This document shows, one piece after another, positions 1 through 38,550 of a stretch of 38,550 nucleotides of DNA. Made by a program: the position numbers and the translations under genes. The notes below the pieces were generated by a model. That model searched no databases. It saw only the letters and a list, made by a program, of their open reading frames with translations, and had not been told where the DNA came from. The stretch lies in the IMG/VR virus record IMGVR_UViG_3300042402_001956, positions 1 through 38,550 of that record; one strand, written 5' to 3'. The DNA comes from a virus. Position 1 is the stretch's first letter. Every line of letters begins with the position of its first letter.

Positions 1-154
1 AACAGGTGTTCTAATTCAAAGCAAACACGCGTAAAAATAAATAAAAAATAGTAGAAATAAGTGGCATAAATACTTGCACTAACTTTGAATTTACGGGAAG
101 GTATGTCTTACCAGGGCGAAAGCCCCCCAAACGAAAGAAGGCGCAAAATGTACA
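1..154. repeat. Terminal direct repeat, left copy (contig circularises)
   Basis: The first 154 bases recur at 38397-38550 with one difference: C at 28 versus A at 38424. The repeat contains an A-rich block, the early promoter-leader module and the first codons of the gene at 148. The simplest reading is a circular map of about 38,396 bp. A real short terminal redundancy is the alternative. The related upstream block at 37250 also has C at the variable position, so C is probably the original base. Confidence 0.93.
74..142 (+). promoter_or_regulatory. Promoter-leader module copy 1 with GAAA-loop hairpin
   Basis: TTGCAC (74-79), 22 nt, TATGTC (102-107), 6 nt, then GGGCGAAAGCCC (114-125), a 4-bp stem closed by a GAAA tetraloop. 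A Shine-Dalgarno AGAAGG lies just before the ATG at 148. The same spacing occurs at 32924 and 37288. If TATGTC is the -10 box, transcription would start at the base of the hairpin. No good -35 is present here (TAACTT at 80-85, 16 nt spacer), unlike the TTGTyG of the other copies, so this promoter may depend on the A-rich block at 25-73. Confidence 0.6.
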
Positions 155-447
155 CAGCAACAGACAGCAAGATTGTAAACGCGGTAGTTGAAATCGCAAT
201 GAGCGGCGAGATCGATGTGCCACAGGACAACGACTTTGGCGGAGCGGATCTTTGGAAGCCAGGGCAACTTGGAGTGAAGTTTACAAAGAGCAACGATCGC
301 TACCTTGCAGAGGGAGTTCGAGTTGCGGTTGAAGACAACCAAATCACCCTTTACAAGTTTGAACGATCAGGGGTCAGCCGCTCAATCAAGATGAGCGACA
401 CTTGCAGCGAGGCTTTTCTAATCGCAGCAATCCAGGAGTTGCTATGA
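148..447 (+). CDS. Hypothetical early protein, first gene of left operon
   Basis: A 99-residue protein of no recognised family, with mixed charge and no membrane segment. The ATG at 148 is chosen because AGAAGG stands 6 nt before it. A longer open frame from 85 would run through the conserved hairpin leader. The gene lies directly behind promoter-leader copy 1 and the SOS-box candidate, so it is probably the first early product. Its stop overlaps the next start (ATGA at 444-447), which implies translational coupling. Its start is duplicated in the terminal repeat at the right end. Confidence 0.8.
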   Translation: MYTATDSKIVNAVVEIAMSGEIDVPQDNDFGGADLWKPGQLGVKFTKSNDRYLAEGVRVAVEDNQITLYKFERSGVSRSIKMSDTCSEAFLIAAIQELL

Positions 448-605
448 GAAGCGACTGCGGAGTTTGCGAAAAGAAAGTGGCCGTGAAGGATCGCGTAATT
501 TATCGTTGGAGAATGTCAGGCAATGCGGTGGCGGTTCACGAAGGTTGCGAATGGCAAGTTATAGGTGACACTCGAGTGATAAAGGAAGAGAAGGTGATCA
601 AATGA
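444..605 (+). CDS. Small Cys-containing protein (53 aa)
   Basis: This short product carries a CGVC pair near residues 5-8 and a later His-Glu-Gly-Cys, a possible single zinc-knuckle arrangement. It is coupled to both neighbours by 4-bp ATGA overlaps (444-447 and 602-605). The ATG at 444 is preferred over an in-frame ATG at 402, which would lie inside the upstream gene. Function is unknown. It belongs to a run of small Cys-rich early genes. Confidence 0.7.
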   Translation: MRSDCGVCEKKVAVKDRVIYRWRMSGNAVAVHEGCEWQVIGDTRVIKEEKVIK

Positions 606-739
606 ACGAATGTCCAATGTGTGGGCGCACAACCAAAACCCTGGTGGGCCGTTGGTATAAATACGACAACGGCGAGCAAATAATTACCTGGGTTTGTATT
701 CCTTGCGCTGATCTACATGCAAGCCTGGTAAATAAATGA
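602..739 (+). CDS. Zinc-ribbon microprotein (45 aa)
   Basis: The protein has CPMCG at residues 4-8 and CIPCA near residues 32-36, two CxxC pairs about 25 residues apart. This is the layout of a minimal treble-clef or zinc-ribbon fold. It is coupled by ATGA overlaps at both ends. A complete start, stop and conserved overlap pattern support it as a real gene despite its size. The role is unknown; such proteins can bind nucleic acid or modify host RNA polymerase, which is inference only. Confidence 0.72.
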   Translation: MNECPMCGRTTKTLVGRWYKYDNGEQIITWVCIPCADLHASLVNK

Positions 740-1014
740 GCGAAATCAAACTGCACATGATCGAGGAGGACTTTGAGAACCTGGTCCATACCTCGATGCC
801 CTGGGGTGGCCATTGGATAGAGCAGATTAATCGCTTTGAACCAGCCCCGATGCTTCATTGGCGCTATGCCTACTGGGTCGACAACTTTATGGCGGTGCTT
901 CTTTGCCGCGCATACTTGACCACGCAAAACTGCGAAACGCAGACCGTTTGGGATAGAGCCTTCAATTGTTACCTGATCCTAACCAACTACGAAACAAGAA
1001 CCTGGAGGTCGTAA
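736..1014 (+). CDS. Hypothetical protein (92 aa), Trp/Tyr rich
   Basis: A 92-residue product rich in aromatic residues (several Trp, many Tyr and Phe), with no signal or membrane segment. It starts in an ATGA overlap with the preceding gene and ends in a TAATG overlap with the next, so it is translated within the same coupled operon. The family is not recognised. A small acidic host-takeover protein is one possibility, but nothing in the sequence proves it. Confidence 0.72.
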   Translation: MSEIKLHMIEEDFENLVHTSMPWGGHWIEQINRFEPAPMLHWRYAYWVDNFMAVLLCRAYLTTQNCETQTVWDRAFNCYLILTNYETRTWRS

Positions 1015-1217
1015 TGCATAAGTTCAAAGTAGAGATTGAGATCAATTATGACGGCTTGATCGGCGAGGAACGCACCGACCTGCCAATGTCTAAATCGCAC
1101 AAAAATGCCCTGATGCGGCAAGCCGTGTGGCTACAAGTGGCCGATGCCATGGCATCCTATGGATTAACAACGACCGTCAAATCGGTGGTCTTTGCGAGAG
1201 GGAAGGAAGACAAATGA
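1014..1217 (+). CDS. Hypothetical protein (67 aa)
   Basis: The ATG at 1014 follows a strong GGAGG and overlaps the upstream stop as TAATG, so it is preferred to an in-frame ATG at 966 inside the neighbour. The product begins with a beta-strand-like segment (KFKVEIEINYDG) and continues with a helical stretch. It resembles small alpha/beta phage proteins but no named family. It is coupled to the next gene by ATGA. Confidence 0.68.
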   Translation: MHKFKVEIEINYDGLIGEERTDLPMSKSHKNALMRQAVWLQVADAMASYGLTTTVKSVVFARGKEDK

Positions 1218-1396
1218 ACAACGCACCTGTTTATCGCCGCCGTAGGTTCGTGGCGTTTGTAGTAATCCCAGCGATCATCCTGGGGCTTTTGATTAGTTAT
1301 GCCACCCGCGATCTTTGCTATGTCGGGGCAGAACACGGCAACGCGATCGGCTACGGCTCTTGCAGCGCCATGATTGATCGGGTGGTGGGCAAGTGA
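1214..1396 (+). CDS. Small single-pass membrane protein (60 aa)
   Basis: Residues 8-11 are four Arg, followed by a hydrophobic segment of about 20 residues (FVAFVVIPAIILGLLISY), then a short tail with two Cys. The positive-inside rule puts the N-terminus in the cytoplasm and the tail outside. Possible roles are superinfection exclusion or membrane anchoring; neither is shown. The ATGA overlap with the upstream gene fixes the start. Confidence 0.7.
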   Translation: MNNAPVYRRRRFVAFVVIPAIILGLLISYATRDLCYVGAEHGNAIGYGSCSAMIDRVVGK

Positions 1397-1620
1397 GTCC
1401 AGGGTTCAGCATGATGGGATCGGGTATTTACTCGGTCGAGGTTGATCGCGAGATTGTTTGCGCAGAAAGATGCTCAACTTGCGATGAGGAAGGTAAGACT
1501 TGCGATGCGGTTTGGGAGGAGACACTTTCAACCGATGACTGGGGCAATATCGACAACGATGTGGAATGCAAAAAGTGTGGCCACACGATAAATTACACGG
1601 AGGAGAGGCATTATGACTGA
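1393..1620 (+). CDS. Zinc-ribbon-like small protein (75 aa)
   Basis: This frame opens with GTG in a GTGA overlap with the previous stop; an in-frame ATG at 1411 is the alternative. Cys pairs occur as C-x3-C-x2-C near residues 23-29 (CAERCSTC), a further Cys near 37, and CKKCGH near 59-64. This is a probable two-part zinc site in an acidic protein. It is one of the Cys-rich microproteins in this operon. The function is not known. Confidence 0.66.
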   Translation: MSPGFSMMGSGIYSVEVDREIVCAERCSTCDEEGKTCDAVWEETLSTDDWGNIDNDVECKKCGHTINYTEERHYD

Positions 1621-1834
1621 AGGCAATCTGTACATGATCCAGGTAGTTGAGGATGGATCGGTAACCTTTTCACGCAAATACGACAACGCGATTGAGGCAG
1701 TCCACGATTACGACCGCTTTGTGGACTTCGGACACGCTAAGTGGCAGCGCGAGATTGTATTGGTTGAGCCAAGCGGCAAGGCCCACGGCAAGTCTTTTGA
1801 TGGGCCGCTGACTCGAGCATTACAGGTAAAATAA
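1613..1834 (+). CDS. Hypothetical protein (73 aa)
   Basis: The ATG at 1613 lies 8 bp inside the previous gene and is preceded by GGAGGAG. The protein looks like a compact alpha/beta fold, with alternating hydrophobic strands at the start (LYMIQVVEDGSVTFS) and a helix of DAIEAVHDYDRF type. No family is recognised. It closes the fully overlapped part of the early operon; the next gene starts after 34 bp. Confidence 0.7.
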   Translation: MTEGNLYMIQVVEDGSVTFSRKYDNAIEAVHDYDRFVDFGHAKWQREIVLVEPSGKAHGKSFDGPLTRALQVK

Positions 1835-1868
1835 TCCCGACCCATTCCCGAACCGAGAGGAACTGAAA

Positions 1869-1958
1869 ATGGATCAGATGCTAAACCGCTGCGCGTATGG
1901 TGCGTGGCATTATGGAGAACAACTCTGCGAAGTCTGTCGAAAGGGGCAGAAGGAATAG
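1869..1958 (+). CDS. Cys/His microprotein (29 aa)
   Basis: A 29-residue frame from an ATG preceded by GAGGAACTGAAA. It contains Cys at 8, His at 14, and CEVC at 20-23, a possible one-zinc C-H-C-C knuckle. The stop is TAG at 1956-1958. The next gene (lysozyme, TTG at 1968) is in the same reading frame, only three sense codons beyond this amber stop. Readthrough would therefore fuse the two. Confidence 0.6.
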   Translation: MDQMLNRCAYGAWHYGEQLCEVCRKGQKE

Positions 1959-1967
1959 TCCGTTAAG

Positions 1968-2399
1968 TTGGTAGCGCGAGTTCTCTTAGCAGCCGCTTTA
2001 GCGGTAGGACTCGTGGCAGCAGCACCAGCAGAAGCGCAAGCGCCGCATTTAACCCAGGCACAAAAGATTAAGATCATGTCGCCCAAGGCTTATGCAGCGA
2101 TGAAAGTTGAGTCGAAGTGGCTCAACCCGAAACGCGAATTCAAGTGTCTGCATGATTTGTGGATGAAAGAAAGCAACTGGCGGCCAAACGCCCACAACAA
2201 GTCCTCAGGGGCTTTTGGGATTGCTCAATTCTTGCCATCCACTTGGGGCAACTACAAGTTTCCCTTCAAGCCAAAGGACCCGCAGATCCAAATTGATGCT
2301 GGCCTTCGGTATATTTACAAGCGCTACGGCACTCCCTGCAATGCCTGGGCCTTTTGGAAAAAGCAAGCAGGACCCGATTTACACGGAGGTTGGTATTGA
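1968..2399 (+). CDS. Secreted lytic transglycosylase/lysozyme-like protein
   Basis: This protein of 143 residues has a signal peptide (about residues 1-24, hydrophobic Ala/Val/Leu core ending AEAQA). An SLT/goose-lysozyme-type domain follows. The probable catalytic Glu is in MKESNW, followed by the family motif GAFGIAQFLPSTW. The start must be TTG at 1968 because an in-frame TAG lies at 1956. Export with cleavage of peptidoglycan is the expected activity. Its place among early genes rather than in the lysis cassette (29.6-31 kb) is unusual. It may be a secreted or virion wall hydrolase. Confidence 0.75.
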   Translation: MVARVLLAAALAVGLVAAAPAEAQAPHLTQAQKIKIMSPKAYAAMKVESKWLNPKREFKCLHDLWMKESNWRPNAHNKSSGAFGIAQFLPSTWGNYKFPFKPKDPQIQIDAGLRYIYKRYGTPCNAWAFWKKQAGPDLHGGWY

Positions 2400-2491
2400 T
2401 GAGTCTTGACTCCCCTTTTGGCCTTCCTTTGCGCGTTGATCATCCCAGCGTTGATCCCACCGAGTGGGAAGACGATGAGGATGACGATTAA
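2399..2491 (+). CDS. Acidic-tail microprotein (30 aa)
   Basis: The ATG overlaps the lysozyme stop as TGATG and is preceded by GGAGG with 9 nt spacing. The 30-residue product ends in a run of Asp and Glu (WEDDEDDD). Its last 17 bases overlap the start of the HNH gene. It is too short to assign to a family. The acidic tail could imitate nucleic acid or bind a basic partner. It is supported mainly by the ribosome site and overlap geometry. Confidence 0.5.
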   Translation: MSLDSPFGLPLRVDHPSVDPTEWEDDEDDD

Positions 2492-2822
2492 ACAAGCGAT
2501 CGTTGACCTAGTAATTCAGAGAGCGGGCGGCTACTGCGAGAAATGTGGCCGACCCGCTTCTGAGTCTATGGCGCTCCACCATCGCAAACTTAAGTCCAGG
2601 GGCGGCAAAGACGCGGTCAGCAACTTGATGTATGTCCACCACGAATGCCACAACCTTGGAACCGAGTCGATCCATTTGCGCCCTGCTTTCGCAGCCGACA
2701 AAGGATGGATGGTTGCTTCTTGGGATGAACCTGAAAACACGCCGATGCAATTACCTGACGGTCGCCTTGTAATATTACAGAATGACGGTAAGATTACAGA
2801 CCTAAAGGAAGGAACATTATGA
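2475..2822 (+). CDS. HNH endonuclease
   Basis: A 115-residue HNH nuclease with the zinc pair CEKCG, the catalytic His pair in ALHHRKLKSRGG, an Asn in SNLMYVHHECH and the closing Cys. This is the standard small HNH fold without other domains. The ATG at 2475 is preferred to TTG at 2406. The longer frame would add a hydrophobic N-terminus that overlaps another short gene. Small phage HNH proteins nick DNA and can assist packaging or recombination. This one sits before ssb, away from terminase, so the role is uncertain. Confidence 0.82.
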   Translation: MRMTIKQAIVDLVIQRAGGYCEKCGRPASESMALHHRKLKSRGGKDAVSNLMYVHHECHNLGTESIHLRPAFAADKGWMVASWDEPENTPMQLPDGRLVILQNDGKITDLKEGTL

Positions 2823-3214
2823 GCATCCCAGTAACAATCAAAGGCAACCTCGGGTCTGATCCTGAGTTGAAATATGTAAAGACAGGGCGCGGTGATACTG
2901 CGCTTGTAACCTTTTCATTGGCGCACACTCCACGCGAGCGCAAAGGTGATGAATGGGTCGAAGGCGAGACCATTTGGTTTCGAGTAACAACCTGGGGCGA
3001 TAAAGGCGAAGTTTATGTCGATGCTTTGCGCAAAGGCGACAGCGTTCTAGTTCAGGGATCAATGAAACAATCAACATTTAAGGGGCGTGACGGAGTTGAT
3101 AAGACCGCTTTGGAAATCACTGCTACTGACATTGGCATCGTTCCCAAGGTTCAGCGTGCTGCTGTTTCTCGCGGTCAGGCTCAAGTTAGCCGAGCAGAGG
3201 GTCCAGGATGGTAA
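2819..3214 (+). CDS. ssb: Single-stranded DNA-binding protein
   Basis: The 131 residues form an OB fold typical of bacterial and phage SSB. There is an N-terminal IKGNLGSDPELKYV, a TIWFRVTTWG strand, and a KGDSVLVQGSMK strand. The C-terminus ends in GPGW and lacks the usual acidic DDDIPF-like tip that recruits host proteins. It begins in an ATGA overlap with the HNH gene. It protects single strands in replication and recombination, together with the genes at 33-37 kb. Confidence 0.9.
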   Translation: MSIPVTIKGNLGSDPELKYVKTGRGDTALVTFSLAHTPRERKGDEWVEGETIWFRVTTWGDKGEVYVDALRKGDSVLVQGSMKQSTFKGRDGVDKTALEITATDIGIVPKVQRAAVSRGQAQVSRAEGPGW

Positions 3215-3393
3215 GCGAAGGGTTGCTCTCTGCCCAGGAGGTTGCCACTCGATTGAATATTACAATGAACAACCTCAGGCAATTACAACATCGAAAACAA
3301 CTTGTATGGGTAGAGAAAGCGGGTCGCAATGTCTATTATCGTGAACAGGATGTGGTCGCGCTCGCGGAAAGACGCGCAGGGAGAAAGACATAG
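3208..3393 (+). CDS. MerR/excisionase-like DNA-binding protein
   Basis: A 61-residue protein with a single winged-helix domain of MerR/Xis type. LLSAQEVATRLNIT is the first helix pair, followed by LRQLQHRKQLVWVE and a wing ending in YYREQDVVALAERR. It starts 7 bp inside ssb. No integrase is present, so it is more likely a small transcription factor or replication accessory than a true excisionase. Confidence 0.72.
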   Translation: MVSEGLLSAQEVATRLNITMNNLRQLQHRKQLVWVEKAGRNVYYREQDVVALAERRAGRKT

Positions 3394-3406
3394 TAATATC
3401 AATGCC

Positions 3407-3577
3407 ATGATTGTTATTGAAGGAGAAGTAACAGTTGCGGAGATTGATGAAGCGCTGCGCAACATTAGAGAGATGCTTGTAGATCGCTACGGCAATCGCT
3501 TATCCCATCAAAAGAAAGAATTACTACTAAGCAGCATTGATGATCTATTAGATGCAAGGCTGAACCTAACTAAGTAA
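3407..3577 (+). CDS. Hypothetical helical protein (56 aa)
   Basis: After a short beta start (MIVIEGEVTV) this small protein is mainly helical and charged. No strong ribosome site is adjacent; AGGGAG lies about 20 nt upstream. The start at 3407 is therefore uncertain, with an in-frame ATG at 3329 possible but inside the previous gene. It ends 11 bp before the ParB-methyltransferase gene. No family is recognised. Confidence 0.55.
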   Translation: MIVIEGEVTVAEIDEALRNIREMLVDRYGNRLSHQKKELLLSSIDDLLDARLNLTK

Positions 3578-3588
3578 GAAGGCGAGCA

Positions 3589-4779
3589 ATGGAAGTAACG
3601 AGAAGGCTAATTTCAGATCTAACCCTGGACCCAGGTAATGCCCGCCTACATTCTCAAAAGAACCTGGATGCGATCAAGGCAAGCCTTACAAAGTTTGGCC
3701 AGCGCAAGCCCATCGTGATCAACAACAAGGGTGTAATTCTTGCGGGCAATGGAACCGTTGAGGCTGCAAAGGCCCTGGGTTGGGATCACATCGAGGTAGC
3801 CACAGTTCCCGCTGATTGGGATGAAGCAACCGCCAGGGCTTATGCCTTGGCCGATAACCGCACCGCAGAGTTGGCCGAATGGGATGAAAATGTCCTGGCT
3901 AAACAATTACTGGATTTGCTAGACGAGGAATTCGACATAGAAGCCTTAGGCTTTGAATTGCCCGAACCTGAGATCACGCCCGAGCCTGATGATGCTCCTG
4001 CAATCACGGAAGTAGAACACCGAACCAAACTAGGTCAATTGTGGAAGTTGGGCGATCATCTGCTGTATTGCGGCGACTCAACCGAGGAAGCAACCTTTAC
4101 CCGCTTGATGGGCGAGGAAAAGGCGCACCTGATTTGGACCGACCCTCCTTGGAATGTGAATTACGGCGGGATCGACAACGACAATGTCCAGGGCTGGAAA
4201 GTCCGAACGATCCTAAACGACCACATGAGCGAGGGCCAATGGGATGAGTTCGTCAATCAGTTCTGCAAGACCCTCTTTGATTTCTCCGAGCCTGGCGCAC
4301 CGATCTACCTGGTTATGAGCGCCCAGGAATGGCCAGTCATTGATCGCAATTTGCGTGAGGCAGGGTTTCATTGGAGCAGCACCGTGATTTGGGCCAAGGA
4401 TCGCCTGGTCTTATCCCGCAAGGATTACCACACGCAATATGAGCCGATTTGGTATGGCTGGAACGCTGATGCTGCACGCTTGGCCGTTGTAGAGGATCGC
4501 AAGCAGTCAGACCTTTGGGAGATACAGCGCCCAGCACGATCTGAACTTCATCCAACGATGAAACCGATTGAACTGGTGCAGAAATCAATTGTGAACTCAT
4601 CAAAGCCTGGAGACATCGTTATTGACTCCTTTGGGGGATCAGGAAGCACCCTTATCGCGTGCGAACAGACCAACCGCAAGTGCCGCATGGTCGAACTTGA
4701 TCCGCAGTATTGCGATGTAATCTTGGCAAGGTGGGAGAAGTTTACGGGCAAAACTGCTGAATTGGTGCAAGCGGAATGA
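3589..4779 (+). CDS. ParB-like nuclease/DNA methyltransferase fusion
   Basis: This 396-residue protein has an N-terminal ParB/sulfiredoxin-like domain (about 1-120, with GQRKPIVINNKG and ALADNRTAEL). An acidic Pro-rich linker follows, then an S-adenosylmethionine DNA methyltransferase. Motif IV, TDPPWNVNYGG, is near residues 184-194. HPTMKP is near 321, and motif I, FGGSGST, near 349. Motif IV before motif I marks the beta class, and DPPW suggests N6-adenine. Such fusions are common in phages and may protect the genome from restriction. It is followed by a second methylase with an ATGA overlap. Confidence 0.88.
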   Translation: MEVTRRLISDLTLDPGNARLHSQKNLDAIKASLTKFGQRKPIVINNKGVILAGNGTVEAAKALGWDHIEVATVPADWDEATARAYALADNRTAELAEWDENVLAKQLLDLLDEEFDIEALGFELPEPEITPEPDDAPAITEVEHRTKLGQLWKLGDHLLYCGDSTEEATFTRLMGEEKAHLIWTDPPWNVNYGGIDNDNVQGWKVRTILNDHMSEGQWDEFVNQFCKTLFDFSEPGAPIYLVMSAQEWPVIDRNLREAGFHWSSTVIWAKDRLVLSRKDYHTQYEPIWYGWNADAARLAVVEDRKQSDLWEIQRPARSELHPTMKPIELVQKSIVNSSKPGDIVIDSFGGSGSTLIACEQTNRKCRMVELDPQYCDVILARWEKFTGKTAELVQAE

Positions 4780-5258
4780 GCGATGGCTTTTACAAAGGAA
4801 CGGTTTATAAGTCGTCAGAGGATGACACCTGGACAACCCCTAAGGACTTCTACGCGGCGCTGGATAAAGAGTTCAACTTTGGTTTAGACGCTGCTGCTTT
4901 GGCTTCCTCTGCCTTGTGTAATTTATGGTATGGACCCGACCACCTCGATCCATCTATGCGCGATGCTTTTATGCGATCCTGGCAGTTTGATGCCCAAGGA
5001 GAAAACATATTCCTGAACCCGCCTTACGGCCGCCAAATAAAAGACTGGATGCGTAAAGCCGATCAGGAAGCCCAAAAAGGCCCTGGGGCGATTGTGTGCC
5101 TTGTTCCTTCGCGTACCGATACCAACTGGTGGCACGACTCTTGTATTGACCACGAGGTGCGCTTTATCCGAGGAAGGTTGAGGTTTGGGGATCAACCAAA
5201 CGCTGCCCCTTTCCCTTCGGCGGTTGTGGTGATGCGTTCAAGTTTGCCTGAGAGTTGA
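4776..5258 (+). CDS. dam: Phage DNA N-6-adenine methyltransferase (Dam family)
   Basis: At 160 residues this matches the phage Dam family in length and layout. WTTPKDFYAALDKEF is the typical start of the fold, and FLNPPYGRQIKDW holds the catalytic NPPY near residues 81-85. The end, GRLRFG...PFPSAVVVM, is also typical. It is coupled to the upstream methyltransferase. Two adenine methylases in a row suggest modification at two different sequence contexts, probably against host restriction; the target sites cannot be read from the sequence. Confidence 0.88.
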   Translation: MSDGFYKGTVYKSSEDDTWTTPKDFYAALDKEFNFGLDAAALASSALCNLWYGPDHLDPSMRDAFMRSWQFDAQGENIFLNPPYGRQIKDWMRKADQEAQKGPGAIVCLVPSRTDTNWWHDSCIDHEVRFIRGRLRFGDQPNAAPFPSAVVVMRSSLPES

Positions 5259-5265
5259 GCAAAAG

Positions 5266-5913
5266 ATGGAGGAAGCCGAGCAAAACATTACAGAAGTAGC
5301 CGTTCCGACACCCGAGGAGAAGGCTGCCGAACTTGAGGCCAAAGAAGCAAAGGTCCTGGAACTGCGGAGGGCGGGTTTCACTTTTCAGCGCATAGCCGAA
5401 GAGGTCGGATACGCAACACCGTCAGGTGCGCAGCGAGCGCTTGAACGGATCATGACGCGCAATCTCCCCCAAGCGCCTGAGGAGTTTCGCTGGCAAGAGT
5501 TGGACCGTTTGGATCGTATGCAGGTGGCGTTATGGCCAAGGGCTATGAAAGGTGATGATCGAGCCATCGGTACGATTATCCGTTTGATGGAAAGAAGGGC
5601 AAGATTGGTGGGCATAGATGCCCCACAACGCATCCAAGCAGAGGTGGTGAATTATGACGGAACCAGGGACATTGACGGAGACATCGAGCGCATCGTCAAT
5701 CTCATCCGAGGAGTGGATCGCAGCGAGCCGTTGGAAGTGGAAAGTGGAACAGGCGAGAGCGGAACAGTTGCCACCGCAGGGGAGTTGGAAGACTTGGCTT
5801 TACATGGCGGGTCGCGGAGCGGGCAAGACGAGGACAGCGGCGGAGTGGTTGGCGTGGGAAGCGATCCAAGCACCGATGACACGCTGGGCAATAGTAGCCC
5901 CGACATTCGGTGA
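5266..5913 (+). CDS. terS: Terminase small subunit (putative)
   Basis: The 215-residue product has a Glu-rich N-terminus and a helix-turn-helix near residues 25-60 (LELRRAGFTFQRIAEEVGYA). A helical oligomerisation region follows. This fits a DNA-recognising small terminase directly upstream of terL. From about residue 130 the frame overlaps terL by 260 bp. That tail is low-complexity Gly/Ser/Glu, so the functional part is probably residues 1-130. The name rests on position and the HTH. Confidence 0.72.
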   Translation: MEEAEQNITEVAVPTPEEKAAELEAKEAKVLELRRAGFTFQRIAEEVGYATPSGAQRALERIMTRNLPQAPEEFRWQELDRLDRMQVALWPRAMKGDDRAIGTIIRLMERRARLVGIDAPQRIQAEVVNYDGTRDIDGDIERIVNLIRGVDRSEPLEVESGTGESGTVATAGELEDLALHGGSRSGQDEDSGGVVGVGSDPSTDDTLGNSSPDIR

Positions 5914-7042
5914 CGCTAGAGATACCTGCGCTGAGGGCCAATCAGGAATTTTAGGCGTTCTGCGTAGATACCGAATGCTCAAGACTTGGAACCGCAACAA
6001 CGGTGAGATCATTCTCAACAACGGTTCCCGAATAAAACTATTTTCTGCCGATGAACCTGAGCGCTTCCGTGGCCCACAACATCACGGAGCCTGGTGCGAT
6101 GAGTTGGCCTCATACCGATACTCCGACTCTTGGGATCAGTTGCAGTTTGGCCTGCGCCTGGGAGAACACCCTCGGGTGATCGTAACCACCACTCCCAAGC
6201 CAACGCCCCTCATTCGGGCCTTAGCGGGCCGCACAGACGGCTCTGTCGTGGTCACACGCGGCTCAACCTTTGATAACGCAGCCAACCTTGCCCCAGCCGC
6301 CCTGTTGGAACTCCAGGCCCGGTACAACGGCACACGCCTGGGCCGCCAAGAGTTGTACGGCGAAATCCTCGAGGATGTTGAAGGCGCACTTTGGACCAAA
6401 GGCATGATTGAACGCGCTCGTTTACCAAAGGCCCCACCCTTGGCGCGGATCGTGGTGTCGATCGACCCTGCTGTAACTAATACTGATGAAAGCGATGAGA
6501 CTGGAATTATTGTCTGTGGTTCTGATGCTTCGGGTCACGGTTATGTCTTGGGCGATTATTCATTCCGTGGATCACCGCTTGATTGGGCGAGCAAGGCCGT
6601 AGCCGTGTTTGATGAACATAAAGCCGACAGCATTTTGGTTGAAGTAAACCAAGGCGGCGACATGGTGAGTGCTGTGTTGAAGCAGGTGCGCTTGGGCTTA
6701 CCGATCCGTGAAATACGCGCCCATGTTGGCAAACGCCTCAGGGCCGAACCAGTTGCTGCGATGTATGAGCAGGGCCGCATTCACCACATCGGTGAATATC
6801 CGATGCTCGAGGATCAGATGACTATTTGGACCCCGCAAGATGCAAAGTCTCCCGATCGCATTGACGCTTTGGTTCAGGCCTTTTCAGATCTACTTGGCAA
6901 GAGCAGCGTTGCGTCATACTTTGGCGCGTTGGCAAACTTCTGCCCAAGGTGTGGATTGCCAATGCCAAAGTCAATGTCGCATTGTTCTAAATGTGGAAGC
7001 GCTATGATTGAACCTACGCAATCTGAAGTGCCGAAGGAGTGA
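5654..7042 (+). CDS. terL: Terminase large subunit
   Basis: This 462-residue protein is the packaging ATPase-nuclease. Walker A, AGRGAGKT, is at about 52-59. A Walker B region, GAWCDELA, is near 143. The nuclease domain starts with VSIDPAVTNTDESD near 268, and a later acidic residue lies in SPDRIDALVQA near 396. The ATG at 5654 has AGAGGTGG upstream and sits well before Walker A, so the long overlap with terS looks genuine. The C-terminus adds a two-CxxC zinc ribbon near 430-450 (CPRCG, CSKCG), which is not a standard part of TerL. Confidence 0.93.
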   Translation: MTEPGTLTETSSASSISSEEWIAASRWKWKVEQARAEQLPPQGSWKTWLYMAGRGAGKTRTAAEWLAWEAIQAPMTRWAIVAPTFGDARDTCAEGQSGILGVLRRYRMLKTWNRNNGEIILNNGSRIKLFSADEPERFRGPQHHGAWCDELASYRYSDSWDQLQFGLRLGEHPRVIVTTTPKPTPLIRALAGRTDGSVVVTRGSTFDNAANLAPAALLELQARYNGTRLGRQELYGEILEDVEGALWTKGMIERARLPKAPPLARIVVSIDPAVTNTDESDETGIIVCGSDASGHGYVLGDYSFRGSPLDWASKAVAVFDEHKADSILVEVNQGGDMVSAVLKQVRLGLPIREIRAHVGKRLRAEPVAAMYEQGRIHHIGEYPMLEDQMTIWTPQDAKSPDRIDALVQAFSDLLGKSSVASYFGALANFCPRCGLPMPKSMSHCSKCGSAMIEPTQSEVPKE

Positions 7043-7043
7043 A

Positions 7044-7595
7044 ATGTCTGTCGTTTATAACACCGTAATCAACCAAGGCGCTAACTGGTTCATTAACTTT
7101 CAGTATAAACAACCCGCAACGATTACAAACATCTCAGGCAACGGAACAACTGTAACTTTCACGGCGGCCAATAACTTCTTTGGCGGACAAACCGTAAACA
7201 TCTCAGGCGTGTTGCCATCGCAATATAACTTCCAGGCTGCAACGATCGCCAGCGTTACAAGTTCCACTTTCACGGTGACAAACCCAGCAACAGGCATCTA
7301 CATTTCAGGCGGTATCGCAACCGTTCCTATCAACCTAACTGGCTACACCGCAGCGTTGCAGATCCGATCACTTCCTGAGGACCCAACAGCGGTCTTGTCT
7401 TTGGCAACGGGCGGCAACGGCATCACGATCCCAACGCCAACCGATGGAACGGTGGTAGTCCAGGCCACGGCTGCGCAAACCCGCGCAATCATTCCTGGAA
7501 CCTACTACTATGACATCGAGATAACTTCTACAGGCGGAATTGTTTACCGATTGGCACAGGGCCAGGTCGTAGTATCAGCGGAGGTAACCCGATGA
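7044..7595 (+). CDS. Structural protein with inserted Ig-like segment
   Basis: The 183-residue all-beta product starts at ATG 7044 behind GAAGGAG; an in-frame ATG at 7008 would overlap terL. Residues about 20-85 are a Thr/Asn/Ser-rich Ig-like module (FFGGQTVNISGVLPSQYN, TSSTFTVTNPATG). The flanks resemble BppU-type N-terminal beta domains of baseplate or fibre proteins (YTAALQIRSLP, PGTYYYDIEITS). It opens a three-gene adhesin-like cassette placed between terL and portal. Whether it is on head or tail cannot be told. Confidence 0.6.
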   Translation: MSVVYNTVINQGANWFINFQYKQPATITNISGNGTTVTFTAANNFFGGQTVNISGVLPSQYNFQAATIASVTSSTFTVTNPATGIYISGGIATVPINLTGYTAALQIRSLPEDPTAVLSLATGGNGITIPTPTDGTVVVQATAAQTRAIIPGTYYYDIEITSTGGIVYRLAQGQVVVSAEVTR

Positions 7596-7870
7596 GTGAT
7601 GATGCAGTAATCATCCAGCCAATCATTCCAACAGTTGTAATTTCATCTCCAGGACCGCAAGGCCCAGGCGGTGGAGAGATTTTCTATGTTCACACTCAAG
7701 CAATCGCAAGCGCGGTGTGGACCATTAACCACAATCTAAACGGTGAACCAACGGCGGTCGTTCTTGACTCTGCTGGAACACAATGCGAAGGCACCTTTTC
7801 TTACCCAAGCAAAAGTCAAATGGTGATAACCTTTACCAGTGCTTTCAGCGGCACTGCCTATGTGATCTAG
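7592..7870 (+). CDS. Small fibre-like protein with HNL beta domain
   Basis: This 92-residue protein has a short collagen-like GPQGPGGG at residues 20-27. A beta domain follows (AVWTINHNLNGEPTAVVLD). That domain matches in pattern the C-terminal domain of the next gene (YTITHNLGTRDVIVSVY). Such domains occur at the ends of phage fibres. It starts in an ATGA overlap after GGAGG. It may be a head or tail fibre subunit that pairs with the 478-residue neighbour. Confidence 0.62.
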   Translation: MSDDAVIIQPIIPTVVISSPGPQGPGGGEIFYVHTQAIASAVWTINHNLNGEPTAVVLDSAGTQCEGTFSYPSKSQMVITFTSAFSGTAYVI

Positions 7871-7879
7871 GAGAAATAA

Positions 7880-9316
7880 ATGGCCCGTAAGTTTCTAGTC
7901 TCGATTGACCTCAACAAGAACGAATTACAGAATGCGGTAATTCAGAACCTTGCCACAGCGCCAGCCACTCCATACTCAGGACAGATTTACTACAACACAG
8001 GCGATAATCAACTCTACATTTACAACGGCACTCGTTGGGAAGTAGCAGGCAACGCAGTTCAATCAGGACTTCTCGCTGCACGCCCCGCTGCTGGATCAGT
8101 TGATGCTGGAACTATTTACTACGCAACCGACAACTATCTTTTCTATTATTCAAACGGATCAACCTGGGCGCAAACTAACCAGTTTGGAACTGTAACTGCG
8201 CAGACTTCTTACGGTGCATCAAGCGGTAACGGAACTTCAACTGATTATGCTCGCGCTGATCACACCCACGGCACACCAGCGCTTGGAACTTCAACACCGA
8301 ACGCAATCACAGGTGCAGCGGGTTCTGCTGGAACTGCAACAACTCCTTCTAAAGAGGATCATGTCCACGCTTTTGCACCAACAACAGATCTCAACATGGG
8401 TGGATACAAACTCACCTCTCTTGCGACCCCAACAGTAAGCACCGATGCAGCAACCAAACAATATGTAGATGATGTTGCTCAAGGTCTTAACATCCACGCG
8501 GCTTCTTATGCGGCAACAACTGCAAACCTCAACGCAACTTATAGCAACGGTACAAGCGGTGTTGGCGCAACTCTTACAAACGCAGGAACACAAGCGGCTT
8601 TCACAACTGATGGCACAACACCAAGCGTCAACGATCGCATTCTTGTAAGACTGCAAACAAACACAGCGGAGAACGGTATCTACACACTCACAACCGTGGG
8701 TAGCGGATCAACGAACTGGGTGCTTACTCGCGCTACAGACTTTGACACACCAACAGAGATTGCTGGCGGTGACTTTACCTTTGTAGATAACGGAACAACC
8801 CTGGCAAACACAGGCTGGGTAAATGTTGATGAAGTAACAACAGTCGGAACCGATCCGATTGTGTTCCAACAGTTCTCAGGTGCGGGAACTTACACCGCTT
8901 CCAACGGCGTATTATTAACTGGCACAAACTTCACCTTTGCACCACGCACAGGCTACGGTCTGCAAACAGGATCAAGCGGCGCTGAGATCAAATTAGCAAC
9001 AACATCAGGTCTAAATTTGGCATCAGATTTAGCAGTAGGCGCTGGCAACGGTATCTCGGTCCTTACAAACACAGTAGCAATTGACTCAACAGTTGTTGTA
9101 TCCAAATATGCGGCAAATGTCGGTGATGGATCAGCAACTTCTTACACAATCACACACAACCTCGGAACAAGAGATGTGATCGTTAGCGTTTACGAGGCAA
9201 GCGGTTCTTATGCCGAAGTCATCTGCGATGTAAACCACGCAACCACTAACACAATCACGCTGTTGTTCTCCGTTGCTCCAACCCTAAACCAATACAGAGT
9301 TGTAGTACACGCTTAA
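7880..9316 (+). CDS. Fibre/adhesin-like structural protein
   Basis: A 478-residue Thr/Ser/Gly-rich beta protein. Near the start are two copies of a YYNT-LYIYNG-W motif. Two His motifs follow (DHTHG near residue 130, EDHVHAF near 160), like the metal-binding HxH sites of trimeric phage fibres. Next comes DAATKQYVDD, a common fibre segment, then a long beta region and a terminal HNL domain. AGGAGA precedes the ATG. It lies in the head region, not with the other fibres at 24-29.5 kb. Confidence 0.7.
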   Translation: MARKFLVSIDLNKNELQNAVIQNLATAPATPYSGQIYYNTGDNQLYIYNGTRWEVAGNAVQSGLLAARPAAGSVDAGTIYYATDNYLFYYSNGSTWAQTNQFGTVTAQTSYGASSGNGTSTDYARADHTHGTPALGTSTPNAITGAAGSAGTATTPSKEDHVHAFAPTTDLNMGGYKLTSLATPTVSTDAATKQYVDDVAQGLNIHAASYAATTANLNATYSNGTSGVGATLTNAGTQAAFTTDGTTPSVNDRILVRLQTNTAENGIYTLTTVGSGSTNWVLTRATDFDTPTEIAGGDFTFVDNGTTLANTGWVNVDEVTTVGTDPIVFQQFSGAGTYTASNGVLLTGTNFTFAPRTGYGLQTGSSGAEIKLATTSGLNLASDLAVGAGNGISVLTNTVAIDSTVVVSKYAANVGDGSATSYTITHNLGTRDVIVSVYEASGSYAEVICDVNHATTNTITLLFSVAPTLNQYRVVVHA

Positions 9317-9334
9317 GCAGTAAAGGAGATACAC

Positions 9335-11191
9335 ATGGGTCTTAGAGACCGTATCGCAAAGGCACTACTGCAAGGTCAAGTGGAAAAGGCTCCAAACCTG
9401 CCCGCAGGTTCGGTGACTCTTACAGAACAACAGATGCGCCTTAATGCGCTGAACCAAATCGCGCAGAACTACGGTAACTCAACGCCGCTTCCACGCAACC
9501 CTTGGCTCTCAACAGTTCCTTTTGGCCCTGGCACTCCAATCACACCAGGGGCAATCAACCCTGTTCGTGAGGATGGCCGCCCCGATCCACGGCGTTATGA
9601 ATACCAAGTTGCGCAAAACATCAATGTTACTGAAACGCGCCTGGTTCCTTTCAAGACCCTGCGTGCTTCGGCAGATCAGATCGACATCCTTCGCCGTTGT
9701 ATTGAAGTGATCAAGAACAAAGTCACAGGTCTTGATTGGGATGTTGTTCTTGGCACAGATGCCTCAGAAAAGATTGCAGCAACATCAGGTGGCGATCATG
9801 TGCGGGCTATGGCTAAAGCGCGTGAGAAATACACCGATGAAATCAACAGAGTGCGTCAATTTTGGGAGAACCCTGACCGATCTAACGGCCTCACCTTCTC
9901 AGATTGGTTGATGATCGCCCTCGAGGAGATCTTGGTAATTGATGCCTGGGCCGTTTGGCCACAGCGATCCGTGGGCGGGGATTTATACGGCCTTCAAATC
10001 TTGGATGGCTCAACCATCAAACCGCTCTTAGATGATCGCGGTATGCGCCCTATGGCCCCGAACGCAGCCTTTCAGCAGATCTTGTATGGCTTCCCTCGCG
10101 CAGAATTCACAGCCAACGATGATGATCCAAAGGCCGATGGCGAATTCACCTCAGATGATTTGCAGTACATGGTACGCAATCGCCGCACAACTTCTGTTTA
10201 TGGTTTCAGCCCAACAGAGCGAGCGCTTCCTTTGGCCGACATTTACCTTCGCCGCCAGCAATGGATCAGAGCCGAGTACACCGATGGTGTTCTGCCTGAG
10301 TTGATGTTTACAACGGATGAGAACTGGGGTACTAACCCTGATTTGCTTCGAGCCTATGAAAACATATTCAACGATGACCTAGCGGGTCAGACACAGCAAC
10401 GCAAGCGCCTACGCTTATTGCCAGCAGGTATGACTCCTGTGCAGTTTGATGCGTATGGTGAGAAGTTCAAAGACACTCTTGACGACTATTTGATCACATC
10501 CATTTGTGGTCACTACGGCGTTCAACCAGCCGAGATCGGTTTTGCACCGAAGGGCGGGCTGGGAGGCGCTGGTTTCGAGGAAGGTCGCGCTGAAAGCGCG
10601 GAGGCAATCGGAACTCAGCCTTTGGTTAACTGGATCAGCAAGATGCTGACCAACATCTCTTACACATACCTTGGTATGCCACGAGAGTTGGAGTTTAAGT
10701 TGATGACATCCAAGCGCCTGGACAACGAGTCAAACGCTCGCAAGAACCAAATTGAAATCACAAGCGGTGGCAAAACAATCAACGAACGCCGATCCGAACT
10801 TGGCCTTCCATTGCTCGATACACCGCAAGCCGACATGCCGATCCTTATGGCAGGGGCCAGCACTTTCTTGTTCAGCCCTGATGGAATTATTGATGCCGCA
10901 ACTGCGTCAACAGCACCCGCTTTGGCTGGGCCAAACGCTGAGGCCGTTGCACCTGTGACGGAAGTAGGCGAGAAGCCTCAACAGGAACCAGGAGTTCTTG
11001 AAGAGGAAGAGATCGATGAAGAGACAAAGACCGAGGTTAAGGCCTTTATGAAGTGGGCTAACAAGGGCAAACGCGCTCGCTTGTTTGAATTCAAATCACT
11101 CGATCCTATCGTGGCAGATGCTTTGAACCGTTGCGCTTACGAAGGAGATCTAGACAGCGCTCGGGCGCTCGCTAAGGCTTACCTTTCATGA
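9335..11191 (+). CDS. Portal protein
   Basis: This 618-residue protein has the size, position and motifs of a siphovirus portal. The early part includes RYEYQVAQNINVTETR and DILRRCIEVIKNKVTGLDW. A basic stem region (LRAYENIFNDDLAGQTQQRKR) follows, then ICGHYGVQPAEIGF, and an acidic C-terminal tail. It forms the dodecameric ring through which DNA enters. AAGGAG precedes the ATG. The stop overlaps the MuF gene as ATGA. Confidence 0.9.
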   Translation: MGLRDRIAKALLQGQVEKAPNLPAGSVTLTEQQMRLNALNQIAQNYGNSTPLPRNPWLSTVPFGPGTPITPGAINPVREDGRPDPRRYEYQVAQNINVTETRLVPFKTLRASADQIDILRRCIEVIKNKVTGLDWDVVLGTDASEKIAATSGGDHVRAMAKAREKYTDEINRVRQFWENPDRSNGLTFSDWLMIALEEILVIDAWAVWPQRSVGGDLYGLQILDGSTIKPLLDDRGMRPMAPNAAFQQILYGFPRAEFTANDDDPKADGEFTSDDLQYMVRNRRTTSVYGFSPTERALPLADIYLRRQQWIRAEYTDGVLPELMFTTDENWGTNPDLLRAYENIFNDDLAGQTQQRKRLRLLPAGMTPVQFDAYGEKFKDTLDDYLITSICGHYGVQPAEIGFAPKGGLGGAGFEEGRAESAEAIGTQPLVNWISKMLTNISYTYLGMPRELEFKLMTSKRLDNESNARKNQIEITSGGKTINERRSELGLPLLDTPQADMPILMAGASTFLFSPDGIIDAATASTAPALAGPNAEAVAPVTEVGEKPQQEPGVLEEEEIDEETKTEVKAFMKWANKGKRARLFEFKSLDPIVADALNRCAYEGDLDSARALAKAYLS

Positions 11192-12018
11192 TTTGGGGGC
11201 CTCTGAAAGCCGATGGGCGTATGGCTGCAAAGAGTGCCGTCAAGATCAGAGCAGCGCTGGCACAAACTGCGGAATTCAAACGCGTGTTCGAGTGGTATAA
11301 AGAAACGCAACCAAACATGTCGGACAACCGCGCTCAAGATCGCGCTCGCGCTCGCGCATGGGTGATGCTCAATGTGCGAGTGAATATGACCGCCGTGATC
11401 GGTGTCATGGAACGCGTCTATGCCGAAGGCTGGGTGACTGGAGAGGCTGCCGCTGATGAAGCAATCGCCAAAACACGCCTGGCAAAGAAAGCCCTTGAGG
11501 ATGATTTTATCGACTGGTCAAGATGGAACCCTGGCGATGAGGCTGCGGCTCTTTTACTGCGCCCAACTAAGGCCTTTCAACGCTTCCTGGCTTCCTTTGG
11601 GATCACACTCAAGGAACTAACCAACACAACCATAAATGACATTGGTAACTCGATCGCTGATGCTTTAGAGCAGGGCTTATCGGCCAACCAAGCGGCCAAG
11701 TTGATCAGGCGCAATGTTGCATCCTCTCATCGAGCCTTGACGATCGCTGTAACCGAGCAGAACCGCGCAATGTCTGCTGCAACAATCAACCGTTACAGGG
11801 AGATGCAGATCCCCAAGATGGAATGGGAGGTTTCTGATCCTTGCCCTAAGTGCGCACAGAACGCCAACCAAGTCGTGCCGATCGGTGGAACCTTCAACTC
11901 AGGCAATACGCAACCCCCAGCACACCCCAACTGTCGCTGCGCTTTGCTTCCTGTTATTCCTGACTTTGATGACGACATTCCAATGGGAACAACGCTTGTA
12001 GGCGTGCCTTCAAGATAA
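11188..12018 (+). CDS. MuF-like minor head protein
   Basis: The C-terminal half of this 276-residue protein is the phage Mu gpF/SPP1 gp7 domain. It has VTEQNRAMSAATINRY near 187, CPKCAQN near 219 and HPNCRCALLPV near 245. Basic N-terminal helices probably contact portal or DNA. It follows portal with a 4-bp overlap, the usual order in Caudoviricetes. It is packaged in the capsid in small copy number in related systems. Confidence 0.88.
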   Translation: MIWGPLKADGRMAAKSAVKIRAALAQTAEFKRVFEWYKETQPNMSDNRAQDRARARAWVMLNVRVNMTAVIGVMERVYAEGWVTGEAAADEAIAKTRLAKKALEDDFIDWSRWNPGDEAAALLLRPTKAFQRFLASFGITLKELTNTTINDIGNSIADALEQGLSANQAAKLIRRNVASSHRALTIAVTEQNRAMSAATINRYREMQIPKMEWEVSDPCPKCAQNANQVVPIGGTFNSGNTQPPAHPNCRCALLPVIPDFDDDIPMGTTLVGVPSR

Positions 12019-12055
12019 CCCTGCTAAAGTATTACTACGCGAGATAAGGATAAAC

Positions 12056-14461
12056 ATGGCCGATGGATTTGTACCGCCGCAGCAAGTGCGTGCTAATGCA
12101 AAACGCGGTCTTGAACTTCGCAAGAAACACAACAGAGGCGGAACAGAAGTCGGCGTTGCCCGCGCTCGCGATCTTTCTAACGGCGCAGCGCTATCATTAG
12201 ACACGATCAAACGCATGAATTCTTACTTTGCCCGACATGAGGTGGATAAGAAAGGCGAAGGTTGGGGAGTCGATAGCGCTGGTTACATCGCTTGGCTTCT
12301 TTGGGGTGGCGATGCAGGATGGTCCTGGGCTAGAGGTATTCTTAGAGCAAATGAAAGCAAGGAGAAATCAACGGTGAACGATCTAACCACTTCGTATTTC
12401 AGTATTGAGAAAGCGGACCGTCAGCCTGATGGAACCTTGATGGTTTACGGCAAGGCAACCGATGACTCAGTTGATATTGACCAGCAGATCTGTGACGCTG
12501 CGTGGCTTGATCGCGCAATGCCAGCCTGGTTCAAGAGCGGTGGCAACATCCGCGAACAACACTCAAGCATTGCAGCAGGTGTTGCGAAAGAGTACGAGGC
12601 AAAGGCGGATGGCCACTACATCATGGCTCATGTTGTTGATCCAGTTTCAGTAAAGAAAGTCGATGCAGGAGTCCTTCGCGGTTTCTCAATCGGCATTAAA
12701 TCTCCACGCGTTGTGCGTGATCAAAAGGCTGCGAACGGCCGCATTATTGATGGACAGATTGTTGAAGTTTCACTTGTTGATCGCCCTGCAAATCCCAACT
12801 GCCAGTTGGTTCTTGCCAAGAGTGTCGATGGCGAGTCAAGCCTTGTTCAAGTTGAAGAGTTAACCGAAGACATTATTAAACACCCAGGGCATGATCAATC
12901 CTCACACGGCCGAGGCGGAGGCGGGGCTGGCGCTATGGGCGCACCTGCTGCGGGCGCTGCTGGTGGCGGAGGAGGCGGCGGTGGCGGTTCTGCGGGCGGC
13001 GAAAGCGGATCGGCTGGCGGAGACTCAAGCGGTGGCAAAGGCAAAGTAAGCAGCGAAGCAAAAGCCAAGATTAGAGCGGTGGGCGAGCGCACCCGCGATG
13101 TTGAGGGTGAGTTAAAACAAAACAACCCGTACGATGATAAAACACGCGATCGCGCTGCGGCAAAAGTCAACAAGGCACGCTCACACATTGAGAGGGCTGA
13201 AAAGACCGATGATCCAAAAGAGGCTGCCACAGAATTAAAGAAAGCCAAAACAACTCTAGAGTCTGCAAAGACAAGCCTAGAGGATCAGAATTACAACAGC
13301 GAGGCTGAAACAATACACAACATTCAAGTTGATTTGAACAGCCTTGCAGTCTTTGTGGGCCGCACAGGTAAATCTACCGATGCGGAACTCCGCAAAGCAT
13401 TACAATCTGCCCTACACTTACTATCGCTTACCAAGTCAGAGGAGACCTCAATGAAAGATACAGTCGAACTTCCTGTAGAAGCAATTGGGGACCTTCTCAA
13501 GTTTGATAAGACACAGTACGAAGCCGCACGCGAGGCCCTTGCTAATCTCATCTCGATTGAAGCAGGAGAAATGCGTGAAGGACACAATGAAATACAATCT
13601 ATCGGACACCTTCTAGAAGCCGTTATGCATCTCCATGCATGGTATGAAGGAGAGGAAGCAGAGGGAGAAGTCGTGGAAGAAGAGACAATTATTGAACGCG
13701 CTGCTGGATCAGATAAAGAAATGAAACCTGCTAAAGATGAAAAGAAGCCTGATTTTCTAAAGCGCTGCAAAGAAGCAGGTATGGATGATGACGCTGCCAA
13801 GGCAATGTGGGACAAGTACATGGCCGCAGACACCGATGAAGTTGATGCAGAAAAGTCTGCTGAGATTTCTAAGTGCCTTGAGTGCGGATGCAACCAACCA
13901 GGAACCGATCACGGTCTAACAGTAACTAATGATTTTGCGAATGTCGCAAAGCCATCTCATGTAACAACAGCCGAGATGTATGCGCCAGGAGAAACTCCTA
14001 AGTCAGCCGAAGGCGAAGAGCCTGAAGTAAAGGCTAACGATGAGGAAGTAAAGGCTGAGGAAGTTGCAGAGGAAGCACCTGCCACCGAAGCCGTAGAAGC
14101 AACAGAGAATTCTGCTGAAGTTAACCCAGCAGATGTAGAAGCCATCGTAGAGCAGGTGGTCAAGAGTGCAACACAATCTCTCAAATCAGAGATCGCGGAA
14201 TTAGTTGCTGCAAAAGAGGCAGCGCTTTCCAAAGCGGTAGGTTTAGAGGCTGAGTTGGAACTTGCCAAGTCTCTCGCAGTGGCTGGTGGCCCAAGCCGTA
14301 CAGCCAAGCCGATCAATGTGAAAACAACGAACGACTTGCTAACCAAGGCTGCCATTTACAAAGCGAAAGCAAATGCAACAACCGACCCAACACTTGCTAA
14401 AGGCTACAAGACCCTTGCTGAGGAATTCTTAGCAAAGGCCGCTGAAGCCGATAACAAGTAA
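12056..14461 (+). CDS. Capsid maturation protease-scaffold polyprotein
   Basis: This 801-residue protein has several parts. Residues 1-100 are a conserved phage head domain (RGLELRKKHNRGGTEVGVAR, YIAWLLWGGDAG). Residues 115-270 are a U35/S78-type prohead protease, with catalytic His in REQHSS near 165 and Ser in RGFSIGI near 207. Residues 275-330 hold HPGHDQSSHGRG and a poly-Gly linker. The rest is charged, helical scaffold, including a C-x2-C-x-C site (CLECGC near 606) and an acidic coiled coil. An internal ribosome site at 13451 could give the scaffold alone. AAGGA precedes the first ATG. Confidence 0.85.
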   Translation: MADGFVPPQQVRANAKRGLELRKKHNRGGTEVGVARARDLSNGAALSLDTIKRMNSYFARHEVDKKGEGWGVDSAGYIAWLLWGGDAGWSWARGILRANESKEKSTVNDLTTSYFSIEKADRQPDGTLMVYGKATDDSVDIDQQICDAAWLDRAMPAWFKSGGNIREQHSSIAAGVAKEYEAKADGHYIMAHVVDPVSVKKVDAGVLRGFSIGIKSPRVVRDQKAANGRIIDGQIVEVSLVDRPANPNCQLVLAKSVDGESSLVQVEELTEDIIKHPGHDQSSHGRGGGGAGAMGAPAAGAAGGGGGGGGGSAGGESGSAGGDSSGGKGKVSSEAKAKIRAVGERTRDVEGELKQNNPYDDKTRDRAAAKVNKARSHIERAEKTDDPKEAATELKKAKTTLESAKTSLEDQNYNSEAETIHNIQVDLNSLAVFVGRTGKSTDAELRKALQSALHLLSLTKSEETSMKDTVELPVEAIGDLLKFDKTQYEAAREALANLISIEAGEMREGHNEIQSIGHLLEAVMHLHAWYEGEEAEGEVVEEETIIERAAGSDKEMKPAKDEKKPDFLKRCKEAGMDDDAAKAMWDKYMAADTDEVDAEKSAEISKCLECGCNQPGTDHGLTVTNDFANVAKPSHVTTAEMYAPGETPKSAEGEEPEVKANDEEVKAEEVAEEAPATEAVEATENSAEVNPADVEAIVEQVVKSATQSLKSEIAELVAAKEAALSKAVGLEAELELAKSLAVAGGPSRTAKPINVKTTNDLLTKAAIYKAKANATTDPTLAKGYKTLAEEFLAKAAEADNK
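13451..14461 (+). CDS. Nested in-frame scaffold product (putative)
   Basis: ATG at 13451 lies in frame inside the protease gene and is preceded by AGAGGAG with 8 nt spacing, as good as any start in the region. It would yield a 336-residue protein containing only the acidic, helical scaffold part and the CLECGC site. This is the arrangement of lambda C/Nu3, where a protease gene contains an internal scaffold start. The start is inferred from the sequence alone. Confidence 0.5.
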   Translation: MKDTVELPVEAIGDLLKFDKTQYEAAREALANLISIEAGEMREGHNEIQSIGHLLEAVMHLHAWYEGEEAEGEVVEEETIIERAAGSDKEMKPAKDEKKPDFLKRCKEAGMDDDAAKAMWDKYMAADTDEVDAEKSAEISKCLECGCNQPGTDHGLTVTNDFANVAKPSHVTTAEMYAPGETPKSAEGEEPEVKANDEEVKAEEVAEEAPATEAVEATENSAEVNPADVEAIVEQVVKSATQSLKSEIAELVAAKEAALSKAVGLEAELELAKSLAVAGGPSRTAKPINVKTTNDLLTKAAIYKAKANATTDPTLAKGYKTLAEEFLAKAAEADNK

Positions 14462-14483
14462 CCTACCGAAAGGAACAAGCCCC

Positions 14484-16169
14484 ATGGCAACAGAAATGCC
14501 AAAGGCTGCCGATCTCTTTGACGGTGCTACACCTTATGAAGCAGCGCAAAAGATGGAGGAGTACACCGATCTACTCGGAAAGTCCCTATCTAACGCTTCT
14601 CATGTTCCAGGACAAGCACCTACACAAGATCCAATGGCAGCAATGGAAGCCCTTGCAGCATCTAAGTCTTTGACTGCTGATGCAGCAGCAGGACTTCAGA
14701 ATGCGCTCGCAGCACAACGCTTAGCGATGCAGGACATTCAAAAAGAAATCACTACAACTTCACCTCTTAGCACATCTTTCGCGGCATTTGACCTCGAAGC
14801 ACCTGCTAAGTTGCTAACACCACGCCCAACTCCACTTCGTAACCGCATCCCTCGTAAGAAGGGTGTCGGTACCTCACACCGTGTCAAAAGAATTCTTGGA
14901 TACACAGGTACAGGAACTGGTGGACAAGGACAGATTTGGCCAGGTATTACTGAGACAACTCAGAATAACTTTGCACCAGGCGGAGCCAACGGCCTCTACC
15001 TAGAGCGCGGTCCACAGATCTCTTACACAGCAGATGATCTAGTCTTGCCATACAACTCATACTCTCTATCTGATCAGGTTTCATTCGATGCCAACTTCTC
15101 AGGCCTTGGATACCAGGACCTTCGTCAGTTGTCATCAACATCAACACTTTATGCAACAATGTTGATGGAAGAGCGCATGATGCTTATGGCACGCGGAACA
15201 GCAAGCGGATACTCAGGCGCACTTTCAGCACCTACATTCACACTTGCTTCACCTGTTGCTTCAGGATCACAGACAGCACTTGCTGCAACAACCTACTATG
15301 TGAATGTAACAACAGACGCTGGTATTTCTGCTAACGGCTTCGGCGAGTCAATCCTCGGAACAGAAGCAAACACAGCAGTTGCATCAGGCGATGTTCTAAC
15401 AATCACCGTAGCAACAGCAGTCACAGGCGCACTTGGTTACAACATCTATGTTGGAACAGCAACAGGCGCTGCAAACTTGAAGTACCAGGGAACTCTAAAG
15501 GGAACTGGCACATTTACAATTCAGGGCGCTGGAACAGCAGGACTAACAGGTAACAACGCAGCATTCACCACAACAGGTGCAGCAGCATCTCGCGCAACAG
15601 CAGACACATCTGCCTATGCAACAGGTTATGACGGCATCCTTCCAACTGTTCTCGGTCCAAACACAGGCGCTCTTAACGCAATCAACAGCGCATTCAGCAC
15701 CAGCAACCCTGGCGTTGAGTTCCAAAATGTGTTCGCAACCTTGTATCAGAATGTAAAGGCTGATCCTGATTTGGTTCTCCTTAACGGTAACGATCGTAAG
15801 CAACTCTCAGATGCGATCAAGAGCGGATCAACCGCTAACTACCGTTTGGTAATCAACGATCCAGGCGCAGGTGGAACCACTTACGGTTCTATCGTTACTG
15901 GTCTACAGAATGAAGTAACAGGCAAGGCTGTTGATCTCATGGTTCACCCATGGCTCAACCAGGGCGTTGCTCCAGTTCTTTCATTCACACTTCCAATCCC
16001 TGACACTGAGGTTTCAGATGTTTGGGCGAACTTCTTAGTTCAGGATTACATGGGAATTCAATGGCCTGTCACACAGTTCACCTATGACTTCTCAACTTAC
16101 TTCCGTGGCACTTTCTTCTGCACCGCTCCAGCATGGAATGGCGCAGTTTCAGGAATTGTTAACGCGTAA
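14484..16169 (+). CDS. Major capsid protein
   Basis: At 561 residues this is longer than the usual HK97-type capsid protein. Residues 1-105 look like a helical delta or scaffold-contact region. The HK97 fold then starts around LLTPRPTPLRNRIPRKKG. Residues about 245-362 are a Thr/Ala/Gly-rich Ig or fibronectin-like insertion (TTYYVNVTTDAGISANGFGE). The fold resumes with YDGILPTVLGPN and ends in FRGTFFCTAPAWNG. It follows protease-scaffold with AAAGGAA before the ATG. A strong terminator follows. Position, size and downstream connectors support the call. Confidence 0.87.
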   Translation: MATEMPKAADLFDGATPYEAAQKMEEYTDLLGKSLSNASHVPGQAPTQDPMAAMEALAASKSLTADAAAGLQNALAAQRLAMQDIQKEITTTSPLSTSFAAFDLEAPAKLLTPRPTPLRNRIPRKKGVGTSHRVKRILGYTGTGTGGQGQIWPGITETTQNNFAPGGANGLYLERGPQISYTADDLVLPYNSYSLSDQVSFDANFSGLGYQDLRQLSSTSTLYATMLMEERMMLMARGTASGYSGALSAPTFTLASPVASGSQTALAATTYYVNVTTDAGISANGFGESILGTEANTAVASGDVLTITVATAVTGALGYNIYVGTATGAANLKYQGTLKGTGTFTIQGAGTAGLTGNNAAFTTTGAAASRATADTSAYATGYDGILPTVLGPNTGALNAINSAFSTSNPGVEFQNVFATLYQNVKADPDLVLLNGNDRKQLSDAIKSGSTANYRLVINDPGAGGTTYGSIVTGLQNEVTGKAVDLMVHPWLNQGVAPVLSFTLPIPDTEVSDVWANFLVQDYMGIQWPVTQFTYDFSTYFRGTFFCTAPAWNGAVSGIVNA

Positions 16170-16175
16170 CAATTG

Positions 16176-16222
16176 AATAAAGAAGGAGGGTGCGTCAGAT
16201 AGTGGGCGCACCCTTCTTTATT
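16176..16222 (+). terminator. Stem-loop terminator after major capsid gene
   Basis: AATAAAGAAG plus GGGTGCG pairs with CGCACCC plus TTCTTTATT around a short loop, with a 3-nt bulge on the left arm. The right arm ends in a T-rich run. The long stem and position between capsid and connector genes suggest partial termination that raises capsid over downstream expression. Confidence 0.78.
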
Positions 16223-16242
16223 CCAAAGAGGAAGGGATCACA

Positions 16243-16518
16243 ATGGGCAGATATGTAGCACCTGACCGTGGTGTAAAAGAAACGGTAGTAGGCGGCAAGA
16301 GTTACTTTCCCGATCGCAGCGGTATTTACAATGTTGAAAGTGCAAGTGCGGGCAAGGCGATGAAGGCAGAGGGCTTCTTTGAAGCATCTCTTAATCCTTA
16401 CAGCGCTGGCGACCTCCAACGAGGATTTACTTGCGTAGAATGTGGCTTCAACGGTTGGTTTCGCAAATGCGGTCGTTGCGGTATAGAGGCCAAAGACATC
16501 CCGCGAGATGGAGAATAA
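16243..16518 (+). CDS. Zinc-ribbon protein in head-connector region (91 aa)
   Basis: Residues 64-79 hold CVECG and CGRCG pairs, forming a compact zinc ribbon after a longer unassigned N-terminus. GAGGAAGG precedes the ATG. It lies between major capsid and the head-tail adaptor, where head-completion proteins are normally encoded. A structural or assembly role is likely from position. No family name is certain. Confidence 0.7.
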   Translation: MGRYVAPDRGVKETVVGGKSYFPDRSGIYNVESASAGKAMKAEGFFEASLNPYSAGDLQRGFTCVECGFNGWFRKCGRCGIEAKDIPRDGE

Positions 16519-17403
16519 ATGACAACAGGCGTAACACTCGACACTTTCTCCGAGCGGCCATATTTGACGGTTGCGGAGTATAAGAACGCTCCGACCTCGA
16601 TCGACTATGACAACCTGGTAGTCGGTGGAAACGCTGCTGCCCAAGACGCGGAGTTGGCTCGGGTTATCCTTCGCGCTTCATCTTTCATGGATGAATATTT
16701 GAACCAAAACCTGGTGGCCAATCGCCAAACAGAGACCCAGCGCACACGCTTTACCCCGCAGGGATACATCTCCTTGCATCCAAATCAAAGTCCGATCATC
16801 TCCCTGGAGTCTTTCTACTACGGCCCAACACCTAACCTTCTGTCGGCTTTGACCGACTGTTCTAACGCTTGGTTCGAGGCCCAACAGATCATCATCCCGA
16901 TCTCATCCATGGCTTTGAACTGGTCAAGCCAGGGTCCTTTGGCCTTCGGTGGCGGATCGCCAACTCAACAGATCTTTACTAAGTACACCTATGTAGCGGG
17001 CTTCGTCAATAACCCGATCGTAACCGCCACAGCAGGGGCCTCAAGCCTTGTTGTAGAGCGGGCGACTGGAATTGTGGCTGGTCAAATGCTGCGTATCTTT
17101 GATGGGGCCAACACCGAGACTGTTTATGTTTCTAGCGCTTATACCTACGGCAGCACAACCGTTTCTTTGGCTTCGCCTTTGCTTTATACCCACGCCGCAG
17201 GAACTCAAGTGAGCAACCTGCCGAACGCGATCAAGGAAGCGTGCATCTTGATCACCACCGCTTTCATCAAGGTTCGAGGCGACAACTCTTTAACCATGAA
17301 CATCACAACCCAACCTCAAACGAGTCTGCCAGGGGCTACACGCTATGGCGGTGAGATCAAGTTGGCTTTGGACATGGTCGATAAGTACCGCAGGATCAGG
17401 TAA
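16519..17403 (+). CDS. Head-tail connector/adaptor protein
   Basis: This 294-residue product has the helical frame of gp6-like adaptors. LARVILRASSFMDEYLNQNL lies near the start. The C-terminal part contains NAIKEACILITTAFIKVRG. Between them, residues 164-232 form a beta insertion (SLVVERATGIVAGQMLRIFD). It follows the zinc-ribbon gene without a gap and ends in a TAATG overlap. It probably docks on the portal to close the head and receive the tail. Confidence 0.78.
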   Translation: MTTGVTLDTFSERPYLTVAEYKNAPTSIDYDNLVVGGNAAAQDAELARVILRASSFMDEYLNQNLVANRQTETQRTRFTPQGYISLHPNQSPIISLESFYYGPTPNLLSALTDCSNAWFEAQQIIIPISSMALNWSSQGPLAFGGGSPTQQIFTKYTYVAGFVNNPIVTATAGASSLVVERATGIVAGQMLRIFDGANTETVYVSSAYTYGSTTVSLASPLLYTHAAGTQVSNLPNAIKEACILITTAFIKVRGDNSLTMNITTQPQTSLPGATRYGGEIKLALDMVDKYRRIR

Positions 17404-17891
17404 TGGCTGGCCGCGTAGGGGTCCGAAACACGCTCGCGGCGTTTATTTCCAACCCACAGATTACAAACTTGAACCAAGTCTTTACTTCCTTTCCCAAGCG
17501 CATCAACTATCAGGTCAACTCTCAGCCTGGACAATTAACTCGTTCGGCCGTTGTCATTTTCATTGCGGCAGAAAGAGAAACACGCCTGGCGATCGGCGGT
17601 GCGCATAGTGGTTGGAAGCGTGTGGACTACACGATTGTTTTGCAGATTTATACCCACTCAATGCATCGCAACGCAGAGGATGTAATGGATGATTTTGATG
17701 TGCTAATCGACAACATCAAAGAGCGGCTGCGTTCCGACCACAATTTTGGCGACCCAACGGGTAACCTAGTGTGGCAAGGAGCCGAACCGATCATCAACGC
17801 ACGCTACGGAGAAGTCTCAACTACCAATGAGGGCGCTTCCGAAGTGTTTGCTGAGATAGAATTCGATGTTACTGAAATGATCCAAGCATAG
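17403..17891 (+). CDS. Head-tail joining/tail terminator-like protein
   Basis: A 162-residue protein with a mixed alpha/beta pattern. Strands at TRSAVVIFIAAERET and VDYTIVLQIYTH are followed by a helix (AEDVMDDFDVLIDNIKERLR) and a closing strand. Length and gene order (adaptor, this gene, major tail protein) fit a tail terminator or tail completion protein. The precise neck position is not proved by any motif. Confidence 0.66.
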   Translation: MAGRVGVRNTLAAFISNPQITNLNQVFTSFPKRINYQVNSQPGQLTRSAVVIFIAAERETRLAIGGAHSGWKRVDYTIVLQIYTHSMHRNAEDVMDDFDVLIDNIKERLRSDHNFGDPTGNLVWQGAEPIINARYGEVSTTNEGASEVFAEIEFDVTEMIQA

Positions 17892-17899
17892 GAGCAAAC

Positions 17900-18100
17900 A
17901 TGAAACTGAAATACAACGGAACAGATGAACGAGTGTTCCCATCGCTGGGGATCACAGTAAAACCAGGTGACGAGTTTGACGCACCCGAAGGCTTTACACA
18001 TCCTGACTGCGCAGCAGCAGGAGCAGCGAAGCCAGCAGTACCAACACCAGCCCCAACTAAGTCTGCCGCGTCAGACTCCGACTCTAAGGAGAGTGAATAA
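17900..18100 (+). CDS. Small neck/tail-region protein (66 aa)
   Basis: The 66-residue protein starts with a beta-like segment (MKLKYNGTDERVFPSLGI, KPGDEFDAPEG) and ends in an Ala/Pro/Ser-rich disordered tail. Proteins of this shape are often found just before the major tail gene in actinophages. AGGAG precedes the start. The stop overlaps the next ATG as TAATG. Function is unknown. Confidence 0.68.
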   Translation: MKLKYNGTDERVFPSLGITVKPGDEFDAPEGFTHPDCAAAGAAKPAVPTPAPTKSAASDSDSKESE

Positions 18101-19086
18101 TGTCAGTACAGCAATCCGTACGCTCGTACCTGGGTATCGCTAAAGAAGCAACCAAGGGTACGATCGTTGCACCGACCGATTTTATCCCAGTAGCAAAGGA
18201 CAACATCAAGCCAGTCGATGTTGTTGATCCGCTCTACGACACAGGGCTTCGTGGCTCCAATGTTGTGAACTACAACTACCTACAAGGTCGCACACGCTCA
18301 ACCTTTGACTTTGGCGGCGCAGTATTTGCCGACACAGTTGGTTATGCGATCGCAGGACTTCTAGGTTCAGTAGCAACAACAGGCGCTTCAGCACCTTACA
18401 CACACACAATTTCGCTAAAGAACAGCCTCACATCAGGCGCAGATGATCAGCCAATCTCTTACACACTAACTGACTTCTACGCAGCGGATGTTCGCTCTTA
18501 TCCAGGCTGCCAGTTCAGCGACTTCTCTTTGAAGTTCAACGCTGACGGAATGCTTGAGTACGATACAAAGACAACAGGCTGGCAGTCATCAGCAGTTTCT
18601 GATCCAACACCTACATTCTCAACGCTTCTACCAACACAGGTATGGCGTGGAACCGTAAGCATCGCTGGCTCTGCTGTTTCCAACTCAATGACTGGAAACA
18701 TCGACATGGCTCGCTCAGTCACTCCTGTCTACGGCATCAGCGCAACTCAGAACCCATACAACATTTTCTTGGGACCTCTTGAGGTAACAGGCAAGATCAC
18801 CTTCATCATGGAGGATGACACAGAACTAACTCGCTACCTAAACAACTCACAGCCAGCCATCGTTCTTAACTGGGCATACGGCGCGGGCGCAGCGGCAGTT
18901 CAACTCCAAGCCACAATCACTAAGGGCGCTTACACAGCAGCCGTTATTGAACGCGGCGAGGACTTTGTGCAGGTCTCTATTGATCTAAACGGCCAGGGAA
19001 ACACAACTGACGCTGGATCAACAGGCGGATTTGCACCGATTAAGTGGGTCCTACAGAACGCGAAAGCATCAGGAACCTACGCATAA
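18100..19086 (+). CDS. Major tail protein
   Basis: The 328-residue beta-rich product is typical of a siphovirus tail tube subunit. The N-terminus reads SYLGIAKEATKGTIVAPTDF. The mid-region has FADTVGYAIAGLLG, and the end has FVQVSIDLNGQGNT. It stands between neck genes and the tail chaperones, exactly where this gene is expected. It is followed by a long hairpin that may limit expression of the chaperones downstream. Confidence 0.88.
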   Translation: MSVQQSVRSYLGIAKEATKGTIVAPTDFIPVAKDNIKPVDVVDPLYDTGLRGSNVVNYNYLQGRTRSTFDFGGAVFADTVGYAIAGLLGSVATTGASAPYTHTISLKNSLTSGADDQPISYTLTDFYAADVRSYPGCQFSDFSLKFNADGMLEYDTKTTGWQSSAVSDPTPTFSTLLPTQVWRGTVSIAGSAVSNSMTGNIDMARSVTPVYGISATQNPYNIFLGPLEVTGKITFIMEDDTELTRYLNNSQPAIVLNWAYGAGAAAVQLQATITKGAYTAAVIERGEDFVQVSIDLNGQGNTTDAGSTGGFAPIKWVLQNAKASGTYA

Positions 19087-19092
19087 GGTCAA

Positions 19093-19148
19093 GAGCAGGT
19101 GGGATTGGTTGATGGCGATCGCCTTCCCGCCATCCCGCCCACCTGCTC
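19093..19148 (+). terminator. Long nested hairpin after major tail gene
   Basis: GAGCAGGTGGG (19093-19103) pairs exactly with 19138-19148. Inside it GATGGCG (19111-19117) pairs with 19128-19134. No T-run follows, so it is not a classic intrinsic terminator. It could act as a partial terminator, an RNA stabiliser, or a processing site between the highly expressed tail tube and the low-copy chaperones. Confidence 0.6.
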
Positions 19149-19180
19149 CCTATCAGTTATGATGTAAGGAAGGCAAACTA

Positions 19181-19546
19181 ATGGAGGCAAAAATGGCTGA
19201 GAAAATAACACTACCTTCGGGTGTAACCGTAACAATGAAGGACCCTAAATCATTACGCGTTAAGGATCGCAAACGCGTGCTAAAGACAGCAGATGTTGAA
19301 GGCGGAGATCTAACTCGCGCCATGGCTTTAGGCGATGCTTTGATTGCGATGCTTATTGAGGACTGGTCTTTGGACCTGCTTATCCCTGCTCTCAAGATTG
19401 AGAACTTAGATGAGTTAGAAATGAAAGATTACGATGCTTTGGTTGACGCTACAAAGGATGCGCAGAAGTATCTGTTCCCATCTTTGGGCGAAACACCTGA
19501 GAACGAGCAAGACCCAAAAGCGGGTACCGACAACTCGAACGCTTAA
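19181..19546 (+). CDS. Tail assembly chaperone (G-type)
   Basis: This 121-residue helical protein lies between major tail and tape measure. Two starts are well served: ATG 19181 with AAGGAAGG 7 nt upstream, and ATG 19193 with GGAGG 5 nt upstream. Both are in frame. Near its end the slippery heptamer CCCAAAA (19513-19519) allows a -1 shift into a 72-codon frame that is open to 19737. The unshifted product ends in GTDNSNA. The role is to coat tape measure during tail assembly. Confidence 0.85.
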   Translation: MEAKMAEKITLPSGVTVTMKDPKSLRVKDRKRVLKTADVEGGDLTRAMALGDALIAMLIEDWSLDLLIPALKIENLDELEMKDYDALVDATKDAQKYLFPSLGETPENEQDPKAGTDNSNA

Positions 19547-19737
19547 GGTGGTGGCTTGAGGGTGGCGAGCGCCGACCTGATTTAGATTACCCCGATGAGG
19601 AGTGGTACTACTTTCAGTTCGCTGATCGCTTTGGATGGACACCCGCGCAAGTGGATGATCTACCCGCAGGGACCGCTGATTGGTTGTTGGGAATAGCAGC
19701 AACTGTAACTAAGATGCAAAGCGAGGTGCGAGAGTGA
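19181..19737 (+). CDS. Tail assembly chaperone GT fusion by -1 frameshift
   Basis: Reading in frame 0 to AAA at 19517-19519, then shifting back one base, gives AGC GGG TAC and continues open for 72 codons to TGA at 19735-19737. The total is about 185 residues. The added part includes WWLEGGERRPDLDYPDEEW and FGWTPAQVDDLP, the type of sequence seen in T domains of actinophage chaperones. No start codon with a ribosome site precedes this frame, so frameshifting is the only evident route. The coordinates cover both frames. Confidence 0.82.
19513..19519 (+). other. Slippery heptamer for -1 programmed frameshift
   Basis: The heptamer is C CCA AAA in frame 0, a canonical X XXY YYZ site. Slippage gives CCC AAA pairing in the -1 frame and leads exactly into the open T frame. 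It lies nine codons before the frame-0 stop. No clear downstream pseudoknot was identified by eye. Confidence 0.85.
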
Positions 19738-20168
19738 CAATTGAGTTCACAAACCTGGCTCAATTCTTGGCTGCATTCAATAGAACAGAAGCAGATCTTA
19801 ATAACGCGGCGCGTTATGCCATAGGCATGGCTGCGGCTTCTGTTGAACGAGAAGCCAAAAAGAACGCAAACACAGGAACACACCCGAGAGGCCAGGGCCA
19901 CATCCCTGGAACTGGACCTGGTCCAAATGTTATGACTGGTAACTTGCGTCGTTCTATTTATTCGCAGACAAAGATCGGCTTCGGCAGTAGTTACATCGCA
20001 GAGGTTGGCGCTTCGATGGTGTATGCACGCGCCGTTGAAATGGGACTTCCTGAATGGAAGTCGGGAGTAAAATACCCTTATCTTGCTCCTGCCGCTGAAA
20101 GCCTGAAACAATCAGGTAAACTTAACAGGACATTTACTGGCGCATTCGTGCAATACCTGAGGGGATAA
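19734..20168 (+). CDS. HK97 gp10-like tail/neck protein
   Basis: A GTG start at 19734 overlaps the end of the frameshifted chaperone as GTGA. The 144 residues include a helical N-terminus (EADLNNAARYAIGMAAASVE), a central HPRGQGHIPGTGPGP, then TGNLRRSIYS and VGASMVYARAVEMG. These are typical of HK97-gp10-like tail-component proteins. Its usual place is before the tail tube gene. Here it sits between the chaperones and tape measure, a rearrangement worth noting. Confidence 0.75.
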   Translation: MTIEFTNLAQFLAAFNRTEADLNNAARYAIGMAAASVEREAKKNANTGTHPRGQGHIPGTGPGPNVMTGNLRRSIYSQTKIGFGSSYIAEVGASMVYARAVEMGLPEWKSGVKYPYLAPAAESLKQSGKLNRTFTGAFVQYLRG

Positions 20169-20171
20169 GAG

Positions 20172-23126
20172 ATGGCATCTACGCTTCCTCCGCTACTCAT
20201 CCAACTCGTAGCCGATGTAAGTCAGTTGAAAACAGGCCTGGCTCAGGCGCAGTCCGCGATCAAGGGCGTAGATGACAATGTAAAAAAGAGCAGCACAGGT
20301 ATGACTAACTTTGTGGGCAACCTCAAGAAGGTCGGCGCTGCACTTGGTACCACCTTTGCGGCTTCTCAAGTTGCGGCCTTTGCCAAGCAGTCCGTAATGG
20401 CTGCATCAAATATGGAAGAGTCCTTATCAAAGGTCCGAGTTGTCTTTGGCGAGGGCGCTGCCGAAGTTGAGAAGTTTGGCGCAAGCGCTGCACAGAACCT
20501 GGGTATTTCTAACCAGGCTGCTTTAGAAGCGGCTGGAACTTACGGCAATTTATTCCAGGCGTTTGGTTTGGGCCAAGGCGAAGCGCAAGAGATGTCTACC
20601 AGCCTTGTTCAGTTGGCCGCAGACATGGCATCGTTCAACAACACATCCATCGATCAAGCCATCACCGCTTTGCGATCAGGTCTTTCAGGTGAAACAGAAC
20701 CTCTCAAGCGGTTCGGTGTTGCTTTATCTGAGGTGCGCCTAAAGGAAGAGGCCCTGCGAATGGGTCTGATCAAAACAACAAGTGGAACTTTGCCTGTGGC
20801 GATCAAGTCGCAAGCCGCTTACGCGCTGATCATGCGCGACACCGCGTTGGCCCAGGGCGACTATGCACGCACCGCTGACGGAACTGCCAACACCATGAAA
20901 ACCCTGCAAGCCAAAATTGAGGATGCAAAAGTTGCTTTAGGTCAGGCTTTGATGCCAGCCTTTAGAGCGGTATTGAAAGTCTTAGAGTTGCTCATTCCAG
21001 TTCTTACAAAGGTTGGTAATTTCTTTAAGGATAACCAAGCCGAAGTCAAGGCGTTTGCGATCACCGTGGGTGTGCTTGGCGCTGCTTGGGGTGCATACAC
21101 AGTCTTTGTAAAGGCTGCAATCATTCAACAGAAAATCCTCAACTTGGTTCAGAAACTCAACCCTATCGGCCTCATCGTTATTGCCGTGGGACTTCTTGTT
21201 GCGGCCATGGTCAAGTTGTTTAGAAGCAATGAAACCTTTAGAAAAGCCGTGATCGCCATGGCTAAAGTTGCTCTGAATGCTTTTGCTTCAATCATTCCTA
21301 TGGTTGGCCAGGTCTTTGAAGCAATCATGAAAATCTCAACAGGACCACTTCGTCTTTTACTTTTGGCGCTTTCTAAACTTCCTGGAGTTGGCAAGTACGC
21401 AAAAGCAGGACTTGACTTAATGAATAAAGGCTTGAACGGTATCAGCGACTTTGCGAATGCCGCGTCAAAGAAAGCCAAAGATCTAGCGGCTGGCCTGGAC
21501 AAGATGGGCAACGCTGCTGAAAAGAACGGCAAGAAAGTAGACAAAGCAACCAAGGGTGCAAAGTCAACCACCACCACAGTTGATACTGAGGGTGCAAAGA
21601 AAGCAGCGGATGCGGCAAAAGAACGCGCCGAAAAAATGCTGGACATTGAAACCGCCTACATTGAAAAGCAAATTGATGCACATGAAAAGTATCAAGAGAA
21701 GGTAGCCGATCTACAAAAGGCCTACGCAGAAGCCATGGCTGATGCCGAGGAAGCCGATCGCGAGCGCCGCGCTGATGCACAAAAGACTTACAACGCTGCG
21801 GTTGAGGATGCCCAAAAGACTCACACCGTTGAGATGGTTAACATCGCAAAAGATTACGCTAAGAAAACTGCTGAGATAGAAGCCACGCTTCAGAGAAAGT
21901 TAACCGATCTGAAAGAGGCTGCCGCAACCAAGGCTGCCGATCTGCGGGTTAAGGCTGCCGAAAAGGAAGCATCGATTATCCAGCAGTCTGTGGATCGCTT
22001 GCGCAGCGCCTTTGCCTCAGGCACATCATTCAGTTTGACTGAGGCTTTTAAGGGTAAGACTTCAGGCGGCTTCCTGGATCAAATGAAAAAGGAACTTGAG
22101 GCGGCAAAGAAACTACAACAGGGCGCTGCCTACCTAGCGGGAGAAGGTTATGCACAGACCTTCATTGAGCAGGTCGTAAAAGCGGGACCTGAAGTTGGTA
22201 ATCAGATGATTGATGAGTTAAAGAAATCATCGCCTGAGCAGCAGAAAGAAATACGCGAAACCTTTATGGACCTTGAGGGTATTCAAGAAACTGGTCTTGA
22301 TGCCTTGGCTAAGTCGATGAGCAATGGAGCAAACCTAGCCACATCCGAGTTGCGCCAAGCCTACGATCAGGTTGCTGTTGATCTAAAGAACTCCCTGGCT
22401 GAGGTTGATCGCGAGTTGATGAGTTCATTGGCCGAGGCCAACGCTGAGTATGCCCGCGCCATGACCGAAGCCAAAACAGAACGCGATGCTCGTATGCTTG
22501 AGGCTGCCACACAACTACAGACCGCGATTGCAGAGGCCAAGGCTCGCCTTGAGGCTTCTCTTGCTGAGTCTGCTGCAATATTACAAAAGGCACGCGAGGA
22601 AGCGCAAAAGAAACTCAATGAAGGATTAGCCGAGGCGCAAAAGGTTCTGCAAAAGGCCCTGGTCGATGCACAACTTGCCTATCAAAAGGCTATTGATGAA
22701 ATCTCCGCAACAACTGCTGCAAAGTTGGCTGCTCTTAAGGCTCAGTTGGCTGCGGTGGCTGCTGCAACTGCGGCGCTTCAATCTGCCCAATCAGCCTACG
22801 CTTCAACGGCTGCTGGTGGATCGACACAGACGCTGCCATATACAGGCACTCCATTTGGTCAGGCTGGCGGTACCACGGGAGCGAAGGGCGGAACGACTAC
22901 AAATAACAACATCAGTATCACAGGGGTCAATCTTTCTGATCCGTATGCAACCACAACAAGCGTGGTTAACGCCATCAAGTTTGGAAATGTTGTGGTCCCT
23001 ACTGCGCCTAGCAAGTTGGCTTCAGGAGAAAGCGGCGCTATCGGAGCGGCTTCTATTGCAGCGCGCACGATCACACTTAAAGGCGCTGGAGGCGGCGGAG
23101 CCGCTAGAGGGGCGGTCATGCTCTAA
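20172..23126 (+). CDS. Tape measure protein
   Basis: At 984 residues this is the longest gene. The N-terminal part has the phage tail-tape motif region (MAASNMEESLSKVRVVFGEG, ALRSGLSGETEPLKRFGV). Hydrophobic segments lie near residues 294-318 and 331-350. Long Ala/Glu/Lys coiled coils fill about 470-670 and 716-850. The end is Gly/Thr-rich. By the common 1.5 angstrom per residue rule the tail would be near 150 nm. It determines tail length and is injected or helps DNA entry in related phages. Confidence 0.93.
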   Translation: MASTLPPLLIQLVADVSQLKTGLAQAQSAIKGVDDNVKKSSTGMTNFVGNLKKVGAALGTTFAASQVAAFAKQSVMAASNMEESLSKVRVVFGEGAAEVEKFGASAAQNLGISNQAALEAAGTYGNLFQAFGLGQGEAQEMSTSLVQLAADMASFNNTSIDQAITALRSGLSGETEPLKRFGVALSEVRLKEEALRMGLIKTTSGTLPVAIKSQAAYALIMRDTALAQGDYARTADGTANTMKTLQAKIEDAKVALGQALMPAFRAVLKVLELLIPVLTKVGNFFKDNQAEVKAFAITVGVLGAAWGAYTVFVKAAIIQQKILNLVQKLNPIGLIVIAVGLLVAAMVKLFRSNETFRKAVIAMAKVALNAFASIIPMVGQVFEAIMKISTGPLRLLLLALSKLPGVGKYAKAGLDLMNKGLNGISDFANAASKKAKDLAAGLDKMGNAAEKNGKKVDKATKGAKSTTTTVDTEGAKKAADAAKERAEKMLDIETAYIEKQIDAHEKYQEKVADLQKAYAEAMADAEEADRERRADAQKTYNAAVEDAQKTHTVEMVNIAKDYAKKTAEIEATLQRKLTDLKEAAATKAADLRVKAAEKEASIIQQSVDRLRSAFASGTSFSLTEAFKGKTSGGFLDQMKKELEAAKKLQQGAAYLAGEGYAQTFIEQVVKAGPEVGNQMIDELKKSSPEQQKEIRETFMDLEGIQETGLDALAKSMSNGANLATSELRQAYDQVAVDLKNSLAEVDRELMSSLAEANAEYARAMTEAKTERDARMLEAATQLQTAIAEAKARLEASLAESAAILQKAREEAQKKLNEGLAEAQKVLQKALVDAQLAYQKAIDEISATTAAKLAALKAQLAAVAAATAALQSAQSAYASTAAGGSTQTLPYTGTPFGQAGGTTGAKGGTTTNNNISITGVNLSDPYATTTSVVNAIKFGNVVVPTAPSKLASGESGAIGAASIAARTITLKGAGGGGAARGAVML

Positions 23127-23989
23127 TGCCAGCCGTAATTGCTAATTATTCATTCTCATTCAACAACCAGGTCTTTGGCGGAACTGGATCGCCTTATCAA
23201 ATCTTGAGCGTTGATGGGTTGGAAGGGCTGCCTGGCATCCGATCCCAAGATGACAACCGTGGCTACGCAGACGGTATGTTCTCGGGCCGTGATTTCTTAG
23301 GCGGCCGATACATTACAATGCTGGTTCAGATCTTGGGAAACAGCCAGGGATCGGCTCAAGCCAACTTCAACACCCTACAGTTGGCCCTTTTACCCCAGGC
23401 AAGCGGCACTACGCCCCTTTACTTTATCCTGTCCAATGCAGCAGGGGAGCAGGTCATAAACGCCCGCGTACGCGGCTTGAGTGCCTCCGTAGACCCCAAT
23501 TACACCTACGGCTACATCGTGGCCCAGGTCAGTTTCTTTTGCCCCGATCCACGGTATTACGACTCCAATATTCAGACCGCGACTCTAAATTACACTCCGC
23601 CAGGCGGCCGCACTTATAACCGCGTTTATAACCTGGTTTATGGCGGCGGCTCGGTCTTGATCACAACCAACATCGAGAACAACGGCTGGACTGAAACTTA
23701 CCCAACGATCGTGTTAAACGGACCGATCATCAACCCGATCCTTGGTAACCAAACCGAGAACCTGGCTTTGAACTTTACTTGCTCTTTAACCAACACGGAC
23801 TTCTTGACCGTAGATTTATACAATAAACTAATCACTTTGAACGGAAACCCCGCTCGAAACTTGCTGGCTTCGGGTCAATGGTTCTCTGCGCAACCAGGTA
23901 CTAACTTGTTCTACCTAACAGGCAACGCAGGTAGTACAGTAGTGGGTGTGACAGGTGCAACTGTGACTTGGCAATCGGCTTACATTTAG
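23126..23989 (+). CDS. Distal tail protein (Dit-like)
   Basis: The 287-residue beta protein starts in a TAATG overlap with tape measure. This position and length fit the distal tail protein that caps the tube and begins the baseplate. Features include DGLEGLPGIRSQDDNRG near residue 35, GGRYITMLVQILG, and VAQVSFFCPDPRYYDS near 135. The last is typical of Sipho_tail N-terminal domains. The C-terminal part is a second beta domain. It probably anchors the fibres encoded downstream. Confidence 0.8.
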   Translation: MPAVIANYSFSFNNQVFGGTGSPYQILSVDGLEGLPGIRSQDDNRGYADGMFSGRDFLGGRYITMLVQILGNSQGSAQANFNTLQLALLPQASGTTPLYFILSNAAGEQVINARVRGLSASVDPNYTYGYIVAQVSFFCPDPRYYDSNIQTATLNYTPPGGRTYNRVYNLVYGGGSVLITTNIENNGWTETYPTIVLNGPIINPILGNQTENLALNFTCSLTNTDFLTVDLYNKLITLNGNPARNLLASGQWFSAQPGTNLFYLTGNAGSTVVGVTGATVTWQSAYI

Positions 23990-23997
23990 GAGAATAA

Positions 23998-25011
23998 ATG
24001 ACAGTTAGAACCCCGCCCAGTTGGTTGCAGAACGGATCGCACCCTGCTGAAAACGATCGCCTTACAACCCAGGCGCTGTGGGCTACCACAGGTATCATCA
24101 ACAGCGCATCTTTACTCGTTACGCAAAACACTCCTGCGGGTCTTTCTGTTGTTGTTGCATCAGGTTGGGCGGCAATTGTGGGAACCACGCAAGCCAACAT
24201 GGGAACTTATGTAACTTACAACGATGCAAGCGTTGTTCTTTCTTTGAACACAGCCGATCCAACCAACCCACGCATTGACCTTATTTGCGCAACTGTAAAT
24301 GACGCTTATTACACAGGATCGCTAAACAATGTGGTGATCCAGGCAATTGCGGGAACTCCTGCGGGATCGCCTGTGGCTCCAAGCCTTCCAGCCAACTCCA
24401 TTACCTTAGCCACCGTTGCCGTAGGCGCGGGCGCAACTGCGATCACAAACGCCAACATCACAGACACACGCGTTTTGGTTACAACCAACATCCCTGAGTC
24501 GGGCGACATCAGCGCCGTCAACGCTGGCACAGGTCTTTCAGGCGGCGGATCAAGCGGCTCTGTGACTTTGGCTATTGACACAGCCGTGACTGCCGATCTT
24601 ACAACGGCACAAACTTTGACTAATAAAACTTTAACAAGCCCAACTATCAACGGCGCTACAATCGCAACTTCTACTCTCACTAGTCCAAAGATCAACCTAG
24701 GCATTAACGCGCAAACAGGGACCACCTACACCACGGTTCTAGATGATAACGGCAAACTTGTAACGCAAACTAACGCCAGCGCAATAGCAACAACCATTCC
24801 TTTGAACTCAAGTGTGGCTTATCCAATCGGCGCTCAAATAAACATCGCGCAAATGGGTGCGGGCCAAGTGACAATTTCAGGGGCAAGTGGTGTAACCATC
24901 GCTTCAACAGGCGCAACCGCAACTGCACCTAAGTTGAGAGCGCAATATTCAACAGCCACGGCGGTTCAAACCTCAACTGACACATGGTTAGTTATGGGTG
25001 ACATTTCATGA
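23998..25011 (+). CDS. Tail fibre/baseplate protein with repeat C-terminal module
   Basis: This 337-residue protein has an N-terminal baseplate-like domain (NGSHPAENDRLTTQALWAT, DPTNPRIDLICATVND). The C-terminal half starts near residue 178 with NAGTGLSGGGSSGSVTLAID and runs to the end. That half is duplicated, with clear similarity, in the gene at 25262 (TADLTTAQTLTNKT and PKLRAQYS match PKLRARYS). AGGAG precedes the start. It is likely part of a host-binding tip complex. Confidence 0.75.
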   Translation: MTVRTPPSWLQNGSHPAENDRLTTQALWATTGIINSASLLVTQNTPAGLSVVVASGWAAIVGTTQANMGTYVTYNDASVVLSLNTADPTNPRIDLICATVNDAYYTGSLNNVVIQAIAGTPAGSPVAPSLPANSITLATVAVGAGATAITNANITDTRVLVTTNIPESGDISAVNAGTGLSGGGSSGSVTLAIDTAVTADLTTAQTLTNKTLTSPTINGATIATSTLTSPKINLGINAQTGTTYTTVLDDNGKLVTQTNASAIATTIPLNSSVAYPIGAQINIAQMGAGQVTISGASGVTIASTGATATAPKLRAQYSTATAVQTSTDTWLVMGDIS

Positions 25012-25262
25012 GCCGCTTAGCCTTAACGCCTACCAATGTTCCTGTATCGCCCACAGACATTTCAACGCCAACTCTTAGGGCTGGCGATCTTTACTACAAC
25101 ACAACCGAAGGCTTGAAGGTTTACACAGGATCAGCGTGGTCTGCCATGGGTGTTCCGCCGTTGACTGAAGTAGATGCGGGTGTGTTTGATAGCATTGCCC
25201 CATACAATGGTGGCGATCCGACTACAACTTCGACACAAACAGTTAACGGAGGTACTCCCTGA
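25008..25262 (+). CDS. Small fibre-tip protein (84 aa)
   Basis: The 84-residue product includes LRAGDLYYNTTEGLKVYTGS followed by AW, a fibre motif shared with the genes at 7880, 25262 and 28950. It is coupled to both neighbours, by ATGA at the start and TGATG at the end. It probably sits between two larger fibre proteins and links them. The assignment rests on context and the shared motif. Confidence 0.65.
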   Translation: MSRLALTPTNVPVSPTDISTPTLRAGDLYYNTTEGLKVYTGSAWSAMGVPPLTEVDAGVFDSIAPYNGGDPTTTSTQTVNGGTP

Positions 25263-25966
25263 TGGCAGTTGTAACACAAATCCAAGTACGCAGGGGAACT
25301 GCCTCTCAATGGACTTCAACTAATCCAACGCTTGCTGCTGGCGAGTGGGGTTTTGAGACTGACACGCTTAAAGTAAAGATTGGTAACGGATCAACAGCCT
25401 GGAACTCTTTAGCCTATCAAGGTGCGGGTGATATTGAAGGCGTAACTGCTGGCACAGGTCTTAGCGGCGGTGGAACTTCAGGAACTGTCACCGTTTCAAT
25501 TGACACATCGGTCACGGCCGATCTGACAACTGCACAAACCCTCACTAATAAAACTATTGATGCTGCAAGTAATACTTTAACTGGTGTAGTCACTCTTACT
25601 GGAACGCAAACGCTAACCAATAAAACTTTAACTGATCCAAAAATTAATTTAGCCTTTGATGCTGAAACTGCGTCTTATACTGCTGTTCTTGCTAACAATG
25701 GTCAAGTTGTTACCATGGACAATGCCTCGGCTAACACATTTTCTATTCCAACCAACGCGTCTGTTGCCTTCCCAATTGGCACGCAAATAAATGTTTTACA
25801 AATCGGTGCAGGGCAAACAACAATTCAGGCTGTAACGAGTGGTACCACAACGATCCAATCAACTGGCGCAACTGCCGCCGCGCCAAAACTTCGAGCGCGT
25901 TACAGTGCAGCCACTTGCATTAAAGCAGGAACTGATCTGTGGTATGTAATAGGAGATATTGCCTAA
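25262..25966 (+). CDS. Tail fibre protein with Mtd-like N-terminus
   Basis: The first 50 residues (TQIQVRRGTASQWTSTNPTL, AAGEWGFETDTLKVKIGNGS) match the N-terminal domain of phage major tropism determinant-like fibres. The remainder is the same module as the end of the gene at 23998. It includes TAGTGLSGGGTSGTVTVSID and a TLTNKT element present twice rather than once. It ends AGTDLWYVIGDIA. The stop overlaps the next gene as TAATG. Confidence 0.78.
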   Translation: MAVVTQIQVRRGTASQWTSTNPTLAAGEWGFETDTLKVKIGNGSTAWNSLAYQGAGDIEGVTAGTGLSGGGTSGTVTVSIDTSVTADLTTAQTLTNKTIDAASNTLTGVVTLTGTQTLTNKTLTDPKINLAFDAETASYTAVLANNGQVVTMDNASANTFSIPTNASVAFPIGTQINVLQIGAGQTTIQAVTSGTTTIQSTGATAAAPKLRARYSAATCIKAGTDLWYVIGDIA

Positions 25967-26532
25967 TGCCTATTCTTGGAACTATTGCTTCTTCATTACG
26001 CGGTGCTGCTGGCGGTGCTTATGAGTCTATTGCTACAATATTACCAACAGGCAGTACTTATGGACTTTCTTTTACTTCTATTCCTAGCACTTATGAGCAT
26101 TTACAAGTACGCGCCTTCTTCCGCGAAACAAGTGGCACTACGGGAAATAGTGAGTGGTATCTAAGATTCAACGGAAACACAACAGGTGCTAACTACTGGA
26201 AGTATCGTTGGTACGCAAACGGAACTAGTTATACAGGTTCAGCAGGAGCAGTAAGTAGCGAAGGTATTTGGGGAACTCCTAGTGTGAGAAATGGAGCAAC
26301 AGATAAGTGGGGTTGTTTCATTATAGATATTCACGATTACGCTGGCAGCACAAATAAATCTGCTCGTGTGTTTGGCATGGGTTGGAACGATACAAATACT
26401 ATAAGTTTAGGTAATGCCGCAGGGCCATTTACTAGCACAAGCGCAATATCAAGTATTGAAATAGGCGGAAATCAAGGCAATTTCGCATCAGGTTCTGTTT
26501 TTGCCTTGTATGGAATAAAAGGAAGTGCGTAA
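25966..26532 (+). CDS. Receptor-binding-like protein, paralogue 1 of 3
   Basis: This 188-residue beta protein has two signatures shared with the next two genes. Near the start is a pattern of FTSIPSTYEHLQVR type. At the end is SAISSIEI followed by FALYGIKG. It starts in a TAATG overlap; a longer in-frame start at 25939 is less likely. The sequence is visibly AT-richer than the tail genes before it. A jelly-roll-like adhesin at the fibre tip is a reasonable inference. Confidence 0.68.
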   Translation: MPILGTIASSLRGAAGGAYESIATILPTGSTYGLSFTSIPSTYEHLQVRAFFRETSGTTGNSEWYLRFNGNTTGANYWKYRWYANGTSYTGSAGAVSSEGIWGTPSVRNGATDKWGCFIIDIHDYAGSTNKSARVFGMGWNDTNTISLGNAAGPFTSTSAISSIEIGGNQGNFASGSVFALYGIKGSA

Positions 26533-27032
26533 TGACCGCTACCTATAATGTGATTAGCACTCAAACAGTTTCAGGCACTCCTACTACTGTTGTGTTCAAT
26601 AGCATACCTGCGACCTTTACAGATTTAGTAATAGTCGGAACTGCGCGGTACAATACAACAGGTGATGACGCTGGACTTCAATTTAATAGTGATACTAATA
26701 ATAATTATAGTTGGCAACAGTTAGCAGTAGGCGGTACTGCTCCAGTAGCCAACAATGTCTCAGTAACTAACTACGCTCGTGTTATAAATAATATGGACAA
26801 TGACCGAGATTGCGGATTTGAAATTAACATTATTAACTATGCAAATACTTCTTTTATGAAACCTGTCATTTCTAGGTGGGGTAGCCGACAAGGTGGCAAT
26901 ATGTATTGGGGTTCTTTTGGTGGTTCTTGGTCTTCAACTTCGGCTATAAACTCTATTACTATTATGAAGCCTAATGGGGGTAACTGGGCAAGCGACTCAG
27001 TATTTACTCTCATAGGAATAACAAAGGAGTAA
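26532..27032 (+). CDS. Receptor-binding-like protein, paralogue 2 of 3
   Basis: A 166-residue relative of its neighbours. FNSIPATFTDLVIVG corresponds to the first shared motif, and SAINSITIMKPNGGNW with VFTLIGITK to the second. Between them the sequence is divergent and Asn-rich. Hand counts of two 60-base lines in this gene give about 39% GC, against 53% for one line of terL. It starts by TAATG overlap with paralogue 1. Tandem divergent copies suggest alternative receptor specificities. Confidence 0.66.
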   Translation: MTATYNVISTQTVSGTPTTVVFNSIPATFTDLVIVGTARYNTTGDDAGLQFNSDTNNNYSWQQLAVGGTAPVANNVSVTNYARVINNMDNDRDCGFEINIINYANTSFMKPVISRWGSRQGGNMYWGSFGGSWSSTSAINSITIMKPNGGNWASDSVFTLIGITKE

Positions 27033-27034
27033 TA

Positions 27035-27571
27035 ATGGCACTCAGTTACGATTTTATTGCTAGTTATACCGCGCCTAGTAATCAAAACTATATTACCTTT
27101 AATAACATTCCTTCTACTTATACGCACTTATACCTAAAGGGAAATCAACGCTCTACTCGTAATGGTGGAGATGACGGCTCAACACAGTATTTCTATAATA
27201 ATAGTCAATCGGCTAACTATAATTACGCTTCCGTATTCCAATATAACGCTTCAGGGTTACAGGCAGGTAACGCAGTAAATCAAACCTACAACAACATAGA
27301 AGGTATTCCACAGGTAGCAGGTTCGGGTTCTGATTTTTATGGTGGTTTTGAACTATTTATTCCAAACTATGTAACAGGATCGCGTTATCACCCCTCTCTT
27401 GCTTTTGGTATAAATACACGGCAAGCGAGCCCTGGTGGTATTTACGCAGAAGGCGCAGGGCAACGATATGTAACTGATGCTATTACTCGAATTGATTTGA
27501 TGACCGATGTGGCAGGTGCTCAGTTTGTTACAGGTAGTAGTTACTACTTGTATGGAATCAAAAACGCATAG
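27035..27571 (+). CDS. Receptor-binding-like protein, paralogue 3 of 3
   Basis: The third member (178 residues) has FNNIPSTYTHLYLKG near the start. The end is DAITRIDLM followed by YYLYGIKNA. AAGGAG precedes the ATG at 27035 by two to three bases more than usual spacing. The middle is rich in Asn, Tyr and Ser. AT content is again high. The set of three ends here, and the next gene returns to normal composition. Confidence 0.66.
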   Translation: MALSYDFIASYTAPSNQNYITFNNIPSTYTHLYLKGNQRSTRNGGDDGSTQYFYNNSQSANYNYASVFQYNASGLQAGNAVNQTYNNIEGIPQVAGSGSDFYGGFELFIPNYVTGSRYHPSLAFGINTRQASPGGIYAEGAGQRYVTDAITRIDLMTDVAGAQFVTGSSYYLYGIKNA

Positions 27572-27580
27572 GAGAAAAAA

Positions 27581-27820
27581 ATGACCGAAGAAACCCTGAC
27601 CAAAGTCGTAGTGGATTGCTCTACAAACACCTCAGAGGTGATACCTCTTACTGAGGAAGAAGTAGCGGAATATCACGCTAGAGTCCAAGCCGCGCTTGAA
27701 AGAGAGGCGCAAAAAGAAGCGGAAGCAGCACATATCCTTGAACTCAAGGATTCCGCTAGAGCAAAACTTATCAACGGCGAACCGCTAACAGAAGAAGAAG
27801 CGGCAGTAATCGTTCTTTAA
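27581..27820 (+). CDS. Small helical protein after fibres (79 aa)
   Basis: A 79-residue acidic protein with a long Ala/Glu/Lys helix (ALEREAQKEAEAAHILELKD). It ends in KLINGEPLTEEEAAVIVL, an ending widespread among small phage tail-region proteins. AGGAG precedes the ATG. Placement after receptor-binding genes suggests a fibre chaperone or a structural linker; the sequence does not decide this. Confidence 0.68.
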   Translation: MTEETLTKVVVDCSTNTSEVIPLTEEEVAEYHARVQAALEREAQKEAEAAHILELKDSARAKLINGEPLTEEEAAVIVL

Positions 27821-27837
27821 TCTAGGAAGGTCGGCAA

Positions 27838-28950
27838 ATGACTACTACCTATCGGTATCTCTTTGTAGATCTACCTACTAACACGATCATTGCTGAGTTA
27901 CCCCTTACTGGGGTTGGCTTTACGCAGCAGTTAAACCAGGCTGGAACCTTCTCGGGTCACCTTTTGCTTTCAGGCTTAAACGCCGCCGCCTTTAACATCG
28001 ATGCCTCAACGATCCCAGGCAAGTGCGGTATCTATGTCGATCGCAACGGCATTTTGGTTTGGGGTGGGGTTATTTGGGGTCGCACTTACAACAGCAGCGA
28101 TCAGACCTTGAGTTTCACGGCCCGCGAGTGGATCTCCTACTTTGAACGCCGCCGTATCACAACAACCACAGACTTCAATAACATCGACCAGTTGGTGATC
28201 GCAAAAACCCTGATTGAGGATGCGCAAAACGAACCCTACGGCGACATTGGAATTCTTTACAACACCGCAGGGCAAACCACCTCAGGCGTTTTGGTTGATC
28301 GAGTCTACTACGACTATGAACTCAAGACGGTGTTCAACGCCATCCAGGATTTATCGCGTCAGGATGATGGCTTTGATTTTGACATCGACATCGAATATGA
28401 CGGCGTGACTGGGCTTCCAACTAAGGCCTTCAACACTTACTTTCCCCGAAGCGGAACTCCCTATGATCCAACCGATCCCGAGGCTGTTGTCTTTCAGTTC
28501 CCTGCGGGCAATGTGGTCGAGTACGAATACCCCGAGGATGGCTCAATCGCGGCCAATACCATCTACGCTTTAGGCGCAGGTTCCAATGAAGGTAAGTTAG
28601 TCTCAACTGCCGAAAACACCTCATTCCTTCTTGATGGCTGGCCTTTACTTGAGGATCAAGCCAACTACTCCGACATCACCGATCAAACGGTGCTAGATGA
28701 GTTGGCCACAGCCCAAGTGGTCGCCGTGTCTTATCCTCCAACAACCATCAAAATGGTCGTGCCGCCTTATGTAATTCCCGAGTATGGAACCTACGAAGTG
28801 GGCGATGATGCACGCGTTCTGATCCAGGACAACCGTTTCCCTGAAGGCTTGGATGAGATTTATCGCATCGTGGGTGTGTCGGTGCAGCCTGGTGAGGATG
28901 GACCTGAACGCGCTACGCTTACTTTGACCCAGGGTTCAGGAGAAGCGTAA
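27838..28950 (+). CDS. Minor tail protein, ReqiPepy6 Gp37-like hub
   Basis: This 370-residue protein has a tail-hub N-terminus (LTGVGFTQQLNQAGTFSGHL, ILVWGGVIWGRTY) and a central LSFTAREWISYFERRRI. The end is a beta domain (YEVGDDARVLIQDN, RIVGVSVQPGEDGPERATLT). This arrangement is typical of the Gp37-like baseplate hub found in actinophages. It carries no obvious protease active site. It stands after the fibres rather than directly after Dit, so the fibre cassette seems inserted between Dit and hub. Confidence 0.8.
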   Translation: MTTTYRYLFVDLPTNTIIAELPLTGVGFTQQLNQAGTFSGHLLLSGLNAAAFNIDASTIPGKCGIYVDRNGILVWGGVIWGRTYNSSDQTLSFTAREWISYFERRRITTTTDFNNIDQLVIAKTLIEDAQNEPYGDIGILYNTAGQTTSGVLVDRVYYDYELKTVFNAIQDLSRQDDGFDFDIDIEYDGVTGLPTKAFNTYFPRSGTPYDPTDPEAVVFQFPAGNVVEYEYPEDGSIAANTIYALGAGSNEGKLVSTAENTSFLLDGWPLLEDQANYSDITDQTVLDELATAQVVAVSYPPTTIKMVVPPYVIPEYGTYEVGDDARVLIQDNRFPEGLDEIYRIVGVSVQPGEDGPERATLTLTQGSGEA

Positions 28951-29570
28951 TGGCCTACATCAACCAACCGCCAGCCTTGCAGACTATGTTTGCCGATCTT
29001 GACAGCCGCTTGCGCAAGTTGGAAACTGCGGTGCGCTTCACAGCCCCTGATGTTTCAACTGAGCCAACCTATCCACGCGTGGGCGACATCATCTTTGATA
29101 ACTCAGATGATCTGATGAAATATTGGAACGGCACAGCCTGGGTTGAGTTCGCCGATAACAACCTCGGCACATCTATTATTGTTACTACGAATGCAACGCT
29201 GAAAACGGTCAACAATAACATCGCATTCACGGGCCAGCCTTTGACCATTGAGTCCCAACGCATCGGCAAGATGATCACGGCCTACGCGGAGATTATTGGC
29301 ACAACAATTACAAACTGGGGAACAGGACAGATTTACTTCGAGTTGCCAGTGGGCTTTCCAACCTTTGCACACCAGGTTATTGCTGGCGGCGCGATCATTG
29401 ATGGCGGAACTACTTACACAATATTTGGTGTGATTGCACAGGGTGATAACAAAATGTATCTGTGGCATCCAACTTCCAACGGTGGCTCAGACACCGTCAC
29501 CCATAACAAGCCAGCCGTTCTAGATGCAACCTCGACCATTGTTATAAATGGCGTTGCTTTAGTCGCATAA
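28950..29570 (+). CDS. Minor tail/fibre protein
   Basis: The 206-residue product begins with a short coiled coil (ADLDSRLRKLETAV) that could trimerise. VGDIIFDNSDDLMKYWNGTA followed by W is the fibre motif also seen at 7880 and 25008. A beta domain completes it (SQRIGKMITAYAEIIGT, QGDNKMYLWHP). It overlaps the hub stop as TAATG. It is the last structural gene before the lysis cassette. Confidence 0.72.
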   Translation: MAYINQPPALQTMFADLDSRLRKLETAVRFTAPDVSTEPTYPRVGDIIFDNSDDLMKYWNGTAWVEFADNNLGTSIIVTTNATLKTVNNNIAFTGQPLTIESQRIGKMITAYAEIIGTTITNWGTGQIYFELPVGFPTFAHQVIAGGAIIDGGTTYTIFGVIAQGDNKMYLWHPTSNGGSDTVTHNKPAVLDATSTIVINGVALVA

Positions 29571-29586
29571 TTGTTATTATTACAAC
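29554..29586 (+). promoter_or_regulatory. Candidate promoter for lysis genes, leaderless start
   Basis: TATTAT (29575-29580) matches the -10 consensus at 5 of 6 bases, with TTGCTT (29554-29559) 15 nt upstream as a weak -35. Six bases after the -10 comes the ATG at 29587, so the transcript would begin at or next to the start codon. No Shine-Dalgarno is present there. Leaderless mRNAs are common in actinobacteria. Confidence 0.45.
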
Positions 29587-29805
29587 ATGACACCTAATGA
29601 ATGGCTTGGCATCGGAGTTGCCGTCAGCACCCTTTTGGGATCGCTGGCAATTGCGGTGCGCTTCTTAGTGAAGCACTACCTGTCCGAATTGAAACCAAAT
29701 GGCGGAGCAAGCCTTCGCGATGAGCAAACTAGGCAAGGCGCATCAATCAAACGGTTAGAGGATCGTATAGATGAGATTTATCGCTTGCTTATTAGTCGCC
29801 CTTAG
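29587..29805 (+). CDS. Membrane protein of lysis cassette (72 aa)
   Basis: An N-terminal transmembrane segment (WLGIGVAVSTLLGSLAIAV, about residues 6-28) is followed by a charged helical tail (ASIKRLEDRIDEIYRLLI), probably coiled coil. This single-pass shape is known among holin-like and spanin-like phage proteins. It lacks a Shine-Dalgarno and may be translated from a leaderless message. Its end overlaps the lipoprotein gene by 35 bp. A holin partner or i-spanin-like role is possible. Confidence 0.62.
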   Translation: MTPNEWLGIGVAVSTLLGSLAIAVRFLVKHYLSELKPNGGASLRDEQTRQGASIKRLEDRIDEIYRLLISRP

Positions 29806-29953
29806 TCTGACTGGTTGTGGGTATCAAGGCTGGACTAGGTATCCTTGCCAAGAATATGAAAACTGGCAAAAGGCTGAATGCAACCCACCTCAATGCGAAG
29901 CGATCGGTCAATGCACTAAGGACTTACTACCGAATGTGGAAACCGATGGCTAG
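29771..29953 (+). CDS. Small Cys-rich lipoprotein (60 aa)
   Basis: The start MRFIACLLVALSLTGC is a lipoprotein signal with lipobox LTGC. The mature peptide begins at Cys16 and holds four further Cys (YPCQEY, ECNPPQCEAIGQC). It overlaps the gene before it by 35 bp in another frame, and the next by 8 bp. The layout resembles nested Rz/Rz1 spanins, yet the host is inferred to have no classical outer membrane. It may act in lysis at the cell surface, or may block superinfection. Confidence 0.62.
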   Translation: MRFIACLLVALSLTGCGYQGWTRYPCQEYENWQKAECNPPQCEAIGQCTKDLLPNVETDG

Positions 29954-30230
29954 AAAAAGACTCACACCCGAGGAATTGCACGCTCGCCTGATCGTCACGA
30001 TTGGCATCCTGCTTGCTTTGGTATTTGCAGGATCGGTCTTTGCGATGCTTTATGCGTTGGTATTTGTGACGCAACCTATGGCCCAGGCTCCCAATGATGC
30101 TGCGTTTATAGATCTAGTCTCCACTCTTTGCGTGTTTCTAACTGGCACCCTTTCAGGCATCTTGAGTGCAAATGGGCTAAAATCTAAACCGAAGCCAAAG
30201 GAGGGCGAAATCGATGAGCCAACGCGATGA
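29946..30230 (+). CDS. Putative holin with two membrane segments (94 aa)
   Basis: The start at 29946 (MARKRLTPEELHARL) is chosen over an in-frame ATG at 29817 that lies in the lipoprotein gene. Two hydrophobic segments follow, about residues 15-40 (LIVTIGILLALVFAGSVFAM) and 55-77 (FIDLVSTLCVFLTGTLSGIL). The tail is Lys/Glu rich. Two spans, small size and a place just before the CHAP endolysin suggest a class II holin. Its stop overlaps the endolysin start by 17 bp. Confidence 0.62.
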   Translation: MARKRLTPEELHARLIVTIGILLALVFAGSVFAMLYALVFVTQPMAQAPNDAAFIDLVSTLCVFLTGTLSGILSANGLKSKPKPKEGEIDEPTR

Positions 30231-30729
30231 GTTTGTAGAAGTTGCGCTGAAGGAAGTCGGCACGATTGAAGGGCCAAAAGATAACGAAACCAAGTATGGC
30301 GCTTTTACAAAAGCCAACTTCTTACCTTGGTGCGGATCGTTTGTAATGTGGTGCGCAAACCAGGTAACGCTAAAGATCCCAAACTGCGTGTCTACGCAAG
30401 CAGGGGCCAAAGCGTTCTTGGATAAAGGCCAATGGCAAGCCGCAGAGGAAGCAACTCCGCTACCAGGCGACATTGTTTTCTTTGACTTTCCAGGAGATGG
30501 GATCGACCGTATTTCCCATGTGGGCATTGTTGTGAAAGACAACGGCAACGGCACGATTACTTGCGTGGAGGGAAATACCAGCCCTGATAAGAAAGGCGAC
30601 CAAAGAAACGGCGGCGAATGCTGCTTGAAGGTTCGCGCTTACAAGAAAAAGAACGGCAGTAAATTAGTCAAATCTAAGCCTGTAGCAGTTGTGGGCTTCG
30701 GTAAACCAAAGTTCAAGGAGACCAAATGA
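30214..30729 (+). CDS. CHAP-domain endolysin
   Basis: The 171 residues form a CHAP amidase/endopeptidase. Catalytic Cys lies in LPWCGSFVMWC near residue 40, His in DRISHVGIVV near 103, and the Glu/Asn site in TCVEGNTSP near 117. There is no signal peptide, so release needs a holin. A short basic C-terminal tail may help wall binding; no separate binding domain is visible. It is bracketed by holin candidates on both sides. GGAGG precedes the start. Confidence 0.88.
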   Translation: MSQRDEFVEVALKEVGTIEGPKDNETKYGAFTKANFLPWCGSFVMWCANQVTLKIPNCVSTQAGAKAFLDKGQWQAAEEATPLPGDIVFFDFPGDGIDRISHVGIVVKDNGNGTITCVEGNTSPDKKGDQRNGGECCLKVRAYKKKNGSKLVKSKPVAVVGFGKPKFKETK

Positions 30730-30968
30730 ACGCACAAATCAGAGCAGCACTTGAGTCATACGCACGATCCTTTGTGGTTGCGGCTATCGCCGTCTACTCC
30801 GCAGGGGAAACCGATCTGAAAGCCATCCTGATTGCAGGTCTAGCCGCAGTTGCTGGCCCAGCGATCCGCGCAATTAATCCCAAGGACCCAGCGTTCGGCT
30901 TTATTGCCAACGCAGTCGATGTTGAGATTAAGGCGCTTGCCAAGAAGTCTAAAAAGAAAACAAAGTAA
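30726..30968 (+). CDS. Putative holin (80 aa)
   Basis: Two moderately hydrophobic segments (SFVVAAIAVYSAG and AILIAGLAAVAGPAIRAI) are separated by a short acidic turn. NPKDPAFGF and a strongly basic tail (KKSKKKTK) follow. This resembles small holins encoded next to endolysins in marine and actinobacterial phages. It is coupled to the endolysin by ATGA and followed by a strong terminator. It and the 29946 gene are competing holin candidates. Confidence 0.65.
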   Translation: MNAQIRAALESYARSFVVAAIAVYSAGETDLKAILIAGLAAVAGPAIRAINPKDPAFGFIANAVDVEIKALAKKSKKKTK

Positions 30969-30980
30969 CCGCAGCGAATT

Positions 30981-31019
30981 GCACCCGACTTTCTCTCGAG
31001 GTCGGGTGCTTTCTCTTTC
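30981..31019 (+). terminator. Intrinsic terminator after lysis cassette
   Basis: GCACCCGAC (30981-30989) pairs perfectly with GTCGGGTGC (31001-31009) around an 11-nt loop. The T-rich tract TTTCTCTTTC follows. This is the clearest intrinsic terminator in the window and closes the structural-lysis transcription unit. Confidence 0.9.
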
Positions 31020-31057
31020 ATAACTGTTAAGGTACCCTTTAGGCTCGAGGAGGCATC

Positions 31058-31303
31058 ATGCTTAATGACAAATTCATCGAAATCCTGTCCAAGCGACAAA
31101 TTCGGCGCGGATCAGAATACTGCGCGTATCAAGAGATGTATAAAGGCTTGAGCAAAGAGGATCAAAAGGCACTTGATGATGCATGGGCAAAGAATTACCC
31201 CACAAACCTCATCGTTCAAGCCCTGCGTGCAGACGGACATAAGTGCAGTTCCGACACGATCCGACTTCATAGAAACGGCACATGTAGATGTCCGAAAGAA
31301 TAG
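31058..31303 (+). CDS. Hypothetical actinophage-type protein (81 aa)
   Basis: The gene follows the terminator with GAGGAGG before the ATG, so a promoter probably lies in 31020-31050 (TAGGCT is a weak -10). The product is charged. It has a helical middle (LSKEDQKALDDAWAKNYPTN) and a region that resembles a helix-turn-helix (IVQALRADGHKCSSDTIRLH). It ends in CRCPKE. A DNA-binding role is possible. It overlaps the next gene by 16 bp. Confidence 0.68.
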   Translation: MLNDKFIEILSKRQIRRGSEYCAYQEMYKGLSKEDQKALDDAWAKNYPTNLIVQALRADGHKCSSDTIRLHRNGTCRCPKE

Positions 31304-31542
31304 ATGCCCTTCTAAACGAACGCGGCAGAATGTATGGTGCGGCTGTTGATAACTTTACGGCCGTTGGCCGAGGCTGGGGCGCTATTCTTAACATCGAGGA
31401 CATTCCCCCTTATCAAGTAGCGCTGATGATGGACTTCCTTAAGACCATTCGTTGCGCGATCAATCCAATGCATGAGGACTCATGGCAGGACAAAGCGGGC
31501 TATTCGGAACTCGGGAAACGGATCGCTCTCGATGAGTCTTAA
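31288..31542 (+). CDS. DUF6378-like protein (84 aa)
   Basis: The sequence ALLNERGRMYGAAVDNFTAV near the start, MDFLKTIRCAINPMHEDSW and DKAGYSELGKRIA match the conserved pattern of the small phage family I know as DUF6378 (RGxxYGxxxDN, then LKxxR, then HxDSWxDxAGY). The family is common in phages and its biochemical role is not settled. It overlaps the previous and following genes. Confidence 0.75.
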   Translation: MSERIDALLNERGRMYGAAVDNFTAVGRGWGAILNIEDIPPYQVALMMDFLKTIRCAINPMHEDSWQDKAGYSELGKRIALDES

Positions 31543-32566
31543 AGATCAATTTGATGAGATGCCTGAAGGCGTAGAGTCCAAGGATGTAAAAGAATTACGG
31601 CAAGCGATGCTGCGTTTGCAGAAACAACTGAAGCAATCAAAAGAACGAAATGAGGACCTGGTCTTTGCTACACGCCAGGCGGCCTACGATGCAATGCTCA
31701 CCTTTGGCAAAATACCACCAGTTCCAACTGTGGCTATTGATAAACGCAAAGCAAAAGGTGAAGTTGCGCTTTGGCACATGACGGATTGGCAAGGAGCCAA
31801 ACGAACCGTCAGTTATAACTCTCAGATTATGCGCAGACGCGTGATGGAATTTGCAGAGAAGGCCGTCAGGATCACCGACATTCAACGCGCTGATCACCCT
31901 GTAAAAGAAGTAACCATTGCCTTTGGCGGCGACATGGTTGAAGGCTTGTTCAACTTCCCAAGCCAGGCTTTCGAGATTGATAGCACCCTATTTGAGCAAT
32001 ATGTAAATGTTTCTCGCCTTTGCGTGGATGTGGTCAGGTTTGCCCTGGCTAATTATGAAAAGGTCACCGTGGTTCCCGAGTGGGGAAACCATGGTCGGAT
32101 CGGATCAAAGCGCGACAATGTTCCGCGATCCGATAACTTCGACCGTATGTGCTACGAGTTGGCCCATCAGTTGCTTCAGGGAGAAAAACGCCTGGTGTGG
32201 CAGGACTGTCCTGAGGATATTCAACGCATCGAGATTGGCAACTACCGAGCGCTGTTGATCCACGGAGATGAAGTGGGCCGCAACGGTTTTGCTTCCCCTG
32301 GTGCAATAGTTCAACACGCAAACAAGTGGCGCTCGGGTTCCTACCCTTGGGAGTTCAGAGATGTTTATATTGGCCACTATCACACGCACGCGGAGTGGTC
32401 GATGGCTAACGGACTCGGAGCGGTGTATCAAACAGGCTCAACGGAGTCCGACAATCGTTATGCAGGTGTGATGCTTGCGGCCAGCGCAACTCCATCGCAA
32501 CGCCTTCACTTCATTGATCCAGTAAAAGGCCGCGTGACTGCCGCCTACAAGGTTTGGTTAGATTGA
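31532..32566 (+). CDS. Metallophosphoesterase (calcineurin-like)
   Basis: From ATG 31532 the protein has 344 residues. After a charged helical start (about 1-55) comes the fold with metal ligands in HMTDWQGAK, FGGDMVEG, EWGNHGR, LIHGDEVG and GHYHTHAE. This is the standard D-H, GD, GNH, H, GHxH set. Related phage enzymes are annotated as DNA-repair exonucleases or phosphoesterases. The true substrate is unknown. The in-frame ATG at 31472 is rejected as it overlaps the neighbour. Its 3' end overlaps a leftward microprotein gene. Confidence 0.85.
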   Translation: MSLKDQFDEMPEGVESKDVKELRQAMLRLQKQLKQSKERNEDLVFATRQAAYDAMLTFGKIPPVPTVAIDKRKAKGEVALWHMTDWQGAKRTVSYNSQIMRRRVMEFAEKAVRITDIQRADHPVKEVTIAFGGDMVEGLFNFPSQAFEIDSTLFEQYVNVSRLCVDVVRFALANYEKVTVVPEWGNHGRIGSKRDNVPRSDNFDRMCYELAHQLLQGEKRLVWQDCPEDIQRIEIGNYRALLIHGDEVGRNGFASPGAIVQHANKWRSGSYPWEFRDVYIGHYHTHAEWSMANGLGAVYQTGSTESDNRYAGVMLAASATPSQRLHFIDPVKGRVTAAYKVWLD

Positions 32567-32641
32567 GGCCTCTGCTGCATCCACAGCATCATCAACAGAG
32601 TAGGAATGTTCCTTAGAACATTGTCCACATTCTTTGCACAT
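32558..32641 (-). CDS. Leftward CxxC microprotein (27 aa)
   Basis: On the minus strand the ATG at 32641-32639 overlaps the previous leftward stop as TGATG. The 27 codons begin MCKECGQCSKEH, giving a tight C-x2-C-x2-C-x3-H cluster able to hold one zinc or a metal. An acidic Ala-rich tail follows. Its last 9 bases overlap the end of the phosphoesterase gene. The overlap geometry and Cys pattern support it as real. It is too short to assign a family. Confidence 0.5.
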   Translation of the reverse strand: MCKECGQCSKEHSYSVDDAVDAAEASI

Positions 32642-32850
32642 CAATCATCCTCATAATCATCACCATAATCGCTGGTGATCAATCTCATGTCTGCGATGTC
32701 GATGCCATTATCTTTTGCTTTATCCATTGCTTCTTTGAAGGTGGAAAGGCAACGGCTAGTTAGATCGGTAACCATGTCGGGATATTGGGCCTCGGTTCCC
32801 AACTCAACGGCAAGGCCGCCTAGACGGATGGATATTTGTGAATAAGCCAT
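32641..32850 (-). CDS. Leftward small acidic protein (69 aa)
   Basis: This and the 27-residue gene after it are the only genes transcribed leftward. ATG at 32850 has AAGGGGG upstream, and a CATAAT -10-like box lies at 32875-32870. A longer frame to 32997 would run into the rightward leader and is rejected. The protein has a strand-like start (YSQISIRLGGLAVELG), a helix (CLSTFKEAMDKAKDNG) and an acidic end (DYGDDYEDD). It is divergent from the recombination operon, which suggests regulation of it or by it. Confidence 0.7.
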   Translation of the reverse strand: MAYSQISIRLGGLAVELGTEAQYPDMVTDLTSRCLSTFKEAMDKAKDNGIDIADMRLITSDYGDDYEDD

Positions 32851-32869
32851 GGTGGACCCCCTTGCTGAA

Positions 32870-32895
32870 ATTATGCCTGTAATCACGCCTGTAAT
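32870..32895. promoter_or_regulatory. Tandem GCCTGTAAT repeats in divergent promoter region
   Basis: GCCTGTAAT occurs at 32875-32883 and again at 32887-32895, with 12 bp periodicity. The first copy touches the minus-strand CATAAT (-10 candidate for the leftward gene). About 40 bp to the right begins the rightward promoter-leader copy 2. Two phased half-sites in a divergent promoter look like an operator. The half-site TGTAA also appears as a palindrome at 36617. Confidence 0.45.
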
Positions 32896-32923
32896 GTATC
32901 CGCCACGCCCGATCCAGGGGTCC

Positions 32924-32992
32924 TTCCAATTGTCGGTGGCGTGTGCCAAGGTATTCCTTACAAGGGCGAAAGCCCCCCTACAGAAAGGAAGG
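32924..32992 (+). promoter_or_regulatory. Promoter-leader module copy 2 with GAAA-loop hairpin
   Basis: TTCCAA (32924-32929), 22 nt, TATTCC (32952-32957), 6 nt, then GGGCGAAAGCCC (32964-32975). A -35-like TTGTCG (32930-32935) sits 16 nt before TATTCC. AAAGGAAGG precedes the ATG at 32996. The hairpin and spacing equal copies 1 and 3, while the surrounding bases differ, so the module is conserved by selection rather than recent duplication. Confidence 0.62.
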
Positions 32993-32995
32993 CTC

Positions 32996-33556
32996 ATGGC
33001 CGAGAAATACAGCCTTGAGGATTACGAAACGGTCGAAGCGCGTCTCCGCCGTCTATACGAAAAATACCCAACAGCCCGATTGCTTACAGAACTGATCTAC
33101 CAGGATGAGCGCCGCTTCATCTGTAAGACATTCTTGTATCTTGATCCGAAAGACAACACCCCGCACTCAACAGGCTATGCCGAGGAGATTGTGGGCGCTG
33201 GGTTTGTAAATAAAACATCGGCCCTTGAGAACTGCGAAACTTCCGCGATTGGCCGCTGCATAAGCAACTCCGTTCTTTGCCTTGGCGCACCAGTTGGCAA
33301 GCGCCCATCTCAAGAAGAGATGCAAAAGGTCGAACGCTACAAAGCAGAACCACGCAAAGCACCAGTAAAGAAACTCTCCTGGACTGACGATCAATTGAAA
33401 CTCGCCGAAGCAGCCATTCAGACGGTTGCTGCGATGAGTGACAAAGAGAAGTTGCGCGAGTTGTGGACTGGAAGCGCCGAGATTATTGACGCGCCAGTAA
33501 AAGGAACCACTCTAAAGGATGTAATCAATGCACGCGTTGCGGAGTTGAGCGCTTAA
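32996..33556 (+). CDS. Putative ssDNA-annealing/recombination protein
   Basis: At 186 residues, with YEKYPTARLLTELIYQDERR and FLYLDPKDN in the first half, then NKTSALENCETSAIGRCISN near residue 75. The last element resembles the ETSAxGRAL motif of phage ERF/Sak-type annealing proteins. The C-terminal part is Lys-rich and helical. It is the first gene behind promoter-leader copy 2 and precedes a Cas4-like nuclease and RusA, a context that fits recombination. Function is inferred from the weak motif and neighbours. Confidence 0.6.
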   Translation: MAEKYSLEDYETVEARLRRLYEKYPTARLLTELIYQDERRFICKTFLYLDPKDNTPHSTGYAEEIVGAGFVNKTSALENCETSAIGRCISNSVLCLGAPVGKRPSQEEMQKVERYKAEPRKAPVKKLSWTDDQLKLAEAAIQTVAAMSDKEKLRELWTGSAEIIDAPVKGTTLKDVINARVAELSA

Positions 33557-33948
33557 TGAGCAACTTCAAAGTTGTGATGGGGGACTTGGAACTCCCCCTC
33601 ACTCCATACGCTGGCACTTCAGGCTGGTCGGGATCGCAAACCAGCCAGGATCGTGCAGTTCAAGATGACACCGATGGAACTACAAAGGGCCGCCAAAATG
33701 TCACCTTGCGATTGATCAATGCATCCAAAACTTATGGAATGACCTGGAAAGAACTGGCCGATGAAACAGGCTGGCATCACGGCCAAGCCTCGGGTGTTCT
33801 TTCTGTTCTGCACAAAGAAGGATTGATTGAACGGCTTACGGAGCGGCGTGGCAAATGTGCCGTCTACATCGGGTTAAATTCAGTCAACGGTCGCAAGACC
33901 TCAGTTCGTAAAATCAAAAGTTGTAAGCATTGTGGAGGCGAATTATGA
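33556..33948 (+). CDS. Winged-helix DNA-binding protein with C-terminal Cys pair
   Basis: This protein (130 residues) has an unstructured start (SGWSGSQTSQDRAV). A winged helix-turn-helix follows at about 45-100 (YGMTWKELADETGWHHGQAS, then GVLSVLHKEGLIERL). It ends in KSCKHCGGEL, a single CxxC. Proteins with the same GWSGS-then-wHTH plan are frequent in actinophages. It is coupled at both ends by TAATG and ATGA. It may act as the regulator for the TGTAA sites, but this is only a suggestion. Confidence 0.78.
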   Translation: MSNFKVVMGDLELPLTPYAGTSGWSGSQTSQDRAVQDDTDGTTKGRQNVTLRLINASKTYGMTWKELADETGWHHGQASGVLSVLHKEGLIERLTERRGKCAVYIGLNSVNGRKTSVRKIKSCKHCGGEL

Positions 33949-34064
33949 GTGAAAAAGAACAGGCGTTTTGGGATTGGTGGAACAAGATCGAGCCTTATAA
34001 AGACAACTACAACCTGCGCATGGCATTTGACGCGGGTTATGACGCTGGAAAAGGAGATGTGTGA
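33945..34064 (+). CDS. Microprotein (39 aa), Trp-rich
   Basis: An ATGA overlap at the start and TGATG at the end place this 39-codon frame inside the coupled operon. The product has three Trp in a short stretch (FWDWWNKIEP) and later an AFDAGYDAG repeat-like helix common in small phage proteins. No Cys or membrane segment is present. The function is not known. Confidence 0.65.
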   Translation: MSEKEQAFWDWWNKIEPYKDNYNLRMAFDAGYDAGKGDV

Positions 34065-34351
34065 TGAGCGATAAAACTAAGAAGTTTGAACCGAGCGCTG
34101 GCTTTGTAGTGTCGGTTCACATGAACAAGTTAGGGATTAGGGCTGTTTCCGCCGAGTTGGATGGCATCTTTGCAGAAACTTTGGCCGAGGCGATGGATCG
34201 GGCTGGCTTTCAGTTGGTTCCTGATCCGTTTAACCTGACTAACGATGCCAAGAAGGTGATTGAGTTAGAAGAGCGTCAAAAGAACTCAGGACTAACACTT
34301 GTAAAGGAGGCGGGCGATGATGACCCAAGTGGTGACACCTCAGCAAATTGA
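34064..34351 (+). CDS. Hypothetical protein (95 aa)
   Basis: The 95 residues contain strands near the start (SAGFVVSVHMNKLGIRAVSA), a helix (ETLAEAMDRAGFQLV) and an acidic tail. The start at 34064 follows a GGAG and overlaps the upstream stop as TGATG; a GTG at 34061 is possible. It overlaps the next gene by 35 bp. The family is not recognised; position suggests a recombination accessory. Confidence 0.68.
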   Translation: MSDKTKKFEPSAGFVVSVHMNKLGIRAVSAELDGIFAETLAEAMDRAGFQLVPDPFNLTNDAKKVIELEERQKNSGLTLVKEAGDDDPSGDTSAN

Positions 34352-34688
34352 GTCGCGCCTTTATGCTTTATCTAAAGAAGTAGATGAAGCACACCAGGGT
34401 TTGGTTGATACAGAGCGTGAGTTCCATCAGACAACAGCCGAGTATGAAATAGCCATGGCACGCACACGCATTTCTTTGGCCAGCAAGTCATCGCCGACTG
34501 GAAAGAATTACACGGTCGGCGAGCGCGAGGACATGGCAATTATTGAAAATGCCGATCAGCATTTTAAGATGGCAACCATGGAAGCCCAGGTAAAAGCCGC
34601 ACGCGCCAATGTGCAGCGGTTGAAAACCCAGGTGGAGATTGCCCGATCAATGTCGGCTTCAGTCCGATCCAGCATGGAGTTGTCATGA
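34317..34688 (+). CDS. Coiled-coil protein in recombination operon (123 aa)
   Basis: The start has AAAGGAGG 6 nt upstream; a second ATG follows at once. The protein is almost wholly helical, with heptad-like patterns at LYALSKEVDEAHQGLVDTER and AQVKAARANVQRLKTQVEIA, broken by a short TGKNYTVGERED turn. It precedes the Cas4-like nuclease and could be its partner or a phage SbcC-like fragment. No enzymatic motif is visible. Confidence 0.68.
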   Translation: MMTQVVTPQQIESRLYALSKEVDEAHQGLVDTEREFHQTTAEYEIAMARTRISLASKSSPTGKNYTVGEREDMAIIENADQHFKMATMEAQVKAARANVQRLKTQVEIARSMSASVRSSMELS

Positions 34689-34831
34689 CCATTGATCCAA
34701 ACGACTGGAAGATGGCTGAACGGATCGCTGAAAACAGCAAGGTCTATAAAACACCCGCAGAGGTATTAAGCGCTTTTGAAGCGTTTATGAAACAAGTGCA
34801 AGACAAACAGGAAGGTCAAGACGATGATTGA
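34685..34831 (+). CDS. Small helical protein (48 aa)
   Basis: An ATGA overlap with the coiled-coil gene sets the start, and its end overlaps the nuclease gene by 8 bp. The 48-residue product is one or two helices (WKMAERIAENSKVYKTPAEV, SAFEAFMKQVQD) with an acidic end. It may bind the neighbouring nuclease, though only gene order supports that. Confidence 0.62.
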   Translation: MTIDPNDWKMAERIAENSKVYKTPAEVLSAFEAFMKQVQDKQEGQDDD

Positions 34832-35495
34832 TTTACAAGGGATGCTTATCAAATCCCTGGAAGCCTACGACTCGCAGCGCGATCGTTCGCAACAGGTGGA
34901 AGTTGGGCCTTCAAGTATCGGTGGATGTCGCCGACAGGTTTATCACATCCTGAAACAAACCCCCAAGATTAACGCCGACACGGAGTCGCTGGCCTCGATC
35001 ATGGGAACCTTTATTCACGCTGGGATCGCCGAGTCGATCAAGCGCGAGGACCCATTTGGCGACAACTTCATCATCGAACAGCAGGTTACCTTTGGCGACC
35101 TAAAGGGCCATGTTGATCTGTACATAAAGGACCTGGGTATGGTTGTGGATTGGAAAACAACCAAAAAGAAGTCGCTGCGTTACTTCCCCAAGATGCAGCA
35201 GAGAATGCAGGTCCAGGTTTATGGCTACCTGCTTGCCAAGAACGGACACGAAGTCAAATATGTGTCCCTGGTGGCTATCCCACGCGATGGGATCATGAGT
35301 GAAATCCGCGCTCATGTTGAGCCGTATGATGAGGCCCTGGCCTTGGAAGGATTGATGTGGCTAGATGAAGTCAAAAAGATCGCTGCCGAGGATGGACCAA
35401 AACCCGAACCGACCGAGAACCTGGGATTTTGCGCCGCTTACTGCGACTTTTACGATCCAACAGGAGAGGTCGGATGCCCGAGTACAAACAGGTAG
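34824..35495 (+). CDS. Cas4/RecB-like PD-(D/E)XK nuclease
   Basis: At 223 residues it fits phage Cas4-like exonucleases. Cys35 (IGGCRRQ) and the C-terminal CAAYC plus a following Cys (about 203, 207 and 218) can bind a 4Fe-4S cluster. The active site is GHVDLY near 98 and VVDWKTT at about 106-112, with a QVQVYGYLL helix downstream. It probably resects DNA ends for the annealing protein and SSB. Phage Cas4-like genes without other CRISPR genes are common, and no array is present here. Confidence 0.87.
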   Translation: MIDLQGMLIKSLEAYDSQRDRSQQVEVGPSSIGGCRRQVYHILKQTPKINADTESLASIMGTFIHAGIAESIKREDPFGDNFIIEQQVTFGDLKGHVDLYIKDLGMVVDWKTTKKKSLRYFPKMQQRMQVQVYGYLLAKNGHEVKYVSLVAIPRDGIMSEIRAHVEPYDEALALEGLMWLDEVKKIAAEDGPKPEPTENLGFCAAYCDFYDPTGEVGCPSTNR

Positions 35496-35887
35496 ATTGG
35501 GATAAAGCCGAATGCTTAGAAGTCGACACTGAGTTGTTTTATCGGGTCGAGGAGGAGCGCAACTCGACCGCTTATCAATACATCAACGCGGTCCGATCCA
35601 TCTGTGGTCGTTGCCCGATCCAAAAGGACTGCCTGGCATACGCCTTTGGCAACGAGGACTATGGGGTGTGGGGAGGGTTGACCAGCCTTGAGCGGCGATC
35701 CATGGGCGATCCCGAGAAATACCCCATCCAGTTGCGCCGAGCGCTGGAAGCCTTAAAGATGTACGGAATTACCTACGAGGAAGTGAGGAAGGTGTATGAG
35801 CATTCGGTTGATGTCGGAATGTTGGCGGGCAGATTTACCTACGGTCGAAAAAATGGTGTTGTTGATCATCGCCGACCACGCCTCTGA
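35474..35887 (+). CDS. whiB: WhiB-family iron-sulfur transcription regulator
   Basis: Four Cys at 14, 44, 47 and 53 (C...CGRCPIQKDC) and the GVWGG turn at 64-68 give the WhiB signature. ERRSMGD follows as the start of the basic helix. WhiB proteins bind a 4Fe-4S cluster and contact the principal sigma factor. They are confined to actinobacteria and their phages, which fixes the host phylum. AGGAGAGG precedes the ATG at 35474. Residues 108-137 are encoded in the overlap with the replication gene. Confidence 0.92.
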   Translation: MPEYKQVDWDKAECLEVDTELFYRVEEERNSTAYQYINAVRSICGRCPIQKDCLAYAFGNEDYGVWGGLTSLERRSMGDPEKYPIQLRRALEALKMYGITYEEVRKVYEHSVDVGMLAGRFTYGRKNGVVDHRRPRL

Positions 35888-36605
35888 CGATGGAACCGAA
35901 GCCTGGCCTTCTCAAGCCACAATCGCAACCAAGGCCAGCATCTCTATCAGGACCGTTCAAAGGGCCGTCAATAGCCTGGTAACGGCTGGATATTTATGGA
36001 TGGAGAAAGGTGCTGGGGGCAGCGCCAACTGCCGCGAGGATCGCAGACCGCATCGCTATACGATCAACATCAAAAGATTACGAGGCGACACAGAGTCTAC
36101 CCGCGAGGATCGGGGCGACTTTGACGACATCAACGGGGCGACTTTGGCGACACCTACGGGGCGACAATCACGCCCCATGAACCACCCTAATAAACCATCC
36201 AATGAAACATCCGAGTTCGACTTGTTTTGGGATCAATACCCGATCAAGGTGGGCAAAGCCGCAGCCAAGAAAGCCTGGGAGAAAGCGATCAAGGTGGAAG
36301 CGCCCGATGTAATTATTGCGGGCGCTGCTCGATACGCCGCCGATCCAAACCGCCATCCGTCTTTTACTGCGCACGCTTCCACCTGGCTCAACGCTCATCG
36401 TTGGGCCGACAGTCCACTTCCGCCACGCGTTTTCACGGCCGATGAAAAGAAAGCCCGAGAGTTGGAAGAGTCTAAGGCTAAGACTGAAAGAGAACGCCAG
36501 GAGTATCTCAAGTGGCAGCAGGAGATCCGCGAAGCCGAAGCGCGATCCGTTCCACCACCTGCGGACATCGTAGAATTTCTACGGAAAACATTACCGAAAA
36601 GATGA
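35796..36605 (+). CDS. Helix-turn-helix replication initiator-like protein
   Basis: The 269 residues start with MSIRLMSECWRADLPTVEKM and LLIIADHASDDGTEAWPSQA, the typical N-terminus of phage and plasmid replication proteins with a winged helix (IATKASISIRTVQRAVNSLV). The C-terminal part has FDLFWDQYPIKVGKAAAKKA and HASTWLNAHRWAD, as in DnaD/O-like proteins. A long charged helix ends it. It likely opens the origin or loads the host helicase. The first 92 bp overlap whiB in another frame. Confidence 0.82.
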   Translation: MSIRLMSECWRADLPTVEKMVLLIIADHASDDGTEAWPSQATIATKASISIRTVQRAVNSLVTAGYLWMEKGAGGSANCREDRRPHRYTINIKRLRGDTESTREDRGDFDDINGATLATPTGRQSRPMNHPNKPSNETSEFDLFWDQYPIKVGKAAAKKAWEKAIKVEAPDVIIAGAARYAADPNRHPSFTAHASTWLNAHRWADSPLPPRVFTADEKKARELEESKAKTERERQEYLKWQQEIREAEARSVPPPADIVEFLRKTLPKR

Positions 36606-36616
36606 CACAAGTCACT

Positions 36617-36647
36617 TGTAACCCTTACACTTCTCGTAACCATTACA
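36617..36647. promoter_or_regulatory. Paired TGTAA-n3-TTACA operator candidates
   Basis: TGTAACCCTTACA (36617-36629) is a perfect palindrome around CCC. CGTAACCATTACA (36635-36647) is the same with one mismatch, 18 bp further on. They lie in the 56-bp gap between the replication gene and the next gene, directly before its ribosome site. Paired palindromes at this spacing suggest a repressor site that covers a promoter. Confidence 0.5.
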
Positions 36648-36661
36648 ACTTGGAGGTTGAA

Positions 36662-36850
36662 ATGAGTACACGAGTCGTTATGCCGACCCTGGTGCAAAGC
36701 GGTGACACAGTTGTCATTGGCGATCATCGCTGGCTGGTCAAATCCGTGTCCGAACCTGACTACGCTGGCTTCATTGATGCATCAATGGTTGATGCAGAGG
36801 GTCGCGAGAAATGGTCATGCTTCTACGATGCGGTTACAATCGAGGTGTGA
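36662..36850 (+). CDS. Small beta protein (62 aa)
   Basis: The ATG at 36662 follows GGAGG and stands behind the paired palindromes, so the longer in-frame start at 36512 inside the replication gene is rejected. The 62-residue product alternates strands (LVQSGDTVVIGDHRWLVKSV, DAEGREKWSCFYDAVTIEV) like a small SH3 or OB-like barrel. The role is unknown. It couples to rusA by GTGA. Confidence 0.7.
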   Translation: MSTRVVMPTLVQSGDTVVIGDHRWLVKSVSEPDYAGFIDASMVDAEGREKWSCFYDAVTIEV

Positions 36851-37218
36851 TTAGTTTCAGAGTCGATGGAGTTCCTGTTCCGCAAGGATCAATGCGTGTG
36901 TACAACGGTCATGTTGTTCACAACAAGGGAGCCGAGTTAGCGGTTTGGCGATCGGCAATTGCGATTGAGGCACGCCGCGCTGGATGCACCCCTGAACCTG
37001 GTCCAGTTAAGTTAGATTTATTATTCTCAATGCCAAAACCAAAAACGGTGAAACGATTACATCCAACCGTTGCTCCTGATCTTGATAAGTTGATCCGAGC
37101 CGTTCTCGACTCGATGACCGCGATTGCGTATTTAGATGACGGCCAGGTCACCGAAATCAACGCTACAAAGATCTACGGCTTGGCCCCATTCCTGGAAGTT
37201 GGGCTTTGGAGGTCCTAA
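36847..37218 (+). CDS. rusA: RusA-like Holliday junction resolvase
   Basis: GTG at 36847 overlaps the previous stop as GTGA and gives a 123-residue protein of normal RusA length. Motifs are VDGVPVPQGSMRVY at the start, TVKRLHPTVAPDLDKLIRAV, and SMTAIAYLDDGQVTEINATK with the catalytic Asp residues near 77-80 and 95-97. It cuts branched DNA before packaging. It ends the replication-recombination operon, and the next promoter follows 30 bp later. Confidence 0.88.
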   Translation: MISFRVDGVPVPQGSMRVYNGHVVHNKGAELAVWRSAIAIEARRAGCTPEPGPVKLDLLFSMPKPKTVKRLHPTVAPDLDKLIRAVLDSMTAIAYLDDGQVTEINATKIYGLAPFLEVGLWRS

Positions 37219-37249
37219 TTGTCCGAATGTGGATAAAACTCACAGGATT

Positions 37250-37360
37250 ACACGCGTAAAAATAGTCAAAATAAGTGCCACAAATACTTCCAATTGTTGC
37301 CGATCCATGCCAATGTATGTCTCAACAGGGCGAAAGCCCCCAAGAGAAAGAAGGCAAGAA
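37250..37360 (+). promoter_or_regulatory. Promoter-leader module copy 3 with shared A-rich block
   Basis: ACACGCGTAAAAATA and AATAAGTGCCACAAATACTT (37250-37289) match positions 25-75 near-identically apart from an 11-bp deletion. TTCCAA (37288-37293), 22 nt, TATGTC (37316-37321), 6 nt and GGGCGAAAGCCC (37328-37339) follow. TTGTTG (37294-37299) is 16 nt before TATGTC. AGAAGG precedes the GTG at 37362. Copies 1 and 3 thus share both the upstream block and the hairpin, copy 2 only the hairpin module. Confidence 0.65.
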
Positions 37361-37361
37361 A

Positions 37362-37766
37362 GTGTCGGACAACCTAAGCACACGATTTGATGCAGCGATG
37401 AAAGAGATCCGCAAGTCAGGTGTAAGAGCAACACGGAATGTGATGGGCTGCTGCCGATCATGTATTTCAGCAGGTAGCGAGTCAAACCACAAAGTTATTT
37501 GGCATTACGGTGGCCAAGGTAACCGCTTCCAGGTTTATGCAGACTGCGCAGCAGAGCCAGGATGGGATGGCAGAGAAGTTCGTGAGGTTTATTTCAACCA
37601 CGACAACCTTGATGAAACAGAAATCGCGGCGATCGTGGCAATCTTTAATAAGCACGACATCGCAGCCAGCAACGAAGGACTGCACCTTTGCATTGTGATC
37701 GACTTCGAGGCATCAAAGCGCCGCGATCCAAAAGCAATCGATGCAGACATGATGGTGATGGTATGA
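37362..37766 (+). CDS. Hypothetical protein with CCRSC motif (134 aa)
   Basis: The GTG start at 37362 lies 7 nt after AGAAGG, at the same distance from the hairpin as gene 148 in copy 1. In-frame ATGs at 37275 and 37317 would translate through the leader and are rejected. The product has a helical start, then GCCRSCISAG near residue 30, VYADCAAEPGWDG, and a helical VYFNHDNLDETEIAAIVAIF. The Cys pattern and overall plan recall the DUF6891 type of actinobacterial protein, with low certainty. Confidence 0.7.
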   Translation: MSDNLSTRFDAAMKEIRKSGVRATRNVMGCCRSCISAGSESNHKVIWHYGGQGNRFQVYADCAAEPGWDGREVREVYFNHDNLDETEIAAIVAIFNKHDIAASNEGLHLCIVIDFEASKRRDPKAIDADMMVMV

Positions 37767-37900
37767 ACCACTGCGGATCGGTTATGACTCAAGAAAGAGC
37801 CACGCAATATTTGGAATGGCGTTACGAATGCACGAGTTGTCGATACCTGATTGCAGTCGATGATCAAGGCAATGTTGAAACTTTAAGGGAGGCAAAATAA
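37763..37900 (+). CDS. Zinc-motif microprotein (45 aa)
   Basis: ATGA and TAATG overlaps bound this 45-residue frame. It has NHCGS at residues 2-6 and CTSCRY at 23-28, so a CxxC plus N-terminal His and Cys could form one zinc site. The in-frame ATG at 37688 is within the previous gene and is not preferred. It may be a DNA- or polymerase-binding peptide; no direct evidence exists. Confidence 0.65.
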   Translation: MNHCGSVMTQERATQYLEWRYECTSCRYLIAVDDQGNVETLREAK

Positions 37901-37998
37901 TGAAATGTCCGAAGTGTGGAACTGAACCGCACACGCCAATTCAAATCAAACGCGCTGGAATGTGTCGTTGGTGCGAGAAGCAACAGGAGGCCAAATGA
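37900..37998 (+). CDS. Zinc-ribbon microprotein (32 aa)
   Basis: The 32 residues start MKCPKCGTEPH and contain MCRWCEK at 21-27. Two CxxC pairs 16 residues apart give a complete minimal zinc ribbon. A GGAGG lies before the ATG, and the overlaps (TAATG, ATGA) match the rest of the operon. The strong motif makes a real gene likely despite its size. Confidence 0.7.
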   Translation: MKCPKCGTEPHTPIQIKRAGMCRWCEKQQEAK

Positions 37999-38195
37999 AA
38001 CGATGCTGCGATCTAATTTACTGGAAGCACGAGGATGGGTGGGATGTTTACCACCGATCCGAATGCCAGCAGATCAACGGAACCTGGGTCCCCGATTGGT
38101 TCGACAACTTTGTGATCGAGGATGCGCCAACCAAGGCAGCGGCCTTGGCTGAAATCAAAAGCCGCCACTTCCTGGGATTGTGCCTGGTCAAATAA
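37995..38195 (+). CDS. Hypothetical protein (66 aa), Trp-rich
   Basis: The ATG at 37995 with AGGAGG upstream is preferred to an in-frame ATG at 37962 in the preceding gene. The protein has CCDLIYWKHEDGWDVYHRSE, then NGTWVPDWFDNFVIEDAPTK and a helical end. The many aromatic residues and the central DWFDNFVIEDA suggest a compact beta-alpha fold. It ends in a TAATG overlap. No family is recognised. Confidence 0.7.
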   Translation: MKRCCDLIYWKHEDGWDVYHRSECQQINGTWVPDWFDNFVIEDAPTKAAALAEIKSRHFLGLCLVK

Positions 38196-38293
38196 TGAAG
38201 TGCAGCGAGTGCGGCCGATCCTTTTACTGGGATTACAAGGCGGCGGGTTATAGCAAACCCCTCTGCTTCAACTGCGCTGAGGGAAAGGACTAG
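38195..38293 (+). CDS. Zinc-ribbon microprotein (32 aa), last gene of operon
   Basis: The 32-residue product has MKCSECGRSF at the start and LCFNCAEG near the end, two CxxC pairs 18 residues apart, as in the gene at 37900. Its start overlaps the previous stop as TAATG, and it ends in TAG before the non-coding junction. It looks like a paralogue or functional parallel of the 37900 and 602 genes. Confidence 0.68.
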   Translation: MKCSECGRSFYWDYKAAGYSKPLCFNCAEGKD

Positions 38294-38396
38294 GCCGTGT
38301 GTGCCTTTGTGCGGGGCGGCATAATGCCTTGGGCCGTTACCCCTACCCCTGGATCGTTCGAGGCTGTGTCGGCCTCGTGTGGCCTCGGTAAATCCG
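38294..38396. other. Short non-coding GC-rich junction with inverted repeats
   Basis: No gene is visible here. GGCATAATGCC (38318-38328) is a palindrome with one central base. CGAGGC (38359-38364) can pair with either of two GCCTCG copies (38372-38377, 38382-38387). No T-run follows, so a standard terminator is not shown. With the SOS-like box just after it, this is the largest intergenic area on the circular map. It is a candidate for termination, an origin or a packaging signal. Confidence 0.5.
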
Positions 38397-38408
38397 AACA
38401 GGTGTTCT
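38395..38408. promoter_or_regulatory. Candidate SOS box (LexA operator) upstream of early operon
   Basis: The sequence CGAACAGGTGTTCT is a palindrome (GAACA, GG, TGTTC). It matches 13 of 14 positions of the Gram-positive/actinobacterial LexA box CGAACRNRYGTTYG. It lies about 75 bp upstream of the TTGCAC element of the first early promoter once the contig is circularised. At the left contig end only part of it remains. The match is seen directly; binding by a host LexA is inference. Confidence 0.6.
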
Positions 38409-38550
38409 AATTCAAAGCAAACAAGCGTAAAAATAAATAAAAAATAGTAGAAATAAGTGGCATAAATACTTGCACTAACTTTGAATTTACGGGAAGGTAT
38501 GTCTTACCAGGGCGAAAGCCCCCCAAACGAAAGAAGGCGCAAAATGTACA
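38397..38550. repeat. Terminal direct repeat, right copy
   Basis: Second copy of positions 1-154, ending two codons into the repeated start of the first early gene. It carries the same promoter-leader module (38470-38538) and the single A for C change at 38424. Joined to the left end it completes the region upstream of gene 1, including a LexA-like palindrome cut by the contig boundary. Confidence 0.93.

Follow-up and report, generated by a model that had tools for sequence, protein, structure and literature searches.

Three leaders with a common hairpin

Why should the same short hairpin stand between promoter-like boxes and the start codon of three separate genes in one phage genome? In the window analyzed here (the whole 38,550-nt stretch of DNA, a 38.5-kb IMG/VR record with repeated ends), the sequence GGGCGAAAGCCC occurs exactly at 114, 32964 and 37328 on the + strand. 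Its spacing to a promoter-like pair is fixed in each case, and a gene start follows closely. Four exact matches to this 12-mer were seen against 0.01 expected from dinucleotide shuffles, the fourth (38510) being copy 1 again, which shows up twice because it lies in a direct terminal repeat of 154 nt (1-154 / 38397-38550; one mismatch, 99% identical). This repeat suggests that the genome is circular or terminally redundant.

A preliminary description had reported the order TTsCAm, 22 nt, TATkyC, 6 nt, hairpin at 74, 32924 and 37288, which was confirmed together with its spacings. The 20-22 nt that it placed between a ribosome site and the start codon in fact separate the hairpin end from the start codon, with the purine-rich ribosome site between the two. 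The features of the window, all on the + strand, are as follows.

74..79, +, copy 1, -35 box TTGCAC, 17 nt upstream of the proposed -10, in the same frame as TTGACA-17-TAATnT of relatives
97..102, +, copy 1, proposed -10 box GAAGGT (nAnnnT), 11 nt upstream of the stem
102..107, +, copy 1, TATGTC, 22 nt after TTGCAC and 6 nt before the hairpin
110..147, +, copy 1, predicted 5' leader with +1 at about A110, judged from the -10 position
114..125, +, copy 1, stem-loop GGGC-GAAA-GCCC, 22 nt before ATG; 5'-arm pairing probability 0.997 in the predicted RNA
133..141, +, copy 1, ribosome site GAAAGAAGG, from sequence
148..447, +, copy 1, first gene, ATG start, 99 aa, without Pfam or PHROGs match
32924..32929, +, copy 2, -35 box TTCCAA, from sequence and the relatives' frame
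32947..32952, +, copy 2, proposed -10 box CAAGGT; CAACCT, CAATCT or GATATT at the homologous position in relatives
32952..32957, +, copy 2, TATTCC, 22 nt after TTCCAA and 6 nt before the hairpin
32964..32975, +, copy 2, stem-loop GGGC-GAAA-GCCC, 20 nt before ATG; pairing probability 0.863, with a competing fold that takes in the Shine-Dalgarno (SD) sequence
32983..32992, +, copy 2, ribosome site GAAAGGAAGG, from sequence
32996..33556, +, copy 2, first gene, ATG start, 186 aa, PHROG 11717 (no function assigned)
37288..37293, +, copy 3, -35 box TTCCAA, from sequence and the relatives' frame
37311..37316, +, copy 3, proposed -10 box CAATGT; homologous to TAATGT (L225), GATATT (L230) and GATGTT (L237)
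37316..37321, +, copy 3, TATGTC, 22 nt after TTCCAA and 6 nt before the hairpin
37328..37339, +, copy 3, stem-loop GGGC-GAAA-GCCC, 22 nt before GTG; pairing probability 0.998
37346..37354, +, copy 3, ribosome site GAAAGAAGG, from sequence
37362..37766, +, copy 3, first gene, GTG start, 134 aa, without assigned function; unrelated genes follow the same leader in relatives
38397..38550, +, right copy of the terminal repeat, 154 nt, with the second image of copy 1 (hairpin 38510-38521)

The gene behind copy 2 contains a motif, SALENxETSAIGR, which we take to resemble that of Erf/Rad52-like annealing proteins. A pattern scan of the window for nAnnnT, 9-12 nt, hairpin, SD and start codon returned exactly copies 1-3. 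The fold energy of the isolated hairpins is unexceptional (z -0.4 to -1.7), so the case for the element rests on its recurrence and on its relatives.

The genome encodes terminase, portal, tape-measure and tail genes, a ParB/methyltransferase fusion, SSB, RusA, Rep and a WhiB regulator. The latter, together with a portal homologue of 83% identity on an Actinomycetota MAG contig, indicates an actinobacterial host. A strong hairpin at 16183-16218 (AAGGAGGGTGCGTC-agatagtg-GGCGCACCCTTCTT, with T's at the end) between two structural genes is a probable terminator. Neighbouring tail genes contain a 131-nt direct repeat (24500-24630 / 25425-25555, 73% identical), and the second of them has a major-tropism-determinant N-terminal domain.

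Promoter and predicted transcription start

The preliminary description took TATkyC for the -10 box and the first G of the hairpin for +1, and comparison with relatives makes both assignments improbable. Close relatives that keep the hairpin (L143, L146, L147, L230) lose TATkyC, with TTAACC in its place in L143, TAGGAC in L146 and TAGTTA in L230, whereas they retain a hexamer nAnnnT 10-11 nt before the stem (CAACCT, AAACCT, GATATT), which would place +1 3-5 nt before the stem. TATkyC is thus rejected on homology and not on matrix score, the -10 hexamers proposed for the window being weak themselves (promoter scores 1.4-1.8, not above those of TATkyC). The cleanest relatives read TTGACA, 17 nt, TAATnT, 11 nt, stem, and in this frame the three window copies become TTGCAC-17-GAAGGT-11, TTCCAA-17-CAAGGT-11 and TTCCAA-17-CAATGT-11. 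Over 84 leaders the mean promoter score peaks 11 and 10 nt upstream of the stem, nAnnnT lies 9-12 nt before the stem in 79 of them (background 27%), and leader length is 38 ± 3 nt.

The -10 box is probably [CG]AAkGT, 17 nt after TTsCAm, 11 nt before the stem and about 5 nt upstream of TATkyC. With the stem 10-11 nt after the -10 box, and hence 3-5 nt from the predicted +1, transcription would begin upstream of the hairpin at A110, A32960 and A37324, and four nucleotides (ACCA, ACAA and AACA, respectively) would be free before the stem. The earlier view that the mRNA opens with a stem-loop stands insofar as a selected RNA feature lies at or near the start of the three messages, and it has to be amended by the approximately four free bases that precede it. 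The set of proteins scanned, which covers part of the small ORFs, contains neither an RNA polymerase nor a sigma factor; host polymerase was therefore assumed, and a hairpin promoter of the N4 virion RNA polymerase type was rejected on the same scan.

Copies 1 and 3 have an upstream block in common (29-78, 37254-37292), GCGTAAAAATA ... AAATAAGTGsCAyAAATACTTsCA, and GTGCCACAAATnyT recurs 5' of copy 3 in many relatives. Given the weak -10 boxes of the window, this block is possibly an activator site or an UP-like element. The region 5' of copy 2 (32870-32912) carries a different element, GCCTGTAATnnATCCGCCACGCC, which close relatives keep and for which distant ones have CGACTCGCCAnGC at the equivalent place.

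Distribution among related phages

A scan of IMG/VR for TATnnC-6-GGGCGAAAGCCC recovered 22 DNA stretches. Roughly two thirds are clear relatives, and two stretches have all three copies in unchanged order. Whole related records have two or three copies each, and in three records one copy carries GGAA in place of GAAA. More distant relatives, located via the portal, the copy-2 gene and RusA, mostly lack GGGCGAAAGCCC; the equivalent position, after the promoter and before the ribosome site, is taken by other hairpins, including GGGGCAATCCTGCCCC, GGTTCCGACTGGGAACC, GGAGCAACCATGCTCC, GGAGCGCACAAGCGTTCC, GGGCGCGTTGCGCCC, GATTGGGGAAGGCTCCGATC and GGGAGATGGACTCCC. The family is large, with at least 590 stretches homologous to the portal and at least 585 to the copy-2 gene; leaders were inspected in about a hundred of its records. 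Relatives thus show the arrangement to be a conserved promoter-leader cassette of this large family of aquatic, probably actinobacterial phages.

The distance to the promoter is kept: in the window and 11 related records, the pattern scan found 35 places at a gap of 9-12 nt vs. 6 to 18 at other gaps. The letters are not kept. The 84 leaders comprise 33 distinct stems and at least 40 loops, and two leaders within one genome can carry unrelated stems (G002, G003, G005), while in the clade of the window all three stems are GGGC and the loop remains GNRA (GAAA or GGAA). Nor is the cassette bound to a particular gene, 24 unrelated protein families being found behind copy 3 across relatives.

A more distant relative (G009, L137; TerL 51% identity) has two cassettes on the minus strand of G009:C1 with stems GGGC-aaaca-GCCC, one of them behind TTGACA-17-TATGTT-11, and the arrangement thus extends past the close family. 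When all viral contigs were searched for TTGACA-17-TAATnT-8-TAAGG, only 6 of 82 sites had a stem of 4 bp or more and a loop no longer than 7 nt, all six in this phage group, which makes the hairpin a family trait rather than a general promoter feature. A pattern with CAG/CCCAA flanks gave three matches, none of them this element. Only one cultured actinophage was found to have a homologue of the copy-2 gene, phiPsal1 of Pontimonas, and inspection by eye showed no such hairpin in it. A search for the promoter pattern in the single MAG that has a portal homologue yielded four sites, which is below its control.

Selection on pairing

Flanking letters rather than pairing were used to locate the 5' arm in 56 distinct leaders, among which 12 different arms occur. 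In 95% of these leaders a complete 4-nt Watson-Crick partner lies downstream, compared to 23% after leaders with different arms had exchanged their 3' sides, and the observed pairing was reached in none of 2000 arm-class permutations; as a caution, the leaders share ancestry, and their tree is not modelled in the permutation. In the ungapped clade alignment 100% of stem cells are paired and both variable pairs change doubly, whereas slid versions of the stem reach at most 78%. The gapped alignment A3 was too ragged and was left out of pair counting. G-U pairs are present in several stems.

Since pairing is kept while the letters change, these results indicate that the RNA stem is maintained by selection, with shape rather than letters conserved. 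The comparison with relatives proposed in the preliminary description thus came out in its favour, the stem being kept through compensatory change and its distance from the -10 box being kept as well. A simple helix score separated all leaders from other gene starts only modestly, in part since the controls included further cassettes and duplicate leaders and since an SD-complementary stretch confused the choice of the longest helix.

A possible role in 5'-end protection

The simplest reading of the cassette is 5'-end protection. A host-type promoter (-35 TTsCAm, 17 nt, -10 [CG]AAkGT) would start the message 3-5 nt before a 4-bp GC hairpin, so that the RNA would consist of about four free nucleotides, the stem-loop, about 20 nt with an open ribosome site, and the start codon. 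Selection acts on pairing and on the distance to the promoter, not on the letters of stem or loop. The stem-loop and the initiating ribosome behind it would leave almost no free 5' end for enzymes of the RppH, RNase E or RNase J type, and the shielded early phage mRNA would be longer-lived. In the predicted RNA the 5' arm pairs with an average probability of 0.97, and the region from SD to start codon is unpaired with a probability of 0.66 with the hairpin and 0.67 without it; being equally open in both cases, the SD is not locked by the hairpin. It is the position that stays constant: roughly 4 nt separate the stem from the predicted 5' end and, in most leaders, 18-21 nt separate it from the start codon, so that little of the leader would remain free once a 30S subunit is bound.

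RNase E and RppH require single-stranded 5' ends, which accounts for stabilising 5' structures, and RppH of B. subtilis needs two free 5' nucleotides and prefers three or more (PMC3997798). The four free nucleotides of the cassette may therefore suffice for RppH-type enzymes, which counts against protection, as do the short 4-bp stem, the competing fold of copy 2 and the weak -10 hexamers of the window. In the actinobacterium M. smegmatis, a double stem-loop in a 5' UTR conferred no stability, and across the transcriptome half-life did not follow 5' structure (PMC11728522). This is the main objection and speaks against a general protective role; because of it, we put at close to an even chance that a shape-dependent 5'-terminal stem-loop before an open ribosome site passively prolongs the life of early phage mRNA. 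Recurrence, spacing, covariation, independence from the downstream gene and a predicted open SD are shown, and from these the start point, the protection and its importance in infection are inferred. It is more doubtful, though conceivable, that this whole family of aquatic actinobacterial phages builds its early promoters as a fixed combination with a shape-only 5' hairpin that gives phage messages an edge over host mRNA in decay or loading; this would be a portable 5' 'cap', so far without counterpart in mycobacterial mRNAs.

A role in translation offers another explanation: the 5' hairpin might tie up GC-rich and upstream sequence, keeping the 30S site open, or mark the upstream edge of the ribosome footprint, and thereby aid initiation instead of acting on decay. 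In most leaders 18-21 nt separate the end of the stem from the start codon, approximately the reach of the 30S footprint, and SD accessibility falls slightly when the hairpin segment is shuffled (0.627 vs. 0.662, p 0.0005). Deleting the hairpin, however, leaves accessibility unchanged (0.666), so the site is open independently of it, and we consider this role unlikely. Less probable still is a phage or host factor, or RNA polymerase, binding the short 5' hairpin in the manner of N/boxB, put or a translational regulator. The clade of the window would suit it, with its three constant GGGC stems and GNRA loop (GAAA or GGAA), but across the family and between leaders of one genome the letters of stem and loop are free. 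Given the 33 stems and 40 or more loops counted over 84 leaders, a sequence-reading protein is improbable as a general explanation, and the 24 unrelated families behind copy 3 speak against a feedback site of one product. The suggestions made earlier that a phage protein recognises the GAAA loop, or that the hairpin acts like put, are not supported, given these free letters and the unrelated stems that two leaders of one genome can carry.

A switch as in T4 gene e, for which there is a precedent (PMC3014915), would have read-through RNA fold TTCCTT onto the SD and stay silent, while locally started RNA would lack that arm and be translated. In the L247-L300 clade (after RusA), the stretch just before +1, TTCCTT or TTTCTTT, is complementary to AAGGAA or AAAGAAA of the SD. 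The outer helix is paired in 87.7% of its cells, and the two sides change together in part of the clade; copy 2 of the window also has TTCCTT/AAGGAA (32953-32959 with 32986-32990). Yet the complement amounts to only 4 nt in copies 1 and 3, is absent from most relatives of copy 2 and shifts register between sequences, and pyrimidine-rich and purine-rich stretches pair easily by chance. The pattern is not general and may be compositional, and as an account of the cassette the switch seems quite improbable, slightly more so than a bound factor. Least probable is a palindromic DNA operator just 3' of +1 for a phage repressor or activator: GGGCnnnnGCCC is palindromic and identical in the three window copies, but the arms are constant neither within one genome nor from relative to relative, and there are G-T mismatches at positions where the RNA would still pair.

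Comparison with known systems

The arrangement was not found described in the open literature, to which the search was confined. The covariance models of Rfam 15 gave no match at the gathering threshold in the window and none at E ≤1 around copies 2 and 3. An intrinsic terminator was rejected, the stem being followed by CCCC and an A/G-rich ribosome site with no U run, and so was a lambda-type nut site (boxA-boxB), a boxA-like TGTCTTA lying mostly 5' of the predicted +1 and not being kept in relatives, with the loop free.

HK022 put resembles the cassette as a nascent RNA structure near an early phage promoter, but comprises ~70 nt with two long stem-loops and specific bases for binding RNA polymerase (PMC9378689), whereas here there is a single 12-nt stem-loop with free letters. 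In the leaders of T4 genes e, soc, 49 and I-TevI, too, a promoter lies beside or inside the DNA encoding a leader hairpin (PMC3014915); there the hairpin hides the SD of long transcripts, whereas that of the cassette is predicted to leave the SD open, and outer-arm pairing with the SD of the gene e type is limited to one clade and copy 2 of the window.

Closer in setting are the SAS/ESAS elements of Cluster K mycobacteriophages (PMC3203893, PMC11373665), short GGGnnn...CCC repeats before the starts of non-structural actinophage genes, in some cases preceded by a promoter element. The letters of SAS, the asymmetric 13-mer GGGATAGGAGCCC, are constant; it lies 3-9 nt from the start codon and is present in 11-19 copies (PMC3203893, PMC11373665). 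The cassette has a true, covarying stem ~20 nt from the start, occurs in 2-3 copies and always has a promoter upstream; with a core that differs from GGGATAGGAGCCC and about 20-22 nt to the start codon, it was not assigned to SAS, and may serve as a comparison case for these unexplained elements.

The most similar working mode would be that of the 5'-terminal stem-loop mRNA stabilisers of the ompA type (Emory et al. 1992, as cited in PMC7509114; mechanism in PMC3997798). The dependence on pairing rather than letters that characterises them is seen here by an evolutionary test, covariation. Known stabilisers of this kind sit on single genes; for a family-wide, letter-free and gene-independent hairpin tied to phage promoters as a repeated cassette, the literature searched held no description. 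Its geometry, a stem 10-11 nt after the -10 box, provides a rule for finding promoters and operon starts in uncultured phage genomes. The protection reading also leads to a testable prediction on mRNA decay, for a group of bacteria in which the host data now available point in the opposite direction.
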